A DNA stretch of 64,000 nucleotides from Gemmobacter caeni (GTDB lineage Bacteria > Pseudomonadota > Alphaproteobacteria > Rhodobacterales > Rhodobacteraceae), in contig NZ_QBKP01000012.1 of the NCBI RefSeq assembly GCF_003054195.1, positions 1 to 64,000 of the forward strand, given 5' to 3'. Below are positions 1-64,000 of the stretch, piece by piece (within the stretch, counting starts at the first letter, position 1; each line of letters begins with the position of its first letter). The translations under genes were made by a program, and so were the position numbers. The notes beneath the pieces were generated by a model. It did no database searches. It was not told where the DNA came from and was given only the letters and a program-made list of their open reading frames with translations.

Positions 1-2
1 AC

Positions 3-113
3 TGCCTCCCCTTCAACGTCGCCCGCGCATACGACGAAGCAAAAGGCATCGACACTCCCAAAATCTGGACCGCACAACGCGATCAACAAATGTGGAATGA
101 TCTCCAGGCGTGA
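3..113 (+). CDS. C-terminal fragment of an unidentified protein
   Basis: An open frame enters from the left edge and stops at the TGA at 111-113, leaving 36 residues that end in IWTAQRDQQMWNDLQA. The fragment is hydrophilic and has no motif I recognise. Its codons (GCA, AAA, CAA, ACT) are richer in A/T than in most genes of the window. The gene runs toward the MarR gene, so the two converge with about 20 bases between them. That it is a real gene end rests only on the open frame; there is no family support. Confidence 0.4.
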   Translation, partial: CLPFNVARAYDEAKGIDTPKIWTAQRDQQMWNDLQA

Positions 114-134
114 AAATATAACGCGGGACGGTGT

Positions 135-569
135 TCAGATCGCCGGATTGGCTACGGCGCGATGAAGCGCCGCAAGACCCTGATCCAGCGCTGCGCGCTC
201 GGCCTCTGTCATGGCGCCAAGAATGGCATTCGCCCGTGCTTCGACCTGTGAAAAGGCGCGGGCGAAGGTGCTGCGGCCCAGCGGCGTGATGGTGTAGAGC
301 CGCAGCCGCCGGTCCTCAGCCGGGATGGAGCGCAGGATCAGCCCCTTGTCCTCAAGCCGCTGGGTCGCGCGGCTGACCTGCACCTTGTCCAGGGTAGTGC
401 GCCGGGCCAGTTCCAGCGAATTGATCTCTTCCGCGCCCTCGATCAGGAACAGAAGCCGCCATTCCTCCCGTGTGAGGCCATGGTCATGGCCATAGACCTC
501 GACCAGTTGACGCGAAAACGCTTCGGCGACGACCGCCAGACGATAGGGAAAGAAGGATTCCAGTTGCAT
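135..569 (-). CDS. MarR-family transcriptional regulator
   Basis: A 144-residue winged-helix regulator. Recognition-helix region LELARRTTLDKVQVSRATQRL is followed by the wing with the family signature EDRRLRLYTITPLGR. MarR proteins bind palindromes as dimers and usually release DNA on binding a small, often aromatic, ligand. An upstream in-frame ATG at 635 would add 22 residues, but the extension looks non-conserved and would run through the palindrome at 596-611. I therefore place the start at 569, leaving the palindrome in the promoter as a likely autoregulatory operator. No catabolic gene lies in its unit, so the target is unknown. Confidence 0.85.
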   Translation of the reverse strand: MQLESFFPYRLAVVAEAFSRQLVEVYGHDHGLTREEWRLLFLIEGAEEINSLELARRTTLDKVQVSRATQRLEDKGLILRSIPAEDRRLRLYTITPLGRSTFARAFSQVEARANAILGAMTEAERAALDQGLAALHRAVANPAI

Positions 570-595
570 AGGCCGCCATACTGCTGATGTGCCTT

Positions 596-611
596 CATTG
601 CATATGTAATG
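596..611. promoter_or_regulatory. Probable MarR operator
   Basis: CATTGCATATGTAATG is a 16-base inverted repeat with 14 of 16 positions symmetrical, centred on CATATG. It lies 27 bases upstream of the chosen MarR start. Size and position suit a MarR dimer site and autorepression. The binding itself is inferred. Confidence 0.5.
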
Positions 612-977
612 AACCGGATCAAACGGTGCGTGCATCCTTGCCGCAGCGAAAACCGGCAGCGGAATCGTTCAAATTCGAAGTATTTCCGCTTTAAACCGCC
701 ATACCCGTTTCGGTTCTGCGCAGATCGTCAGCGACCGAAACTGTGGCGCTGTTTTTTTGACCGGAATGCAGCAGCAGCGCAGCGACGGCTTTCTGCGGCG
801 CGGCATCTGTCTTGCGTGCTCTGACACGGCTGCGGCTTATTCGTTCTGCGGCAGCACAGCGCAGGCGGGAACGACCGCGCACTGCCTCCGCAAAAGGAAA
901 AGAAAAAAACGTCGGAACGGTTTTGTCGCGCCTGCTGTCAGGCGCGGCCCGATCCCGGCATGCAACGGGGAATGGAT
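612..977. other. Non-coding region between marR and urtA
   Basis: About 365 bases between divergent genes with no convincing coding frame. It holds an inverted repeat, GTTTCGGT at 707-714 with ACCGAAAC at 734-741. A short CAGCG/CGCTG stem at 729-751 is followed by seven T (752-758), a possible weak plus-strand terminator. A sigma-54-like element sits at 801-816. I find no clear sigma-70 promoter and no riboswitch. The rest is presumably the urtA regulatory region and leader. Confidence 0.5.
801..816 (+). promoter_or_regulatory. Sigma-54-like -24/-12 element upstream of urtA
   Basis: CGGCATCTGTCTTGCG keeps the GGCA and TTGC blocks at the exact spacing of the sigma-54 consensus TGGCACG-N4-TTGCW. 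Urea transporters are usually under nitrogen control, so the position about 160 bases before urtA makes sense. No NtrC site was recognised, and one such match can occur by chance in GC-rich DNA. Confidence 0.3.
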
Positions 978-2276
978 ATGAATCTGACACGTCGCTCGCT
1001 TCTGGCCACAGCCGCCGCCGCCCTTGCCGCGCCGCTGACCGCGCCGCGTTTTGCCTTTGCGCAGGAAGGCCCGATCAGGATCGGCGTCCTGCATTCGCTG
1101 TCGGGGACCATGGCGATTTCTGAAACCACGCTGAAAGACACGATGCTGATGCTGATCGAGGAACAGAACGCCAAGGGCGGCGTGCTGGGCCGACAGCTTG
1201 AGGCGGTGGTGGTCGATCCGGCCTCTGACTGGCCGCTGTTCGCCGAAAAGGCGCGCGAGTTGCTGACCGTGTCCAAGGTGGACGTGATGTTCGGCTGCTG
1301 GACCTCCGTCAGCCGCAAATCGGTGCTGCCGGTCATCGAGGAACTGAACGGCCTGCTGTTCTACCCGGTGCAATACGAGGGCGAGGAATCCTCGAAAAAC
1401 GTGTTCTACACCGGCGCGGCGCCGAACCAGCAGGCGATTCCGGCGGTGGATTACTTCCTCAACGAGTTGGGGATCGAGAAATTCGCGCTGCTGGGCACCG
1501 ATTACGTCTATCCGCGCACCACGAACAACATCCTTGAAAGCTATCTGAAGGCGAAGGGCATCGCGGCCGAGGATATCTTCGTCAACTATACCCCGTTCGG
1601 CCACAGCGACTGGTCGAAGATCGTGGCTGACGTGGTGGCGCTGGGGGCCGATGGCAAGAAGGTCGGCGTGGTTTCCACCATCAACGGTGACGCCAATATC
1701 GGTTTCTACAAGGAACTGGCCGCAGCGGGCGTCACCGCCGACAAGATCCCGGTCGTGGCCTTCTCGGTCGGCGAGGAAGAGCTTTCGGGGCTGGATACCA
1801 CCAACCTCGTCGGCCATCTGGCAGCATGGAACTATTTCATGTCGGCCGATACGCCCGAGAACAAATCGTTCATTGAGGCGTGGCACAAGTTCATCAAGGA
1901 CGACAAGCGTGTCACCAACGACCCGATGGAAGCGCATTACATCGGCTTCAACATGTGGGTGAATGCGGTGACAGCGGCGGGCACCACGGCGGTCGATCCG
2001 GTGATCGACGCCATGGTCGGGCAGAAGTTCCCCAACCTGACCGGCGGCATGGCCGAGATGCTGCCGAACCACCACCTGACCAAACCCGTGCTGATCGGCG
2101 AAATCCGCGCTGATGGTCAGTTTGATATCATCAGCCAGACCGAGCCGGTGCCCGGCGACGCCTGGACCGATTTCCTCCCGGAATCGGCGGTGCTGGAATC
2201 GGATTGGAAAGACCTGAAATGCGGCATGTATAACACCGAGACCAAGACCTGCGTGCAGCTGACCTCCAACTACTGA
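978..2276 (+). CDS. urtA: Urea ABC transporter substrate-binding protein
   Basis: A 432-residue periplasmic binding protein of the UrtA/AmiC branch of the branched-chain amino acid family. The N-terminus MNLTRRSLLATAAA, ending in AFA at about residue 28, is a twin-arginine-type signal peptide. The mature part opens with IRIGVLHSLSGTMAISE and contains FGCWTSVSRKSVLPV and FYPVQYEGEES, typical of UrtA. In-frame ATGs exist at 960, 972 and 978. I chose 978 because the GGGG at 967-970 then sits at good Shine-Dalgarno distance. It leads the urtABCDE operon and would deliver urea to UrtBC. Nitrogen-limited expression is expected for the family; only a weak sigma-54-like element supports it here. Confidence 0.95.
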   Translation: MNLTRRSLLATAAAALAAPLTAPRFAFAQEGPIRIGVLHSLSGTMAISETTLKDTMLMLIEEQNAKGGVLGRQLEAVVVDPASDWPLFAEKARELLTVSKVDVMFGCWTSVSRKSVLPVIEELNGLLFYPVQYEGEESSKNVFYTGAAPNQQAIPAVDYFLNELGIEKFALLGTDYVYPRTTNNILESYLKAKGIAAEDIFVNYTPFGHSDWSKIVADVVALGADGKKVGVVSTINGDANIGFYKELAAAGVTADKIPVVAFSVGEEELSGLDTTNLVGHLAAWNYFMSADTPENKSFIEAWHKFIKDDKRVTNDPMEAHYIGFNMWVNAVTAAGTTAVDPVIDAMVGQKFPNLTGGMAEMLPNHHLTKPVLIGEIRADGQFDIISQTEPVPGDAWTDFLPESAVLESDWKDLKCGMYNTETKTCVQLTSNY

Positions 2277-2284
2277 TCTGATCC

Positions 2285-2310
2285 GCGAGGGGTGCCGTGG
2301 CGCCCCTCGC
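2285..2310 (+). promoter_or_regulatory. Intercistronic stem-loop between urtA and urtB
   Basis: An 11-base stem (2285-2295 with 2300-2310, one G-U pair, loop CGTG) lies 9 bases after the urtA stop. No T-run follows. Such structures after binding-protein genes usually act as partial attenuators or mRNA stabilisers that keep the binding protein in excess over the permease. Confidence 0.55.
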
Positions 2311-2328
2311 CCTATCGAAGGGGTTGGA

Positions 2329-4266
2329 ATGTTCCGTTTCCTGCTGCCGCTTGCCATGGCGGTCTGTCTTGCCTTGCCTGCCCTTGCGCAGACCCTGCCC
2401 GAAGTGGTGGAGGCATCGCGCGCCCAGATCGAGAAACCCTCGCGCCAGACCGTTGGCCCGGTGATCGACGCCATCGCCTCGACCGGCGATCCGGCGGCGG
2501 CGGCGCTGTTGCAGGCCTGGGCCGACCGCAAGTTGGGGGTGCGCAAGGCCGATGGCGTGTTCTTCCTGCTGGAAAAGGCGCCGGAGGGCTGGGCGCTGAC
2601 CGGACTGGACGGAGCTGCCGCCGGAACCGCGCCGACATCGGACATTACCGACCTCAAACCCAATGCCGGTGTGCGCGAACTGATCGGTGCGGTGCTGGTG
2701 CAGTTCACCCTGACCGACCCCGATCCGGCGCAGCGCACCCGTGCGCTGGACGCCATCGCCCGCTCGCCTGCCAAGGCGCAGCTCGCGCCCTTGCGTGCTT
2801 CGATCGAGGATGAGGCCGACCCGGGGCTGAAAGCCCGGAAGGAACACCTCGCCACTTTCCTGACCCTGCAATTCGGAGACGACAGTGCGACCCGCGTCGT
2901 CGCCATCGAAAGCCTTGCAGGCGATACCGCACTGGACGTGCGCGCCGCGCTGAACCCGCTGCTGGTCACCAGCCGCAAGGTCGCCGTGGCGCTACCGCAG
3001 GGCGTGAACATCGCGGCTACCCTGACACCGGGCAAGGACATCCCGCGCGAGGCCGCCTATGACCTGCTGGTCGGTGCCGGCCTCGCCCCCGCGCGCCTTA
3101 CGCTGGCCGATCAGAAGGCCGCGCTGGCCGCCCATCTGGAAAACGGGGCTGTCGGTGGCGTGCCGCTGGCCGAACTGGCCAGCCAGCAGCTTCGTGACGC
3201 GGCCTATGAGGCGCTGGAGAAATCGGGCCAGGTGCCCGCCGCCGCTACTGATGCCGAGGTCGCTGCCGCGCTGGAGGCGCATGTGTTCTACGATCAATAT
3301 GCAGAACCCGACCCGGCCGTCACCGATGCGGCCCGACGGACTCTTGCCAGTATCGAAACCCGCGTGGGCTTGATGACGGCCGCCGATCTGGGGCTTGATG
3401 CCCTCTCGCTTGCCTCGATCTACTTCCTTGCCGCCATCGGTCTTGCCATCACTTTCGGCGTGATGCGGGTGATCAACATGGCCCATGGCGAGTTCATCAT
3501 GATGGGCGCCTATACCGGCTATGTCGTGCAACAGATGATCCCGAATTACACCGTCTCGATCCTTGTCGCGCTTCCGCTGGCCTTCGCGGTGACCTTCGCG
3601 GCGGGCGTGGCGATGGAACGGCTGGTGATCCGTCACCTCTACAAACGCCCGCTGGAGACGCTGCTTGCGACCTTCGGCATCTCCATCGCGCTGCAACAGA
3701 TCGCCAAGAACATCTTCGGCACTCAGGCCCGGCCGCTGACCGCGCCTGCCTGGCTGGACGGTGCGCTCAGCTTCAACGACATCATCTCGATCAGCTATAT
3801 CCGGGTCGCCATCTTCCTGCTGGCGCTGCTGTTCCTCGGCTTCTTCCTCTGGCTGATGAAACGCACCCGGCTGGGGCTGGAGGTGCGCGCCGTGACGCAG
3901 AACCCGGCCATGGCCGCCAGCATGGGCATCGACCCCGACCGCATCAACATGCTGACCTTCGGGATCGGCTCGGGCATCGCCGGGATCGCGGGCGTCGCCA
4001 TCGGGCTTTTTGCCAAGGTCACCTCGGAGCTTGGCTCGGATTATATCGTGCAAAGCTTCATGACAGTCGTGGTGGGTGGGGTCGGCAATATCTGGGGCGC
4101 GCTGGCGGGCGCCGCCATGATCGGCGGCTTCCAGAAGGTGATCGAGTGGCTGAACCCCTCGAACACGCTGGCCGCACAGACCTACATGATCCTTTTCATC
4201 ATCCTGTTCATCCAGTTCCGCCCTCGCGGCATCATCGCCCTCAAGGGCCGCGCGGCAGGAGATTGA
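2329..4266 (+). CDS. urtB: Urea ABC transporter permease UrtB
   Basis: A 645-residue inner-membrane permease of the LivH type with the long N-terminal extension of proteobacterial UrtB. Residues 1-20 are a signal peptide (MFRFLLPLAMAVCLALPALA). About 320 helical, Ala-rich residues follow that would lie in the periplasm. The permease core begins near residue 350 (LDALSLASIYFLAAIGLAI) and includes FGVMRVINMAHGEFIMMGAY and a C-terminal VVGGVGNIWGALAGA block. It pairs with UrtC to form the channel. The start at 2329 follows a GAAGGGG ribosome site. Confidence 0.95.
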   Translation: MFRFLLPLAMAVCLALPALAQTLPEVVEASRAQIEKPSRQTVGPVIDAIASTGDPAAAALLQAWADRKLGVRKADGVFFLLEKAPEGWALTGLDGAAAGTAPTSDITDLKPNAGVRELIGAVLVQFTLTDPDPAQRTRALDAIARSPAKAQLAPLRASIEDEADPGLKARKEHLATFLTLQFGDDSATRVVAIESLAGDTALDVRAALNPLLVTSRKVAVALPQGVNIAATLTPGKDIPREAAYDLLVGAGLAPARLTLADQKAALAAHLENGAVGGVPLAELASQQLRDAAYEALEKSGQVPAAATDAEVAAALEAHVFYDQYAEPDPAVTDAARRTLASIETRVGLMTAADLGLDALSLASIYFLAAIGLAITFGVMRVINMAHGEFIMMGAYTGYVVQQMIPNYTVSILVALPLAFAVTFAAGVAMERLVIRHLYKRPLETLLATFGISIALQQIAKNIFGTQARPLTAPAWLDGALSFNDIISISYIRVAIFLLALLFLGFFLWLMKRTRLGLEVRAVTQNPAMAASMGIDPDRINMLTFGIGSGIAGIAGVAIGLFAKVTSELGSDYIVQSFMTVVVGGVGNIWGALAGAAMIGGFQKVIEWLNPSNTLAAQTYMILFIILFIQFRPRGIIALKGRAAGD

Positions 4267-4294
4267 GCCGATGTTCAGACCGCCGCTGTCCTTC

Positions 4295-4347
4295 CCTTCA
4301 TCTTGGCCCAAATATCCCACGGGGGCGCGGGGGTGTGAAACCCCCGC
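4295..4347 (-). repeat. Rhodobacterales-type hairpin repeat, copy 1
   Basis: Read on the minus strand, this is a perfect 8-base hairpin (GCGGGGGT, loop TTCAC, ACCCCCGC; 4327-4347), then GCCCCCGTGGGATATTTG and GGCCAAGATGAAGG. A second copy lies at 24511-24559 in the opposite orientation. Elements with this GGGATATTTG tail recur between genes of Rhodobacterales. Here it fills most of the 102-base urtB-urtC gap. Confidence 0.75.
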
Positions 4348-4368
4348 TGCAACGCCGGAAGCCCCGCA

Positions 4369-5592
4369 ATGACCCGGACATTCCTTGCCCGCAACCCCTC
4401 GACCCTGTGGTTCCTGCTGGTGCTGGCGCTGTTCACCCTTTGCGTCACCGTTCTGGCCGAGGGCTTTGGCATCGGCCTCATCCCCACCGCCTTCGTCAAG
4501 GTGCTGGGCAAGACCTTATGTCTCTGCCTCGTCGCCCTGGCGATGGATCTGATCTGGGGATACACCGGCATCCTTTCGCTGGGCCACATGGCCTTCTTCG
4601 CCCTTGGCGGCTACATGACCGGCATGTGGCTGATGTATGCCCGCACCGAGGAGATCGTGGTGCAGGCGCTGGCCGGATCGCCCATCCCGCCCACGCCCGA
4701 AGAGGTGGCGCAGGGCGTTGCGACACAGATATTCGGTGTGGTCGGCGGATCTGACCTGCCTGTTGTCTGGACCTTTGCGCACAGCGCCTTCCTGCAACTG
4801 CCGCTGGTGCTGATCGTGCCGGGCGTTCTGGCGCTGGTCTTCGGCTGGCTGGCGTTCCGGGCGCGGGTGAACGGGGTGTACCTGTCGATCCTGACACAGG
4901 CCATGACGCTGGCGCTGACGCTTTACCTGTTCCAGAACGACAGCGGGCTGCGCGGCAATAACGGGCTTTCAGGGCTGCAAAATCTGCCTGGCCTCGCCGA
5001 TGTGCCACAATCCACGTTGTCGATCCTGTTCTTCCTCGCCTCGGCCCTGTTGCTGGCGGCAGGGTATCTGTTGCTGGCCTGGGTCACCTCGGGCAAGTTC
5101 GGCAGTGCCCTGCGCGCGATCCGCGACGATGAACAGCGGCTGCGTTTCCTTGGCTACCCGGTCGAGGGTTACAAGCTGTTTGTCTTTACCCTGACCGCCA
5201 TGGTCGCCGCCGTGGCGGGTGCTTTCTATTACCCGCAGGCGGGCATTATCAACCCGGCCGAGCTTGCGCCAATCGCCTCGATCTACCTCGCCGTCTGGGT
5301 CGCCATTGGCGGGCGCGGACGGCTTTATGGGGCGGTGATCGGGGCGGCCTTCGTCTCGTTGTTGTCCTCGTGGTTCACCGGGGGCATGGCGCCCGCCATT
5401 CCGCTCGGGTTCTACACAATCAAATGGGTGGACTGGTGGACGGTGCTTCTCGGCCTCGCCTTCGTGCTGGTGACGCTGTTCGCGCCACGCGGGATCGGCG
5501 GGCTGTTCGACCGGCTGCCCAGCCCGCGCCGCCATGGCGCCCAGCTTGGCCCCGATGACGGCGCGCTGCGCGAGAAGGAGGCCGACGCATGA
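4369..5592 (+). CDS. urtC: Urea ABC transporter permease UrtC
   Basis: A 407-residue LivM-type permease with about ten hydrophobic segments. The conserved block VALAMDLIWGYTGILSLGHMAFFALGGYM lies near residues 50-85. RAIRDDEQRLRFLGYPVEGYKLFVF is the cytoplasmic loop that contacts the ATPases. A GGRGRLYGAVIGA block lies near the C-terminus. It forms the membrane channel with UrtB. It ends in an ATGA overlap with urtD, which indicates translational coupling. Confidence 0.95.
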   Translation: MTRTFLARNPSTLWFLLVLALFTLCVTVLAEGFGIGLIPTAFVKVLGKTLCLCLVALAMDLIWGYTGILSLGHMAFFALGGYMTGMWLMYARTEEIVVQALAGSPIPPTPEEVAQGVATQIFGVVGGSDLPVVWTFAHSAFLQLPLVLIVPGVLALVFGWLAFRARVNGVYLSILTQAMTLALTLYLFQNDSGLRGNNGLSGLQNLPGLADVPQSTLSILFFLASALLLAAGYLLLAWVTSGKFGSALRAIRDDEQRLRFLGYPVEGYKLFVFTLTAMVAAVAGAFYYPQAGIINPAELAPIASIYLAVWVAIGGRGRLYGAVIGAAFVSLLSSWFTGGMAPAIPLGFYTIKWVDWWTVLLGLAFVLVTLFAPRGIGGLFDRLPSPRRHGAQLGPDDGALREKEADA

Positions 5593-6353
5593 CCACCATC
5601 GCCCCCGCCCGCACGACCTCGCTGCTGGAGGTTTCCGGCGTCTCGGTCACCTTCGACGGCTTCCGCGCCATCAACAATCTGTCCTTCGCCATCGGCCCGC
5701 AGGAACTGCGCGCAGTGATCGGACCGAATGGCGCGGGCAAGACCACCTTCATGGACATCGTGACCGGCAAAACCCGGCCGGACGAAGGCACGGTTGTCTT
5801 CGGGGAGGTGCCCCGCTCATTGCTGCGGATGTCCGAGGCGCAGATCGCGCGCGCAGGCGTCGGCCGCAAGTTCCAGCGCCCCACGGTGTTCGAGGATCAG
5901 AGCGTTTCCGAAAACCTGATGTTGGCGCTGAAGGCGGCGCGCACGCCCTGGCGGGTGCTGTTCTGGCGCGAAACGGCGAAAGACCGTGTCCGCGTGGCGG
6001 AGCTTGCAGCACAGGTGGGCCTTGCCGATCACCTGTCCCGCAAGGCGGGCGAGCTGTCCCATGGCCAGAAGCAATGGCTGGAAATCGCCATGCTGCTGGC
6101 ACAGGAACCGCGCCTGCTGCTGGTCGATGAACCTGCGGCGGGGATGAGCTTTCTGGAGCGCGAGCAGACCACCGCGCTGCTGGTCGAACTGGCGAAAACC
6201 CGCGCCGTCGTCGTGGTGGAGCATGACATGGAGTTCATCCGGCGGCTGAACTGCAAGGTCACGGTGCTGCACGAAGGCTCGGTTTTGGCCGAGGGCAGCC
6301 TGGATCACGTCACCAAGAATCCGCAAGTCATCGAAGTCTATCTGGGGCGCTGA
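5589..6353 (+). CDS. urtD: Urea ABC transporter ATP-binding protein UrtD
   Basis: A 254-residue ATPase of the LivG type. Walker A is GPNGAGKTTF, the signature is LSHGQKQWLEIAMLL, Walker B is LLLVDEPAAGM and the switch histidine is in VVVEHDMEF. The C-terminus DHVTKNPQVIEVYLGR is typical of LivG/UrtD. The signature has H for the usual second G (LSHGQ), which is normal for this subfamily. The start overlaps the urtC stop by four bases. Confidence 0.95.
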   Translation: MTTIAPARTTSLLEVSGVSVTFDGFRAINNLSFAIGPQELRAVIGPNGAGKTTFMDIVTGKTRPDEGTVVFGEVPRSLLRMSEAQIARAGVGRKFQRPTVFEDQSVSENLMLALKAARTPWRVLFWRETAKDRVRVAELAAQVGLADHLSRKAGELSHGQKQWLEIAMLLAQEPRLLLVDEPAAGMSFLEREQTTALLVELAKTRAVVVVEHDMEFIRRLNCKVTVLHEGSVLAEGSLDHVTKNPQVIEVYLGR

Positions 6354-6355
6354 AC

Positions 6356-7051
6356 ATGCTGACAACCGAAGGGCTGACCCTGCATTACGGCGGCAGCCAG
6401 ATCCTGAACGGCATCGACCTTGAGGCGAAGGCTGGTGTGGTGACCTGCGTCATGGGCACCAATGGCGTAGGCAAGACCTCGCTTCTGAAGGCGCTGGCCG
6501 GAACGCATCCGCGCTCCGGTGGCAGGCTCACGCTGGATGGCGAGGTGCTGCCGGTCCTGCCCGCGCAACATATGGCGCGGCGCGGACTGGCGGTGGTTCC
6601 GCAGGGGCGGATGATCTTTCCGCTGCTGACTGTGCGCGAGAACCTCGAAACCGGCTTTTCGCTGCTGCCGAAGGCCGATCACAAGGTGCCCGACGAAATC
6701 TATGACCTGTTCCCGGTGCTGAAGGATATGGGCCACAGGCGCGGCGGCGATCTGTCGGGCGGGCAGCAGCAACAGCTTGCCATCGCGCGGGCGATGATCA
6801 TGCGTCCCAAGGTGCTGTTGCTGGACGAACCGACCGAGGGCATCCAGCCCAATATCATCCAGCAGATCGGCCGCGTGATCGAATATCTGAAGGCCAAGGG
6901 CAATATGGCCATCATTCTGGTCGAACAGTATTTCGATTTTGCCTTCGATCTGGGCGACCAGTTCTATGTGCTCAAACGCGGCGCGGTGAACCTGTCGCAT
7001 CCGAAAGAGGGCCTGACGCGCGAGGCGCTGCAAGCCGCGCTGAGCATCTGA
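6356..7051 (+). CDS. urtE: Urea ABC transporter ATP-binding protein UrtE
   Basis: A 231-residue ATPase of the LivF type. Walker A is GTNGVGKTS, the signature is LSGGQQQQLAIARAM, Walker B is VLLLDEPTEG, and ILVEQYFDFAF follows. The phrase TEGIQPNIIQQI is characteristic of UrtE. The gene starts 2 bases after the urtD stop and completes the operon. It ends directly against the convergent gene at 7052 with no visible terminator. No urease genes follow here. Confidence 0.95.
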   Translation: MLTTEGLTLHYGGSQILNGIDLEAKAGVVTCVMGTNGVGKTSLLKALAGTHPRSGGRLTLDGEVLPVLPAQHMARRGLAVVPQGRMIFPLLTVRENLETGFSLLPKADHKVPDEIYDLFPVLKDMGHRRGGDLSGGQQQQLAIARAMIMRPKVLLLDEPTEGIQPNIIQQIGRVIEYLKAKGNMAIILVEQYFDFAFDLGDQFYVLKRGAVNLSHPKEGLTREALQAALSI

Positions 7052-7789
7052 TTACGCCCCCAGCGCGTATTGGCGCAGCCGGTCGTAATGTGGCAGCGCG
7101 GCCTCGACCAGCCCCGCATATTCGGGCGCAAGGTCGGGCAGCGGGCCTTCCGGGGCATCAAAGCCGGTGGAGGCATGGACCGCATTATACCAATGCGGCG
7201 CCCATGCCCCGTCAAAGGGCTTCGGCCCCGCAGGCCAGCGCAGCATGCTTTCGGTGAACGGAATGTCCAGGGCCGCACAAAGGACATGCAGGCTGACAGC
7301 CGGGTTGGCGCGGATATCCTCGCTGTCCACCACCACCGGCGCCGCGCCGGTCATGTCAGCCACCTGATCAAACAGTTCCCCTTGCTGGACAAAGCCGATG
7401 TCGGCCAGCGTCGGGCTTTCGCGCTTCCTGGAGTAGCTTGCCACCACCCGCGCCGGATGGCGGATCAGGAACACATTGGTCAGCCCGCGCAGAAAGCCCC
7501 GATCAAAGCCGGGGATCATATGAAGCGTCATATGCTTCTGATACCACAGCGGTTTTCCGTCAGGGTTTGGCCCCGGACAGGCAGCGGCGACCTTTGCCGG
7601 ATCGGCCTCGCCCGCCGCGATCACCTCGGCCGACATCGGATGGTCTATGCCGGTCGCGGCCAGATAGGCGGCATAGAAGGGTTCATCCCACACCGCGCAA
7701 TCACCACGCGCGGCGAAAGCATACATCATGGCGGTCGACAGATTGCGCGGGCCGCTCCACATCGCGATTTTCATGGTGCTGACCGTCAT
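7052..7789 (-). CDS. P-loop sulfotransferase-family protein
   Basis: 245 residues. The N-terminal MWSGPRNLSTAMMYAF is the phosphosulfate-binding loop of the sulfotransferase fold. VFLIRHPARVVASYSRK matches the second conserved element with an Arg and a Ser. The start forms an ATGA overlap with the aminotransferase upstream, so the two are co-translated. A second ATG five codons in (7774) is possible. This pairing occurs in other alphaproteobacteria, but the acceptor is unknown to me. It may act on the product of its neighbour rather than as a classical PAPS sulfotransferase. Confidence 0.75.
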   Translation of the reverse strand: MTVSTMKIAMWSGPRNLSTAMMYAFAARGDCAVWDEPFYAAYLAATGIDHPMSAEVIAAGEADPAKVAAACPGPNPDGKPLWYQKHMTLHMIPGFDRGFLRGLTNVFLIRHPARVVASYSRKRESPTLADIGFVQQGELFDQVADMTGAAPVVVDSEDIRANPAVSLHVLCAALDIPFTESMLRWPAGPKPFDGAWAPHWYNAVHASTGFDAPEGPLPDLAPEYAGLVEAALPHYDRLRQYALGA

Positions 7790-8685
7790 GCCAGCACGAG
7801 TTGCTTGTAAAGGCCGCGCAGGCGTTCCGTCATCGGCCCCATCTGGCCGCTGCCGATCTGCCGCCCATCGATGCTGCCGACCGGGGTTTGCGCGCCGAAA
7901 GTGCCGGTCAGGAAGGCCTCATCCGCCGAATAGGTGTCGACGAGGCTGAAATTCCGCTCGAACACCGGGATGCCATTGGCGCGGCACAGGTCGATCACCT
8001 TGCGGCGGGTGATGCCGTTCATGCAGTAATCGCCGGTCGAGGTCCAAACCTCGCCCTTCTTCACGATGAAGAAGTTGCAGGCATTGGTCGTGTTCACAAA
8101 GCCATGCACGTCCAGCATCAGCGCCTCGTCCGCGCCGGCCTTCTGCGCCGCGATACAGGCAAGAATGCAGTTCAGCTTGGAATGCGAGTTCAGCTTCGGA
8201 TCCTGCGTCATCGGCAGCCCGCGCAGATGCGGCACGGTGGCCAGCGTGATCGGGCGCGGGATTTTGGGGCGCGAGTGCTCCATGATGATGGTGACGGTCG
8301 GCCCCTGCTGCGACAGCTGCGGATGCTGGAAGGGGCGGGTCTTCACCCCGCGCGTCACCATCAGCCGCGCATGAGCGTCGGTGGTCATGCCATTCGCTGC
8401 CTGGGTGTCGCGCAGCGCCTGTTCCAGTTCGGCTGCGGTCATCCTGATATCAAGGTCGATGGCCTTCGCCGCCTCGAACAGCCGGTCAAGGTGCTCGTCC
8501 AGAAAGGCCCAGCGGCCCTCGTAAAGCCGCATCCCTTCCCATACGCCGTCGCCCATCATGAAGCCGGAATCGTACACTGAAACCAGTGCTTCGGCCTTGG
8601 GCACGATCCGGCCATTCAGGAACAGCATCAGGTTTTCGTTGCGGGCGTCCTCTTCCGCCTGGTGGGTGGAAACGTGTTCAGTCAT
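7786..8685 (-). CDS. Class IV PLP aminotransferase (branched-chain/D-amino acid type)
   Basis: A 299-residue fold-type IV PLP enzyme. SVYDSGFMMGDGVWEGMRLYEG near residues 40-65 is the conserved N-terminal block. LNSHSKLNCI should carry the PLP lysine. DEALMLDVHGFVNTTNACNFFIV is the family's phosphate-binding and substrate region. I place the start at 8685, preceded by GGAGGG at ideal distance; frames starting further upstream are unlike the family. The substrate may be a branched-chain or D-amino acid, or aminodeoxychorismate; sequence alone does not decide. Confidence 0.85.
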   Translation of the reverse strand: MTEHVSTHQAEEDARNENLMLFLNGRIVPKAEALVSVYDSGFMMGDGVWEGMRLYEGRWAFLDEHLDRLFEAAKAIDLDIRMTAAELEQALRDTQAANGMTTDAHARLMVTRGVKTRPFQHPQLSQQGPTVTIIMEHSRPKIPRPITLATVPHLRGLPMTQDPKLNSHSKLNCILACIAAQKAGADEALMLDVHGFVNTTNACNFFIVKKGEVWTSTGDYCMNGITRRKVIDLCRANGIPVFERNFSLVDTYSADEAFLTGTFGAQTPVGSIDGRQIGSGQMGPMTERLRGLYKQLVLA

Positions 8686-8787
8686 GGCGCCCTCCTGTTC
8701 GCGGCCCACGCTAGGGCCGCACCGGGCGGGGTTCAAGATGCGACGCTCACGCAGGCTTGTGTTGTGCCGGGATGTGGTTGGGGCGAG

Positions 8788-8808
8788 CCTGTTGCGGGAT
8801 GCAACAGG
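8788..8808 (+). promoter_or_regulatory. Hairpin abutting the msrA ribosome-binding site
   Basis: CCTGTTGC and GCAACAGG form a perfect 8-base stem with loop GGGAT. The 3' arm runs into the msrA Shine-Dalgarno AGGAGGG (from 8806), so pairing would hide its first bases. It could dampen or regulate msrA translation; that role is inferred. Confidence 0.45.
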
Positions 8809-8816
8809 AGGGTGCG

Positions 8817-9458
8817 ATGCGGCGGATCTATGCAATTCTGGTGCTGGCCGTGGCCCTGACCGGTGGTGCGGCGGTTGGAGAGGCTCGCGCGGCGGAGGAA
8901 AAGGCGCTGGTCGCCGGGGGCTGTTTCTGGTGCGTCGAAGCCGATTTCGAAGGCGTCAAAGGCGTGAAATCCGTGGTGTCGGGTTATAGCGGCGGCAAGG
9001 TGCAGAACCCGAGTTACAAGCAGGTCTCTGCCGGGGGTACGGGCCATTACGAGGCGGCCGAGATCACCTTTGACAACAGCGTCATCAGCTATCACGACCT
9101 GATTGCGCTGTTCCTGCGGTCAGTTGATGTCACCGACGCGGGCGGGCAGTTCTGCGACCGGGGCGACAGCTATCGCACAGCGATTTTCGCGCGGGGCGCG
9201 GCGCAGAAGGCGGCGGCGGAGCAGGCGGTGGCCGAGGCTCAGGCCGCGCTTGGGCAGGAGATCGTGACGCCGGTCCTCAAAGCCGGGAAGTTCTGGCCAG
9301 CCGAGGAATATCATCAGGATTACTATCGCTCGTCCGACATCGTGCTGACGCGCGCCGGACCGAAGCAGAAGAAAAATGCCTACAAATTCTATCGCAAGGC
9401 CTGTGGCCGTGATGAGCGGGTGAAGGCGTTGTGGGGCCAGATGGCCTTCCGGCCCTGA
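8817..9458 (+). CDS. msrA: Peptide methionine sulfoxide reductase MsrA, exported
   Basis: 213 residues. After a signal peptide of about 25 residues (MRRIYAILVLAVALTGGAA), the MsrA core starts with GGCFWCVEADFEGVKGV. The catalytic cysteine is about residue 36 and a second Cys follows at 39. YSGGKVQNPSYKQVSAGGTGHYEA and EEYHQDYY are the other family signatures. It reduces methionine-S-sulfoxide in proteins, here presumably in the periplasm. The start at 8817 follows AGGAGGG; an earlier in-frame ATG at 8757 would bury the signal peptide. No MsrB is adjacent. Confidence 0.92.
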   Translation: MRRIYAILVLAVALTGGAAVGEARAAEEKALVAGGCFWCVEADFEGVKGVKSVVSGYSGGKVQNPSYKQVSAGGTGHYEAAEITFDNSVISYHDLIALFLRSVDVTDAGGQFCDRGDSYRTAIFARGAAQKAAAEQAVAEAQAALGQEIVTPVLKAGKFWPAEEYHQDYYRSSDIVLTRAGPKQKKNAYKFYRKACGRDERVKALWGQMAFRP

Positions 9459-9461
9459 GGG

Positions 9462-9773
9462 TCAGACGGTGCGCAGGCCCTGAGTGCCCAGTCGTTGCAC
9501 GTTGTCGCGGGTCCGGTCGCGCACTGGCGCAAGCGCAGCCATGGCCACCTGACCGGCGCCTTGCCCGCCCATCAGCGCCTGCCCGGCGGCGGCCAGCGAT
9601 TGCAGCGCCGCTTCGGCTTTTTCCTGCACCATGCGCACGGGCTCGTCCGAGGTCACATTCCACAGGCCAGCCATTCCCCAAAGCCGCATGGCAACAACCA
9701 TCTGCGCCTCGGCCAGCATGAGGCCGGTTTCCATCGACAGCAGCGTCGCCTCTTCCGGGGTAAAGAACATCAT
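9462..9773 (-). CDS. Small conserved protein, 'antifreeze-like' family of Rhodobacterales
   Basis: 103 residues beginning MMFFTPEEATLLSMETGLMLAEAQMVVAMRLWGMAG. This amphipathic, Met-rich helical N-terminus and a C-terminus rich in Ala, Gln and Arg match a small family often labelled antifreeze protein in Rhodobacteraceae. It looks phasin-like (helical, no signal peptide, no cysteines). The start at 9773 follows GGAGG; the longer frame adds basic residues unlike the family. The function is unknown and the antifreeze label should not be taken literally. It converges with msrA. Confidence 0.65.
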   Translation of the reverse strand: MMFFTPEEATLLSMETGLMLAEAQMVVAMRLWGMAGLWNVTSDEPVRMVQEKAEAALQSLAAAGQALMGGQGAGQVAMAALAPVRDRTRDNVQRLGTQGLRTV

Positions 9774-9870
9774 CGGCCTCCGGTTGCGCGGCTTTCCGCA
9801 AGCCGTCACATCAGAATGACTGCATGCGATCCGGGTGCAAGCATTACGCTAGGTTAATTGCACGAAAGTC

Positions 9871-11823
9871 TTAATCCTGGATACCGCATTTCAGCCCCTC
9901 CAGCACCGCATCCTCGGCGCTGCGCGGGGTCAGCGCGTCACCGATGATCTCGACCCGACCCGGCCAACCGGCGAGCGCCGCGGCCAGATCACGGTTGCTG
10001 TCATGGCCCTGCGCCAGCACCAGCGTGTCCACCGCCTCCGCCACGATGGCATCGCCGCTGGCGGAATGCGTGAAATAAACACTGTCCGAATCCGCTCCGA
10101 ACAGGCGGGCATAGGGCCGGATTTCAACCCCCAGGCGATGCAGACGCGCGGCCATTTCATCGCGCACATAGAAGGGCAGGGTTTCGCCGGGCGCGATGCC
10201 CTCAACAAACAGACGTACCGAACAGCCGTCCCGGGCGAGCTTTTCCGCCAGCCCCATCCCGATCCAGTCGCCGCGCCAGTCCGCGATCACCACGCGGCTG
10301 CCCGGATTGCCCTCGCCACGGAGCACGGCCCAGGCGTCCAGCACATGCGCGCCCTCGGTCTCGATGGCAGGCGCGCGCGGGCGGGCGCCGGTGGCGAGGA
10401 TCACCCGGTCGGGCGCCTCCGCTGCCACCAGTTCTGCCGTGACGGGGGTATTCAGCCGCAGGGTCACACCTGCCTCGCGTACCTCTCGCAGAAGATTGGT
10501 GACAATGCCGCCAAACTCTGCTCGGCCCGGCAGAAGCTGCGCCAGAAGGGCCTGCCCACCCGCCTGCGGCCCGGCCTCGCAGAGTGTGACCGCATGGCCG
10601 CGCGCCGCCAGCACGGCCGCAGCCTTGAGCCCGGCAGGACCGGCGCCTGCGATCAGGATGCGCCGGGGCGTCGCGGTCCGGGTCTTGCGGGGGGCCAGCG
10701 TGGTTTCCCGCCCGCTTTCCGGGAACTGGATACAGGAGATCGGATAGCCCCGGTGGAAATGCCCGATGCAGGCCTGATTGCAGCCGATGCATGCCCGGAT
10801 GCGATCCGGCGCGCCTGCCCGTGCCTTGGCAGGCATCTCCGGGTCGCAGATCATCGCGCGGGTCATGCCGCACAGATCGGCGTGACCTGCGGCAAGGATG
10901 GCCTCGGCCTCCTGCGGCTGGTTGATGCGACCCGTCACGATCACCGGGCGCCCGACGGCTGCCTTCACCTGCGCCGCCAGCGGCGCGGTATAGCCCGCCG
11001 CATAGAACATCGGCGGCACGATGTGGATGGCCCCCGACAGCGAGGCCGAATTGCCCGCCGTAACATGGAAGCAATCGACCAGGCCCGCCGTATCAAGGTG
11101 CCGACAGACCGCGACGGTTTCGGACTGATCAAGCGCCTCGACATCGCGCTCGTCGCCACTCAGCCGCAGGCTGATCGCGAAATCCGGCCCGGTGGCGTGG
11201 CGGATCGCCGCGGCGATCTCGACCAGAAACCGCATCCGGTTCGCCAGCGGACCGCCGTAGTCATCGTCCCGCAGATTGACCGCGGGGTTAAGGAACTGCG
11301 CCGGAAGATACCCGTGCGAGGCGACGATTTCACACCCGTCGAATCCCGCGCGCTGCAATCTTGCCGCGCTGTCGGCATAACCCTGCACGATCTCGGCAAT
11401 CAGGTTGAGGCTCAGGGGGATCGGCATAACCCGAAAGCGCGAATTGGGCACGGCCGAAGGGGCATAGGCGATCGCGGCGGTACCATCATCGGTTTCCATG
11501 ATCTCGCGGCCGGGGTGGAACAACTGCCCGAAAATCCGCGTGCCATGCGCCTGCACCGCCTGCGCCAGCCGGGTATATCCCGGAATCGCGTCATCCGATG
11601 TCGCCATCAGCATATGCGAGGTGTATCGCGCGGTCTCATGCACGCCCGAAACCTGCACCACGATCAACCCCGCCCCGCCTTCGGCCCGCGCCTGATGATA
11701 GGCGATCAGGCGGTCGGTGACATGACCCTCTTCGGCCATCACCGTATCGTGCCCGGTGGAAACGATCCGGTTTGCCAGCTCGATGCTGCCGATGCGAACG
11801 GGGGAGAAGAGTTTGGCGAACAT
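9871..11823 (-). CDS. Old Yellow Enzyme-type flavin oxidoreductase with FAD/NAD(P) domain
   Basis: 650 residues of the 2,4-dienoyl-CoA reductase / trimethylamine dehydrogenase type. Residues 1-340 are an FMN TIM barrel (MFAKLFSPVRIGSIELANRIV; CEIVASHGYLPAQFLNP; NLRDDDYGGPLANR). CIGCNQACIGHFHRGYPISC is the 4Fe-4S cluster motif, followed by an FAD domain (ILIAGAGPAGLKAAAVLAARGH). The start at 11823 has GGAG upstream; an earlier frame to 11892 is not family-like. Relatives demethylate N-methylproline or dimethylamines or reduce enoyl thioesters. The substrate is open. It follows flgI on the same strand after 128 bases. Confidence 0.85.
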   Translation of the reverse strand: MFAKLFSPVRIGSIELANRIVSTGHDTVMAEEGHVTDRLIAYHQARAEGGAGLIVVQVSGVHETARYTSHMLMATSDDAIPGYTRLAQAVQAHGTRIFGQLFHPGREIMETDDGTAAIAYAPSAVPNSRFRVMPIPLSLNLIAEIVQGYADSAARLQRAGFDGCEIVASHGYLPAQFLNPAVNLRDDDYGGPLANRMRFLVEIAAAIRHATGPDFAISLRLSGDERDVEALDQSETVAVCRHLDTAGLVDCFHVTAGNSASLSGAIHIVPPMFYAAGYTAPLAAQVKAAVGRPVIVTGRINQPQEAEAILAAGHADLCGMTRAMICDPEMPAKARAGAPDRIRACIGCNQACIGHFHRGYPISCIQFPESGRETTLAPRKTRTATPRRILIAGAGPAGLKAAAVLAARGHAVTLCEAGPQAGGQALLAQLLPGRAEFGGIVTNLLREVREAGVTLRLNTPVTAELVAAEAPDRVILATGARPRAPAIETEGAHVLDAWAVLRGEGNPGSRVVIADWRGDWIGMGLAEKLARDGCSVRLFVEGIAPGETLPFYVRDEMAARLHRLGVEIRPYARLFGADSDSVYFTHSASGDAIVAEAVDTLVLAQGHDSNRDLAAALAGWPGRVEIIGDALTPRSAEDAVLEGLKCGIQD

Positions 11824-11951
11824 GGCGGACTCCGGCTGTGTCGGGGTCAGCATCGGCGAGCGTTCGTCGCCGGGCAAGTCCGCCCCCGACATCAGGGAAA
11901 AGATTTGCGGGGCGCTCGTCTCTTCTGCAAGTTGAGTCAGGGACAGCCCGG

Positions 11952-13046
11952 TTACTGCACGATGAACTCGGCATGGAGGGCCCCGGCCGCGTTGATGCTT
12001 TTCAGAATGTCGATCATGTCATGCGGCGCCACGCCCAAAGCGTTCAGTCCCGAAACGACGGATGACAGGCTGGTGCCCTCGGTCAGTTCGGCAAGGCCCG
12101 TGCCCGGCGCCTTGGTCACGGATGCCTGGCTTCGGGGCACCACCACGGTTTCCCCCTGGCTGAAAGGGTTGGGCTGCACCACAACCGGCGCCTCCTCGAC
12201 CGTCAGGGTCAGGTTGCCCTGCGCCACCGCGACGCTGCTGATGCGCACATCCGCCCCCATGACAATGGTGCCCGATCGCTGATCGACGATTACCCGGGCG
12301 CGGGTTTCGGGTTGCACCAGCAGGTTCTCCAGCCTGCCGATCACATGCGCGGGCGAGTCCATGCGTGTGCGCTCCAGATCAAGTGCGACCGTACCCGCAT
12401 CTGTCATCACGGCGACGGTTCGGCCGAATTCGCGATTGATGACGCTTTCAATCCGCGCCGCCGTGGTGAAATCCGGCTGCCGCAGGGCCAGCCGGATCGC
12501 ACTGATCGAGGTGAAATCGAATTCAACCTCGCGTTCGACCCTTGCGCCGGAGGGGATGACCCCGGCGGTCGGCACGCCCTGCACGACCCGCGCCGCCTGC
12601 CCCTCGGCAGCAACACCCCCGGCGATGATCGTGCCCTGCGCCACGGCGTAGATCTCGCCGTCGGCCCCATTCAGCGGCGTCATGATCAATGTGCCGCCCA
12701 GCAGGCTTTTGGCATCCCCGATGGCCGAAACGGTCACGTCAATGCGCCCGCCCGAACGCGCGAAGGGTGGCAGGGAGGCTGTCACGAAAACGGCGGCAAC
12801 ATTCTTGGGGCGAAACTCCTCGCCCGTAACGTTGACGCCCAGCCGCTCCAGAAGGTTGGCCATGATTTCTTCGGTAAAGGGGGCATTTCGGATGCCGTCG
12901 CCGGTGCCGTTCAGCCCGACGACAAGGCCATAGCCCACCAGATCGTTGCCGCGCACCCCGTCAAACTCGACCAGATCCTTGATGCGGATCGGTGCGGCAT
13001 GCAGTGGCGAGGCTAGCAGGATCAGCAATAGCAGGAGCCGTATCAT
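11952..13046 (-). CDS. flgI: Flagellar P-ring protein FlgI
   Basis: 364 residues with a short signal peptide (MIRLLLLLILLASPLHA). Conserved FlgI blocks are RIKDLVEFDGVRGNDLVGYGLVVGLNGTGD, IDVTVSAIGDAKSLLGGTLIMTPL and DERTGTIVMG-like DQRSGTIVMGADVRIS. FlgI forms the periplasmic bushing around the rod. It is the last gene of the motB-flgE-flgK-flgL-flgI unit, and its start overlaps the flgL stop (ATGA). Confidence 0.95.
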   Translation of the reverse strand: MIRLLLLLILLASPLHAAPIRIKDLVEFDGVRGNDLVGYGLVVGLNGTGDGIRNAPFTEEIMANLLERLGVNVTGEEFRPKNVAAVFVTASLPPFARSGGRIDVTVSAIGDAKSLLGGTLIMTPLNGADGEIYAVAQGTIIAGGVAAEGQAARVVQGVPTAGVIPSGARVEREVEFDFTSISAIRLALRQPDFTTAARIESVINREFGRTVAVMTDAGTVALDLERTRMDSPAHVIGRLENLLVQPETRARVIVDQRSGTIVMGADVRISSVAVAQGNLTLTVEEAPVVVQPNPFSQGETVVVPRSQASVTKAPGTGLAELTEGTSLSSVVSGLNALGVAPHDMIDILKSINAAGALHAEFIVQ

Positions 13047-14047
13047 CCAAGGTAATCCGCAAGGCTGAGGCCGGAAAGGCGGGCCGTGAGTGTATAGATG
13101 AGCTGGAGCTGCGTTTCGGCCTCCTGCACGCGGCTTGCAGCCTCGAAGGGATCGGCTGCCCTGATCTGGCTTTCCGCGAATTTCAGGGCCGTCATTTCCG
13201 CCCCATTCCGGGTTTGCGCATCGGCAATCCGCTGCTCGGTGATGCCGAGGTCGGCGGACAGCGCAGCCCGTGCCCCGCTGCTGCCAATCAGCGTGTCACC
13301 TGCGGCGGCCAGCATGGCGGCCTTGTCTTCTATACCCGGTCCTGGCAGATCGCGACCTGCGAGTGCGGCAAGTGCCAGCCCCTTCAGCGTGTCCCGTATC
13401 CCGTCGGACAAGGCGGTCGGTGTCAGCCGGGCCGTTTCTCCCTGTGCGATGGTCACAGGCTCCAGCGCGGCACCGCCACGCCAAGCTGCGGTTTCAAAGC
13501 CGCCGCCGGGGCCGAACCAGGTGTCGAGCCGGTCACGCAGGTCAGCCACCGACGTGGCACCTTGCGCGACTTCTGCAACCTGATTCAGCAGGCTGGCGCT
13601 ATCGGGCAGGGGCGAATGATCCGTCGCCACGCCGCCGAACAACGCCCGTCCGTCGAGCGAGGTGTTCAGATACCCGACCGCCGCAAGGAAGGCTGCCTCT
13701 CCCTCCCCGCCCACCGCTGCGAATGTCGCAGGTTGCCGGGCAGAGGCGGCGGACAACAGCTGTGGCCCCAGTTCGATGGCCCGGTTGTCGATGGCCTCCA
13801 GCGCCGATTGCATGGCGCCGGACCAGAGTTGCATCTCGGATGTCACCGAGGCGAGGGTCTCCAGCCGGGCAAGGGAGGCCGAGATCGCGTTCAATGGCCC
13901 CAGATCGCCGTCGGTTCGCCTGGCAATATCGGTGATAAGGCCGGTGGTCATTTCCTGCGTGTGCAGGGCCAGATCCGCCTTCACCTGCCCCATGTGACGC
14001 CGCAACATGAAGCTTTGCGCCATGTCGCCCAAGGATACGAGGCTCAT
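13043..14047 (-). CDS. flgL: Flagellar hook-filament junction protein FlgL
   Basis: 334 residues of flagellin-like architecture. The N-terminus MSLVSLGDMAQSFMLRRHMGQVKADLALHTQEMTTG and the C-terminal TQLQLIYTLTARLSGLSLADYLG supply the coiled D0/D1 helices. The middle is variable. There is no signal peptide, as expected for a type III secreted protein. It starts directly after the flgK stop and overlaps flgI. Sequence identity within FlgL is low in this order, so the name leans partly on gene order. Confidence 0.85.
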   Translation of the reverse strand: MSLVSLGDMAQSFMLRRHMGQVKADLALHTQEMTTGLITDIARRTDGDLGPLNAISASLARLETLASVTSEMQLWSGAMQSALEAIDNRAIELGPQLLSAASARQPATFAAVGGEGEAAFLAAVGYLNTSLDGRALFGGVATDHSPLPDSASLLNQVAEVAQGATSVADLRDRLDTWFGPGGGFETAAWRGGAALEPVTIAQGETARLTPTALSDGIRDTLKGLALAALAGRDLPGPGIEDKAAMLAAAGDTLIGSSGARAALSADLGITEQRIADAQTRNGAEMTALKFAESQIRAADPFEAASRVQEAETQLQLIYTLTARLSGLSLADYLG

Positions 14048-15475
14048 CTATATCTCCATCAGCCGGGCCAGAAGATCATCCAGCACCTGAAGGACGCGCG
14101 CATTGGCCGACCAGGTGTTTTCGATGGTCAGAAGCGATTGCATTTCCTGATCGGTGTCCACACCGCCAGCCAGTTCCTGCTCTTGCAGGGCGCTGGCGCG
14201 GGCGGCTGCGAAGCTTTGCGCAGAGTCGGCGGAGAGGCGTGCCGCCGCAGCGTCGGATGTCAGGTCCGACACGCGGGTTGCAAGACTGCGGGCACCCGAT
14301 GGCAGCGCGGGCGAACTGGCCGGGAGCGCGGCCGTCATCGCAGCATGAAGTGCGTTGAGCCTCGTGGCATCGCCGGCCGGACCCGGGGAGGGTGCGCCGA
14401 GCCCATCGCGCAGCCGCCACGTTGCCCCGTCCAGCGCTGCATTCACCGCCAGGCGCGTTGCCAACCCTGTCTCCTCCCCGGAGAAACCGGCCTGCGCATC
14501 GGTGAACAGGCCAGGGGCGTCGGGGGGCAGACTGTCATCCAGCCCCGAAAACCGCTCGATCAGGTCGCGGGCCAGCCCGTCAAGGCTTGCCTGCGCGGCG
14601 GGGGCGCTTTCATCACGGATGGCGAATTGCGCCGCCAGACCGCCGCCATCAATGAAACTGCCGGGACCCGTCGCGATGGCCCGTCCGTTCAGCGTCAGCC
14701 CGGAAAGTGCGCCATTTTCCTGCGTCATGTCGGCGGTCACCACCGGATGCGGCGTGAAGCCGAAAACGGAGGGGGATCCTTCCAGCAAGGATGCCCCGCC
14801 TAGTGTGAACAGCGCAACTGCGCCATCGGCGCGCGCCACTTCGCGGATGGGCAGGATTTCTGCAACGGAATCGATCTGCTGCTGGCGCAGGTCCAGCAAT
14901 GCGGACGTGTCCTGCCCGGCAATGCTGCCGATCTGGATGCGCGTGTTCAGATCGGCGATTTGCGCCAGGGCATCGTTCAGCCTCCCGACCTGGGATGCAA
15001 TGCGTGAATCAGCGGTGGCGCGGGCTGTCTGGATTGTGGCGCTGGCGGCCCCGAGATGGTTGGTCAAGGCTGCGGCGGCATCGACAACTGCGCCAAGCCG
15101 CACATCAGAATCCGGCCTGCCCGCCGCGGCCAGCAGGGCGCTGTCGAGCGCATTGACGCGGGCCGACAGTGAGCTTGACGTATCGGCGGTTCCCACGGCG
15201 TGTTCGGCCACGGCCAGAAAGGCTGCTCGCGCAGCTGCCCCTGCTTCCCCCGCTTGTGCCATGCGGCGTTCGCTCAGAAGATGCATGTCTGCGGTGCGCA
15301 GGATGGCGACAAGCCGTACCCCCTGGCCCCCGGTTTCGCGCGCTGCAAGTTCTGCCGTACGGCGAACGTAGCCGGGGGTCATTGCGTTGGCGACATTGGA
15401 GGAAACCAGCTCGGCCATCCGGGCGCTGACGGTCAGACCCGAAAGGGTCGCATTCATGGCGGAGGAAAGGCTCAT
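14048..15475 (-). CDS. flgK: Flagellar hook-associated protein FlgK
   Basis: 475 residues. The N-terminus MSLSSAMNATLSGLTVSARMAELVSSNVANAMTPGYVRR carries the rod/hook family ANAxTPGY motif. The C-terminus VDTDQEMQSLLTIENTWSANARVLQVLDDLLARLMEI is the matching helical end. FlgK is the first junction protein on the hook and is exported by the flagellar type III system. It lies 6 bases downstream of flgE. Confidence 0.92.
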   Translation of the reverse strand: MSLSSAMNATLSGLTVSARMAELVSSNVANAMTPGYVRRTAELAARETGGQGVRLVAILRTADMHLLSERRMAQAGEAGAAARAAFLAVAEHAVGTADTSSSLSARVNALDSALLAAAGRPDSDVRLGAVVDAAAALTNHLGAASATIQTARATADSRIASQVGRLNDALAQIADLNTRIQIGSIAGQDTSALLDLRQQQIDSVAEILPIREVARADGAVALFTLGGASLLEGSPSVFGFTPHPVVTADMTQENGALSGLTLNGRAIATGPGSFIDGGGLAAQFAIRDESAPAAQASLDGLARDLIERFSGLDDSLPPDAPGLFTDAQAGFSGEETGLATRLAVNAALDGATWRLRDGLGAPSPGPAGDATRLNALHAAMTAALPASSPALPSGARSLATRVSDLTSDAAAARLSADSAQSFAAARASALQEQELAGGVDTDQEMQSLLTIENTWSANARVLQVLDDLLARLMEI

Positions 15476-15481
15476 GGCGGG

Positions 15482-16783
15482 TTACCGTTTGATATTGGTG
15501 GTTTCCTGCAACATTTCGTCCACGGTCTGAATCACCTTGGCATTGGACGAATAGGCGCGCTGGGTCTGGATCAGGTTGGTCAATTCCCCGGCGACATCGG
15601 TGGTCGACCCTTCCCGCGCGTAGCCCGCGACCGAGCCAGTCGGCCCGTCCCCCGCATCCCAGAGGAAGAACGACCCGGAATCGGGCGAAATGCCGTAGGT
15701 CTGGTCGTTGTAGGAGGTCAGGCCGTTCAGATTGGGCACGTCAACCAGCGGGATCTGGTACAGTGTGCGGGTAAAGCCCGTGTCATAGGTGGCCCGCAGC
15801 ATGCCGTTCTGATCGACCTCCACCTCCATCAAATTGCCGACGGGCGAGCCGTTCTTGACGATGGAGGTCGGCGCGAAATTGTCGGAAAGCTGGGTCAGCC
15901 CCGTCGCATCCCCGAGCTTGCCGATGCTCAGTTCCAGTGGCCCGCCCGCGACCGTCAGATTGATTGCGCCGGTCGCGGGGTCATATGCGCCACCCGAAAC
16001 AGCGCTGACCGAGGCCAGTGTGCCGCCATTGGCGCGGCTGTCGTCGAAGGTGAGCGTATATTCCCCGATCACCGCGCCGTCTTGCGCGGAATCGGTGATC
16101 GTCATGGTCCATTGGTTGGAGCGCCCGCCGGTGCCCGGCGTCGGGGTGAAGGTGATGTCCAGCGATTCCGAGGTGCCGAGATTGCCGAAATATTCCACCG
16201 AAAGCGGCAGCGGATCGCCCGGGGCGCTTTCGTCAGTTGCTGTGGCGGGCAGGTTCACGCCAAGTCGCACGGCGGTCGTCGGGTCGCCCGCCTGCTGGTT
16301 GGTGTTGACCACCACCGGAGAGAGGCCCGACATGGCATCGCGTGGCATCACCGGAATTGTGCCGTCGGCATTGGCGGGCCAGCCCAGCAGCACGAGGCCC
16401 GAGGCGGTGCGCAGCACACCGTTTTCATCGGGGCGGAATGCGCCCGTTGTCGTCATCAGCAGCTCGCCCTGACTGCCGCCCATGTTCACGGACCGCATTA
16501 CGGGCAGCATCCCCCGCCCGGATACCGCGAGATCCAGCGCGCTTGCGGTAGAAACCAGCGACCCGCGTTCGTCGATCAGTCGCGAGGCATTCGCCCGAAC
16601 GCCACCGGCAGAATAGCTGCCCGCGTTTTGCGCCCCGCTGAGCACGAGCGACTCAAACTCCGTCCAGGCGCGTTTATAGCCATAGGTGCCGGAATTGGCG
16701 ATGTTGTCGGAAATGGAGGCCAGGCGGCTGGCATTCGCGTTCAGCCCGGCCACCCCGGCATTCAGGGCAGAGGAAATGGTCAT
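15482..16783 (-). CDS. flgE: Flagellar hook protein FlgE
   Basis: 433 residues. MTISSALNAGVAGLNANASRLASISDNIANSGTYGYKRA is the flagellar basal rod/hook N-terminus. GSFFLWDAGDGPTGS and the C-terminal ELTNLIQTQRAYSSNAKVIQTVDEMLQETTNIKR are typical of FlgE. A frame beginning at 16816 would add 11 residues in front of the conserved start, so I use 16783. It polymerises into the hook. A CtrA-like box lies about 60 bases upstream, so it may have its own promoter besides read-through from motB. Confidence 0.93.
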   Translation of the reverse strand: MTISSALNAGVAGLNANASRLASISDNIANSGTYGYKRAWTEFESLVLSGAQNAGSYSAGGVRANASRLIDERGSLVSTASALDLAVSGRGMLPVMRSVNMGGSQGELLMTTTGAFRPDENGVLRTASGLVLLGWPANADGTIPVMPRDAMSGLSPVVVNTNQQAGDPTTAVRLGVNLPATATDESAPGDPLPLSVEYFGNLGTSESLDITFTPTPGTGGRSNQWTMTITDSAQDGAVIGEYTLTFDDSRANGGTLASVSAVSGGAYDPATGAINLTVAGGPLELSIGKLGDATGLTQLSDNFAPTSIVKNGSPVGNLMEVEVDQNGMLRATYDTGFTRTLYQIPLVDVPNLNGLTSYNDQTYGISPDSGSFFLWDAGDGPTGSVAGYAREGSTTDVAGELTNLIQTQRAYSSNAKVIQTVDEMLQETTNIKR

Positions 16784-16843
16784 CGGAGAGGGCACCTTTC
16801 TGCGTGTCGATTCCACTTGCAGAAAGACCCTGCGCTCTCGCGC

Positions 16844-16858
16844 TTAACATTGCCCTAA
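16844..16858 (-). promoter_or_regulatory. CtrA-like box upstream of flgE
   Basis: On the minus strand TTAG-N7-TTAA matches the CtrA consensus TTAA-N7-TTAA at 7 of 8 positions. It sits in the 94-base motB-flgE gap. CtrA activates flagellar genes in many alphaproteobacteria. Binding is inferred. Confidence 0.4.
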
Positions 16859-16877
16859 TGCGGCACAGGCGACTTTG

Positions 16878-17690
16878 CTATCTGTCCCGCCGCAACAGAA
16901 CCACCTCAACCCGGTTGTTCCGGTTTGCCATGGGATCGGCGGTCACCGGCTTGCGGTCGGCGTGGCCGGTGATGCGCCGCAATCGCGAGGCGGGCACACC
17001 GGCGGATTGCAGCAATCCGCGCAGGGCATCGGCGCGGGCCGCCGAAAGCTCCCAAATCGGATTGCGTGCCAAAGCCATGGGATAAGAGCGGACATGGCCA
17101 TTCACCGCGAGTTCGTTGCTGGTGATGTCCAGAACCTCTGCCAGCATCGTCGCAATCTCGCGCAGAACCGGCTCTGGCCTGGCAGAATCGGGGGCGAAAA
17201 GGGCGGCGTGGTCCAGATCGAAAATCTCGATCACCAGACCTTCGTCGGTGACGCGGGTGACGACATGGCGCAAGGCGCGCTGCATCGTCATGCTTTCGCC
17301 GCTGAACGCGGTCAGATGCTTGTCGATCTCGGTCTTGATTTCATGCAGTTCACCCGCCCCGCCCTCGCCGGTTTCCGAAGGCGAGCGACCGCCCGCCAAT
17401 CCGGTGCCAGAGCGCGCACGCGCGTCTTGCGAAAAGGGAGAATCTCCCCCCAATACGTCGACCCCACCCCCTGAAGGCGAGATTGAGGCGGTCGGGGCGA
17501 AGTAATCCGCCACACCCTTGCGCTGTTCTTCAGTCGTCGCGCCCAGCAGCCACATCAGCAGGAAAAACGCCATCATGGCGGTCACGAAATCGGCATAGGC
17601 GACTTTCCACGCCCCCCCGTGGTGACCATCGCCCCCGACGATCTTTTTCCGTTTGATGATGACTGGCGCGGCAGAATTCTTGCCGGCCAT
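16878..17690 (-). CDS. motB: Flagellar motor stator protein MotB
   Basis: 270 residues. The N-terminal plug and transmembrane helix AWKVAYADFVTAMMAFFLLMWLLGATTEEQ contains the proton-carrying Asp. After a flexible linker, the OmpA-like domain (VNGHVRSYPM; LSAARADALRGLLQSAGV; GHADRKPV; NRNNRVEVVLLRR) binds peptidoglycan. The stator partner MotA is not in the window. A GTG codon directly before the ATG could also serve as start. A CtrA-like box lies about 50 bases upstream, making this the head of the flagellar unit. Confidence 0.95.
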   Translation of the reverse strand: MAGKNSAAPVIIKRKKIVGGDGHHGGAWKVAYADFVTAMMAFFLLMWLLGATTEEQRKGVADYFAPTASISPSGGGVDVLGGDSPFSQDARARSGTGLAGGRSPSETGEGGAGELHEIKTEIDKHLTAFSGESMTMQRALRHVVTRVTDEGLVIEIFDLDHAALFAPDSARPEPVLREIATMLAEVLDITSNELAVNGHVRSYPMALARNPIWELSAARADALRGLLQSAGVPASRLRRITGHADRKPVTADPMANRNNRVEVVLLRRDR

Positions 17691-17736
17691 CACACACCCA
17701 TCCTTTTACACCCATGCCCAGACTAGCCCGGCGGGG

Positions 17737-17751
17737 TGAACTGGCGGTTAA
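17737..17751 (-). promoter_or_regulatory. CtrA-like box upstream of motB
   Basis: On the minus strand TTAA-N7-TTCA matches TTAA-N7-TTAA at 7 of 8 positions, between the thiolase gene end and motB. With the similar box before flgE it suggests CtrA control of this flagellar block. Confidence 0.4.
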
Positions 17752-17778
17752 AGGATAAAAGGCGCGGGATATTCCGGC

Positions 17779-18954
17779 TCAGACCCCGTGCAGCACCAGT
17801 GCCAGGCCCTGACCGACACCGACGCAGAGCGTGGCCAGCGCGGTCTTACCGCCGGTTTCCGCCAGTTGCCGTGCGGCGGAAAGGGCAATACGTGCGCCGG
17901 ACATGCCAAGGGGATGCCCCATGGCGATGGCCCCGCCGTAGCGGTTCACCTGCGGCGCATCGTCGGGCAGACCCCATTGCCGCAGGCAGGCGAGCGCCTG
18001 CGCGGCGAAGGCCTCGTTCAGCTCGATCACGTCGCAATCGGCGGGGCGCAGGCCGGTGCGGGCGGTGATGCGTTCAACGGCTGCAACCGGGCCGATGCCC
18101 ATGATACGCGGCGCGACGCCTGCGCTGGCGGCGGCACCGATTCGGGCCAGCGGGGTCAGGCCATGCGCTTTCACCGCCGCTTCCGAGGCCAGCAGCAGCG
18201 CACAGGCGCCGTCATTCACGCCCGAGGCATTGCCTGCCGTCACGCTGCCCCCCTGGCGGAAGGGCGTGGGCAAGGCGGCGAGCTTCTCCAGCGTCGTCGC
18301 ACGGGGGTGTTCATCCCCGGCCACCACCGTATCGCCCTTGCGGCCCGGAATGGTGACCGGCGCGATGTCGCCTGCATGCCATGCGGCATCGTAGCGGCTT
18401 TGGCTGCGCAGGGCGAAAGCGTCCTGATCGTCGCGGGACACACCGAAATCGGCGGCCACATTCTCTGCGGTCTCGGGCATCGACTCGACGCCGAATTCCG
18501 CCGCCATGCGCTTGTGGATAAAGCGCCAGCCGATCGTCGTGTCATAAACCGCATTCGAGCGCGAAAACGCGCTGTCCGCCTTGGGCATGACGAAGGGCGC
18601 GCGGCTCATGCTTTCGACGCCGCCCGCGATCACCAGATCAGCGGCGCCGGTGGCGATGGAACGGGCGCCGAGGATGACAGCATCCAGCCCCGAGGCGCAC
18701 AACCTGTTCACAGTGACGCCCGGCACGCTTTCGGGCAGGCCGGACAGCAGGACAGCCATGCGCGCGACGTTGCGGTTGTCCTCGCCCGCCTGATTGGCGC
18801 AGCCGAGGATCACCTCGTCCACCGGCAGGTCACGCCCCGCCAGCGCGGCGGTGATGGCATGGGCCGCCAGATCGTCGGGCCGCACCGCCGACAGGCTGCC
18901 AGCGTAGCGGCCGATGGGTGTGCGTTTGCCGGAGCAGAGATAAACGGCGGTCAT
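17779..18954 (-). CDS. Thiolase, 3-oxoadipyl-CoA/acetyl-CoA acyltransferase type
   Basis: 391 residues with every catalytic element: nucleophile Cys in VNRLCASGLDAV (about residue 89), NEAFAAQ, the His in GGAIAMGHPLGMSGAR, and the second Cys in TLCVGVGQGLALV. It resembles PcaF/PaaJ, which split 3-oxoadipyl-CoA into succinyl-CoA and acetyl-CoA. The start overlaps the end of the 3-hydroxyacyl-CoA dehydrogenase gene (ATGA). The pair would finish beta-oxidation-like breakdown of the opened ring in the anthranilate pathway encoded divergently. Confidence 0.9.
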   Translation of the reverse strand: MTAVYLCSGKRTPIGRYAGSLSAVRPDDLAAHAITAALAGRDLPVDEVILGCANQAGEDNRNVARMAVLLSGLPESVPGVTVNRLCASGLDAVILGARSIATGAADLVIAGGVESMSRAPFVMPKADSAFSRSNAVYDTTIGWRFIHKRMAAEFGVESMPETAENVAADFGVSRDDQDAFALRSQSRYDAAWHAGDIAPVTIPGRKGDTVVAGDEHPRATTLEKLAALPTPFRQGGSVTAGNASGVNDGACALLLASEAAVKAHGLTPLARIGAAASAGVAPRIMGIGPVAAVERITARTGLRPADCDVIELNEAFAAQALACLRQWGLPDDAPQVNRYGGAIAMGHPLGMSGARIALSAARQLAETGGKTALATLCVGVGQGLALVLHGV

Positions 18955-20063
18955 GCAAGGGCCTCCAGCGCGGGGGATGCGTCATAGCGGGGTTTCAGCG
19001 CGTCGGGCGCGGCGGCGCGCAGGCGGGCGAGTTCGGCCCGGATCACGGACAGGCCATGGACACGCGCGCTTTCAAACGGGCCGCGCGGGAAGTTCAGCCC
19101 CAGTTTCAGCGCAGTATCGATGCCCGCCATATCGGTGCCGCCTTCGGCCAGCAGTGTCGCGGCCTCGTTGGCCAGCATCGCCTCAATCCGCAGGACAATC
19201 GTCGCCGCATCGGCAGGGGCAGGCGGGAGCGGGTCGGGGTGGAGGAAACCCCGACCCGTCTTGCGGCCAAGATGGCCGCTTTCCACCTGCGCACGCAGCG
19301 CGGGGAACACATGATAACGCGGGCTTTCCCCCATCGCGGCCAGCAAGCTTTCGGTGGCGGCAAGGTTGATGTCGGCCCCTACAAGGTCGATCAGTTGGAA
19401 CGGCCCCAGCCGATAGCCTGCCGCGACCATGGCCGCGTCAATCTCGCCTGCGCTGCGACCTTCGTCCAGCAGGGCCAGCGCCTCGCCGTAATAGGGCCGG
19501 GCGCAGCGGTTGACGATGAAGCCGGGCGTGTCGGCGCAGGGGATGACGGTCTTGCCGGTCGCTTCGGTCAACCGGCGGGCGGTTTCGGCTGCGCCGGGCG
19601 TGGTGCCGGGCAGGGTGATGAACTCCACCAGCTTCATCACCGGCGCGGGGTTGAAGAAATGCAGCCCGACCAGACGGCCCGGATCGGTCAGGCCAACCGC
19701 AATCGCCCCCACGGACAGCGACGAGGTGTTGGTAGCCAGGACCGCGTCGGAAATCCGTTCAACTTCTGCGAAAAGCGTCTGCTTGGCGTCAATCTTTTCG
19801 GCAATCGCCTCGATGATCAGCGCACAGGGGGCGAGGTCGGCCATATCGCAGACCGTGATCCGGTCCAGCAGCGCCTCCATCTCTGCCGCGGGCATCTTGC
19901 CCGAGGCGACGCGCGGCGCCAGTCCGTCGCGCAGGCGCTGCATGGCGCTTTCGCGCGCGGGCGCCCAGGCATCTGTCACGCGCACTTCGTGGCCCGTCGT
20001 GGCGTAAACCTGCGCGATACCAAGCCCCATGACGCCCAGACCGACAACTCCGATCACTGCCAT
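18951..20063 (-). CDS. 3-hydroxyacyl-CoA dehydrogenase
   Basis: 370 residues. The Rossmann motif GVVGLGVMGLGIAQV is at the N-terminus; NTSSLSVGAIA and LHFFNPAPVMKLVEF follow; CADTPGFIVNRCARPYYGEAL is the family signature containing the helical domain entry. It oxidises 3-hydroxyacyl-CoA with NAD. It leads a two-gene minus-strand unit divergent from the abmA-like operon and shares the palindrome at 20123-20138 with it, so both sides may be co-regulated. Confidence 0.9.
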   Translation of the reverse strand: MAVIGVVGLGVMGLGIAQVYATTGHEVRVTDAWAPARESAMQRLRDGLAPRVASGKMPAAEMEALLDRITVCDMADLAPCALIIEAIAEKIDAKQTLFAEVERISDAVLATNTSSLSVGAIAVGLTDPGRLVGLHFFNPAPVMKLVEFITLPGTTPGAAETARRLTEATGKTVIPCADTPGFIVNRCARPYYGEALALLDEGRSAGEIDAAMVAAGYRLGPFQLIDLVGADINLAATESLLAAMGESPRYHVFPALRAQVESGHLGRKTGRGFLHPDPLPPAPADAATIVLRIEAMLANEAATLLAEGGTDMAGIDTALKLGLNFPRGPFESARVHGLSVIRAELARLRAAAPDALKPRYDASPALEALA

Positions 20064-20108
20064 TCTCGCCCTCCTGCTTTGATCCCATGCTGAGCCTTTG
20101 GCAAAAAG

Positions 20109-20138
20109 ATTTCAAGTCAGAAATTTCAAGCTTGAAAT
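20109..20138. promoter_or_regulatory. Operator of the divergent anthranilate operons
   Basis: ATTTCAAGCTTGAAAT (20123-20138) is a perfect 16-base palindrome. An extra half-site ATTTCAAG begins 14 bases earlier at 20109. It lies in the 133-base gap between the divergent dehydrogenase and abmA-like genes. Related sites occur at 34083, 39612 and 46693. The MarR encoded at 23227 is the most economical binding protein. Confidence 0.6.
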
Positions 20139-20196
20139 AACGGCGCGACGGTGGCAGCATGATTGCAAGGAACGCGAAAACCGCGGGAGGTTTACG

Positions 20197-22482
20197 ATGA
20201 AAGTGCTCTGCCTTGGGGGCGGCCCGGCCGGTCTCTATTTCGCCATCTCGATGAAGCTGCGCGACCCGTCGCATCAGGTGACGGTGCTTGAACGCAACAA
20301 GGCCAACGATACCTTCGGCTGGGGTGTTGTGCTGTCGGATGACGCGCTGGGCCGGATGCAGAAGAACGACCCCAAATCGACCGAGGCGATCCGGTCGAAC
20401 TTTGCCTATTGGGATGATATCGCCACGATCCATAACGGCGTGCGCACCGTGTCGGGCGGGCACGGGTTCGCCGGGATCGGCCGCAAGGCGATGCTGGTTC
20501 TGTTGCAGGAACGGGCGCGCGAACTGGGCGTGGATCTGCAGTTCGAGACCGAGTTCAAGGCAGCCGAGGAATATCGCAAGGAATATGACATCGTCGTCGG
20601 CTGCGACGGCATCAATTCCGTTGTGCGGCGGGAATATCAGGCCGAGTTCAAGCCCGATATCGACGTGCGCAAATGCAAGTTCATCTGGCTGGGCACGCAT
20701 CAGAAATTTGACGACGCTTTCACCTTCATCTTCGAGAAGACGAAGCATGGCTGGGTCTGGGCGCACGTCTACCAGTTTGACGACAAGACCGCGACCTTCA
20801 TCGTCGAAACCCTGCCCGAGACCTGGGATAAATGGGGTTTCGAGACGATGAGCAAGGAAGAGATCATCGAGACCTGCCGCCAGATCTTTGCCGCGCATCT
20901 GGGCGGACACGAGCTGATGTCGAACGCCAATCACCTGCGCGGCTCGGCGGTGTGGATGCAGTTCCCCCGCGTGATCTGCGAAAAGTGGTATCACGAAAAC
21001 GTCGTCCTGATGGGCGATGCGGCGGCGACCGGGCATTTCTCGATCGGCTCCGGCTCGCGTCTGGCTTTCGACAGCGCCATTGCGCTGGCCGAATATCTGC
21101 ACAGCGAGCCGACGCTGGAACGCGCCTTTGCCCGCTATCAGGACGAACGCCGCGTCGAGGTACTGCGCCTGCAATCGGCGGCGCGCAACAGCCTTGAATG
21201 GTTCGAGGAGGTCGAGCGTTACCTCGACATGCACCCGACCCAGTTCGCCTATTCGCTGCTGACCCGCAGTCAGCGCATCAGCCACGAAAACCTGCGCCTG
21301 CGCGATCCGAAATGGCTGGCCTCGGCTGAAGACTGGTTCCAGGAGCAGGCGGGGGGCGAAAAAGGCCGCCGCCCGATGTTCGCGCCCTTCAGGCTGCGGG
21401 ACATGACGCTGAAGAACCGCATCGTGATGTCGCCCATGGCGCAATACAAAGCGGTGGATGGCTGCCCGACCGACTGGCACTTCACCCATTACGCCGAACG
21501 CGCCAAGGGTGGTGCTGCGCTGATCTATACCGAGATGACCTGCGTCTCGGCCTCGGGCCGCATCACCCCTGGCTGCCCCGGTCTTTACAAGCCGGAACAC
21601 GAGGCGGCGTGGAAACGACTGGCCGATTTCATCCATGCGGAAACCACGGCGAAGCTGTGCATCCAGATCGGCCATGCCGGGCGCAAGGCTTCGACCTGCG
21701 TGCCGTGGGATGGCGGGATCGACAAGCCGCTGCCCTCGGGCAACTGGGAGATCATCGCCGCCTCGGCCATCCCCTACCGCCCCGAGAACCAGACCCCCCG
21801 CGCCATGACCCGTGCCGATATGGACGAGGTGAAGGCGCAGTTCGTGGCCTCGGCCCAGATGGCCGACCGTGCAGGCGTCGACATGATCGAGATGCACGCG
21901 GCGCATGGCTATCTGCTGGCCACCTTCATCAGCCCGGTGACCAACAAGCGCGACGACGACTACGGCGGCAGCCTTGAAAACCGCATGCGCTATCCGCTGG
22001 AAGTGTTCGAGGCGATGCGCGCGGTCTGGCCTGCCGGCAAGCCGATGTCGGTGCGGATCAGTGCTCATGACTGGATCGACGGCGGCGTGACACCGACCGA
22101 GGCGCTGGAAATCGCCCGCATGTTCCGTGCGGCGGGGGCCGACATCATCGACGTCTCCTCGGGTCAGACCGACCCGGCGGAAAAGCCGGTCTACGGTCGC
22201 ATGTTCCAGACCCCGTTCTCGGACCGCATCCGCAACGAGGCAGGCATGCCCACCATGACCGTCGGCAATATTTCGGACTGGGATCAGGTGAATGGTATCC
22301 TGATGGCAGGCCGGGCCGATCTGGTCTGTCTGGCGCGGATGCATCTGGCGAACCCCTACTGGACGCTGCATGCTGCGGTCGAGCAGGGCGATACCGCCGC
22401 CGAATGGCCGGCGCCCTACAAGGGCGGGCGCGATCTGCTGTATCGCCTGCGCGAGCGCCAGCAGGAAACCATCCGGGTCTGA
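20197..22482 (+). CDS. abmA: 2-aminobenzoyl-CoA monooxygenase/reductase-type fusion
   Basis: 761 residues joining two flavoproteins. Residues 1-380 are a salicylate-hydroxylase-like FAD monooxygenase (LCLGGGPAGLYFAI; VGCDGINSVVRREY; LMGDAAATGHFSIGSGSRLAFDSAI). Residues 394-761 are an Old Yellow Enzyme domain (MFAPFRLRDMTLKNRIVMSPMAQY; IEMHAAHGYLLATFISP; KRDDDYGGSLENR). This is the architecture of Azoarcus 2-aminobenzoyl-CoA monooxygenase/reductase, which hydroxylates and reduces the aromatic ring; databases also call it bifunctional salicylyl-CoA 5-hydroxylase/oxidoreductase. The neighbouring CoA ligase and beta-oxidation genes favour the anthranilate role. The start at 20197 has GGGAGG upstream. 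Confidence 0.88.
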   Translation: MKVLCLGGGPAGLYFAISMKLRDPSHQVTVLERNKANDTFGWGVVLSDDALGRMQKNDPKSTEAIRSNFAYWDDIATIHNGVRTVSGGHGFAGIGRKAMLVLLQERARELGVDLQFETEFKAAEEYRKEYDIVVGCDGINSVVRREYQAEFKPDIDVRKCKFIWLGTHQKFDDAFTFIFEKTKHGWVWAHVYQFDDKTATFIVETLPETWDKWGFETMSKEEIIETCRQIFAAHLGGHELMSNANHLRGSAVWMQFPRVICEKWYHENVVLMGDAAATGHFSIGSGSRLAFDSAIALAEYLHSEPTLERAFARYQDERRVEVLRLQSAARNSLEWFEEVERYLDMHPTQFAYSLLTRSQRISHENLRLRDPKWLASAEDWFQEQAGGEKGRRPMFAPFRLRDMTLKNRIVMSPMAQYKAVDGCPTDWHFTHYAERAKGGAALIYTEMTCVSASGRITPGCPGLYKPEHEAAWKRLADFIHAETTAKLCIQIGHAGRKASTCVPWDGGIDKPLPSGNWEIIAASAIPYRPENQTPRAMTRADMDEVKAQFVASAQMADRAGVDMIEMHAAHGYLLATFISPVTNKRDDDYGGSLENRMRYPLEVFEAMRAVWPAGKPMSVRISAHDWIDGGVTPTEALEIARMFRAAGADIIDVSSGQTDPAEKPVYGRMFQTPFSDRIRNEAGMPTMTVGNISDWDQVNGILMAGRADLVCLARMHLANPYWTLHAAVEQGDTAAEWPAPYKGGRDLLYRLRERQQETIRV

Positions 22483-22492
22483 GGAGACGGGT

Positions 22493-23230
22493 ATGAGCAT
22501 CGAGGGCAAGCGCGTTCTGATCACCGGCGGCGGCACTGGCGTGGGGGCCGACCTTGCGCGCGGCTTCGCGGCGGCGGGCGCCGAAGTGGTGATCGCCGGG
22601 CGCCGCCTTGCCCCGCTGGAAGATGTGGCCGCGCGGGTCGGTGCTCGCGCGGTGACGGCCGATGTGACGGATGAGGAGTCGGTTGTGGCGATGTTTGCTG
22701 CTGCCGGTCCCTGCGACATTGTCATCGCCAATGCGGGCGCTGCCGAAAGCGCGCCCTTGGGCCGCACGACGCTGGCGCAATGGAATGCCATGATGGCGGT
22801 CAACCTGACCGGCGTGTTCCTGACCTTCCGTGCGGGCCTTGGTCAGATGAAAGGCTGGGGGCGGCTGATCGCCGTCGCCTCGACCGCCGGGCTGAAGGGG
22901 TACGCCTATGTCGCGCCTTATGCGGCGGCGAAGCACGGGGTGGTCGGCCTGACCCGCAGCCTCGCGCTGGAAGTGGCAAGGAAGCCGGTGACGGTGAACG
23001 CGCTTTGCCCCGGTTTTCTGGATACCGAGATGACCGCGCGCTCGGTCGCCAATATCATGGACAAGACCGGGATGGATGCGGCGGCGGCGCGTGCTTCGCT
23101 GGAGGCGACAAATCCGCAAAAACGGCTGATTCAGCCTGCCGAAGTGACCGCCGCGGCACTTTGGCTCTGTGCAAACGGGTCCGAGGGGATAAACGGTCAG
23201 GCAATTGCGATTGCCGGAGGAGAGACATGA
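22493..23230 (+). CDS. Short-chain dehydrogenase/reductase of the anthranilate operon
   Basis: 245 residues of classical SDR form. The cofactor motif is ITGGGTGVGADLARGF; IANAGAAES follows; the active site is Ser in VASTAGLKG with YVAPYAAAKHG (YxxxK); the C-terminal end is NGQAIAIAGGE. It probably oxidises or reduces an alicyclic alcohol or ketone formed after ring reduction, as proposed for the SDR in Azoarcus 2-aminobenzoate operons. GGAGA precedes the start, and it overlaps the MarR gene by ATGA. Confidence 0.88.
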   Translation: MSIEGKRVLITGGGTGVGADLARGFAAAGAEVVIAGRRLAPLEDVAARVGARAVTADVTDEESVVAMFAAAGPCDIVIANAGAAESAPLGRTTLAQWNAMMAVNLTGVFLTFRAGLGQMKGWGRLIAVASTAGLKGYAYVAPYAAAKHGVVGLTRSLALEVARKPVTVNALCPGFLDTEMTARSVANIMDKTGMDAAAARASLEATNPQKRLIQPAEVTAAALWLCANGSEGINGQAIAIAGGET

Positions 23231-23688
23231 CCGACCCCGCGAAGCCCGATCCCCTGTCGAAACGCCGTCTGAAAAGCTGGATCCGCCTCTTGGGTGTGAC
23301 AAGGGCCGCCGAAAACCACCTGCGCGAATTTCTGCGGGTAAATCATGACACCACGCTGCCACGCTTTGACGTGATGGCTGCACTCTGGCGCCGCCGCGAG
23401 GGTGTCACCATGAGCGAGTTGAGCCGCATGCTGCTGGTGTCGAACGGCAATGCAACGGCGGTGGTGGACCGGCTGGAAAAGGACGGGCTGGCGAAACGCA
23501 CGCAAAGCGCCACCGACCGGCGCACCGTTTATGTGGCCCTCACCGAAGAGGGCCTGCGCCAGTTCGAGCAACTGGCAACAGATCACGAGGGCGAGGTGAA
23601 CAAGCTGTTCGCCAGCCTCACCGAAGACGACCTTGATGCGCTGACGGAAATCCTGAAGCGCGCGGGGCAGAGGGGAGAGACGGCATGA
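23227..23688 (+). CDS. MarR-family regulator of the anthranilate operon
   Basis: 153 residues. [27 protein letters not shown] is the winged-helix recognition region, then the wing [18 protein letters not shown]. It is embedded in the operon with ATGA overlaps on both sides, so it is made with the enzymes. MarR proteins in CoA-dependent aromatic pathways commonly respond to an aryl-CoA. It is the best candidate for the ATTTCA-N4-TGAAAT palindromes found here and in the second cluster. Confidence 0.88.
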
Positions 23689-24503
23689 CCGAGCTGGAAC
23701 TGGCGGGGCTGAAGCCCGAACATTTTCTGTGGGAGGTAAAGGACCGCATTGCGACGGTTCGGCTGAACCGCCCTGACCGCAAGAACCCGCTGACCTTCGA
23801 CAGCTACGCAGAGCTGCGCGATACGTTCCGCAAGCTGGTTTATGCGACCGATGTGGATGTGGTGGTCTTTGCCTCGAACGGCGGCAATTTCTGTTCCGGC
23901 GGCGATGTGCATGATATCATCGGTCCGCTGGTCGGCATGGACATGAAGCAGTTGCTGGCCTTCACCCGCATGACCGGCGATCTGGTCAAGGCGATGATCG
24001 GCTGCGGCAAGCCGATCATTTCGGCGGTAGATGGCATCTGCGTGGGGGCTGGCGCGATCATCGCCATGGCCTCGGATCTTCGGATCGCCACGGCCGAGGC
24101 GAAGTGTGCTTTCCTGTTCACCCGAGTCGGTCTGGCGGGCTGCGATATGGGCGCCTGCGCCATGCTGCCACGTATCATCGGGCAGGGTCGCGCGGCAGAA
24201 CTGCTGTATACCGGCCGGGTGATGAATGCCGAGGAAGGCGCCGCCTGGGGCTTCTGGAACGCCTTGCATGGCGCCGAGTCGCTGGAGGCCGAGGCGCAGA
24301 AGCTCGCCACCCGCATCGCCGCCGGGCCGACCTTTGCCCATGGCATCACCAAGACCCAGCTGAACCAGGAATGGAACATGGGGCTGGAGCAGGCCATCGA
24401 GGCCGAGGCGCAGGCGCAGGCGATCTGTATGCAGACCCGCGATTTCGAGCGCGCCTATCACGCCTTCGTCGCGAAGGAAAAGCCGGTGTTTCAGGGCGAT
24501 TGA
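23685..24503 (+). CDS. Enoyl-CoA hydratase/isomerase (crotonase family)
   Basis: 272 residues. [46 protein letters not shown] (oxyanion hole), [21 protein letters not shown] and [22 protein letters not shown] are the crotonase blocks. The usual catalytic Glu pair is partly replaced (GCDMGAC), so hydration versus isomerisation or ring cleavage cannot be decided. It could hydrate an enoyl-CoA or hydrolyse the alicyclic ketone after ring reduction. Overlaps MarR by ATGA. Confidence 0.85.
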
Positions 24504-24510
24504 GTGCGGA

Positions 24511-24559
24511 CCGGGGGTTTCACACCCCCGGACCCCCTTGGGATATTTGAGGACAGAAA
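24511..24559 (+). repeat. Rhodobacterales-type hairpin repeat, copy 2
   Basis: A perfect hairpin CCGGGGGT-TTCAC-ACCCCCGG (24511-24531), then ACCCCCTTGGGATATTTG and AGGACAGAAA, running directly into the ATG at 24560. It matches the copy at 4295-4347 in inverted orientation. Here its tail supplies the GAGGA ribosome-binding site of the acyl-CoA dehydrogenase gene. Confidence 0.75.
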
Positions 24560-25696
24560 ATGGCAGACCGGACTTTCCTTTCCTGGCCCTTCTTTGAAGA
24601 CCGTCACCGCGAGCTGGCGGAAGCGGTTGACGCATGGGCGGGGGCGCATCTGCCGGTGGATCATGGCGATGCCGATGCGGCCTGTCGCGGTCTGGTGGCC
24701 AGTCTGGGCGCGGCGGGGTTCCTGCGCCATAGCGGCGCGGCCGAGGGCGAGGTGCTGGATGTCCGCTCGCTTTGCCTGATCCGCGAGACGCTGGCACGGC
24801 ATGATGGTCTGGCGGATTTCGCCTTTGCGATGCAGGGGCTGGGCATGGGCGCCGTCAGTCTGTTTGGCAGCCCTGAACAGCGGGCCTGGCTGGACCGGAC
24901 GCGGGCGGGCAAGGCGATTTCGGCCTTCGCGCTGACCGAGCCGGGTTCCGGGTCGGACGTGGCGCATACCGCGACGACGGCAGAGCGTGTGCCGGGCGGG
25001 TTCCGGCTGAGTGGCGAGAAGACCTATATCTCCAACGGCGGGATCGCCGATGTCTATGTGATCTTCGCCCGCACGGGCGAGGCGCCGGGCGCGCGCGGGT
25101 TGTCGGCCTTTCTGATGCCGGCCGATGTCGCAGGGCTGGAAATCCTTGACCGGATCGACGTGATCGCGCCGCATCCGCTGGCGCATCTGCGGCTGAACGA
25201 CGTGTTCCTGCCGGACAGCGCGCTGATCGGGCAAGCCGGATCGGGCTTCAAGATCGCCATGTCGGTGCTGGATGTGTTCCGCTCTACCGTCGGGGCGGCG
25301 GCGCTGGGCTTTGCGCGCCGCGCGCTGGATGAGGCGCTGGCGCGGGTGCAGGTGCCGCGCGTCAGTGGCGGGACGCTGGCTGATTACCAGATGGTGCAGG
25401 GCCATATCGCCGATATGGCGCTGGAGGTTGATGCCGCAGCGCTGCTGATCTATCGCGCGGCCTGGACCAAGGACAGCGGTGCCGCACGGGTCAGCCGCGA
25501 GGCGGCCATGGCCAAGCTTTACGCCACCGAGGCGGCGCAGCGGGTCATCGACACCGCGCTGCAACTGCATGGCGGCGATGGCGTGCGGCACGGGTTCGCG
25601 GTGGAAAGCCTTTACCGCGAGATCCGGGCGCTGCGCATCTATGAAGGCGCGACAGACGTGCAGAAAGTGGTCATCGCGCGCTCGGTTCTTGGCTGA
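24560..25696 (+). CDS. Acyl-CoA dehydrogenase
   Basis: 378 residues with the standard FAD acyl-CoA dehydrogenase plan. [19 protein letters not shown] and [20 protein letters not shown] are the flavin and substrate segments. [40 protein letters not shown] is the C-terminal signature. It would form a 2,3-double bond in a CoA thioester of the anthranilate route. Electron acceptor ETF is not in the window. It lies 56 bases after the hydratase, with the repeat between. Confidence 0.9.
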
Positions 25697-25710
25697 TCAG
25701 GGAGGACGGC

Positions 25711-26163
25711 ATGAGCAAGGCACTGGACGGCGGCATCACCCGCAACGGCACGGGGATCGAAGGTCTCGAATGGAACATCCTCGGTCAGCGGTATTTCCCG
25801 AAGGCCGATTGCGATGCGGCCTTTGCGTTTGAAACTAACAGCGAGCCGGGCCAGTTCGTGCCCGTGCATATCCACCCGACTCAGGACGAGTTCATCCTCG
25901 TGCAGGAGGGGGAGCTGCATCTGAAGCTTGACGGCGTGTGGTCGGTGGCGAAGGCGGGCGATCTGGTGCGGATGCCGCGCGGCGTGCCGCATGGCTATTT
26001 CAACAAATCCGACAAGCCCGCGCGGGCGCTGTTCTGGGTCTCGCCCGCCGGCAAGCTGCGCGACCTGTTCGAGGTGCTGCATGACATGACCGATGTCGAT
26101 GCGGTGGTGAAAGCCTCTGCCGAACACGATGTGGATTTCCTGCCACCGGAGGCCAACGACTGA
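25711..26163 (+). CDS. Cupin-domain protein
   Basis: A 150-residue single-cupin protein. Both metal motifs are intact: motif 1 in VHIHPTQDEFILVQEG (two His and a Glu) and motif 2 in GDLVRMPRGVPHGYFN (third His). It could be a small metal-dependent enzyme or a ligand sensor. No family substrate can be given. It sits between the acyl-CoA dehydrogenase and thioesterase genes, 14 bases after the first and overlapping the second (TGATG), so it belongs to the pathway operon. Confidence 0.8.
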   Translation: MSKALDGGITRNGTGIEGLEWNILGQRYFPKADCDAAFAFETNSEPGQFVPVHIHPTQDEFILVQEGELHLKLDGVWSVAKAGDLVRMPRGVPHGYFNKSDKPARALFWVSPAGKLRDLFEVLHDMTDVDAVVKASAEHDVDFLPPEAND

Positions 26164-26573
26164 TGATCTACGAGCGGCTCATCCAGATCGAGTTCAATCA
26201 CTGCGATCCGGCGGGGATCGTGTTCTATCCCCGTTATTTCGAGATGACCAATTCGGTGGTCGAGAATTTCTTCGCCGATGTGGTGGGCCGCAGTTTCGCG
26301 CAGATGCATCTGCAAGGCGGGGCGGGGGTGCCTACCGCGCGGCTGGAGGCGAATTTCCGCGTCCCCTCGCGGCTGGGCGAGAAGGTAACCTTCGGGCTGG
26401 AACTGCACCGCGTCGGCGGCAGCAGCGTCAACCTGACGATCACCGCCCGGCTGGGCGACGAGGTGCGGATGGTGGCGGAGATCACGCTGGTCTGGGTGGA
26501 AGGGCTGAAAGCCGCCCCCTGGCCCGAAGACATGCGCAGGCGCATGGTGGAATTCATGGAGGCAAAGGCATGA
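26163..26573 (+). CDS. 4-hydroxybenzoyl-CoA-type thioesterase
   Basis: A 136-residue hotdog-fold protein. IEFNHCDPAGIVFYPRYFEMTNSVVENFF carries the catalytic Asp of the 4HBT family, DPAGIVFYPRYFE being the diagnostic stretch. It hydrolyses aromatic or alicyclic acyl-CoA esters. In the operon it may remove dead-end CoA thioesters and recycle CoA, as suggested for thioesterases in the Azoarcus pathway. It overlaps both neighbours (TGATG and ATGA). Confidence 0.88.
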   Translation: MIYERLIQIEFNHCDPAGIVFYPRYFEMTNSVVENFFADVVGRSFAQMHLQGGAGVPTARLEANFRVPSRLGEKVTFGLELHRVGGSSVNLTITARLGDEVRMVAEITLVWVEGLKAAPWPEDMRRRMVEFMEAKA

Positions 26574-26971
26574 CGATCGAGGCACTGCACCCGAAGGGGT
26601 GGAAGGCGACACCGGGCTATTCCAACGGGATGGCGGCAACCGGGCGGATGGTGTTCACCGGCGGCATGATCGGCTGGAACGACCAGCAGGAATTCGAGAC
26701 CGACGATTTCGTGGGACAGGTCGAAGCTGCGCTGAAAGGCATCGTGGCCGTTCTGGCAGAGGCCGGGGCGAAGCCCGAACATCTGGTGCGGCTGACCTGG
26801 TATGTGACGTCGAAAAGCGAATACCTCGACAGTCTCAAGGATCTGGGTCGCGTCTACAAGGCGGTGATCGGGCGGCACTATCCGGCGATGGCGCTGGTGC
26901 AGGTGGTGGCGCTGGTCGAGGACCGCGCAAAAGTCGAAATCGAGGCCACGGCGGTCATTCCGCAGGGCTGA
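26570..26971 (+). CDS. Rid (YjgF/YER057c/UK114) family protein, non-canonical
   Basis: 133 residues of RidA fold. NGMAATGRMVFTGGMIGWN, EHLVRLTWYVTSKSEYLDS and the C-terminal KVEIEATAVIP are family blocks. Where archetypal RidA has the catalytic Arg (PARSCVEV in E. coli), this protein reads PAMALVQV, so the Arg is Met. Classical 2-imino acid deamination is therefore doubtful. The anthranilate pathway passes through an enamine/imine intermediate, so a deaminase or cyclohydrolase-type role on that is plausible but inferred. ATGA overlap with the thioesterase. Confidence 0.85.
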   Translation: MTIEALHPKGWKATPGYSNGMAATGRMVFTGGMIGWNDQQEFETDDFVGQVEAALKGIVAVLAEAGAKPEHLVRLTWYVTSKSEYLDSLKDLGRVYKAVIGRHYPAMALVQVVALVEDRAKVEIEATAVIPQG

Positions 26972-26978
26972 CACATCC

Positions 26979-27008
26979 GGCAGAGGCGCGCAGAAGACGC
27001 GCCCTGCC
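26979..27008 (+). promoter_or_regulatory. Stem-loop between the Rid and CoA-ligase genes
   Basis: GGCAG-A-GGCGCG pairs with CGCGCC-CTGCC across a 7-base loop: 11 pairs with one bulged A. No T-run follows. It is probably an mRNA processing or stability element that separates the ligase message from the upstream operon. Confidence 0.45.
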
Positions 27009-27029
27009 ATTATCACATGGGAGACTGAC

Positions 27030-28664
27030 ATGCCGGAACCGATCCTCGGGCCCACTGGCCATATCGACACGTTCACACGCGACAACCTGCCGCCCTTCGA
27101 TCTGTGGCCCGAGATCGAGCTCGGTCCCTACCGTTATCCCGACTGGCTGAATGCGGCGGTGGAACTGACCGATGCGATGGTCGCCAAGGGCTTTGGCGAC
27201 AATGTCGCGCTGATCGGCAATGGCCGGATGCGGACCTACAAGGAACTGACGGACTGGACCAACCGCATCGCGCATGCGCTGGTCGAGGATTATGGGGTGA
27301 AGCCGGGCAACCGCGTGCTGATCCGGTCCGCCAACAATCCGGCGATGGTGGCCTGCTGGCTGGCCGCGACCAAGGCGGGGGCGGTTGTGGTGAACACCAT
27401 GCCGATGCTGCGCCATGGCGAGCTGAACCAGATCATCGACAAGGCCGAGATCACCCATGCGCTGTGCGATACCCGGCTGATGGAAGAGCTGGTCGTGGCG
27501 GCCAAGAACAACCGTTTCCTGAAAACGGTGGTGGGCTTTGACGGCACCGCCAACCATGACGCCGAGCTGGACCGGATGGCGCTGTCGAAGCCGGTGAAGT
27601 TTGATGCGGTGAAGACGGGCCGCGACGACGTGGCGCTGCTCGGTTTCACCAGCGGCACCACGGGCGAGCCGAAAGCGACGATGCATTTCCACCGCGACAT
27701 CCTGATCATCGCGGATGCCTATGCGCGCGAAGTGCTGAACGTGCAGCCCGAGGATGTGTTTGTCGGCTCGCCTCCCTTGGCCTTCACCTTCGGTCTGGGT
27801 GGGCTTGCGGTATTTCCGCTGCGCTTTGGCGCTTCGGCCGCACTTCTGGAAAATGCCTCGCCGCCGAACATGATCGAGATCATCCAGAAATACCGGGCGA
27901 CGGTCTGTTTCACTGCGCCGACCGCCTATCGCGTGATGCTGCGCGCGATGGAGGAAGGCGCCGATCTGTCCAGCCTGCGCGCCGCGGTTTCGGCGGGGGA
28001 AACCCTGCCCGGCCCGGTCTATGAAGACTGGATCGCCAAAACCGGCAAGCCGATGCTGGATGGCATCGGCTCGACCGAGATGCTGCATATCTTCATCACC
28101 AACCGTTTCGGCGACAGCTTCCCCGCCTGCACCGGGCGGCCCGTGACCGGCTACAAGGCCATGATCATGGCGCCCGATGGCTCCGAAATGCCGCGTGGCG
28201 AGATGGGGCGTCTTGCGGTGAAAGGCCCGGTCGGCTGCCGCTACATGAGCGCGCCGGACAAGCAGCGCGCCTATGTGAAGAATGGCTGGAACCTGACGGG
28301 CGACAGCTTCTGGCAGGATGAGGCGGGCTATTTCCACTTCGCCGCGCGGACCGACGGCATCATCGTCTCCTCGGGCTACAATATCGCGGGGCCAGAGGTG
28401 GAGGCGGCGCTGCTGGCGCACCCGGATGTGGCCGAATGTGCGGTGATCGGGGCACCGGATGCGGAACGCGGCCAGATCGTCGAGGCGCATGTGGTGCTGG
28501 CGGCGGGCGTGCTGGCCGACCGCGCCACGATCAAGATGTTGCAGGATCATGTGAAAGCGACCATTGCGCCCTTCAAATACCCCCGCTCCATCGTGTTCCG
28601 CGAGGCGCTGCCCAAGACTGAAAGCGGCAAGATCCAGCGCTTCAAGCTGCGCGACGGGATGTAA
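27030..28664 (+). CDS. abmG: 2-aminobenzoate-CoA ligase (benzoate-CoA ligase family)
   Basis: 544 residues of the ANL superfamily. The ATP loop is GFTSGTTGEPKATMHFHRD; DGIGSTEMLHIFITN is the A5 motif shared with benzoate-CoA ligases; TDGIIVSSGYNIAGPEVE contains the hinge; KTESGKIQRFKLR carries the catalytic Lys. It would activate anthranilate with ATP and CoA, supplying the fused AbmA-like enzyme. The family and the neighbouring fusion support 2-aminobenzoate; benzoate, salicylate or 4-hydroxybenzoate remain alternatives. GGGAGA precedes the start. Confidence 0.87.
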   Translation: MPEPILGPTGHIDTFTRDNLPPFDLWPEIELGPYRYPDWLNAAVELTDAMVAKGFGDNVALIGNGRMRTYKELTDWTNRIAHALVEDYGVKPGNRVLIRSANNPAMVACWLAATKAGAVVVNTMPMLRHGELNQIIDKAEITHALCDTRLMEELVVAAKNNRFLKTVVGFDGTANHDAELDRMALSKPVKFDAVKTGRDDVALLGFTSGTTGEPKATMHFHRDILIIADAYAREVLNVQPEDVFVGSPPLAFTFGLGGLAVFPLRFGASAALLENASPPNMIEIIQKYRATVCFTAPTAYRVMLRAMEEGADLSSLRAAVSAGETLPGPVYEDWIAKTGKPMLDGIGSTEMLHIFITNRFGDSFPACTGRPVTGYKAMIMAPDGSEMPRGEMGRLAVKGPVGCRYMSAPDKQRAYVKNGWNLTGDSFWQDEAGYFHFAARTDGIIVSSGYNIAGPEVEAALLAHPDVAECAVIGAPDAERGQIVEAHVVLAAGVLADRATIKMLQDHVKATIAPFKYPRSIVFREALPKTESGKIQRFKLRDGM

Positions 28665-28679
28665 GGCCCGGCGGGGCGG

Positions 28680-29135
28680 TCAGTCGCGGCGCCAGAGCAG
28701 CGCATCCAGCGACCACCGCCCCGGCCCCCGCGCGATCAGCGCAAGGAAACAGGCCGCCCAGGTGCCATGCACCTGCCATGCCTCGGGGTAGACGAAGATC
28801 TGGATGGCTAGCGTCATGCCCAGCAGCGCCAGTGCCGACAGGCGCGTCGCCAGGCCCAGCACCAGCAGGATCGGGAACAGATGTTCCGATACCGTGGCCA
28901 GCACGGCAGCAAGGTCTGACGGGATCAGCGGCAGCGCATATTCATTTTTGAACAGGAACCATGTGCTGTCCCTGATGGTGAACAGCCCCTCGACCTTCGT
29001 CCGGCCCGAGGTAAAGAACACGGCCGCCGGAAAGACGCGCAGCGCAAGCCCTGCGATGTCCCACAGCAGGGGAGCAAAGCGGGCTTCGGCTGTTTCAAGG
29101 CGAGTTTGCAGGCGGGGGGAGAGAAGCGCGGTCAT
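28680..29135 (-). CDS. bufD: DoxX-family membrane protein of the bufferin operon
   Basis: 151 residues with four hydrophobic segments, starting [30 protein letters not shown] (a DoxX signature), then [27 protein letters not shown]. DoxX proteins commonly close bufABCD-type operons, where they may support redox chemistry at the membrane. The start overlaps the bufC stop (ATGA), and the 3' end converges with the CoA-ligase gene. The name follows operon position; the biochemical role is unproven. Confidence 0.8.
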
Positions 29136-29905
29136 GGGGTTTCTCCGAAGGTGATCTGGGTGATGGCGCCGTGGCGGATCAGGCGCATCAGGAACGGGCC
29201 TGCATCGTGGCGGGGCTCGGCTGCGGTTGCGGCCTCGGCTGCGGCGAGCAGCGAATGGCCCGCCATCAAGCTGGCAAGAAAGGCATTGTCGCCGGGAGCA
29301 AGCGTCTCGACCTGCACGGCGTCCTGACGATCCCGCAACACCAGCGCGGCCTCGGTGCGGGCAGCCTCGATCTTGCCGGGCGTAGCGGTGCCGGGCTGGT
29401 TGGCCTGCCAGATGGTGACAAAGGCCCAGGGCGCCACAAGCCGCTGCACTGACGGATGCAGGGGCAGGCGTGCGCGATCCGCCCCGGCAGCCGCAGCCGC
29501 CACAGCCTCGGGCGGGGCAGGTGCTGCATCGGCTGCGTGATAGGCGCGGCCGCGCGCCAGTTCCAGCCGCGCGACATCGGGCAGGTAGGGCAGCCCGGCC
29601 AGCGGCGGAAAGGCTGCGAGGAAATCGGGGAAGGTCTCGCCCCATTGGAACAACACAGGCGAGGGGGGCGGGCTGTCCTTCCAGTAGACTCCGGCCATGG
29701 CGGCGAAGAACTCCGCCCCCACCAGCCGCTCCACAACCGGGAACCGGGCTTTCAGGGCCTCGGTCAGCGAATGCGCCACATTGTTGCGATAGACGGCGAA
29801 ACGGCGCTCCGCCTCATCCGGCGCTGTTGCGGTCACACCAGGGGGCAGGCCCCCCGCTGCGATGGCCTGTCCGAAGGCGGCAATGAACTCAGGATGCGAG
29901 CGCAC
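29132..29905 (-). CDS. bufC: BufC/HvfC-like DUF2063 protein, MNIO partner
   Basis: About 257 residues. The N-terminal [12 protein letters not shown] and [41 protein letters not shown] are the DUF2063 blocks; [10 protein letters not shown]-like [13 protein letters not shown] follows. These proteins are partners of DUF692 enzymes and are thought to bind and present the peptide substrate. I placed the start at the GTG at 29905, overlapping bufB by 17 bases; a TTG at 29923 would add six residues. Neither has a strong Shine-Dalgarno, so translation is probably coupled to bufB. Confidence 0.85.
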
Positions 29906-30746
29906 GGCGGGCCTCTTGCGCAAGGGTCAGGATGACGCTGGCGCGGTCGGCCTCCGCCATCAGCTCGGCAAAGATCGGCACGTCATTGTCCCATTCGATC
30001 AGCGTCGGCAGCGGGCCGCTGCGCATCACGGTTTCGGCAAACAGCGCCCAGACCGGATCGGCGACCGGGCTGCCATGCGCGTCGATCAGCAGCGGACCAG
30101 AGGGCAGTTCCTCCTCGGCATGGCCGCCCAGATGAATCTCGCCCGCCAGATGCAGCGGGAAATCGGCCAGCCAGGCGCGCGGGTCCATCCGGTGATTGGT
30201 GCAGGACACAAAGACGTTGTTCACATCCAGCAACAGGCCGCAGCCGGTGCGGCGCGCGATTTCGGTCAGAAACGCGGTCTCGGGGATTTCCGACTGTTCG
30301 AAGATCACATAGGTCGACGGGTTTTCCAGCAGCATCCGCCGCCCCAGCGCGGTCTGCACTTCGTCGATATGGTCGCAGACAACGTTCAGGGTTTCCGGCG
30401 TATAGGGCAGGGGCAGCAGGTCGTTCAGGTAATCGGTGCCATGGCTGGACCAGGCCAGATGTTCGGAAAAGCTCTCGGGTTGATAGCGATCCACCAGCGC
30501 ACGCAGCCGGGCCAGATGACCGGCGTTCAGCCGCCCGGCGCCGCCGATGGACAGGCCCACCCCATGCAGCGACAGCGCATAATCCTGCCGCAGGGCGGTC
30601 AGCATCCGGTGCGGCGGGCCGCCTGCGCCCATGTAATTCTCGGCATGCACCTCAAAGAACCCCAATGCAGGGCGGGTGTCGCGGATGGCGGGAAAATGTT
30701 CGGGCTTGAAGCCAAGTCCGGCGGCGGCGGGAAGGGCGGGCTGCAT
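29889..30746 (-). CDS. bufB: Multinuclear non-heme iron enzyme (MNIO, DUF692), bufferin maturase
   Basis: 285 residues with a TIM-barrel MNIO pattern. GLGFKPEHF and [11 protein letters not shown] at the start, [11 protein letters not shown] and [11 protein letters not shown] carry metal-binding His and Glu; [26 protein letters not shown] and EIHLGGH supply further His/Asp/Asn ligands. MNIO enzymes oxidise cysteines in precursor peptides; BufB turns bufferin cysteines into thiooxazoles. The start at 30746 has a perfect GAGGAGG. The precursor gene lies directly upstream behind two hairpins. Confidence 0.92.
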
Positions 30747-30768
30747 CTTGTCCTCCTCGGGGCAGGGT

Positions 30769-30793
30769 GGCCGGGGCTGGGGACGCCCCGGCC
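30769..30793 (-). promoter_or_regulatory. Second intercistronic hairpin, bufA-bufB
   Basis: A perfect 9-base stem, GGCCGGGGC with GCCCCGGCC, and a 7-base loop. It ends 22 bases before the bufB start. No T-run follows, so it is more likely a stabiliser or partial attenuator than a full terminator. Confidence 0.55.
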
Positions 30794-30802
30794 GGTCGCT
30801 TT

Positions 30803-30826
30803 GCCGGGGCCATGCGAGGCCCCGGC
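30803..30826 (-). promoter_or_regulatory. First intercistronic hairpin, bufA-bufB
   Basis: A perfect 9-base stem, GCCGGGGCC with GGCCCCGGC, and a 6-base loop, starting 5 bases after the bufA stop. With the next hairpin it would favour a short, abundant bufA message over the maturation genes. Confidence 0.55.
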
Positions 30827-30831
30827 GGCGA

Positions 30832-31107
30832 TCACATCTTGACCGGCTCCAGCGAACCCATGCCATGCGGGGTCTCGATGCTGGCGCAGGTGCCGGCGGG
30901 GACGTATTTCCAGGCGTTGCCCTGATAGTCTTTCGTCGCAGTGCCGGCGCAGGTGGTGCCTGGGCCTGCCGCGCAGTCGTTCTGCCCCGCCATGGCGACG
31001 CCATAGCACTTTTCCATATCGCCCTCGGCCTGCGCCTGTGCGGCGGCCAGCGTCAGCGCGGTGGCCAGCGTGGCGGTCAGCGACAGGGTCTTGGTCATCA
31101 TGGTCAT
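30832..31107 (-). CDS. bufA: Bufferin precursor peptide (DUF2282), copper-related RiPP
   Basis: 91 residues. Residues 1-27 are a Sec signal peptide ([18 protein letters not shown] to AQAQA). The mature part has four cysteines at 34, 45, 53 and 74 in the DUF2282 pattern [33 protein letters not shown]. In bufferins the inner cysteines become thiooxazoles that bind copper and the outer pair can form a disulfide. It stands first in the operon behind a SigF-type promoter. CGGAGGA precedes the start. The chemistry is by analogy with Caulobacter. Confidence 0.9.
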
Positions 31108-31162
31108 CGGGTCATCCTCCGTTGGATCTGAAGCAAGGGCGCGTCCGGCCCTCGCAGTGCAT

Positions 31163-31188
31163 TTCGCCGGACGGGCCGGGGGCGTTAC
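31163..31188 (-). promoter_or_regulatory. SigF-type ECF promoter of the buf operon
   Basis: On the minus strand GTAACG (31183-31188), a 16-base spacer and CGAA (31163-31166) match the Caulobacter SigF pattern GTAACC-N16-CGAA with one mismatch. It lies 56 bases before the bufA start and faces the gene for a SigF-like sigma factor. Confidence 0.65.
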
Positions 31189-31244
31189 TGGCATCACGCT
31201 TATGTGTTCACCCGTGATCCATTGCAGAAATGTCGTGAGCGGCT

Positions 31245-31269
31245 GTAACAAGGTCAGGCTGACGGCGTA
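31245..31269 (+). promoter_or_regulatory. Possible autoregulatory SigF-like promoter
   Basis: GTAACA (31245-31250), a 15-base spacer and CGTA (31266-31269) resemble the bufA promoter, but the spacer is one base short and the -10 has one mismatch. It would start transcription at about 31276, which fits only if sigF starts at the ATG at 31282. Confidence 0.3.
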
Positions 31270-31281
31270 ATGCAGGACAGT

Positions 31282-31854
31282 ATGAGAGACAGCGAAAGCG
31301 AATGGTCGGTGCTGATGCGGGCTGCGATCGGCGGTGACGGGCGTGCCTATGCACGCCTGCTGACGGAGATCACGCCGGTGCTGCGCGGGATCGTGCGGTC
31401 GCGCGGGCGGACGCTGCCGCCGGACCGGCACGAGGACATCGTGCAGGATGTGCTGCTGGCGATTCACGAGAAGCGGCACACCTGGCGTCCCGACAGTCCG
31501 CTGAAGCCGTGGCTCTATGCCGTGACGCGGCACAAGGTGGTGGATGCCTTTCGTCGCCGGGGCGCATCGGTGCATCTGCCCATCGAGGATTTCACCGAAT
31601 TCCTCGAAAGCGAGCCTGGCCCCGACCCGCTGGCGCGGCGCGATACCGACCGGCTGCTGGCCGGGATCGACGACCGTTCCGCTGCAATCGTGCGGGCGGT
31701 GGCGATTGAAGGCGAGGAAACCGGCGCCGTGGGCGCGCGGCTGTCGATGACCGAGGGTGCGGTGCGCGTGGCGCTGCACCGGGCGATGAAGAAATTGGCC
31801 CGTCTGGGCGCCGGGAGCGGCGGCGATGGACCGGGCCGGGGACGTGACGAATGA
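31282..31854 (+). CDS. sigF: ECF RNA polymerase sigma factor, SigF-like
   Basis: About 190 residues. Region 2 spans [22 protein letters not shown] and [43 protein letters not shown]. Region 4 spans [44 protein letters not shown]. This is the sigma group paired with DUF1109 anti-sigma factors. An ATG at 31270 would add four residues, but 31282 has AGGA just upstream and suits the possible promoter. The stop overlaps the anti-sigma start (ATGA). It very probably drives the divergent buf operon, for example under metal stress. Confidence 0.9.
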
Positions 31855-32486
31855 GAACCGAAGATCTCATTTCCCGACTGGTGGCGGAGCCGCCACGCCC
31901 GCCGCTTCGCGCGGCGGCGATGGCGCTGGCCATGCTGGTCGCACTGGCGCTGCCGCTGGGGTGGTTTCTGGGCAGCATGGGGATGCGGCCGGATCTGGAG
32001 GCGGCGCTGCTCGCGCCGGTGACGGCGGCGAAGTCGCTGCTTCCCTTCGTGCTGGGCGCCACGAGTGTCGCGCTGGCGCTGCATCTCGCGCGGCCCGAGG
32101 CACGGGTGGGGCGTCGGCTGGTTCCGGCTGCGCTGGTCGGGCTGGCGGCGCTGGGGCTGTGGCTGGGCTTCTGGGTGCAGACGCCAACGCAGGCGCTGGG
32201 TGCGGCAATCCGTGGCTCTACCCAGGTGAAATGCCTGACGACCATTACCCTGATGTCCCTGCCGCCCCTGGCGGTAGGGCTGCTGATGCTGCGGCGCGGG
32301 GCGAGTTCTGCGCCCGCGCTGTCAGGGGCTGTGCTGGGGCTTGCCTGCGGTGGAATGGCGGCGGCTGGCTATGCGCTGCACTGCACCGAGGATAATCCGC
32401 TGTTCTACGTCACATGGTATGGCGCCGCGATTCTTGCCGCAGGTGGCATCGGCGCGCTTCTGGGGTGGCGTTTGCTGCGCTGGTAA
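31851..32486 (+). CDS. nrsF: Anti-sigma factor NrsF (DUF1109)
   Basis: 211 residues with about six membrane helices (for example [67 protein letters not shown]). The N-terminus [13 protein letters not shown] is short and cytosolic and probably binds the sigma factor. Two cysteines, in STQVKCLTT and ALHCTEDN, lie at positions typical of the family and may sense metal or redox state. Overlap with sigF indicates stoichiometric synthesis. Confidence 0.9.
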
Positions 32487-32549
32487 GGCTTGCCGCTTCG
32501 GGCGTTATCGTTTTAACCTTGAAGCATCAGCGACAGCGGAGATTTGGCG

Positions 32550-33938
32550 ATGCAGGATATCGTGACGGGGCTGGAGGAACTTCTGGGCCCCGACGTGGTC
32601 ACCCGTGCGGGTGATGTGCCCGAGGCCTATCGCCATGACTGGTCTGGCCTGACCCCGGTGGAGCCGCTGGCGCTGTTGCGGCCCCGCGATACGGCGGGGG
32701 TGTCAGCGGCGCTGCGGTTCTGCAACGAACATGGCGTGGGCGTCGTGCCGCAGGGCGGGCGCAGCGGCATTTCCGGTGGCGCCATGCCGGTGGCGGGGGC
32801 GGTTGTGCTGTCGCTCGACCGGCTGAATCAGATCGAGGAGGTCGATCCGCAGATGGCCACACTGACCTGTGGCGCGGGTGTGGTGCTGGAAAAGGCGCAG
32901 CAGGCAGCGGCGGAGGCAGGGCTGATGCTGGCCGTCGATCTGGGCGCGCGGGGGTCGTGCACCGTGGGCGGCGTTATCTCCACCAATGCGGGCGGCAATC
33001 AGGTGATCCGCTACGGCATGGCGCGCGAGCATGTGCTGGGGCTGGAGGTCGTTCTGGCCGATGGCACGGTGATCACCGCGCTGAACAAGATGCTTAAGAA
33101 CAACGCCGGGCTGGACCTGAAACAGATGTTCATTGGCACCGAGGGGCTGTTGGGCGTGGTCACCCGCGCCGTGATGCGTTTGCAACCGCGCCCGCCCCAT
33201 ACCGCTACCGCCTTCCTTGGCCTTGCCGATACGGCGGCGGTGATCGACATGCTGGCCCGCGCCCGCGCGGCACTTGGCCCGCAACTCACCTCGTTCGAGG
33301 TGATGTGGCCGAGCTTCTTTCACCATATGTCCGAAGGCACCGGCATCGGCAGCCCGCTGACCGGGCGCCATGGCGTCTATGTGGTGATCGAGGCCAGCGG
33401 CTTTGCCGAAGGCGGCGCCCGTGCCGCGCTGGAAACCTACCTTGAGGCCGCGCTGGATGCGGGCATGGTCGAGGATGCGGTGATCGCCGCCAACAGCCGC
33501 GAGGAACGCAGGCTCTGGGCCGTGCGCGAAAGCGTGGCCGAATTTGCCCGCGTGGTCGGCCCGATCATCGCCTTTGATGTCGGCCTGCCGCTGATGCGCA
33601 TGGACGAGGCCGTGCGGCGCTGCGAAAGCGGCATTGCCGAACGCTGGCCCGGTGCGCTGGCGCTCAGCTATGGCCATATCGGTGACAGCAACCTGCATCT
33701 TGTGGTCTCGGTCCCTTCGGCTGGCAAGAACCAGCCGGAGTCCGAGGTCAAGAAGCTGGTCTACGGCATCGTGCGCGAGATGGCGGGCACGATTTCCGCC
33801 GAACATGGCATCGGCCTGATCAAGCGCGATTACCTTGCCTACAGCCGCAGCCCCGAGGAAATCGCCACCATGCGGGCGGTCAAAGCCGCGCTGGATCCGA
33901 AGGGGATTCTCAATCCGGGCAAGGTGCTTTCGCCCTGA
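32550..33938 (+). CDS. FAD-linked oxidase/dehydrogenase (GlcD/D-2-hydroxyacid type)
   Basis: 462 residues of the VAO/PCMH flavoprotein family. GVGVVPQGGRSGISGGAMPV and GSCTVGGVISTNAGGNQVIRYGMAREHVLGLEVVLADG are the FAD-binding blocks. The C-terminal YGHIGDSNLHLV and SAEHGIGLIKRDYL carry metal/substrate histidines, as in D-lactate and D-2-hydroxyglutarate dehydrogenases. It oxidises a 2-hydroxyacid; which one is open. The start at 32550 has GCGGAG upstream. A terminator follows, so it is probably its own unit 63 bases after nrsF. Confidence 0.88.
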   Translation: MQDIVTGLEELLGPDVVTRAGDVPEAYRHDWSGLTPVEPLALLRPRDTAGVSAALRFCNEHGVGVVPQGGRSGISGGAMPVAGAVVLSLDRLNQIEEVDPQMATLTCGAGVVLEKAQQAAAEAGLMLAVDLGARGSCTVGGVISTNAGGNQVIRYGMAREHVLGLEVVLADGTVITALNKMLKNNAGLDLKQMFIGTEGLLGVVTRAVMRLQPRPPHTATAFLGLADTAAVIDMLARARAALGPQLTSFEVMWPSFFHHMSEGTGIGSPLTGRHGVYVVIEASGFAEGGARAALETYLEAALDAGMVEDAVIAANSREERRLWAVRESVAEFARVVGPIIAFDVGLPLMRMDEAVRRCESGIAERWPGALALSYGHIGDSNLHLVVSVPSAGKNQPESEVKKLVYGIVREMAGTISAEHGIGLIKRDYLAYSRSPEEIATMRAVKAALDPKGILNPGKVLSP

Positions 33939-33969
33939 TTGAAAGAGCATGTGTCTGCAACCTTCTTAT

Positions 33970-34002
33970 GGGCGGCCCGGTCAGTGCAGGGTCGCCCTTT
34001 CT
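33970..34002 (+). terminator. Rho-independent terminator after the FAD oxidase gene
   Basis: GGGCGGCCC pairs with GGGTCGCCC (nine pairs, one G-U), with a 10-base loop followed by TTTCTT. It starts 31 bases after the stop codon. Confidence 0.8.
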
Positions 34003-34260
34003 TGTGGCCGAATCTGAAATATTGCACATTTTTTCAATGACTTGATAGTGAAAAGGTGGAGGGTGAACTTCGCTTTTCGGATATTTCAGGTTTGAACTTG
34101 TTTTATTTGCATATGCATGTTTTAATCCGCTTCATAAGAGTTTCGGCCGGGGTCCGGCGGGCATTGCCCGCACCGCTCCCGGTGATCGGAAAAAGCGGAC
34201 GACAGAGCCGCTGCCGGTCTTGCGATCCTGACAGAAAAGACATCCAACGGAGGTTATGCT
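34003..34260. other. AT-rich control region upstream of the TRAP transporter
   Basis: After the terminator, about 260 non-coding bases precede dctP. The part 34010-34140 is strikingly AT-rich for this genome. It includes an operator-like ATTTCAGGTTTGAACT and the perfect palindrome TGCATATGCA at 34108-34117. No convincing small gene is seen, and no promoter can be placed with certainty. Confidence 0.55.
34083..34098. promoter_or_regulatory. Operator-like site before the TRAP operon
   Basis: ATTTCAGGTTTGAACT agrees at 13 of 16 positions with the palindrome ATTTCAAGCTTGAAAT at 20123. It lies about 160 bases before dctP, suggesting that the same MarR regulator may control the transporter. Confidence 0.4.
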
Positions 34261-35235
34261 ATGAGAATGTTCAAGGCCTTTGCCGCCGCGGCCCTGCTGG
34301 GGTCGTTCGGCACGGCTTCTGTGGCGGAAGATGTGATCGAAGCGGTCCACTTCACGCCGACCCAGGTGGGCTTTGCCCAAAGTTTCCTGCGCTTCGTCGA
34401 CCGGGTGAACGAGCGCGGCAAGGGTGTCGTGCAGATCAACGTGCGCGGTGGCCCCGAGGTTGTGCCGAACCCGCAGCTGGGCACGGCTCAGCAAAGCGGC
34501 CTGATCGACATGATGAATGCGCCTGCGGGCCTGTATCTGGAAATCGTGCCGGAAGGCGAGGTGTTCTCGGCCTCGGGGATCAAGCCCTGGGAAGCGCGTG
34601 AGAACGGTGGCTGGGATGCGATCGACAAGATCTATCAGGAAAAGGGCAATGCCAAGCTGCTGGCCCATGTCGACGCCGGGGCCGGTTTCTGGCTGTGGAC
34701 CGTGGACGAGCCGAAGCTGACCGAGGATGGCATGCTGGACTTCAGCAAGCTCGTGATCCGCGCCTCGCCGCTTTACAAACAGTTCTTCGAAAGCCTTGGC
34801 GCGCAGATGATCGTGCAGCCGGCCGGGGATGTGTATACCTCGCTGGAGCGCGGCGTGATCAACGCCAATGCCTATCCTTCCATCGGGTACAAGGCCTTCG
34901 GCTGGGACAAGTTCACCCGCTACCGGGTCGAGCCGGGGTTCTTTCACCTCGACGTGCTGATCTCGATGAACCTCGATAAGTGGAACTCGCTTTCGGACGA
35001 ATCGAAGAAGATCCTCAACGAGGTTGCCATCGAATACGAACGCGAAAGCTATGACGCGATTGCCAAGGAAGACCAGGAATCGCGCGCTGCGATGGAAGCC
35101 GAGGGCATGAAGATTGTGGAAATGACCGGCGCAGGCCGTGACAAGTTCCTCGCCGAAGCTGCCAAGGCAAGCTGGGACCGCATGAAGGACCGCGATCCGA
35201 CCCATGTGGAAGAGCTGCGCAAGTTGTTCCCCTGA
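34261..35235 (+). CDS. dctP: TRAP transporter substrate-binding protein (DctP family)
   Basis: 324 residues with a signal peptide (MRMFKAFAAAALLGSFGTASVA). SKLVIRASPLYKQFFESLGAQMIVQPAGDVYTSLERGVINA contains the conserved Arg that binds the substrate carboxylate and the DctP signature. The ligand is thus probably a carboxylate, perhaps aromatic given the adjoining CoA ligases. A terminator after the gene keeps it more abundant than the membrane subunits. GGAGG precedes the start. Confidence 0.92.
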   Translation: MRMFKAFAAAALLGSFGTASVAEDVIEAVHFTPTQVGFAQSFLRFVDRVNERGKGVVQINVRGGPEVVPNPQLGTAQQSGLIDMMNAPAGLYLEIVPEGEVFSASGIKPWEARENGGWDAIDKIYQEKGNAKLLAHVDAGAGFWLWTVDEPKLTEDGMLDFSKLVIRASPLYKQFFESLGAQMIVQPAGDVYTSLERGVINANAYPSIGYKAFGWDKFTRYRVEPGFFHLDVLISMNLDKWNSLSDESKKILNEVAIEYERESYDAIAKEDQESRAAMEAEGMKIVEMTGAGRDKFLAEAAKASWDRMKDRDPTHVEELRKLFP

Positions 35236-35243
35236 GACCTGCC

Positions 35244-35270
35244 GGGCCGCACCTGATGTGCGGCCCTTTT
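35244..35270 (+). terminator. Terminator/attenuator after dctP
   Basis: A perfect 9-base stem, GGGCCGCAC with GTGCGGCCC, 5-base loop, then TTTT. It starts 8 bases after the dctP stop and probably gives partial termination ahead of dctQM. Confidence 0.85.
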
Positions 35271-35378
35271 CCTTGCGAGGGGGTGCGTGACACGTGCTCC
35301 GCCCCCCGACTGGCGCCAGAGTTCCCGACAGGGTGAACCGGCGCATGGCCCGGATGGGCTGCTTTGCGGATGGAGCGG

Positions 35379-35891
35379 ATGACCACCTTCTTCGATATTG
35401 TCGGCCGGGTTTCCTGGCTGCTGGCCGTTGTGGCAAAACTGCTGATCGGGCTGCTGATCCTGTTCGTGGTGTCGGATGTCGTTGCCCGGAACCTCGGGAT
35501 GCGCGCGCTGACCTGGGCCATTTCGGCCTCCGAATACAGCCTGCTGTATCTGACCTTCCTGTCGATGCCCTGGCTCGTGCGCAACAAGGGACATGTCTTT
35601 GTCGTGTTCCTGCGGGGGCTTTTGCCGCCTGCCGGACGAGCGCTGCTGGAAAAGCTCATGTACATCGCCTGCATCGTACTGTGCCTCTACCTCGGCTGGA
35701 TCGCGGCAACCTCGCTGTCGGTGGCGGTGGCAAAGGGCACCTATGAAACCCGCACCTTCGACATGCCGAAATGGGCGGTGTTCCTGCCGATCATGCTGGG
35801 CTTTGGCCTGTCCGCGCTGGAGTGGCTGCGCTTCCTGCTGACGCCGGTGTCGATGTACGACATCAACCCGACCGAGATGGAGGGCATGTGA
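35379..35891 (+). CDS. dctQ: TRAP transporter small permease (DctQ family)
   Basis: 170 residues with four membrane helices, starting FDIVGRVSWLLAVVAKLLIGLLILFVVSDVVARN. EYSLLYLTFLSMPWLVRNKGHVFV matches the DctQ block around helix 2-3. I set the start at 35379; an ATG at 35370 and a TTG at 35364 are in frame, and ribosome-binding signals do not decide strongly. It joins DctM by a TGATG overlap. Confidence 0.88.
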   Translation: MTTFFDIVGRVSWLLAVVAKLLIGLLILFVVSDVVARNLGMRALTWAISASEYSLLYLTFLSMPWLVRNKGHVFVVFLRGLLPPAGRALLEKLMYIACIVLCLYLGWIAATSLSVAVAKGTYETRTFDMPKWAVFLPIMLGFGLSALEWLRFLLTPVSMYDINPTEMEGM

Positions 35892-37201
35892 TGGACTGGC
35901 TTTATCCTTTCGCCGTGCTCATCGGCTCGATCATCACGCTGATGGGGCTGGGCCTGCCGGTGGCCTTTGCCTTCTTCGCCACCAATATCCTTGGCGCGCT
36001 CCTGTACTTTGGCGGTACGCGGGGCATCACGCAGATGGTGGCGAATTTCAACGATGCGGTGGCGACCTATGCACTGGCGCCGCTGCCGATGTTCCTTGTC
36101 ATGGGCAGCCTGTATTTCCGGTCCGGTCTGGGCGAGAAGGTCATCCACGCGCTTGATCTTGCCATCGGCAACCTGCGAGGGCGACTGTCCTATGTCGTGC
36201 TCAGCGCCGGGGCGATCTTCGCCGCGCTGTCGGGGTCGAGCCTTGCCAATGCGGGGATGATGGGCTCGCTGATGGCGCCCGAGATGCTGAAGCGGAAATA
36301 TAAACCGCATATGGCCTATGGCCCGATCCTTGGCGCGGGCAGCCTTGCCGTCATCATCCCGCCCTCGGCGCTGGGGGTGCTGCTGGGTTCGCTGGCGCAG
36401 ATCGACGTGGGGGCGCTGCTGATTGCCGGAGTGTTGCCGGGCCTGTTGCTGGTGTCGATGTATGCCGTGCTGATCTGGGTGCAGACCCGCATCGACCCCG
36501 AGGCCGCGCCGCAATATCCCGTGCCGCAGGTCACCGGCCGCGAAAAGCTGAAAGCCGTGCTGGTGAACATTATCCCCATGGGCTTTCTGGTGTTCATGGT
36601 GGTGGGCACCATCATCCTTGGCATCGCCACGCCGACGGAATCTGCCGGTCTGGGCTGTGCGGGCGTCGTGCTGTTGCTGATGGTCTATCGCAAGTTCAGC
36701 TTCGCGGTGCTGTGGAAGTCGCTGGATGATGCGATGAAGGTCACGGCGATGACCTTCCTCATCATCTCGGCCTCGATGACCTTCTCGCAGATCTTCGCCT
36801 TCTCGGGTGCCTCGAACGGGTTCATCCAGTATATCACCGGCTTCGACCTTGGCCCGCATGGCATCGTGCTGATGATGGTGGTGACGGTGCTGATCCTTGG
36901 CATGTTCATGGATCAGGTCTCGATGATGCTGATTACCCTGCCGCTGTTCATGCCGATCGCCAGCCAGTACGGGTTTGATACGGTCTGGCTGGGGCTGATC
37001 CTGCTGCTGGCCTATGAGGTGGGCTTCACCACGCCGCCGTTTGGCATGTTGCTGTTCGTCGTACTGGGCGTGGCGGAACCGGGGACATCCCTGAAAACCA
37101 TCGCCATGTCGGCGCTGCCCTATGTGCTGCTGACGCTGCTTCTGATCGTGATCATCATGATCTTCCCGCAGCTGGCGCTGTTCCTGCCGAGCCTGATCTG
37201 A
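35891..37201 (+). CDS. dctM: TRAP transporter large permease (DctM family)
   Basis: 436 residues with about twelve hydrophobic segments. GLPVAFAFFATNILGALLYFGG, ALSGSSLANAGMMGSLMAPEMLKR, IIPPSALGVLLGSLAQIDVGALLIAGVLPGL and YEVGFTTPPFGMLLFVV are DctM signatures. It is the sodium-coupled channel subunit. The start overlaps the dctQ stop. The gene for an EthD-like protein follows after 11 bases. Confidence 0.95.
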   Translation: MDWLYPFAVLIGSIITLMGLGLPVAFAFFATNILGALLYFGGTRGITQMVANFNDAVATYALAPLPMFLVMGSLYFRSGLGEKVIHALDLAIGNLRGRLSYVVLSAGAIFAALSGSSLANAGMMGSLMAPEMLKRKYKPHMAYGPILGAGSLAVIIPPSALGVLLGSLAQIDVGALLIAGVLPGLLLVSMYAVLIWVQTRIDPEAAPQYPVPQVTGREKLKAVLVNIIPMGFLVFMVVGTIILGIATPTESAGLGCAGVVLLLMVYRKFSFAVLWKSLDDAMKVTAMTFLIISASMTFSQIFAFSGASNGFIQYITGFDLGPHGIVLMMVVTVLILGMFMDQVSMMLITLPLFMPIASQYGFDTVWLGLILLLAYEVGFTTPPFGMLLFVVLGVAEPGTSLKTIAMSALPYVLLTLLLIVIIMIFPQLALFLPSLI

Positions 37202-37212
37202 GGAGCTGACCG

Positions 37213-37899
37213 ATGAGCTTTGCACTGGTGATGTTCTGGCAGGGTGGCGCGGCACTGACCGAGGCGGGGCGCGGCAGGCTGCGCGCCCTGCTGGGCGGGC
37301 TGGCGGGTGTGGATCGGTCGATCCTCTACACCCCCGCCAGGGCAAGCGATCTTTACACCGACGATGGCGCGGGCCCCACGCTGGGTGTGCAGATCGAGGC
37401 CCCGAGCCTTGAGGCGCTGGAGGCGGCTTGCGCCGCTGACGGCGCCTTGCAGGCGCTGGCCGATCCAGATTTCCTGCCGGAACTGGCGGGGGCTCAGGCG
37501 GATCAGCAGATGTTCGTCCTGCGCCGCTATCCGGTGGATGAGGCGCAGATGCAGACGCCCGCGGGCGAAATGCCTTGTTCCTATGTGGTGCACTATCCCG
37601 GCCCGGCACAGGATTATAATGCCTGGATGACGCATTACATCGCCGGACATCCGCCGATCATGCGCCGCTTTCCCGGCATTCGCGGCATCGAGATCCTGAC
37701 GCGCTGCGACTGGATTTCCGCGCTGCCCTTCGCCCGTGCCGGTCACATGCAGCGCAACCGTGTGCTGTTCGACAGCCCGGCCGCGCTGACTGCCGCGCTG
37801 CATTCGCCGGTGCGCCACGAGATGCGGGCGGATTTCCATACCTTCCCGCCCTTCGAGGGCGGGAATTACCACTTCCCGATGTCGACCGAGGTGGTCTGA
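37213..37899 (+). CDS. EthD-like dimeric alpha-beta barrel protein
   Basis: 228 residues that look like two repeats of a ferredoxin-like barrel. The first begins MSFALVMFWQGGAALTEAGRGRLRALLGGLAGV. The second is SYVVHYPGPAQDYNAWMTHYIAGHPPIMRRFPGIRGIEILTR, with the YxxHxP-type pattern of EthD proteins. Such proteins act as small cofactor-free isomerases/monooxygenases or helpers in aromatic pathways. No catalytic assignment is possible. It is co-transcribed with the TRAP permease (11-base gap) and converges with the dehydrogenase gene. Confidence 0.65.
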   Translation: MSFALVMFWQGGAALTEAGRGRLRALLGGLAGVDRSILYTPARASDLYTDDGAGPTLGVQIEAPSLEALEAACAADGALQALADPDFLPELAGAQADQQMFVLRRYPVDEAQMQTPAGEMPCSYVVHYPGPAQDYNAWMTHYIAGHPPIMRRFPGIRGIEILTRCDWISALPFARAGHMQRNRVLFDSPAALTAALHSPVRHEMRADFHTFPPFEGGNYHFPMSTEVV

Positions 37900-37902
37900 G
37901 CC

Positions 37903-38829
37903 TTATGGCAGCAGGATCAGCCGTCCGCGGCTGATCTCGCCCGCCGCAAGCCGGCGCTGCGCCTCCGCCGCCTGATCCAGCGACAGGCGGTCCGCGATCT
38001 GCGCTTTCAGCACGCCCTGCGCCGCAAGGTTCAGCACCTCGGTCACCACGCTGGCATCGTCCGTGATCATCGCGCGGGTGACGCGGACGCCGTGTTCCGC
38101 GCCGCGATCCTCGAACGGGGCGGCGGTCAGCCAGACCAGATGTCCGCCGCGTTTCAGAACGGCATAGCTGGCAGCATGGACCGCGCCGCCCATCAGGTCG
38201 AACACCACATCCTGCGGCGGCAGCTCGGTCAGGGCGTCCCGGTCATAAGCGATGATCCGCGTGGCCCCCAGACCGCGCACATAATCGGCGTTGCGGCTGT
38301 GGCAGGTGGCGCTGACCTCGGCCCCCAGATGGGCGCAAAGCTGCACCAGCAGCCCGCCCACCGCACCCGCGCCGGAATGCACCAGCACGCGCTGCCCCGC
38401 TGTCACCCCCGCCGCGCGGCAGGCGATCAGCGCGGAAAGGCCGGAGTTCACCAGCGCGGCGCCTTCTTCCATAGCCAGCGCATCGGGTAGCGGCACGGTC
38501 AGGGCCGCATCGGCGGCGATCATGCTGGCATAGCACCCTGCTCCGCGCGCGGGCGGCGCCATGACGGCGACGCGCTGTCCGGGCGTAAAGCCGGTGACAC
38601 CCGGCCCGCAGGCGAGCACGCGGCCCGTGCCATCCCGGCCGGGGATCTTGGGAAATTCGGGCGTGAAATGCGCAGCCAGCATCCCGGCGCGCAGTTTCCA
38701 GTCCAGCGGTGCGACGCTGGCGGCCTCCAGCGCGACCAGAACCTGACCGGGGCCAGGCTCCGGGTCGGGCAGGGTGCCATGTTCCAGCACTTCGGGGCCG
38801 CCATAGCCGCGATAAAAGATCGCCTGCAT
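37903..38829 (-). CDS. MDR-family (quinone oxidoreductase-like) dehydrogenase
   Basis: 308 residues. The N-terminal GroES-like fold reads GYGGPEVLEHGTLPDPEPGPGQVLV. VHSGAGAVGGLLVQLCAHLGAEVSATCHSRNADYV is the NADPH Rossmann motif. No structural-zinc cysteine cluster is visible, which places it with quinone oxidoreductase/enoyl reductase relatives rather than zinc alcohol dehydrogenases. The start overlaps the end of the aldolase gene (TGATG). Confidence 0.85.
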   Translation of the reverse strand: MQAIFYRGYGGPEVLEHGTLPDPEPGPGQVLVALEAASVAPLDWKLRAGMLAAHFTPEFPKIPGRDGTGRVLACGPGVTGFTPGQRVAVMAPPARGAGCYASMIAADAALTVPLPDALAMEEGAALVNSGLSALIACRAAGVTAGQRVLVHSGAGAVGGLLVQLCAHLGAEVSATCHSRNADYVRGLGATRIIAYDRDALTELPPQDVVFDLMGGAVHAASYAVLKRGGHLVWLTAAPFEDRGAEHGVRVTRAMITDDASVVTEVLNLAAQGVLKAQIADRLSLDQAAEAQRRLAAGEISRGRLILLP

Positions 38830-39587
38830 CAGAACCCCTCCCGCGCGCGCGCCACGGCGGCGCCCGCAGCATCGGCCAGATGGCGCGCATCATTGCCGAT
38901 CAGGAAGAAGGTGATGCCCAGTTCGCGCCAGCCCGGCACCTCGTCGGGCGAAGCGCAGAACATGCCCACCGCCTTGCCCGCCGCGCGCGAGACCTTGGTG
39001 ATGCGCTTGATCGCCGCCATCAGCCTTGGTCGCCCCTCCGGCCCCAGCGCGCCCAGCGTCACCCCCAGATCGCCGGGGCCGATGAAGATGACATCCACAC
39101 CCTCCACGGCCGCGATGTCCTCGATATTCTCCAGCGCGCCGGGGGTTTCGGCCTGAATGGCCAGCAGGATGCGACTGTTCGCCGTCGCCAGATAATCGGG
39201 GATGCGATAGCCGAACCCCGCCGCGCGCCCTGGCCCGACCCCGCGCACTCCGACCGGCGGATAGCGCGTGGCGGCGACGGCGGCGCGGGCCTCGTCGGTG
39301 GTGGAGACGCGGGGCACCAGCACCCCGTCGGCGCCGCTGTCCAGCACGCCCGCGATGCTGTCGGGCAGATGCCCCGGCACGCGCATGATGACCGGCACGC
39401 CATGCAGTTGCGCGGCGCGGATCATCTCTTCCGCGCGCTCGCGGCCGATGGGGGCGTGTTCGCCGTCAAGACACAGGAAATCCGGCGCGGTGGCCGCGCA
39501 GATTTCCACCGCCGTCGGATGCGGGATGGCGCAGAACAACCCGGCCAGCGGCTCGGGGGCGATACAGCGGCTGCGGAAATCGGTCAT
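38829..39587 (-). CDS. HpcH/HpaI-type class II aldolase
   Basis: 252 residues. FLCLDGEHAPIGRERAEEMI, VRVPGHLPDSIAGVLDSGADGVLVPRVSTTDEARAAV, GVRGVGPGRAAGFG, IQAETPGALENIEDIAAVEGVDVIFIGPGDLGVTLG are the metal-aldolase blocks, with the catalytic His/Arg/Glu/Asp present in these stretches. It would split a 4-hydroxy-2-oxoacid into pyruvate and an aldehyde. It leads a two-gene unit with the dehydrogenase, behind an operator-like site at 39612. Confidence 0.88.
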   Translation of the reverse strand: MTDFRSRCIAPEPLAGLFCAIPHPTAVEICAATAPDFLCLDGEHAPIGRERAEEMIRAAQLHGVPVIMRVPGHLPDSIAGVLDSGADGVLVPRVSTTDEARAAVAATRYPPVGVRGVGPGRAAGFGYRIPDYLATANSRILLAIQAETPGALENIEDIAAVEGVDVIFIGPGDLGVTLGALGPEGRPRLMAAIKRITKVSRAAGKAVGMFCASPDEVPGWRELGITFFLIGNDARHLADAAGAAVARAREGF

Positions 39588-39611
39588 CTGGGCCTCGCGC
39601 GCAGGAATGAT

Positions 39612-39627
39612 ATTTCAGGATTAAAGT
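39612..39627. promoter_or_regulatory. Operator-like site before the aldolase unit
   Basis: ATTTCAGGATTAAAGT agrees at 12 of 16 positions with the palindrome at 20123 and lies about 25 bases before the aldolase start, overlapping the lysR 3' end. It is the weakest of the four sites. Confidence 0.3.
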
Positions 39628-40538
39628 ATTTCCCCGTCCGCGCCGCAAGCCCCCTCGCGCGCCATGGCCTGCGTAAGCTCCGCCAGCCGGTCGCGCGCGG
39701 GCGAGGGCGTGCCGCGATGCCAGACCAGCGCCAGATGCAGCCGCACCTCCATGTCGGTGACCGGCAGGAAGCGCACGCCGGGCGGCGGGCGGTGCCGCTG
39801 GTTTTCATTCACGAAGGCCATGCCCAGCCCGGCATTCACGAGTGCGAGGATGTCGGCCTCGCTTTCCGTCTCGGCGATGCGGCGCGGGGTAACCCCGGCA
39901 CCGCGCAGTGCGGCGGTCAGATCATCCGACAGGCGTGGGCTGGCACCGCGACGAAAGCCGATCATGTCTTGTCCCTCCAGATCGGCCAGCCGCACCCCGG
40001 TCCGCGCCGCGAAGGGGGCGCCAGAGGGCACGGCGAGGATCATCCGGTGAAAGCCAAGCGCCAGCTGCCCCAGCGCCGGATCGTCGGGCGGGTTATACAG
40101 GAACCCGGCATCCAGCGTGCCGCCTTGAATCGCGGCAAGCTGCGCGGGGGAGGACATGGCGCTGAGCGCGAGTTCGACCTGCGGAAATTCGGCGCGGAAG
40201 CGGCGGATGGTTTCGGGCAACAGGCCCTGCCAGGCCGCCACCTCGATCAGCCCCAGTCGCAGCCGCCCGCCAGTGCCGGCCGCTGCCGAACGCGCCGCCG
40301 CCACGGCGCGGGCAAGCTGCGCCTTCACCTCGCGCGTCTGGTCCAGAAACACCCGACCTGCCGGGGTCAGCCGCACCCCGCGCGGCAGCCGTTCGAACAG
40401 GTCGATCCCCAGTTCCGCCTCAAGAAGCTGCATCTGACGGCTCAGCGCCGGTTGCGCGATGCGCAGACTGGTCGAGGCGCGACCGAAGTGTTCGGTCTCG
40501 GCAATGGCAATAAAATAGTGAAGCTGTCTCAGTTCCAT
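39621..40538 (-). CDS. LysR-family transcriptional regulator
   Basis: 305 residues. MELRQLHYFIAIAETEHFGRASTSLRIAQPALSRQMQLLEAELGIDLFERLPRGVRLTPAGRVFL is the canonical LysR helix-turn-helix. The effector domain follows (RLRLGLIEVAAWQGLLPETI), resembling the CatR/BenM group. It is divergent from a CoA-ligase gene, with a perfect LysR-type inverted repeat between them. It probably activates the plus-strand ligase-Ohr-thiolase operon and represses itself. The start at 40538 is at the conserved MELRQL. Confidence 0.93.
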   Translation of the reverse strand: MELRQLHYFIAIAETEHFGRASTSLRIAQPALSRQMQLLEAELGIDLFERLPRGVRLTPAGRVFLDQTREVKAQLARAVAAARSAAAGTGGRLRLGLIEVAAWQGLLPETIRRFRAEFPQVELALSAMSSPAQLAAIQGGTLDAGFLYNPPDDPALGQLALGFHRMILAVPSGAPFAARTGVRLADLEGQDMIGFRRGASPRLSDDLTAALRGAGVTPRRIAETESEADILALVNAGLGMAFVNENQRHRPPPGVRFLPVTDMEVRLHLALVWHRGTPSPARDRLAELTQAMAREGACGADGEIL

Positions 40539-40543
40539 GTGTT

Positions 40544-40564
40544 TTGATAGTAAGTTGCTATCAA
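40544..40564. promoter_or_regulatory. LysR binding site
   Basis: TTGATAG and CTATCAA form a perfect 7-base inverted repeat around 7 bases, containing the T-N11-A core of LysR sites. It lies 5 bases upstream of the lysR start and 70 before the ligase start. Confidence 0.65.
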
Positions 40565-40634
40565 TCCGACAAGGCAATTGAATTGGAACGATGGGACAGC
40601 GGCCCCTAAGCTGACCGAAAGAACAGAGGTGCCC

Positions 40635-42242
40635 ATGCTGCTGCCGACGCCCTTCCATGCCTTCGACCGCAAGGCGCAAACCCGCCCAGATCTACCCTTT
40701 GTCATGGCTCCGGCCAGCGCGGGCCTGCCGTATGCGCCGGAAGGATTCAGCTACACTTACGGTGCGGCGGCGGAACAGATTGCCGCCCTGCGCGTGGGCT
40801 ATGCGGCGGCAGGTTACGGCCATGGGTCGCGCGTCGCGCTGATCTTGCAGAACCGGCCGGAGTTCCTGTTTCACTGGCTGGCGCTGAATGCGCTTGGCGC
40901 TTCCATCGTGCCGGTGAATGCCGATATGCGCCCCGACGAGCTGCGCTATCAGATGGAGAAATCGCAGGCCGAGTTGATGGTGGCGCTACCCGAATTTGAT
41001 GCGCTGGTACTGGCCGGGTGCCCCGAGGATATGCCGCGCAGCCATCCCGGCGCAGCCATCCCGCCTGCGAAGGCAACCCGCCCCGCCGCCGAAGGCCAGC
41101 CGGGCGACGAATGCGCACTGCTGTTCACCTCGGGCAGCACCGGGATGCCGAAAGCCTGCATCCTGTCGAATTACTACTTCATGAATGTCGCGGACTGGTA
41201 TGTCTCGACCGAAGGCATGGGCGGGTTGGCGGAGGATTGCGAAGTGTCGCTGACGCCGCTGCCGTTCTTCCACATGAATGCGCTGGGCTGCACGGCGGTC
41301 GGCATGATGGTCGTCGGTGGCTGCATCGTGGCGCTGGATCGCTTCCATGCCTCGCGCTGGTGGCAGACCGTGGCCGACAGCGGCGCGACCATTGTGCATG
41401 CGCTGGGCGTCATTCCGGCGATCCTACTGCAACTGCCGTCCCACCCGGCTGAAACCGCGCACAAGGCGCGCTTTGCCTTCAGCCCCGGCGTTGATGCTGC
41501 GCACAAGATCGAATTCGAGCGGCGCTATGGCCTGCCGATCCTTGAAGGCTGGGCGATGACCGAGACGGGCGGCACCGGCGTCACCTGCACCTTCGGCGTC
41601 GATTGTCCGCCCGGCCAGCGCTGCATTGGTGTGGCGCGCAGCGGAATGGACTGGCGGCTGGTCGATGACGAGGGCCGCGATGTGCCCCCCGGCACTCCCG
41701 GCGAATTGTGGGTGCGTGCCAAGGGCGACGACCCGCGCAAGGGGTTCTTCACCGGCTATCTGGGCGATGAAAAGGCTACAGCGGAAGCCTGGGAGGGTGG
41801 CTGGTTCCATACCGGCGATGTGATGAGTGTCGATGCTGAAGGCCGGTTCTATTTCGTCGATCGCAAGAAAAGCATCGTGCGGCGGTCGGGCGAGAATATC
41901 TCGGCGCTGGAGGTGGAGATGGCGCTGATCGCCGATCCCGCGGTGAAGACCGCTGCCGTGACGCCTGTCGCAGATGACACCCGCGGCGAAGAGGTATTTG
42001 CTTTCGTGGTGACGGAAGCTGCCGCCGACCCTGCCGCTGCAAATGCGCTGCTGGAACGTCTGGCGGCGAAGCTGAGTTACCATAAGCTGCCCGGCTGGCT
42101 TGCCTATACCGAGGCACTGCCGGTCAGTTCGACCAACAAGCTTTTGCGCGGCGTGCTGAAATCTGATGCGGCCGAGGCGGTGGCATCGGGCCGCGCCTTC
42201 GATCTGCGGTCGGAAAAGACCGCGCTGCGCAAGAAGGCATGA
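40635..42242 (+). CDS. AMP-forming acyl-CoA ligase A
   Basis: 535 residues of the ANL superfamily. LLFTSGSTGMPKACILSNYYF is the ATP loop, [12 protein letters not shown] the A5 region, [40 protein letters not shown] the A7/A8 region, and VDRKKSIVRRSGENISALEVE the hinge. The C-terminal Lys is in PVSSTNKLLRGVLK. It closely parallels the ligase at 47888, so the two are paralogues. It activates an unknown carboxylate. The start at 40635 follows AGAGG. It is divergent from LysR. Confidence 0.88.
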   Translation: MLLPTPFHAFDRKAQTRPDLPFVMAPASAGLPYAPEGFSYTYGAAAEQIAALRVGYAAAGYGHGSRVALILQNRPEFLFHWLALNALGASIVPVNADMRPDELRYQMEKSQAELMVALPEFDALVLAGCPEDMPRSHPGAAIPPAKATRPAAEGQPGDECALLFTSGSTGMPKACILSNYYFMNVADWYVSTEGMGGLAEDCEVSLTPLPFFHMNALGCTAVGMMVVGGCIVALDRFHASRWWQTVADSGATIVHALGVIPAILLQLPSHPAETAHKARFAFSPGVDAAHKIEFERRYGLPILEGWAMTETGGTGVTCTFGVDCPPGQRCIGVARSGMDWRLVDDEGRDVPPGTPGELWVRAKGDDPRKGFFTGYLGDEKATAEAWEGGWFHTGDVMSVDAEGRFYFVDRKKSIVRRSGENISALEVEMALIADPAVKTAAVTPVADDTRGEEVFAFVVTEAAADPAAANALLERLAAKLSYHKLPGWLAYTEALPVSSTNKLLRGVLKSDAAEAVASGRAFDLRSEKTALRKKA

Positions 42243-42259
42243 CAGGAAAGGATACGCGA

Positions 42260-42685
42260 ATGACCCCCGAGAAGATCCTCTATACCGCTGAAATGACCTC
42301 CACCGCCGGACGTCAGGGCACGTCCAGCCGCCCTGACGGCAGCTTCCCGCTGGCGCTGACCATCCCGAAGGAACTGGGCGGTCCGGGCGGTGAAGGCACC
42401 AACCCCGAAGAGCTGTTCGCGGCGGGCTATTCGGCCTGTTTCATCGGCGCGCTGAAGCTGGTGGGGCGGCAGAAGAAGGTCAGCCTGCCCGATGACCTGA
42501 AGGTGACCGCCAAGGTCGGCATGGGGCCTGTGCCCACCGGCTATGGGCTGACGGTGGAACTGATCATCCACCTGCCGGGTGTCGAGTCGGCGCTGGCGCA
42601 GGAAATCGTGGAGGGCGCGCATCAGCGTTGCCCCTATTCCAATGCGACGCGCGGCAATATCGACGTGACGCTGACGCTGGTCTGA
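42260..42685 (+). CDS. ohr: Organic hydroperoxide resistance protein (Ohr/OsmC family)
   Basis: 141 residues, the usual Ohr length. [22 protein letters not shown] at the start, [21 protein letters not shown] with the first reactive Cys, and [22 protein letters not shown] with the second. It reduces organic peroxides using a dithiol. The start at 42260 is preferred (AGGA and family length) over 42239, which would overlap the ligase. No OhrR is adjacent; control is presumably with the operon. Confidence 0.92.
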
Positions 42686-42689
42686 CCGG

Positions 42690-43859
42690 ATGGCGCGGCG
42701 CGGGTATGAGGATGTCGTGCTGACGGTGCCGGTGACGGTGCCCTATCAGCGCTATTCGGTCGAAAGCACCGCCTGGTGGGCCGGGCGGGCGCTGGCCGCG
42801 CTGGCGGCGGGTGCGGGGATGAGCCATCGGGACTTCGACGGCTTTTCCTTCGCCAGCTTTTCGGCCGCGCCGGACAGTGCCATCGGCCTGACCCAGCATT
42901 TCGGCCTGTCGCCGCGCTTTCTGGATTTCGTGCCGCTGGGCGGGGTGGCGGGGGTCGTCAGCCTGCGCCGTGCCGCGCGGGCGGTGCAGATGGGCGATGC
43001 CGATGTGGTGGCCTGTGTCGCAGCCGAAACCAACGGCGTGCATACCTTCCGCTACGGGCTGGAGAATTTCAGCCGCTTTTCACAGGATGCCGTCTACCCC
43101 TACGGGGCGGGCGGGCCGAATGTGTCTTTCGCGCTGATCTGCCAGAACTACATGGCCCAGACCGGCGCGACGCGCGAGGATTTCGGCAAGCTCTGCGTCG
43201 CCATGCGCGACAATGCGTTGAAGAACCCCAATGCGCTGATGAAGAAGCCGCTGACGCTGGAACAATATCTGGGTGCCCGCGCCATCGCGCCGCCGATCCA
43301 CCTGTTCGATTGCGTGATGCCCTGCGCCGGGGCCGAGGCGTTTCTGGTGATGCGCGAGGAAACTGCCAAGGCACAGGGCCTGCCCTATGCGCATCTGCTG
43401 GGCAGTATTGAACGGCACAATGCCTTTGCCGAAGACCCGGTGCAGATGCGCGGCGGCTGGGCGAAGGACATGCCGGAGCTTTACGCCATGGCGGGCACCA
43501 CGCCCGACGGGATCGACGTCGTGAACACTTATGACGATTACCCCTTTGTCTGCATGATGCAGTTCGAGGATCTGGGCTTCTGCAAGAAGGGCGAGGCGTC
43601 CGATTTCGTGCAGGCGCATGATTTCACCATCGCCGGGGACTTTCCGCATAACACCTGTGGGGGGCAGTTGTCGGCCGGGCAGGCGGGTTGCGGTGGCGGG
43701 CACATGGGCATTGTCGAGGTGCTGCGGCAGGTCACCGGGCAAGCCGGGCCGACGCAGGTTTCGGGCGCGAAACGCGGTCTGGCCTCGGGCTTTGGCATGA
43801 TCAACTTCGACCGGGGGCTTGGCTCGGGCGCGGTGATCCTTGGCGGGGAGGGCGCGTGA
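42690..43859 (+). CDS. Thiolase-fold protein lacking catalytic residues (lipid-transfer/Ltp2 type)
   Basis: 389 residues of the SCP-x/acetyl-CoA acetyltransferase-like group. The nucleophile Cys site reads GGVAGVVSLRRAARAV, with no Cys. The GHP histidine site reads GGQLSAGQAG (His to Gln). The last Cys site reads LASGFG (Cys to Ala). Thiolase chemistry is thus unlikely. TYDDYPFVCMMQFEDLGFCKKGE matches the lipid-transfer branch, whose member Ltp2 is a retro-aldolase that works with a DUF35 partner. The next gene overlaps and encodes a DUF35 domain, which supports that reading. Confidence 0.8.
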   Translation: MARRGYEDVVLTVPVTVPYQRYSVESTAWWAGRALAALAAGAGMSHRDFDGFSFASFSAAPDSAIGLTQHFGLSPRFLDFVPLGGVAGVVSLRRAARAVQMGDADVVACVAAETNGVHTFRYGLENFSRFSQDAVYPYGAGGPNVSFALICQNYMAQTGATREDFGKLCVAMRDNALKNPNALMKKPLTLEQYLGARAIAPPIHLFDCVMPCAGAEAFLVMREETAKAQGLPYAHLLGSIERHNAFAEDPVQMRGGWAKDMPELYAMAGTTPDGIDVVNTYDDYPFVCMMQFEDLGFCKKGEASDFVQAHDFTIAGDFPHNTCGGQLSAGQAGCGGGHMGIVEVLRQVTGQAGPTQVSGAKRGLASGFGMINFDRGLGSGAVILGGEGA

Positions 43860-45094
43860 TGGCTCCGCTTCAACCACCGCGTCGCAAAGATCCGCTGAAA
43901 CGCACGCGGCTGCCGCTGTTGCCGCCGGGCCAGCGCAGCCGCGCGGCGCATCACCTGACCGCTGCCGCCGCCGAGGGGCGCTTTGCCCTGCCGCGCTGTG
44001 CCGTTTGTGGCGCCTTCCACTTCCCGGTGCGCGAGGCGTGCCCCGACTGCCTGTCGGCGCGGATCGAGATGGTCGAGGCGCCGGAGGGGGCCACCGTCCT
44101 GTCGCAGACCACCGCCGAAGTGCCCGCCGACAATTACTTCCGCGAGCGCGCGCCATGGCGGGTGGGGCTGGTCAAGATGGATGCTGGACCGACCGCGCTG
44201 GTGCATCTGCATCCCGAAGGTATCGCCGGGTCGCGGCTGCGGCTTGTGCTGATGCTGGACCGCGCCGGGCAGGCGGTGCTTTATGCGGGGCCGGAACAGA
44301 AGGGGGCCGATCCGATGACCGATCCGCAATGGCGCGAGATGACCGCCGATCCGCTGCATCGCCGGGTGCTGATTACCGATGCGCGCAGCTTCGCGGCCCC
44401 GGCGCTGGTGAAGGCGCTGGTGGAGGCGGGCGCGCGCGAGGTGCGGTTGGGCCTGCCCGAGGCGTGGAAGCCCTTTGCGACGGAGAAGCTGACCGCCCTG
44501 CCGGGGGTGAGCGTGGTGCCGCTGGATCTGGGCTCGGAACGGTCTGTCGCCGATCACGCGCGCGATTACGGTGGCAAAACCGAAATCGTGATCAATACCG
44601 CCGACCACATGCGCCCCGGTGGCGCGCTGGGAGGCAGTATAACCGCCACCCGCGACGCGATGGAGGCGGTGGTCTTTGGCCCGATGCGGCTGGCACAGGC
44701 GCTGGCCCCCGCGATGATCGGGCGCGGTGCCGACGGGCCGACCGGCGCGGCGGCCTGGGTCAACCTGCTGTCGGTACATGCGCTGGCGCCTTCGCCTGCG
44801 CTTGCCGGTTGGTCGGCTGCGCAGGCGGCGGCGCTGGCCTGGTCGCACAGCCTGCGGGCGGACCTGGCGCAGGGGGGTGTGAAGCTTCTGAACCTGTTCT
44901 GTGGTCCGGCGGACAGCGACTGGTTCCAGACCTGGCCCCAACCGAAGGTCGGGGGCTCTGCCGTCGCCACCGCTGCGGTATCCGGGCTGAAACGCGGGCT
45001 GGAGGAAATGTTCGTCGGCGATGTCGCCAAGGACGTTCAGGCCCGGCTGGCCGCCAACCCCAAGGCGGTCGAACGCGAAATGCGGCAGGGATGA
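43859..45094 (+). CDS. DUF35 zinc-ribbon/OB-fold protein fused to a short-chain dehydrogenase
   Basis: 411 residues in two parts. Residues about 30-150 are DUF35: a rubredoxin-like zinc ribbon (CAVCGAFHFPVREACPDC) and an OB fold (GATVLSQTTAEVP; WRVGLVKMDAGPTALVHLHPEG). Residues about 165-405 are SDR-like (VLITDARSFAAPALVKALVEAGAREV; NLLSVHALAPSPALAGWSAAQAAALAWSHSLR; LNLFCGP). The glycine motif is degenerate (TDARSFAAPALV) and no clear YxxxK is visible, so the dehydrogenase part may be non-standard. The start overlaps the thiolase-like stop, arguing for a complex between the two. Confidence 0.8.
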   Translation: MAPLQPPRRKDPLKRTRLPLLPPGQRSRAAHHLTAAAAEGRFALPRCAVCGAFHFPVREACPDCLSARIEMVEAPEGATVLSQTTAEVPADNYFRERAPWRVGLVKMDAGPTALVHLHPEGIAGSRLRLVLMLDRAGQAVLYAGPEQKGADPMTDPQWREMTADPLHRRVLITDARSFAAPALVKALVEAGAREVRLGLPEAWKPFATEKLTALPGVSVVPLDLGSERSVADHARDYGGKTEIVINTADHMRPGGALGGSITATRDAMEAVVFGPMRLAQALAPAMIGRGADGPTGAAAWVNLLSVHALAPSPALAGWSAAQAAALAWSHSLRADLAQGGVKLLNLFCGPADSDWFQTWPQPKVGGSAVATAAVSGLKRGLEEMFVGDVAKDVQARLAANPKAVEREMRQG

Positions 45095-45104
45095 GGAGCA
45101 TCGC

Positions 45105-45884
45105 ATGACCAACCCGTTGACCCTGCTTGTTTCGGCACTCGGCTCCGGCGCGGTGGAGGTGGTGGACCTGACGCAGACCCTGCGCGAGGACAGCCCCACC
45201 ATCGTGCTGCCGCCGGAATTTGGCGCCTCGGCCCCGGTGCGGATCGAACGCATCTCGCGATATGATGCCAATGGCCCGGCGTGGTATTGGAACAACCTCA
45301 ACTTCGGCGAACATACCGGCACGCATTTCGACGCGCCGGTGCATTGGTTCACCGGGCGCGACCTGCCGCTGAACACGGTCGATACGCTGCCGGTGGCGGA
45401 TATGATCGCCCCGGCCTGTGTGATCGACTGCTCGGCGGAAAGCGCCGACCCGGATTTCCTGCTGACCATCGCCCATGTCGAGGCGTGGGAGGCGAAACAC
45501 GGTCGCATCCCGGCGCGGTCCTGGGTGCTGATGCGAACTGACTGGTCGAAACGGCAAGGCGCGGCTTATGCCAACCTGCGCGACGATGGCGCCCATACCC
45601 CCGGCCCTGATGCGGCTGTGATGCGCTGGCTGGTCGACGAACGGGGCATCCTTGGCTTTGGCACCGAAACCATCGGCACCGATGCGGGGCAGGGCGGGCA
45701 TCTGACACCGCCCTATCCTGCGCACCACTATCTGCATGGTGCCGGGCGCTACGGGCTGCAATGCCTTGCGGCGCTGGATCGCCTGCCGCCGACCGGGGCG
45801 GTGATCCTGGCCGCGCCGCTGAAGGTTCACGAAGGTTCGGGCAGCCCGCTGCGGGTGCTGGCCCTGATCCCGAAGGAGGGGTGA
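45105..45884 (+). CDS. Cyclase-family metal hydrolase (isatin hydrolase/kynurenine formamidase type)
   Basis: 259 residues. VEVVDLTQTLREDSPTIVLPPEF, the metal motif EHTGTHFDAPVHW (HxGTHxDxPxH), VLMRTDWSKR, and GFGTETIGTDAG are the blocks of this manganese/zinc hydrolase family. It opens a lactam, lactone or formamide ring. Length and the WSKR/TIGTDAGQG region resemble isatin hydrolases more than short KynB formamidases; this is from memory. If isatin is the substrate, the product isatinate would lead toward anthranilate. GAGGAG precedes the start. Confidence 0.85.
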   Translation: MTNPLTLLVSALGSGAVEVVDLTQTLREDSPTIVLPPEFGASAPVRIERISRYDANGPAWYWNNLNFGEHTGTHFDAPVHWFTGRDLPLNTVDTLPVADMIAPACVIDCSAESADPDFLLTIAHVEAWEAKHGRIPARSWVLMRTDWSKRQGAAYANLRDDGAHTPGPDAAVMRWLVDERGILGFGTETIGTDAGQGGHLTPPYPAHHYLHGAGRYGLQCLAALDRLPPTGAVILAAPLKVHEGSGSPLRVLALIPKEG

Positions 45885-46673
45885 ATGCGCATCTACTGGC
45901 AAAGTTTCATCGACGCGACCGCCAGCGCCGCCTATCTGGCGAAGCTCTCGTCCTATCTGAACGAGATCGCCAGCCCCGGCACCACGGTCGAGGTGCATGG
46001 CATCTCGCCCCCCGACCGCGGCTTCGGCCGGTTGTCAGAATTCCGCTGTGCCGTGCAGGCGGTGGATCAGGGGATTCAGGCCGAGGCGGATGGTTATGAC
46101 GCCATCGTCATGGGGCACTTTCAGGACCCTGGGCTTTATGAACTGAAATCGGCGGTGGGCATCCCTGTCGTGGGCACCGGCGAAGCGACGCTGCATCTGG
46201 CGGCGCAACTGGGGCGGATGATCGCGCTGGTCTCGCTGGATGACGTTTACCGCAACATGCACCGCGAACAGGCCGATCTTTACGGCCTTGGCCACCGGAT
46301 CAGCCATATCGCCGGGCTGAACATTCTGCCTTCTGATTTCTCGGCGGCCTTTGCCGGGGACGAGGCCGCGAAGGTGCGGATGATTGACGGCTTCCGCAAG
46401 GTAGCCGAACCGATGGTCGCGGACGGCGCCGATGTCATCGTGCCGGCGGGTGTATTGCCGGGGCTGCTGATCGGCGGCGAATACGGGCTGAAGATCGGCG
46501 CTGCGCCGGTGGTGAACTGCGCTGCCGTCGCGCTGATGCAGGCGGAAATGCAGGTGCGGCTGCACCGGCTGAACGGGTTGGAGCCGAACCGCGGGCCGCA
46601 TTGCTGCCGCGCGCCGGAACAGGCGATGGGCGATTTCCGCCAGCTTGCGGCACAGGGCTTCCGGCGCGGCTGA
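45885..46673 (+). CDS. Asp/Glu/hydantoin racemase-like protein without catalytic cysteines
   Basis: 262 residues of the racemase fold. YDAIVMGHFQDPGLYELKSAVGIPVVGTGEATLHLAAQLG aligns with hydantoin racemases, where FGDPG is preceded by the first Cys; here it is His. At the second site VIVPAGVLPGLL stands where VLGCAGM is expected, so that Cys is also missing. The protein is otherwise complete. It may be an isomerase, decarboxylase or hydrolase using other residues, or a binding protein. A strong AGGAGGGG overlaps the preceding stop region. Confidence 0.75.
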   Translation: MRIYWQSFIDATASAAYLAKLSSYLNEIASPGTTVEVHGISPPDRGFGRLSEFRCAVQAVDQGIQAEADGYDAIVMGHFQDPGLYELKSAVGIPVVGTGEATLHLAAQLGRMIALVSLDDVYRNMHREQADLYGLGHRISHIAGLNILPSDFSAAFAGDEAAKVRMIDGFRKVAEPMVADGADVIVPAGVLPGLLIGGEYGLKIGAAPVVNCAAVALMQAEMQVRLHRLNGLEPNRGPHCCRAPEQAMGDFRQLAAQGFRRG

Positions 46674-46692
46674 GAATCCGCTGCGGCCATGT

Positions 46693-46708
46693 ATTTCATG
46701 CTTGAAAT
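46693..46708. promoter_or_regulatory. Operator before the flavin monooxygenase-ligase unit
   Basis: ATTTCATGCTTGAAAT, with outer bases giving TATTTCA-N4-TGAAATA, matches 15 of 16 positions of the palindrome at 20123. It is flanked by CTGCGG (46681) and CCGCAG (46714). It lies about 92 bases before the next gene. Confidence 0.55.
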
Positions 46709-46762
46709 ATTGACCGCAGCCTCTAGTCTGATCCCGACGCGCGCCTCCTTTCCCCTGACCGA

Positions 46763-46777
46763 CTGACCACAGGTCAG
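46763..46777 (+). promoter_or_regulatory. Leader hairpin upstream of the flavin monooxygenase gene
   Basis: CTGACC-ACA-GGTCAG is a perfect 6-base stem followed after five bases by TTTTT. It may be a weak leader attenuator within the 126-base intergenic region. Confidence 0.35.
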
Positions 46778-46799
46778 CCGCCTTTTTCACGAGGCTCCG

Positions 46800-47891
46800 A
46801 TGACGCGACTGCATCCCCTGAAAGGCCCGAACAAGCTGAAGCTTGGTATCTTTGCGGCAAATGCCGACGGTGGGCTGGCCATTACCGATGTGCCCGAACG
46901 CTGGCGCGCGCTGTGGAACGACAACCTGTCGGCGGCGCAGATCGCCGACCGCGCGGGGATCGACTTTTTCCTGCCCATCGCCCGCTGGGCCGGGTTCGGC
47001 GGCAAGAACAAGGTGCGCGAATGGTCTTACGAAACCTTCAGCTGGGCGGCGGGGCTTGCGGCGGCGACGCAGCGCATCGGGTTGTTCATGACCGTGCATG
47101 TGCCGATCGTGCATCCGCTTTACGCGGCCAAGGCGCTGGCGACGGTGGATCATATCTCGGGCGGGCGGGCCGGGCTGAACATCGTCTGCGGCTGGAACCC
47201 GAAGGAATTCGGGATGTTCAACATCCCGCTGGTGGATAAGGGCTATGATCAGGCGTCGGAATGGCTGCGGATCATCGAGCAGGTCTATGCCGCCGAGGGG
47301 CCGATTGATCTCAACGGCGATTTCTACCAGCTGAAACAGGCGGTCAGCCGCCCGGCCAGCCTGCAAACCCCGCGTCCGGTGACGATGAACGCGGCTTTCG
47401 GTGGCCCTGGCCGTGACTTCGCGGCGGCGCATTGTGAATATCTGTTCACAACATTCACCGAGATTGCCGAGGCAGGCAAACATGTCGCGGATATTCGTGG
47501 CCGCGCCGAAAAGGTGGGGCGCGATGTCGGCTGTTATACCGTCTGCCATGTGGTCTGCCGCGAAACGCAGGCCGAGGCGGAAGAGTATTACGAACGCTAT
47601 GCCGTGACACTGGCGGATAAAGAAGCCGTCGATCAGCATATGGCGGGCAAGAAGGAATTCTCGCATTCCCATGACGCCGATGCCTATGACCGTTATCGCA
47701 AGCGTTTTGCCGGTGGGGCGGGCAGCTATCCGCTGGTCGGCACACCGGAAAAGATTGTCGAAGAGATGAAGGCGATTTCGGAGCAGGGTTATGCCGGGAT
47801 CGCGCTGTCTTTCGCCAACTACCTGTATGAACTTCCTTATTTCTGCGACAGGGTTCTGCCGCTTCTGCAAAAGGCGGGCCTGCGCACATGA
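46800..47891 (+). CDS. LLM-class flavin monooxygenase, RutA-like
   Basis: 363 residues of the bacterial luciferase family. LKLGIFAANADGGLAITDVP, FFLPIARWAGFGGKNKVREWSYETFSWAAGLAA, VDHISGGRAGLNIVCGWNPKEFGMF and GGAGSYPLVGTPEKIVEEM are the conserved stretches. FGGK and the GRxGxNxVxGW block resemble pyrimidine oxygenase RutA, which cleaves a cyclic amide oxidatively. A cyclic amide, heterocycle or other carbonyl compound is a reasonable guess. A flavin reductase is not encoded nearby. The stop overlaps the next ligase (ATGA). Confidence 0.85.
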   Translation: MTRLHPLKGPNKLKLGIFAANADGGLAITDVPERWRALWNDNLSAAQIADRAGIDFFLPIARWAGFGGKNKVREWSYETFSWAAGLAAATQRIGLFMTVHVPIVHPLYAAKALATVDHISGGRAGLNIVCGWNPKEFGMFNIPLVDKGYDQASEWLRIIEQVYAAEGPIDLNGDFYQLKQAVSRPASLQTPRPVTMNAAFGGPGRDFAAAHCEYLFTTFTEIAEAGKHVADIRGRAEKVGRDVGCYTVCHVVCRETQAEAEEYYERYAVTLADKEAVDQHMAGKKEFSHSHDADAYDRYRKRFAGGAGSYPLVGTPEKIVEEMKAISEQGYAGIALSFANYLYELPYFCDRVLPLLQKAGLRT

Positions 47892-49504
47892 CGACCCTTG
47901 CCGCGCTGCTGGCGGATAAAGCTGCCGAACGCCCCGATGCGCCGCTGTTCCTGCTGCCTGCCTCGGTTCAGGCGATGTGGGGCGCGAAGGCGCAATGGAG
48001 CTATGGCGAGGTTCAGGCCGAAGTGGCGCGGCTGGCGTCTGATTTCGCAGCGGCTGGCTATGGGCCGGGGCACCGGGTGGCGCTGCTGCTGGAGAACCGG
48101 CCCGAGCATTTCCTGCACTGGCTGGCATTGAACAGCCTGGGCATCAGCGCGGTGCCGCTGAACCCAGATGGCAGCGCCGAGGAGTTCGGCTATGTGCTGG
48201 GCCATAGCGGCGCGGTTCTGGCGATTGCGCTGGAAGCGCGTGCGGCCCATGTCCGCAGTGCCGCTGCCTCGCTGGGCCTGCCGGTCATCGGACCGGGTGA
48301 GGCCCCCCCGCCAGCCCCGCCCGCGCCGGGTGGCGCTGCGGGCGAAGAGGCGGAGGCGGCGCTGGTCTATACTTCCGGCACGACGGGTAAGCCCAAAGGG
48401 TGCATCCTGTCGAACCTTTACTTCCTGAACTGGGGGCGCTGGTATGCCGCGCAGGGCGGCGCGATCTCGCTGCATCCTTGGGCCGAGCGGTTGATGACGC
48501 CGCTGCCCGCGTTTCACGTCAATGCCTCGGGCCATTCTTTCATGGGGATGCTGACCACCGGCGGGGCGCAGATCATTGTGGATCGCTTCCACCCCCGCAA
48601 CTGGTGGCACGAGGCGGCAGAGACGGGCGCAACCTGCTTCCATTATCTTGGTGTCATGCCCGCCATCTTGCTGGAACTGCCGGAAGGCCCCGAGGATCGC
48701 GCGCATGGCATGCGGTTCGGTCTGGGCGGTGGCGTGCATCCTGATCACCATGCGGTGTTCGAGGCGCGCTATGGTGTGCCGCTGCTGGAAGGCTGGGCCA
48801 TGACGGAAACAGGCGGTGCCTGTGTGCTGTGCGCATGGGAGGAGCCGCGCGTGCTGGGCAGCCGTTGCATCGGAAACCCCGCGCGCCCCGGCCCGGCGAT
48901 GGAGGCGCGCGTGGTCGATGACACGGGCACCGATGTGCCCGACGGAACGCCGGGCGAACTTTGGGTGCGGGCGTCGGGGGACGATCCGCGCCGGGGGCTG
49001 TTCTCGGGCTATCTGAAGAACCCGGAAGCCACGGCCGAGGCCTGGGCGGGCGGCTGGTTCCATACCGGCGATGTGGTGATCCGCGACGCGGCGGGGCGGC
49101 TTTACTTCAACGACCGCAAGAAGAACATCATCCGCCGCTCGGGCGAGAATATCGCTGCCATCGAGGTTGAAGGCGCGGTGGCCTCCTGCGCCGGTGTCGC
49201 ACAGGTTGCCGTGGTCGCCATGCCCGAACCGCTGCGCGGCGAGGAGGTTCTGGCCGTCATCGTGCCGAAGGCGGGGCAGGACGAAGCCGCGCTGGCGCAG
49301 GCGGTGTTCGACCGTTGCGCGACGCAACTCAGCTACTTCAAGGTGCCGGGGGTGGTTGTGTTCGTGGACAGTCTGCCCACGACCTCGACCCAGAAACTTC
49401 GGCGCGCCGATCTGGGCGCGCTGGCCGAGGCACCTTTGGCGGCGCCCCGCGGTCATGACCTGCGGGCGCGCAAGCAGGGCCTGCGCGCCCGGTCGGATCA
49501 GTAA
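47888..49504 (+). CDS. AMP-forming acyl-CoA ligase B
   Basis: 538 residues. [79 protein letters not shown] and [22 protein letters not shown] follow the same plan and near-wording as the ligase at 40635. The C-terminal catalytic region reads [13 protein letters not shown]. Two paralogous ligases suggest two acids in the pathway, or sequential activations. It is translationally coupled to the flavin monooxygenase. Its end overlaps the convergent fba gene by 7 bases. Confidence 0.88.
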
Positions 49505-50532
49505 CGTTTCGCCATCGCCTCGACCGGCATGACGCGGATCTTGTCGGCGTTGCCAGCGGTGCCGAAAGCCTCGAACCGCTGTTTGCAGACTTCGGTCATC
49601 ATGCCCATCGCGGCTTTCAGGTATTTGCGCGGGTCGAACTCGGCCGGGTCTTCCGAGAACGACTTGCGGATCGCGGCGGTCGCGGCAAGGCGGTTGTCGG
49701 TGTCGATATTGATCTTGCGCACGCCCGACTTGATGCCGCGCTGGATTTCCTCGACCGGCACGCCCCAGGTCGGCTTGATGTCGCCGCCATAGGCGTTGAT
49801 GATCTTTTGCAGATCCTCAGGCACCGAGGACGAGCCGTGCATCACCAGATGGGTGTTCGGCAGGCGGCGGTGGATTTCCTCGATGACATGCATGGCGAGG
49901 ATGTCGCCGTCGGGTTTGCGGGTGAACTTGTAGGCGCCATGCGAGGTGCCCATGGCGATGGCCAGCGCGTCGACGCCGGTTTCCGCCACGAATTTCTCGG
50001 CCTCCGCCGGGTCGGTCAGAAGCTGGTCATGGCTCAGCTTCTCGGTCGCGCCATGGCCGTCTTCCTGATCGCCCATACCGGTTTCAAGGCTGCCCAGAAC
50101 GCCCAGCTCGCCCTCGACCGACACGCCGCAGGCATGGGCCATATCGACCACCGCCCTGGTGATGTTGCGGTTATAGGCGTAGTCGGCCGGGGTCTTGCCG
50201 TCCTCTTTCAGCGACCCGTCCATCATCACCGAGGTGAAGCCGTTCTGGATGGCGGTCGCGCAGGTGGCGAGGTTGTTGCCATGGTCAAGGTGCATGCAGA
50301 CCGGGATGTCCGGGTAGGTTTCGGTCAGGCCGTCGATCAGGCGGGCCAGAACGCGGTCACCGGCATAGGCGCGGGCGCCGCGGCTCGCCTGAATGATCAC
50401 CGGCGAATTGGTCGCCTTCGCGGCGGCCATGATGGCCAGCCCCTGTTCCATGTTCGAGATGTTGAAGGCGGGAACGCCGTAGCCGTTTTCGGCGGCGTGG
50501 TCGAGCAGTTGGCGAAGCGTGATCCGGGCCAT
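49498..50532 (-). CDS. fba: Fructose-bisphosphate aldolase, class II
   Basis: 344 residues. [32 protein letters not shown] (metal His), [27 protein letters not shown] and [14 protein letters not shown], with NIDTDNRLA, are the class II signatures. It interconverts fructose 1,6-bisphosphate with the triose phosphates. It closes the minus-strand unit deoR-tpiA-rpiB-fbp-fba, four bases after fbp. Here it probably moves carbon from tetritol breakdown toward hexose phosphate. The start at 50532 fits the conserved [11 protein letters not shown]. Confidence 0.95.
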
Positions 50533-50536
50533 GGAA

Positions 50537-51526
50537 TCATCCTTGTCGGGGGTTGGGGGCGCCGAGGTAGCAGCCGATGGTATCGACCTCTTCCGCGGCA
50601 CCGAAGATCAGTGCGGTATTTTCGTGCAGGGACTGCGGCTGCCGGTCAAGGATCGGCACGGCGCCATCGGTGGCCTTGCCGCCCGCCTGCTCCATCAGAA
50701 AGGCAATGGGCGCAGCCTCGTAGACCAGCCGCAGGCGGCCGTTCTCATACCCTTTGCGGCGGTCGGCGGGATAGAGAAACACGCCGCCTTGCAGCAGGAT
50801 GCGGTGCAATTCGCCCACCGCCGCTGCCAGCCAGCGCATGTTGAAATCCTTGCCGCGCGGGCCTTCCTTCCCGGCGCGCAGATCGCGCGCCCAGGCTTGC
50901 AGCCCCTCTGGCCAGTGCCGTTCGTTCGAGGCGTTATAGGCGATGCTTTTCGTTTCCGGCTTCAGCGTCACACCCTCGCGGGCGATGCGGAACCCGTTCA
51001 ACTCGCGGTCGAAGGTGGCGATGATCACGCCTTCGCCCAGCGAGAAGCCGAAGTCGCAGCTATGCCCGAAAGAGGCATAGCCCGCCGCCACGATGGCGCG
51101 GCCGGTCCGCAGAAAGCCCTCGGGCGCGGCGGGCAGGATGGAAAACAGCATCCCCAGCGGCGCACCGATCCCGATGGAGCCGGAGCCGTCGATCGGGTCG
51201 ATTGCCACGTCGAAGGCGCCTTCGGCGGAAAGGTCGATCACCGCCTCGGCCTCTTCCGACAGCACCTTGCGCACGCCAGCAGCGGCAAGGGCGGCCAGCA
51301 TGTGATCATGCGCGGCGACATCCAGCGCCTTCTGCTTGTCGCCGGAATCGTTGGTGCCGACGATGGCCTCGGGGTCGCCATGCAGGCGTCCGGCGGCCAG
51401 CCGGTCGGCCAGCGGCGGCAAGGCATGGGCCAGCGCGGCGACAATGGCCGCCGCCCCGCCGCGCGCGCGCAGGTATTCGTCCAGCGGCGTGCCGGTGGCA
51501 GCGCCGTCATTGGGCAGGCGAAGCAT
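50537..51526 (-). CDS. fbp: Fructose-1,6-bisphosphatase, class I
   Basis: 329 residues. [19 protein letters not shown], the metal site [18 protein letters not shown], and [42 protein letters not shown] identify class I FBPase; it is not GlpX. Adjacent ATGs at 51529 and 51526 are both possible; the second sits better after AAGGGG. It makes fructose 6-phosphate, which erythrose-4-phosphate users need as partner in the transketolase/transaldolase exchange. It lies between rpiB and fba. Confidence 0.92.
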
Positions 51527-51548
51527 CATTGCCCCTTTCGGATTGGCT

Positions 51549-51570
51549 GGGGTGCGGGCCAACGCACCCC
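51549..51570 (-). promoter_or_regulatory. Stem-loop between rpiB and fbp
   Basis: GGGGTGCG and CGCACCCC form a perfect 8-base stem with a 6-base loop in the 66-base gap. No T-run follows. It is probably an mRNA processing or attenuation point. Confidence 0.45.
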
Positions 51571-51592
51571 GTCAAGCTCTCTCATCAAGCGA

Positions 51593-52054
51593 TTACCGCT
51601 TGTTGTACTTCGCGTCCACCTCATCAATGGCGCAAACATTGCCGGCGGACCGGCCGCTCGCGTCAAAATTCATCGTTTCGGCCAGCCAGGCGTCGGCGAT
51701 GGCCTTCGCAAGCTCGGTTCCGATGACGCGGGCGCCCATGGTGATGATCTGCGCATTGTTCGACAGCGCGGCGCGTTCGGCGGAATAGGTGTCATGCGTC
51801 AGCGCGGCGCGGATGCCCGGCACCTTGTTCGCCGCGATGCAGACGCCGATGCCGGTGCCGCAGACGAGGATCGCGCGGTCATAGGTGCCCGCCAGAACCT
51901 CGCTTGCTACGCGGTCCGAGAGGTTGGCGTAGAAGGTGTCGGGGCCAGCCTCGGTGCGGCTGATCTCGGCCACATCGTGCTTATCCTTCAGGTGTTCGGC
52001 CAGAACCTTGGCCAGACCTTCACCCGCGCTGTCGCCTGCAATTGCCAGTTTCAT
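51593..52054 (-). CDS. eryI: RpiB-type isomerase, probable D-erythrose-4-phosphate isomerase EryI
   Basis: 153 residues of the RpiB/LacAB family. [22 protein letters not shown], the catalytic-Cys loop [24 protein letters not shown] and [26 protein letters not shown] are the signatures. In Brucella and rhizobia the RpiB beside the ery genes converts D-erythrulose 4-phosphate to D-erythrose 4-phosphate. The same context here supports EryI rather than a ribose-5-phosphate role. AAGGAT precedes the start; the tpiA gene ends 11 bases upstream. Confidence 0.85.
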
Positions 52055-52065
52055 GTCGTGATCCT

Positions 52066-52830
52066 TCACAGTTTGGCAGCGCAACGGGCCAGAATGTCGA
52101 GGTAACCTTCGACATTCCAGGCCGAGCGCCCGATGAACAGCCCGTCGATATGCGGGCAGGAGATGAGTTCCTCGCAGTTGCCCGGATTGACCGAGCCACC
52201 ATAGAGGCAGGGGATGCGGCGGCCGAGCACGTCTTCGGCCACTGTGATGATCTCCGCCTGCCGCGCATCGGCGTAATCGGAGGTCGCGGGGATGCCATTC
52301 ACCCCGATGGCCCAGACGGGTTCATAGGCCAGCAGGATCTGCGCCTGTTTCTGCGCCCCCGACAGCTTGTCCAGGGCGCCACGCACCTGCGTCTCCAGCA
52401 CCTCTTGCGCGCGGCCCGATTCGCGTTCAGCCAGCGTTTCGCCGATGCAGATCAGCGGGATCAGCCCGTGGCGCACCGCCGCCTCGGTCTTGAGGCCGAC
52501 GGTTTCATCGGTCTCGCCGAAATGCTCGCGCCGCTCGCTGTGGCCGAGTTCCACGATGTCCAGCCCGCAATCCGTCAGCATCACAGGCGAGACCTCGCCG
52601 GTCCAGGCACCGTCATCGGCCCAGTGCATGTTCTGCGCACCGACCTTGACGCTGGTGTCGGCCAGGGCCGCCTTCACCTCGCGCACAAGGGTGAAGGGCG
52701 GGATGACGAAGCGCTGGATGCGCGGATCGCGCGCGGTGTCGGCAGCACGCAGCCCTTCAGCAAAGGCGCGACCTTCGGACAGCACCTTGTTCATCTTCCA
52801 GCTTGTGCCGATCCAGACTTGCGGTTCCAT
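52066..52830 (-). CDS. eryH: TpiA-type isomerase, probable L-erythrulose-1-phosphate isomerase EryH
   Basis: 254 residues of triosephosphate isomerase fold. The active-site Lys is in GTSWKMNK, His in [13 protein letters not shown], Glu in [10 protein letters not shown]; the phosphate loop is YGGSVNPGN. The [14 protein letters not shown] opening (TSWKMNK instead of the usual GNWKMN) is characteristic of the EryH/TpiB group. In the Brucella route EryH turns L-erythrulose 1-phosphate into D-erythrulose 4-phosphate. It follows deoR by 3 bases. Confidence 0.87.
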
Positions 52831-52833
52831 GTA

Positions 52834-53598
52834 TCAATCCTTGGCAATGGTCAAAGCGATCCCCGCGCGGTCCAGCGCGGCGCGATCCTCAGGCGCGGGG
52901 GCATCGTCAGTGATGATGGTGTCGAACTCGGCCAGATCGGCCAACACATGCAGCGCCGAGCGGCCGAAACGGGCGTGGTTGATCAGCAGGCAGCAGCGGG
53001 CCGAAGCCGCCATCATGGCGCGCTTGGCGCGCACCACGGCGTCATCCATGTGAAAGGCTTGCAGGCCCGAGACGGCAGGGGAAGAGATGAAGGCGATATC
53101 GGCGCGCAGCCGTGCGAGTGCGCCTTCGGTCACCACACCGAAAAAGCCGTTGAATTTGGCGCTGAACACGCCGCCGAGGGCGATCAGCGTGATGCCCGCT
53201 TCGTTCTTCAGCCGGTCAAGGATGGCGGCATTGTTGGTGATGACGGTCAGCGGCCGCTTGTCCACCAGCGAGGCACCCAGCAGCGCGGCCATGGAGCCAT
53301 CGTTGATCATCACCGTCATGCCCGGCTCGATCAGATCCAGCGCGGCGCGGGCCATGCGGGCCTTGGCGGCGCCGTCCTGCAATTCGCGGATGCGGAAGTC
53401 GCTTTCGAACTGAGTTCCGGCCTCGATGGTGGCGCCGCCACGCACCTTGCGCAGCAGGCCCGCCTGTTCCAGATCGTCCAGATCGCGGTGAATGGTCATT
53501 TTCGACACGGCAAAGCGGTCGGCCAAGTCATCCAGATCGACGGCGCGCGCCTCGACCAGCAGATCCATGATCGCCTGTCTGCGTTCCTCGCGCTTCAC
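52834..53598 (-). CDS. DeoR-family transcriptional regulator
   Basis: 254 residues. VKREERRQAIMDLLVEARAVDLDDLADRFAVSKMTIHRDLDDLEQAGLLRKVRGGAT is the DeoR helix-turn-helix with its MTIHRDL signature. The sensor domain includes ITNNAAIL and RLRADIAFISSPAV. I chose the GTG at 53598, which has AGGAGGG upstream; the in-frame ATG at 53631 has none. It leads the eryHI-fbp-fba unit and is divergent from transketolase, across a cluster of inverted repeats. Sugar phosphates are the usual DeoR ligands. Confidence 0.9.
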   Translation of the reverse strand: MKREERRQAIMDLLVEARAVDLDDLADRFAVSKMTIHRDLDDLEQAGLLRKVRGGATIEAGTQFESDFRIRELQDGAAKARMARAALDLIEPGMTVMINDGSMAALLGASLVDKRPLTVITNNAAILDRLKNEAGITLIALGGVFSAKFNGFFGVVTEGALARLRADIAFISSPAVSGLQAFHMDDAVVRAKRAMMAASARCCLLINHARFGRSALHVLADLAEFDTIITDDAPAPEDRAALDRAGIALTIAKD

Positions 53599-53642
53599 GA
53601 TTCCCTCCTGCTGCTGATCGCTTTCTAACATGGGCGCGGCAT

Positions 53643-53702
53643 ATCACAACAACATTATTGTTATGTTGTGATTTTATGATGTGATTTTTGTTGTGAAATC
53701 AC
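53643..53702. promoter_or_regulatory. Operator cluster between deoR and transketolase
   Basis: Two perfect inverted repeats: ATCACAACA (53643-53651) with TGTTGTGAT (53664-53672), and GTGATTT (53681-53687) with AAATCAC (53696-53702). The unit TTGTGATT recurs in both. The AT-rich block sits in the middle of the 142-base divergent gap, fitting a DeoR repressor acting on both sides. Confidence 0.65.
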
Positions 53703-53740
53703 AGAGCAGAAGTTACGTTAGCGCAAACAGGAGGACGCCC

Positions 53741-55759
53741 ATGCCGATGGACAACGCCATCGCGGCCAAGGCCGCGCTTGACCCGCAGAACTTCGCTCTT
53801 GCCAACTGCCTGCGCGCGCTGGCCATCGACGCGGTGGAGGCGGCGAAATCCGGCCACCCCGGCGCGCCGATGGGGATGGCGGATGCGGCCGCAGTGCTGT
53901 TTCGCAAGCATCTGAAATTTGATGCGAAGAATCCCGCATGGCCGGATCGTGATCGTTTCGTGCTGTCGAACGGCCATGCTTCGATGCTGCTTTACGGGCT
54001 GCTGCATCTGACGGGCTACGAGGACATGACGCTGGATCAGATCCGCAACTTCCGGCAGTGGGGCGCGATCACGGCGGGCCACCCGGAATATGGCCATGCG
54101 CAGGGGATCGAGGTCACGACCGGGCCGCTGGGGCAGGGCATTGCCACCGCTGTCGGCATGGCGCTGGCAGAACGCAGGCTGGCGGCCGAGTTCGGCGCCG
54201 ATCTGGTGGATCACCATACCTATGTGTTTCTGGGCGACGGCTGCCTGCAAGAAGGGATCGGGCAAGAGGCGATCAGCCTTGCCGGGCATTTGGGACTGGG
54301 CAAGCTGATCGTGCTTTACGATGACAATGCCATCACCATTGACGGGCCGACCTCGGTCAGCTTCTCCGAGGATGTGCCGGCGCGGCTGCGCGCCTGCGGC
54401 TGGCATGTGCAAAGCTGCGATGGCCATGACGGGCAGGCTCTGGATGCGGCCATCGCGGCGGCCAAGGCGGAAACCGCGAAGCCCTCGCTGATCGCTATGA
54501 AAACCGTGATCGGCTTCGGTTCGCCCGGCAAGGCAGGCACCTATGCGGTGCATGGCTCTCCGCTTGGTGCGGCTGAGGCCGAAGCGACCAAGGCGGCACT
54601 TGGCTGGACCGCCGCGCCGTTTGAAATTCCCGCCGAATTGGGCGCCGAATGGCGGGCCATCGGGGTGCGCGGGGCTGCGGATCGTTCGGCATGGGAATCC
54701 CGCCTTGCCGCCCGCCCCGAGGCGGAACGGGCCGAGTTTCTGCGCCGCCTGTCGGGCGATCTTCCCCCGGCATATGATGCCGCCGTGGCCGAGGCGCGCG
54801 CGGCGCTGTTCGCCCAGCCGAAGAAGGCCGCCACCCGCAAGGCCAGCCAGATGGCGCTGGAGGCGCTGACCCCGGCGCTGCCCGAAATGATCGGTGGTTC
54901 GGCTGACCTTACCGGCTCGAACCTCACGCGCGTTCCGGCGGTGGACAGCCAGTATACGCGCGAGGCGCCGGGTCGTTACATCGGCTATGGCGTGCGCGAA
55001 TTCGGTATGGCGGCCGCGATGAACGGCCTCGCCCTGCATGGCGGGTTCATTCCTTATGGCGGCACGTTCCTTGTGTTTTCCGACTATTGCCGCAATGCGA
55101 TCCGGTTGTCGGCGCTGATGGGTCTGGGCGTCGTCTATGTGATGACGCATGACAGCATCGGTTTGGGCGAGGACGGCCCGACCCACCAGCCCATCGAACA
55201 CATGGCCTCGTTGCGCGCTATTCCGGGGCTGACGGTGTTCCGCCCCGCCGATGTGGTGGAAACGCTGGAAGCCTGGGATATCGCCATTCGCAACCGCCAT
55301 GTGCCCTCGCTGATGGCGCTGTCGCGTCAGGACGTGCCGCAACTGCGTCTGGAGGCGGGAGCCGAAAACCTGACCGCGAAGGGCGCCTATGTGATCCGCC
55401 AGTTCGGCGAAGGGCGGGATGTGACGCTGATCGCGACGGGCACCGAGGTTGCGCTGGCCGTCGAAGCCGCCGGGGCGCTGCATGGCGAAGGCATAGCGGT
55501 TGTCGTGGTCTCCATGCCCTCGTGGGAGCTGTTCGAGGCTCAGCCCGCCGAATATCGCGCCGAGGTTCTGGGCAATGCCCCCCGCATCGCGGTTGAGGCT
55601 GCGGGCAAGTTCGGCTGGATCCGTTATGTCGCCACCGAGGATGACGTGATCGGTATGCCGGGCTTCGGCGCCTCCGCCCCGGCAGAGCGGCTGTATCAGG
55701 AGTTCGGGATCACCAAAGAGGCGATCATGGCGCGGGCAAAACTTTTGGCGCGGGGTTAA
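53741..55759 (+). CDS. tkt: Transketolase
   Basis: 672 residues. [28 protein letters not shown], the thiamine diphosphate motif [14 protein letters not shown] with [56 protein letters not shown] and the C-terminal [17 protein letters not shown] are typical. The start at 53741 follows AGGAGGA. It transfers two-carbon units between ketoses and aldoses, with erythrose 4-phosphate as a key acceptor, which explains its place here. It ends overlapping the convergent eryD by 4 bases. Confidence 0.95.
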
Positions 55760-56715
55760 TCCGCGCCCTGCATCAGTGCCATGGCGGTGGCCTCGTCGGT
55801 GATGAGGCCCCGTAACCTGCCGCTGTTCAACACCGCCCGCACAGCCGCAACCTTGCCCGGCCCGCCTGCGATGGCGACGACATGGCTGCCCTCCGGCCCG
55901 TCCAGATCCACGGCCAGGGTCCGCGCGGTCAGCGTGGTTTCCAGCACATGCCCGGCAGCGTCAAAGAAGTGGCCCAGCATCTCGCCCGCGCCACCCGCCG
56001 CATTGATCTCGGCGATCTCGCGCGGTTCGATCATGCCCGAGGCGACAAGCTGTGCATCGGCGTCGGCGGTGCCGATGCCCACCACCTTCAGCCCCGCGCC
56101 GTTCGACATGTCGAACACCTCGCGCACGCCGGGTTGTGCCAGCAGGATCGCCCGGTCCTCGGCCGAATTGGCGAAGAAGGGCACCGGCATGACATAGGAT
56201 TGCGCGCCGGTCTTTTCGGCCATGCGGTGCATCACGTCATGCGGGTTGGCGGCGTAGTTCCGCGTCAGCCCGCCCAGAAGCGAGACGAAGCGTGTGCCCC
56301 CGGCATCAAAGCGCGGCAGGTGTTGGACGGCGGCGGCCAGCGTGCGGCCATGGCCAAGGCCGATCACCGCATGTTCACTGCTTTCAATGACCCGCCGCAG
56401 GAAGCCCGCGCCCGCCAGACCCAGCGCGCGCAGCGGCAGCCCTTCTTCCCCCAGATCGGGGGCAACCTCGCAGCTTTCCAGCCCGTAGCGGGTGGCCAAC
56501 TGTTGCTCCAGTTCCACGCATTCGACAATCGCGCCGTCGATGGACACCTTGACCGCCCCGTCCGCCACCGCCCGCGCGATCAGCCGGTGGGTTTTCACCG
56601 AGGGCAGGCCCAGCCGTTTCGCCACGGCGGCCTGTGTCAGCCCACCCGCGTAATGCAACCAGGCCGCGCGGATGGCGAGGCTTTCCTCGGGGTCAAGCGG
56701 GCTGCGGCGGGCCAT
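55756..56715 (-). CDS. eryD: SorC-family regulator, EryD-like
   Basis: 319 residues. The N-terminal helix-turn-helix is [31 protein letters not shown]. The sugar-phosphate-binding domain contains [28 protein letters not shown] and GIVTDEATA-like [13 protein letters not shown]. SorC regulators bind phosphorylated sugars; EryD represses the ery operon and erythritol lifts repression. AAGGA precedes the start. It is the last gene of the eryABC-Fe-ADH-eryD unit. Confidence 0.88.
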
Positions 56716-56725
56716 GGGCTTCCTT

Positions 56726-57868
56726 TCAGGCGGCGGCGTCTTGGACGGCGACAAGATCGGCTGCCGACAGGGGCGCCGGATTGGCCTTCATCGAGGACGA
56801 AGTGGCGGCGGCCTGTGCCGCTGCGGCGCGGGCCTCTGGCCCGATGCCCTGCGCGGCAAGGCCGGGCAGACCGGCGCTTTGCGACCATGCAGACAGAGCC
56901 TGTGCGGCGCTGTCCATGTCGGGCGCGCTTTCGAAAGCCTCGGACAGCCAGCCCGCCACCCGGTCCAGCCGCGCCGGATCGGCCACGGCACGGCGATTGG
57001 CGCGCAGCACATGCGGCAGCAAAGCGCCGCAGATCGCGCCATGTGCCGCGCCGGTCAGCCCGCCCAGTGGCCCGGCCAGCCCGTGCACGGCGCCCAGCCC
57101 GGCATTGGCCAGTGCGAGGCCGCCGCACAGGCTCACCCAGGCCATTTCGTCGCGCGCCTGAGCGTCCTCGCCCTGCATCAGCCGCTTCAGCGCCGCCAGC
57201 CCGCGCGGGATGGCATCGGCGCAAAGCGCGTCGGTGAGCGGGTTGGCGCGGGTGCTGGTGAAAGGCTCGATCACCTGTGTGATCGCGTCCAGCCCCGAGG
57301 CCAGCGTGATGGCGCGCGGGCAGCCATCGGTCAGCGCCGGATCGACCAGCGCCAGACGCGGCAGCATCCGCGCGTCGCGGAGGCTGACCTTGCGGGCATG
57401 ATCGGGCACACCGATCACCGCATTGCGCGTGACCTCGGCCCCAGTGCCGGCGGTTGTGGGGATGGCGATGAAGGGCAGGGGGGCCACATCCAGCGGCAGG
57501 CCAAGGCCCACGACCTCCAGATGATCCAGCATCTGACGCGGGGCGGGCACCATTGCGGCAATGGCCTTGCCCGCGTCGATCACTGCGCCGCCGCCAAGTG
57601 CCACCACGGCCTCGGCGTCCGAAGCGCGGGCCAGCGCTACCCCGGCCTCGATCAGTTGCACATCGGGTTCGCGCGGCACGGCGAAATGCGTGACCGTGCA
57701 GCCCGCCGCTGCCAGAGCGGCGGCCAGTGGCGCCGCACGGGCAGGAGTAGCCCCGCCGACCAGCAGGACGCGCCGCCCCAGAGCCGCGATGCGGCCCGGC
57801 GCCTCGGCCAGCTTGCCGCGCCCGAACAGGATTTCGGTTGAGGTGGCGAAGGCGAAGGCTTGGGTCAT
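56726..57868 (-). CDS. Iron-containing alcohol dehydrogenase
   Basis: 380 residues of the group III alcohol dehydrogenase family. EAVVALGGGAVIDAGKAIA is the NAD(P) motif, FIAIPTTAGTGAEVTRNAVI and ASGLDAITQVIEPF follow, and metal His are in GLGAVHGLAGPLGGLTGAAHGAICG. It might oxidise a polyol, reduce an aldehyde, or serve another tetritol. It sits between eryC and eryD with 25- and 10-base gaps, so it belongs to the unit, although the Brucella ery operon has no such gene as I remember it. Confidence 0.88.
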   Translation of the reverse strand: MTQAFAFATSTEILFGRGKLAEAPGRIAALGRRVLLVGGATPARAAPLAAALAAAGCTVTHFAVPREPDVQLIEAGVALARASDAEAVVALGGGAVIDAGKAIAAMVPAPRQMLDHLEVVGLGLPLDVAPLPFIAIPTTAGTGAEVTRNAVIGVPDHARKVSLRDARMLPRLALVDPALTDGCPRAITLASGLDAITQVIEPFTSTRANPLTDALCADAIPRGLAALKRLMQGEDAQARDEMAWVSLCGGLALANAGLGAVHGLAGPLGGLTGAAHGAICGALLPHVLRANRRAVADPARLDRVAGWLSEAFESAPDMDSAAQALSAWSQSAGLPGLAAQGIGPEARAAAAQAAATSSSMKANPAPLSAADLVAVQDAAA

Positions 57869-57893
57869 CGGCAGGCTCCGGGGCTGTGCGACC

Positions 57894-58826
57894 TCAGATA
57901 TTCAGGTTTTGCACGCCGGTGTCGATATGCGGCGCCCAGAAAGCCACGCTTTCGGCGATCTGCGGGATCACCTGCCGGTCATTCGGTTCGCGTTCCTTGA
58001 AGCTGAGTTCAAGGCAGATCTCGTTATCCACTGCGCCACCTTCGGCAAGGGCGGCCAGCAGCGGCTCGGGCTGGATCGAGCCTTTGGCGTTGAAGGCCGC
58101 CGTAAAGGGGCGGTGGCCGGATTTGTCCATCATTGACTGCTTGATATGGATGATCGGGCTGACTTTGGGCACCGCCCGCGCCCAGGCGTAAGGGTCTGTA
58201 TCGTCGGGGTCGGGACTGGTGACATCGCCATGGTCGATATCGGCCATCATCCACATCGGCACCGCCATATCCGCCGCCGTCAGCCGGTCTTGCAGCGTCA
58301 GCGCGGCGGCGATGGTTTCGCCAAATTCGCGACCGACGCTCATCGGCTCCCAGAACACATAGCGCAGCCCGGCGGATTTCGCATGTTCCGCCACCTCGGC
58401 CCAGCAGTCGATCGCGGTCTGGATCAGCGCCTCGCGCCGCGCCGGATCGTCGTAATCCTGATAGGTGAAGATGGCGAATTGTGTGCCGACCGAGGTGCCG
58501 CCCAGATCGGCGGTGATGTCGACGAAGGTCTTGAACCAGTCCACATAATAGCGCCGCACATCGCGGTCGGGGTGGCCGAAGTGATTGAGCCGCCCGTAAG
58601 GCCCGGTCATGCCAGAGGTGACCCTCACCCCCGTCCGTGCCAGCGCGGCACCCATCTGCCGGGTCAGGCGACGGATCACCGGGGCGGGCCAGCCCGGGTT
58701 GATGAACTCATGCGTCAGTTGCAGGTCACGGATGCGCAGGTCACGCGCCACGGTGTCGATCAGATCATCCGGGTCGGCAAAGCGGTTCACCAGCGGATTG
58801 GTATTGAGCGAGAGCGTCAGGGTCAT
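57894..58826 (-). CDS. eryC: L-3-tetrulose-4-phosphate isomerase EryC
   Basis: 310 residues of the AP-endonuclease-2-like TIM barrel family. MTLTLSLNTNPLVNRFADPDDLIDTVA, LQLTHEFINPGWPAPVIRRLTRQM, YVFWEPMSVGREFGET, MWMMADIDHGDV and ICLELSFKERE contain the Glu, Asp and His expected to bind the metal. EryC converts L-3-tetrulose 4-phosphate to L-erythrulose 1-phosphate. Length is close to the Brucella protein. It starts 7 bases after eryB; the start at 58826 is at the conserved MTLTLSLNTN. Confidence 0.9.
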   Translation of the reverse strand: MTLTLSLNTNPLVNRFADPDDLIDTVARDLRIRDLQLTHEFINPGWPAPVIRRLTRQMGAALARTGVRVTSGMTGPYGRLNHFGHPDRDVRRYYVDWFKTFVDITADLGGTSVGTQFAIFTYQDYDDPARREALIQTAIDCWAEVAEHAKSAGLRYVFWEPMSVGREFGETIAAALTLQDRLTAADMAVPMWMMADIDHGDVTSPDPDDTDPYAWARAVPKVSPIIHIKQSMMDKSGHRPFTAAFNAKGSIQPEPLLAALAEGGAVDNEICLELSFKEREPNDRQVIPQIAESVAFWAPHIDTGVQNLNI

Positions 58827-58833
58827 GGGAACC

Positions 58834-60345
58834 TCAGGCGGCAAGGCGGGCGGCGGTGAACCAGTCGGCAAAGGCCGCGCGCTCGGCCTCGGTCAGGTGC
58901 AGGTAATGCTTGGTCCGGCGATAAAGGATGTCCTCGGCGGTGCGGGCCCATTCCTTCGCGGTCAGGTAACGTACCTCGGCCTCGTAAAGGTTGCCGCCGA
59001 AGTGACGGCCCAGCCCGGCCAGTGTGGTCGCCGCACCTACCACATCGCGGGTGCGTGCGCCGTAAAGCCGCCCGTAATGCTGAACCAGCTTGCGCGGCAT
59101 CCAAGGGTAACTGTCGCGCAGGTCGTTGGCGAAGGTCTCGTAATCCGCGCCGGGCATCTCGCCACCAGGCAAGGGGGCGTGCTGCGTCCAGTCATCACCC
59201 ATTTTCGGGAAGATATGGCGCAACCGGTGTAACCCACGCTCCGCCAGTTCGCGGAAAGTGGTGATCTTGCCGCCGAAGACGTTCAGAAGCGGGGCGCCAC
59301 CGGTTTCATCCAGATCGAAGACATAATCGCGCGTCACGGCAGAAGGGTTGCCCTTGCCATCGTCGAACAGCGGCCGCACACCCGAAAAGCTGTGCAGCAC
59401 GTCGGAACGGCGCAGCTTTTCCTTGAAATAGCGGTTCACGGCGGCCAGCAGATAGTCGATTTCGGATTCGTCTGCCGCCACATCCTCGGCCCGGCCCTCA
59501 TAGGCGATGTCGGTGGTGCCGATCAGCGCCTTGTCGCCCTCGTAGGGGTTGATGAAGATGACGCGCTTGTCGTGGTTCTGCACCAGATAAGCGTTCGATC
59601 CGGCCCACCATTTCGGCACGATGATGTGGCTGCCCTTGACCAGCCTCACATTGCGGGACGAATTGGACCCGGCGACATTGTTGATCACCTCGCTGACCCA
59701 AGGGCCGGCGCAGTTCACAAGACATTTCGCGCGGAAGGTTCGGGTTTCGCCGGTGGTGCCGTCGCGGGTGATGACGGTCCAGCCGCCGTTTTCGCGCCGG
59801 GCCGAAATGGCAGGCGAGCGGGTCAGCACCTCGGCGCCCTTTTCAGCGGCGCCAAGCGCGTTCAGCACCACAAGCCGCGCGTCATCCACCCAGCAATCGG
59901 AATATTCAAAACCGCGGGTGAACTGGTCGAGGATCGGCATGCCTTCGGGGTCGCGCCTCAGGTCCAGTGTTCGGGTGCCGGGCAGTTTCTTGCGGCCGCC
60001 AAGGTGGTCGTAAAGAAAGAGGCCCAGCCGCACCAGCCAGGCGGGCCGGTCCTCGGGGCTGTGCGGCAAGACAAAGCGCATTGGCCAGATGATATGCGGC
60101 GCGGCGTTCAGCAGAACTTCGCGTTCGATCAGCGCCTCGCGCACCAGCCGGAATTCGTAATATTCCAGATAGCGCAAGCCGCCGTGCACCAGCTTGCCGG
60201 AACGGGACGAGGTGCCCTCGGCCAGATCGTCTTTCTCGCACAGCACGACCGACAGGCCACGCCCGGCGGCATCGCGCGCGATACCGGCTCCGTTGATCCC
60301 GCCGCCGATGACGAACAGGTCGATCATTCCGGGTTCGGTGGTCAT
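58834..60345 (-). CDS. eryB: Erythritol/glycerol-phosphate dehydrogenase EryB
   Basis: 503 residues of the GlpD family. DLFVIGGGINGAGIARDAAGRGLSVVLCEKDDLAEGTSSRSGKLVHGGLRYLE is the FAD-binding region. KGSHIIVPKWW, VIFINPYEGDKALIGTTDIAYEG and LFDDGKGNPSAVTRDYVFDLD follow. EryB oxidises L-erythritol 4-phosphate to L-3-tetrulose 4-phosphate at the membrane, passing electrons to quinone. GlpD itself is nearly as similar; position between eryA and eryC decides for EryB. It begins 1 base after eryA. Confidence 0.9.
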   Translation of the reverse strand: MTTEPGMIDLFVIGGGINGAGIARDAAGRGLSVVLCEKDDLAEGTSSRSGKLVHGGLRYLEYYEFRLVREALIEREVLLNAAPHIIWPMRFVLPHSPEDRPAWLVRLGLFLYDHLGGRKKLPGTRTLDLRRDPEGMPILDQFTRGFEYSDCWVDDARLVVLNALGAAEKGAEVLTRSPAISARRENGGWTVITRDGTTGETRTFRAKCLVNCAGPWVSEVINNVAGSNSSRNVRLVKGSHIIVPKWWAGSNAYLVQNHDKRVIFINPYEGDKALIGTTDIAYEGRAEDVAADESEIDYLLAAVNRYFKEKLRRSDVLHSFSGVRPLFDDGKGNPSAVTRDYVFDLDETGGAPLLNVFGGKITTFRELAERGLHRLRHIFPKMGDDWTQHAPLPGGEMPGADYETFANDLRDSYPWMPRKLVQHYGRLYGARTRDVVGAATTLAGLGRHFGGNLYEAEVRYLTAKEWARTAEDILYRRTKHYLHLTEAERAAFADWFTAARLAA

Positions 60346-60346
60346 G

Positions 60347-61927
60347 TCAGTCTCCTTCATGGAACGTCCGGGCGGCGGCCAGCGCGTCCCAGGCGGGGAC
60401 AAGGCCACGCCGCGCGGCGGCAAAAGCGGGAAAGATGCGGCCATAGGCGGTGACCAGCGCGGGGTCGGGGGTCTCGGACGCGCCCAGAAGCGGGGTGACC
60501 CAGTCGGCGATGCAGGCGTGCATATCGGGGTAGGCGCCGATGGCGACGGCGGCCATCATGGCAGCGCCTGCCGCCCCGGCCTCTTCGCGGGCCGACACGC
60601 GCACTGGCGCGTCGATGGCAGCGGAGAGGATGCCACGCAGCCCGCGCGACCGGGCGGCCCCGCCGGTCAGGCGCAGCTCTCCGGGCAGGCTGCCCATGGC
60701 GGCATAGCAATCGCGCATGGCATGGCCCAGCCCCTCGACCACGGCGCGCAGAATGTCGGGGTAGCGGTGGTTCAGCGAAAGGCCGGTGAAGCCCGCGCGG
60801 GCGTCGGCGTTGACGAAGGGGCCGCGCTCCCCGGCGGCCGAGATATAGGGCATGTAGACGATCTGGCCTGGTGTGCTTTGCGCCAGCCAGCCGTCGATGC
60901 GGGCTACCAGATCGCGGTGGCTGACCTCCTGACCGAAGTCGCGCAACACATCGGCGGCAAGACCCAGCGCCCAGTCGATGTTCAGCGTGGCGGCCATGTT
61001 GGTCTGCACCTGCGTGACCAGGCCGGGCACCGGCAGGCAGATCACATATCCGGTGCCCTCGGCGTTCAGATGCACGTCGCCGGCCTCAACCGCGCGCATG
61101 TGCACGCCGGTGGAGCCGACGGTGGAGCAAGCCACATCCCCCGGCCCACCCACGACGCCGGCGCCCAGTGCGGTCATTACCATGTCGACATAGCCAAGGC
61201 TGACTGGCGTACCCGCCAGAAGCCCGGTCTGCGCGGCGGCCCCGGGCGTCAGCGGATGGGTGATCTGCGTGCCGTCAATGATTTCGGGAAGCAGGTGGCG
61301 ACGGGCGCTCAGGTCCAGCGCATCAATCACCGCATCGTCATAGGCACGGTTGCGGAAATTGCCGAAGGTGAAGCTGGCCTCCGACGGATCGGTGGCGCGC
61401 GCGCCCGTCAGGTTGAGGTAAAGCCAGTCCTTGCAATGCAGCGCGACCTCGGCCTGCGCCAAAAGCTCGGGGTAATGCGTCTGCATGTGGGCAAGTTGGC
61501 TACCCTGCTGGCAGGTGTTCAGCCCGGTGCCTGTCGCCTCGAATCTTGTGCGGTTCGCGGCTATGGCCGCCAGCCGCGCGACCGTGGGTGCAGCACGGGC
61601 ATCCAGCCACAGCCAGGCGTCGCCCACAGGCTGGTTGCCCGCCCCCACAAGCCAGGTGCCATCGCCCTGCCCGGTAACTGCCAGCGCGGCGGTGCGGGCG
61701 GCGAGCCCCGCGATCTTCGCGCCCAGACCGCGCAGCGCGGCGGCGCAATCGGCCCAGGTATCGGTCAGCGACTGCGTAACGGCCCCGCCGGTCCGACTGG
61801 CATAACGATTCGGCACGGCTGCCGCATCAATCTGACGTCCTGCCAGATCAAAGGCCACGGCCTTGATGACCGAGGTTCCCGCATCAATGCCGATCAGCAG
61901 GTCGCGCCCGTTGCCCTGTCCTGCCAT
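60347..61927 (-). CDS. eryA: Erythritol kinase EryA
   Basis: A 526-residue FGGY-family kinase. LIGIDAGTSVIKAVAFDLAGRQ is the phosphate-binding start; GQGDGTWLVGAGNQPVGDAWLWLDARAA, LHCKDWLYLNLTGARATDPSEASFTFGNF and RLTGGAARSRGLRGILSAAI follow. The CKDWLY and DPSEASFTF wording is that of EryA rather than XylB or GlpK. It makes L-erythritol 4-phosphate. The start at 61927 has GGGAGG. It is the first gene of the minus-strand ery unit, behind a sigma-70-type promoter. Confidence 0.92.
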   Translation of the reverse strand: MAGQGNGRDLLIGIDAGTSVIKAVAFDLAGRQIDAAAVPNRYASRTGGAVTQSLTDTWADCAAALRGLGAKIAGLAARTAALAVTGQGDGTWLVGAGNQPVGDAWLWLDARAAPTVARLAAIAANRTRFEATGTGLNTCQQGSQLAHMQTHYPELLAQAEVALHCKDWLYLNLTGARATDPSEASFTFGNFRNRAYDDAVIDALDLSARRHLLPEIIDGTQITHPLTPGAAAQTGLLAGTPVSLGYVDMVMTALGAGVVGGPGDVACSTVGSTGVHMRAVEAGDVHLNAEGTGYVICLPVPGLVTQVQTNMAATLNIDWALGLAADVLRDFGQEVSHRDLVARIDGWLAQSTPGQIVYMPYISAAGERGPFVNADARAGFTGLSLNHRYPDILRAVVEGLGHAMRDCYAAMGSLPGELRLTGGAARSRGLRGILSAAIDAPVRVSAREEAGAAGAAMMAAVAIGAYPDMHACIADWVTPLLGASETPDPALVTAYGRIFPAFAAARRGLVPAWDALAAARTFHEGD

Positions 61928-62303
61928 GTCTTTTCGCCTCCCGCCTTCGGCCCGCAGATACGCAGCCGTGTCCCGGCATCTCCTCCGATGCCGTTTCCGC
62001 TTCATAGCACAGTTTCACGATGCATGTGTATTTTTTTGCGGACAACGAAATTTATTTCAGTTACGGTTGGAACTGTCAAGAAAAGGCTGGCCGGGGTTCG
62101 CATCGCTGGAGGGCGGCGAAATATTCGGGGAGGACAGCCGTCACGACAGGCGCCGGGGAGGGGTGCATGCCGTTGAAAATGAAAGAGATCACAACATCAT
62201 CGGCAGCGCGCCCGCTGTGCGGCGCCCGTCTTGCGGCGTCGGCCGCCGGGGGCGCCCCGGCTCGATTCGCCGCCTGCCGTTCCATCATCACGGAGGTCCG
62301 CCG
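61928..62303. other. Divergent control region, eryA and ABC importer
   Basis: 376 bases with no convincing gene. The middle (62020-62080) is AT-rich and holds a -35/-10 pair for eryA plus the small palindrome GAAAT-TT-ATTTC (62047-62058) over the -10. The part 62090-62290 would be the leader of the transporter operon and ends in CGGAGG before 62304. A promoter for the rightward genes was not located. Confidence 0.5.
62051..62079 (-). promoter_or_regulatory. eryA: Sigma-70-type promoter of the ery operon
   Basis: On the minus strand TTGACA (62074-62079), a 17-base spacer and AATAAA (62051-62056). The -35 is perfect, the -10 four of six. It lies about 125 bases before eryA. The 12-base palindrome covering the -10 could be the EryD site. 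Confidence 0.5.
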
Positions 62304-62960
62304 ATGAACCGCGCCACATCCCCCGCCCCCCGTGCGCCCGCCGCGCCGCGCCGTGGGCTGATGCTTTCGCTGGCGCTGGGCCTCGCGCTGCTGGCGGCGA
62401 TGGCGCTGGATACCAAGGTGGTGCGTCTCGGGTCCGATCTGGATGTGCGCCAGCAGGCGTTTTCGCCCGACAGCTTTGGCGAGGCGGAGTTTCCCCGCAT
62501 TCAGGCCAATATCGAGGGCCGGGCGGTGGATGCGCTGGTCATCGCGCCTGAGGCTCTGGCCGACAAGGCGGCGGCGGGCCAGAAATACGGCACCGTGTCT
62601 TCGACAGGGGCCATCATTCCGGTGAAGCTTTCCGGTGTGGTGGGTGAGGGAAAATCAGGCGTCTACCAGCTTGCCATCGAGGGCATGCCGCCGGAAATCA
62701 AGGTCCGGCTGCAAACCGGCCCGGCAATCAACGGCACCGATCTGCGCGACGCGCCGGGGGACATCGCCTTTGGCAGTTTCAAGAACCAGATCGAGTATCA
62801 GGATGCCGGCTCTGGCATCAACCGCGCCATGAAAAAGGCCGTTCTGGACGGGCTGGATACCGCATCGTTGCAAGGCAGGACGGTCGAGGTCATCGGCGCG
62901 TTCCGGCTGGTGAATCCGAAAAACTGGATGATCACCCCTGTGAGGATCACCGTGAAATGA
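62304..62960 (+). CDS. DUF2291-family periplasmic protein of a sugar ABC cluster
   Basis: 218 residues. A basic N-terminus and hydrophobic helix (RRGLMLSLALGLALLAAMALDTKVV) anchor or export it. The remainder includes FGEAEFPRIQANIEGRAVDALVIAPEALADKAAAGQKYG, VYQLAIEGMPPEIKVRLQTGPAINGTDLRDA and FRLVNPKNWMITPVRI. DUF2291 proteins accompany ribose/erythritol-type ABC importers; their role is unknown. No lipobox Cys is present. GGAGG precedes the start and it overlaps the ATPase gene (ATGA). Confidence 0.82.
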   Translation: MNRATSPAPRAPAAPRRGLMLSLALGLALLAAMALDTKVVRLGSDLDVRQQAFSPDSFGEAEFPRIQANIEGRAVDALVIAPEALADKAAAGQKYGTVSSTGAIIPVKLSGVVGEGKSGVYQLAIEGMPPEIKVRLQTGPAINGTDLRDAPGDIAFGSFKNQIEYQDAGSGINRAMKKAVLDGLDTASLQGRTVEVIGAFRLVNPKNWMITPVRITVK

Positions 62961-64000
62961 CCGATGTTCCGCAGCAAAAACCGGATCTGGCCGAGGTGGT
63001 TCTGGCCGCCCGTAACGTGGCGAAATCCTACGGTAATGTTCATGCGCTTAAAGGCGTGAACTTCGACATTCATCGCGGGCAGGTGACCACGCTGTTCGGC
63101 GAGAATGGCGCGGGCAAGTCGACGCTGATGAAGATCCTTTCCGGTGTGATCCAGCCGACCAGCGGCGAGATCATTCTTGATGGCAAGCCGGTCGCCTTCA
63201 ACAATTCGACTGAGGCGCGGGATCGCGGGATTTCCATCATTCACCAGGAACTCAGCCTCGCCCCGAACCTGAGCGTGCGCGACAATATCTTCATGGGGCG
63301 CGAGATCATGGGCCCGACCGGCGTCGATTTCGCCGAAGAGGAACGTCAGGCCCGTCGCCTGATGGCAGAGCTTGAGGAAGACATCGACCCGCTGACCCCG
63401 GTGGAGGAGTTGCGCCTTGGCCAGCAGCAGATCGTGGAAATCGCCCGCGCCCTGTCGGTGGACAGCCGCATCCTGATCATGGACGAACCGACCAGCGCAC
63501 TGTCGGCGTCCGAGGTTGAGGTGCTGTTCAAGGTCATCCGCGACCTGACGGCCAAGGGGGTCAGCATCGTCTATATCTCGCACCACCTGGAAGAGGCGTT
63601 GCAGATCACCGATCACGCGGTGGTATTGCGTGATGGCACGATGACCGCCTATGCGCCACGCGGCGGAATCGACCTTGAATGGATCGTCCGCAACATGGTG
63701 GGCGACAATTACGATCTGGGCAGCCCGCCCGAGGGGCATGTCTTTGGCGAAGTGGCGCTGTCGGTGCGCGACCTGACGGTGGCCGATCCCAAAGGGGGGG
63801 CCTTCAACGTGGTGGACCGGCTGTCGCTGGATCTGCGCGCGGGTGAGGTGGTCTGCATCTACGGGCTGATGGGCGCCGGGCGGACGGAGCTTCTGGAAAC
63901 CGTGGCGGGCCGTTTGCGCGCCAGTAGTGGTGAGGTGGTGCTGGAGGGCCGCGAAATCTCGCATCTTTCCATCGCGGAACGCATCGCGCGCGGTCTGGCA
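62957..64000 (+). CDS. Sugar ABC transporter ATP-binding protein, truncated by window end
   Basis: 348 residues, open at the right edge. The first ATPase domain has Walker A GENGAGKSTLMKIL, Q-loop HQELSLAPN, signature LRLGQQQIVEIARAL, Walker B ILIMDEPTSALS and the His in YISHHLEE. A second domain begins near residue 255 with the degenerate loop YGLMGAGRTELLETVAG. This is the double ATPase of ribose/erythritol-type importers (RbsA; EryE in rhizobia). The context suggests erythritol or another tetritol as substrate. The family usually has about 500 residues, so roughly 150 are missing. Confidence 0.92.
   Translation, partial: MTDVPQQKPDLAEVVLAARNVAKSYGNVHALKGVNFDIHRGQVTTLFGENGAGKSTLMKILSGVIQPTSGEIILDGKPVAFNNSTEARDRGISIIHQELSLAPNLSVRDNIFMGREIMGPTGVDFAEEERQARRLMAELEEDIDPLTPVEELRLGQQQIVEIARALSVDSRILIMDEPTSALSASEVEVLFKVIRDLTAKGVSIVYISHHLEEALQITDHAVVLRDGTMTAYAPRGGIDLEWIVRNMVGDNYDLGSPPEGHVFGEVALSVRDLTVADPKGGAFNVVDRLSLDLRAGEVVCIYGLMGAGRTELLETVAGRLRASSGEVVLEGREISHLSIAERIARGLA

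Follow-up and report, generated by a model that had tools for sequence, protein, structure and literature searches.

The window analysed here (64,000 nucleotides of contig NZ_QBKP01000012.1 of Gemmobacter caeni) contains, at positions 28680-32486, a minus-strand bufA-bufB-bufC-doxX unit divergent from a plus-strand sigF-nrsF pair. We consider it very probable that this cassette is a sigma-F-controlled Buf1 bufferin operon, in which NrsF would sense stress through its cysteines, msrPQ would be a further target of the sigma factor and BufA would buffer copper. The gene set itself is already known, from Caulobacter; new here is a sigma-F motif at both divergent promoters, shared by most of 47 divergent relatives.

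Gene content of the cassette

All six genes lie at the positions given by an earlier, sequence-only reading of this DNA, and profile scores bear out the identities it proposed (Table 1): the Pfam scores exceed the cut-offs listed, as does the score of BufB against the NCBIfam model MNIO_BufB (380 bits, cut-off 310). The source genome carries a single MNIO gene and a single DUF2282 gene. The bufC gene overlaps both doxX and bufB, and its start, as read from the sequence, is either the TTG at 29923 or a GTG slightly further in. No Rfam family or tRNA was detected in the window.

Table 1. Genes and predicted promoters of the cassette (positions in the window).
Feature	Position	Strand	Description	Pfam score or motif
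doxX	28680..29135	minus	membrane protein of the DoxX family, encoded at the 3' end of the buf operon	DoxX 58.7 bits (cut-off 23.6)
bufC	29132..29923	minus	DUF2063 partner of the MNIO enzyme	DUF2063 86.3 bits (cut-off 27.2)
bufB	29889..30746	minus	MNIO bufferin maturase	MbnB_TglH_ChrH/MNIO 344.1 bits (cut-off 25)
bufA	30832..31107	minus	Buf1-type precursor	DUF2282 93.1 bits (cut-off 22.4)
predicted bufA sigma-F promoter	31163..31188	minus	55 nt before the bufA ATG	GTAACG-N16-CGAA
predicted sigF-nrsF sigma-F promoter	31244..31269	plus		TGTAACA-N15-CGTA
sigF	31270..31854	plus	ECF sigma factor	Sigma70_r2 40.1 bits (cut-off 24), Sigma70_r4 25.0 bits
nrsF	31851..32486	plus	membrane anti-sigma factor, NrsF/DUF1109	NrsF (PF06532) 150 bits (cut-off 26.8)

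BufA is 91 aa long, with an N terminus that reads like a signal peptide and four cysteines (34, 45, 53, and 74), the corresponding columns holding cysteine in 55, 54, 54, and 55 of 55 sequences, respectively (54 family loci and the window). The earlier count of four is thus correct, and the residues it had singled out, Cys45 and Cys53, are indeed the two central ones. In BufB, many His, Glu, Asp, and Asn positions are invariant or almost so among 54 sequences and also occur in PDB entry 3bww. A sequence search of the PDB matched MNIO relatives for BufB and returned nothing credible for BufA, BufC, or NrsF. The four genes are those of a Buf1 cluster, namely a DUF2282 precursor with four cysteines, a BufB-type MNIO, a DUF2063 partner, and a DoxX gene. 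Two other classes were rejected. A Buf2 bufferin would require six cysteines instead of four, and BufA scores 20.7 bits against NCBIfam BufA2 (cut-off 60). Similarly, the HvfABC oxazolin (EGKCG) class is not supported by any of its equivalog models, as HvfB (228.7 bits, cut-off 360), HvfC (47.4 bits, cut-off 142), and HvfX (55.5 bits, cut-off 80) all fall short.

SigF scores 211 bits against NCBIfam NF009165 (cut-off 198). The first ATG, at 31270, comes immediately after a sigma-F-type promoter, which makes a start at the next one, 31282 (190 aa), likelier; the SigF length of 177-192 aa in 16 of 20 relatives, measured with script-picked starts, lends weak support to this choice. The nrsF gene follows directly, with a 4-base overlap. 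Its product belongs to the NrsF family by Pfam, but not to the NrsF equivalog by the NCBI threshold (87.2 bits, cut-off 300), a result that counts against our model. Cys128 of NrsF is kept in 19 of 19 sequences and Cys178 in 18 of 19. An NrsF/DUF1109 gene after the sigma gene, two conserved cysteines, and a promoter motif with small departures are the attributes of an ECF16 SigF/NrsF pair.

Sigma-F-type promoters and the proposed response

The sequence-only reading had linked the sigma and anti-sigma genes to the buf operon, and this link is supported by sigma-F-type promoters that point in both directions between the two units and are conserved across relatives. The bufA promoter shows one mismatch with the motif published for Caulobacter, GTAACC-N16-CGAA. 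No sigma-70-like promoter was found between 28400 and 32800. Among 47 divergent relatives (11 from the family and 36 named ones, two collections in which the same species may appear twice), the sigF-side motif is present in 45, the bufA-side motif in 35, and both in 33, compared with maxima of 2, 1, and 0, respectively, over 200 rounds of Markov resampling. The bufA-side motif is missing, under the stricter pattern, in 12 of the 47, which counts against the model.

A third predicted promoter lies outside the window. The msrP gene of the source genome is preceded by GTAACT-N16-CGTA, the motif ending 29 nt before the ATG. This msrPQ locus lies on a different contig and carries the same type of promoter, which makes a self-contained cassette, as suggested from the sequence alone, improbable; msrPQ belongs to the Caulobacter regulon as well. 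A sigma-F motif occurs upstream of msrP in 4 of 18 SigF-positive genomes versus none of 26 SigF-minus genomes (one-sided Fisher test, 0.023), and its lack in the other 14 SigF-positive relatives speaks against the model. This comparison leaves out L173, whose upstream region ends at a contig end, and its control is based on 30 of the 91 genomes with bufA and without NrsF above cut-off (27 with MsrP above cut-off, 26 of them usable). The motif is not enriched across the source genome, either in its strict form (7 matches versus 22 for the reversed pattern) or as GTAAC-N16/17-CGWA (33 versus 124). Therefore, no sites other than those upstream of bufA, sigF, and msrP were retained. Another match, at 54955-54980 of the window, lies inside long open frames and was set aside as a chance occurrence.

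By homology with characterised systems, we propose that the membrane anti-sigma factor NrsF keeps SigF inactive, and that metal stress in the envelope, with copper excess as the likeliest cause, would release SigF by acting on the two conserved cysteines of NrsF. The sigma factor would then fire the back-to-back promoters of bufA-bufB-bufC-doxX and sigF-nrsF, as well as at least one distant promoter, that of msrPQ, whose products would repair oxidised methionines in the periplasm. BufB, together with BufC, would modify the central Cys45 and Cys53 of BufA, probably to thiooxazoles, and BufA, presumably exported by Sec, would buffer periplasmic copper. For the source organism, copper and thiooxazoles are both proposed by analogy.

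Signals other than copper are possible, as the Caulobacter SigF regulon was investigated using chromate and cadmium (PMC3511200, PMC8224329) and a Brucella melitensis ECF16 sigma/DUF1109 pair answers HOCl (PMC8315932). The cassette might instead belong to an envelope oxidant switch, in which HOCl, thiol oxidants, chromate, or cadmium would act on the NrsF cysteines, copper being one of several triggers and buf a part of a general response to thiol and methionine damage. The predicted msrP promoter of the source genome fits this possibility, as do the MsrP/MsrQ homologues among the HOCl-induced genes of Brucella (PMC8315932) and the response of Caulobacter sigF to chromium and cadmium. However, the genes of the Caulobacter regulon, which is needed for copper tolerance, are among the few that copper induces under every condition, and loss of sigF causes copper sensitivity, whereas the sensitivity of the mutant to chromate and cadmium is described as like that of its parent (PMC3511200, PMC8224329). 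In addition, bufferins are described as copper buffers. We thus hold a general oxidant switch to be possible, but rather unlikely.

Control of buf operons in the family

Among 150 genomes of the family, bufA is present in 110 and NrsF scores above cut-off in 23. In 15 of the 19 genomes having both, the two genes are neighbours (as read from the search tables), which is far from chance. The bufA promoter motif tracks this linkage: all 14 other family loci linked to SigF have it in its loose form, whereas 36 SigF-minus loci yield one weak match. The motif is also found in one of four SigF-positive genomes in which bufA is unlinked, its absence from the other three being at odds with our model. 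The 36 SigF-minus loci are a non-random sample of the 91 bufA genomes without NrsF above cut-off, mostly those with better DUF2282 scores, and one of them (L187, genome G116) has a weak, sub-cut-off NrsF match. Since most bufA genomes of the family lack NrsF above cut-off, buf can be controlled without it; SigF/NrsF might then control mainly its own and other genes, with the adjacent buf operon under separate control, but this is very improbable given how the promoter motif tracks SigF linkage and given that a tandem-palindrome element found before other buf operons is missing in all 16 SigF-positive loci scored, the window included (although L199, SigF-positive with an unlinked bufA, retains it).

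Many relatives appear to control the same buf genes differently. Among the 36 NrsF-minus buf operons, 31 have the tandem-palindrome element, 31 are located near thrS, and 29 combine both. The missing element of L189 may be explained by its tandem bufA pair, the second copy of which was used. The 34-bp weight matrix used to score these occurrences was derived from the 36 loci themselves, with mononucleotide shuffles for comparison; as the element is nearly palindromic, the opposite strand scores up to 25.5 and is unusable as a control. Checks outside the training set consisted of the 16 SigF-positive loci and a strict-pattern search, which found the element in 22 of the 150 family genomes, always upstream of bufA, 10 of these genomes lying outside the training loci. 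Three forms of the CGTGA element were absent upstream of msrP in all 26 SigF-minus and all 18 SigF-positive genomes. A relaxed search of the 22 strict-form genomes, allowing up to 3 mismatches, gave 188 matches versus 80 for the reversed control, at most 44 of the 188 being bufA sites themselves (both strands counted), and the element may have further targets besides bufA. Among the relaxed matches listed, a few similar non-bufA sequences recur in two genomes (for example, G101/G080, G003/G090, and G039/G115).

Two control regimes thus probably coexist in the family. In a minority of genomes, including that of the window, SigF/NrsF would drive the bufferin genes from divergent promoters, and some of these genomes would also have recruited msrPQ. 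In the majority, the bufferin genes would lie near thrS and answer to another regulator, acting through a pair of xCACG-N4-CGTGA palindromes in tandem; in its strict form, this pair occurs nowhere but upstream of bufA. Operons would have passed from the thrS-linked regime to the SigF one, once through sigF-nrsF landing between thrS and bufA (L033, G009), an arrangement observed in one relative, and once through the gain, in L180 (G122), of a sigma-F promoter served in trans. A quick BufB tree, which omits L032 (whose BufB match falls into two parts), leaves 24 of 50 inner branches open. A copper-peptide operon seemingly wired to two unrelated switches in one bacterial family, with intermediates, allows direct tests of what regulates the thrS-linked operons and of why operons switched.

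Comparison with known systems

The Brucella melitensis pair (PMC8315932) shares the anti-sigma family and two conserved cysteines 50 residues apart, but its signal is HOCl; the words copper and DUF2282 are absent from the main text of that paper. Buf1 clusters, as described in the portion of the MNIO survey available (PMC12452194), have the same core of precursor, MNIO, DUF2063, and DoxX genes, and sigma and NrsF genes are reported there among their members; no mention of a thrS-linked class or element was found in that portion. A further counterpart is Gemmobacter lutimaris YJ-T1-11 (L239), a close relative of the source genome, with a BufB 97% identical (among the best 80 of 552 matches in the BufB scan) and DNA 94% identical over 10.9 kb. 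Its locus is a near-copy of that of the window, with the six genes arranged identically and no difference in gene content seen.

In Caulobacter crescentus, sigF-nrsF adjoins a DUF2282-DUF692-hypothetical-DoxX operon, CC3254-CC3257, which is the bufferin 1 operon and whose expression depends on sigF (PMC3511200, PMC8224329). Gene order is the same as in the window, the divergence of the two Caulobacter units being deduced from the gene numbering and the order within each operon. The promoter motifs are nearly identical, msrPQ is in the regulon, and the NrsF cysteines (Cys131 and Cys181 there, Cys128 and Cys178 here) are in both cases 50 residues apart. Two differences were noted: SigF of Caulobacter controls a further cluster, which contains another DUF692 gene, whereas the source genome has one MNIO and one DUF2282 gene; and in the sigF promoter of the window the spacer lacks one base relative to the published motif. 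The novelty implied by the sequence-only reading is therefore lost, as Caulobacter has the same genes, a sigF-dependent buf operon, and a copper-induced regulon, and as sigma and NrsF genes are already catalogued in Buf1 clusters in the available part of the survey. The present analysis adds a Gemmobacter-like genome to those known to carry this copper-defence system, with three promoters predicted to the base.

Gene content and distribution of the cassette

All six genes (see Table) exceed a curated Pfam cut-off, and NCBIfam identifies bufB as a bufferin maturase. Together with the coordinates, these matches bear out what the sequence-only reading had described, namely a sigF-nrsF pair divergent from a buf operon. 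They also support its DUF2282-domain BufA with four cysteines (residues 34, 45, 53, and 74), each kept in 54 or all 55 of the sequences compared. The cassette, correctly spotted in that reading, is an ordinary member of a known system. NCBIfam equivalog cut-offs are not reached for NrsF (87 of 300 bits), nor for HvfB (229 of 360), HvfC (47 of 142), HvfX (55.5 of 80), and BufA2 (20.7 of 60), the last four models representing other MNIO classes. NrsF has the hydropathy profile of a protein that crosses the membrane several times, and its Cys128 and Cys178 are conserved. The cassette is flanked by a benzoate-CoA-ligase-like protein and an FAD-linked oxidase, neighbours with no evident metal connection, and contains the only DUF2282 gene and the only MNIO gene of its genome.

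Coordinates of the cassette genes in the window
Gene	Position	Strand	Remarks
bufA	30832-31107	minus	first in order of transcription
bufB	29889-30746	minus	second
bufC	29132-29923	minus	third; overlaps bufB and doxX with the start used here
doxX	28680-29135	minus	last
sigF	31270 or 31282 to 31854	plus
nrsF	31851-32486	plus	four-base overlap with sigF

Among the matches listed, the closest named relative is Gemmobacter lutimaris (BufB 97% identical; 94% DNA identity across 10.9 kb, flanks included). Both SigF and NrsF are encoded within fetched flanks of at most 5 kb in 39 of the best 80 of 552 BufB relatives, retained from named genomes; these 39 belong to Rhodobacterales, Hyphomicrobiales, and Acetobacterales, plus one Sphingomonadales record. 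A survey of MNIO clusters (PMC12452194) also lists sigma-factor and NrsF genes as members of Buf1 clusters. Among 150 family genomes, DUF2282 is matched in 110 and NrsF in 24 (23 above cut-off). BufA is present in 19 of these 23 and adjoins NrsF in 15, with 13 divergent arrangements, one convergent (genome G071, locus L044), and one co-directional (genome G023, locus L040), in which bufA-bufB-bufC-doxX-sigF-nrsF all lie on one strand. Two genomes carry paired DUF2282 genes, near each other and on the same strand (G007:C18 and G091:C45). In another (locus L032 of G133, 4697-5531 in SigF-forward orientation), BufB is matched in two overlapping pieces, indicating a frameshift or a sequencing error.

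Predicted sigma-F-type promoters and msrPQ

The sigF-bufA intergenic region holds matches to the Caulobacter sigma-F motif in both directions: GTAACG-N16-CGAA stops 55 nt short of bufA, and GTAACA-N15-CGTA lies directly before sigF. Across 47 relatives in which sigF and bufA diverge, the sigF-side motif is found in 45 loci, the bufA-side motif in 35, and both in 33, as compared with maxima of 2, 1, and 0 over 200 rounds of first-order Markov resampling, and with two loci matching a reversed pattern. Genome-wide enrichment was not found in the cassette's own genome (7 matches versus 22 of the reversed pattern, and 33 versus 124). A TGTAAC-N16-CGTA match in the window (54955-54980, minus strand) sits inside long open frames and is probably a chance occurrence.

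One of the seven strict matches in this genome (G000:C1:556693-556719; loci L050 and L117) stops 29 nt short of the msrP ATG; msrQ overlaps msrP on its downstream side. Such a motif precedes msrP in 4 of 18 family genomes with NrsF above cut-off (SigF+) and in none of 26 without (SigF-minus; one-sided Fisher test, 0.023), and msrPQ is therefore a likely, although not universal, predicted SigF target. The cassette had been proposed to be self-contained; given the motif before msrPQ, it probably is not.

A tandem-palindrome element in SigF-minus loci

NrsF above cut-off is absent from 91 of the 110 family genomes that carry bufA, and we fetched 36 of these SigF-minus loci (within L177-L216; e.g. 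L207, L213, and L215). In 31 of them, a 34-bp element made of two tandem palindromes (xCACG-N4-CGTGA twice), T-N-ACG-N4-CGTGA-N2-CACG-N4-CGTGA, lies about 100 bp before bufA. With a matrix trained on the same 36 loci, these 31 score at least 22, versus a shuffle maximum of 4.9; the element was not found in any of the 16 SigF+ loci scored (all at most 2.4). The strict pattern occurs 22 times in the 150 genomes, always upstream of bufA, and 10 of the 22 genomes lay outside the 36 loci; its reverse is absent among the matches listed. The relaxed pattern yields more matches than its control, and the element may therefore have further targets besides bufA. Within the fetched stretches, buf is accompanied by thrS in 31 of the 36 SigF-minus loci (29 of which also carry the element) versus 1 of 14 SigF-linked loci; thrS is absent from the window. 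A limited literature search did not find this thrS-linked element in print.

A quick BufB tree (24 of 50 inner branches open) sets a SigF-linked lineage apart from the rest, with 3 label changes versus 12.6 in shuffles. Two loci look like control switches between regimes. L033 (5807-10322; G009) has nrsF-sigF in the space separating thrS from bufA, together with a sigma-F-type promoter in each direction; this arrangement resembles an exchange of regulators at the thrS position. The L033 BufB groups with the thrS-type lineage. The buf operon of L180 (G122:C7) is linked to thrS and preceded by a sigma-F-type promoter, and SigF/NrsF are encoded on a different contig (C1), suggesting that the operon is controlled in trans. 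Three loci count against a tidy two-regime story: L199 (G139) retains the tandem palindrome (27.4 bits) yet has NrsF elsewhere in its genome, and L197 and L198 carry neither element, the L198 BufB falling inside the SigF-linked lineage. The part worth following is the comparison of the two control regimes; the cassette itself belongs to a known system, and its regulon is a prediction.

Inducing signal and the Caulobacter parallel

A serious rival to copper as the inducing signal would be an oxidant acting in the envelope, because in Brucella a sigma/anti-sigma pair from the same families responds to hypochlorous acid, according to the relevant passages of PMC8315932. By homology, copper would nevertheless be the likeliest signal: as described in parts of PMC8224329, copper induces the Caulobacter SigF regulon, to which msrPQ belongs, in each of the two media and two cell types, and a sigF mutant is copper-sensitive. 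Thiooxazole chemistry is reported for the Caulobacter bufferin, and a mass shift of -4 Da is also described (passages of PMC13097082; table in PMC12452194). Sections of PMC3511200 describe the Caulobacter crescentus CC3254-CC3257 operon as sigF-dependent, the sigma-F promoter motif as GTAACC-N16-CGAA, and NrsF as a negative regulator in which two cysteines matter; the 50-residue spacing between Cys128 and Cys178 in the window's NrsF equals that given for Caulobacter NrsF. The same gene set is found in C. crescentus, likewise as neighbours, the divergence of its sigF and buf operons being inferred from gene numbers. By analogy, the cassette most likely works like the SigF-controlled buf operon of C. 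crescentus.
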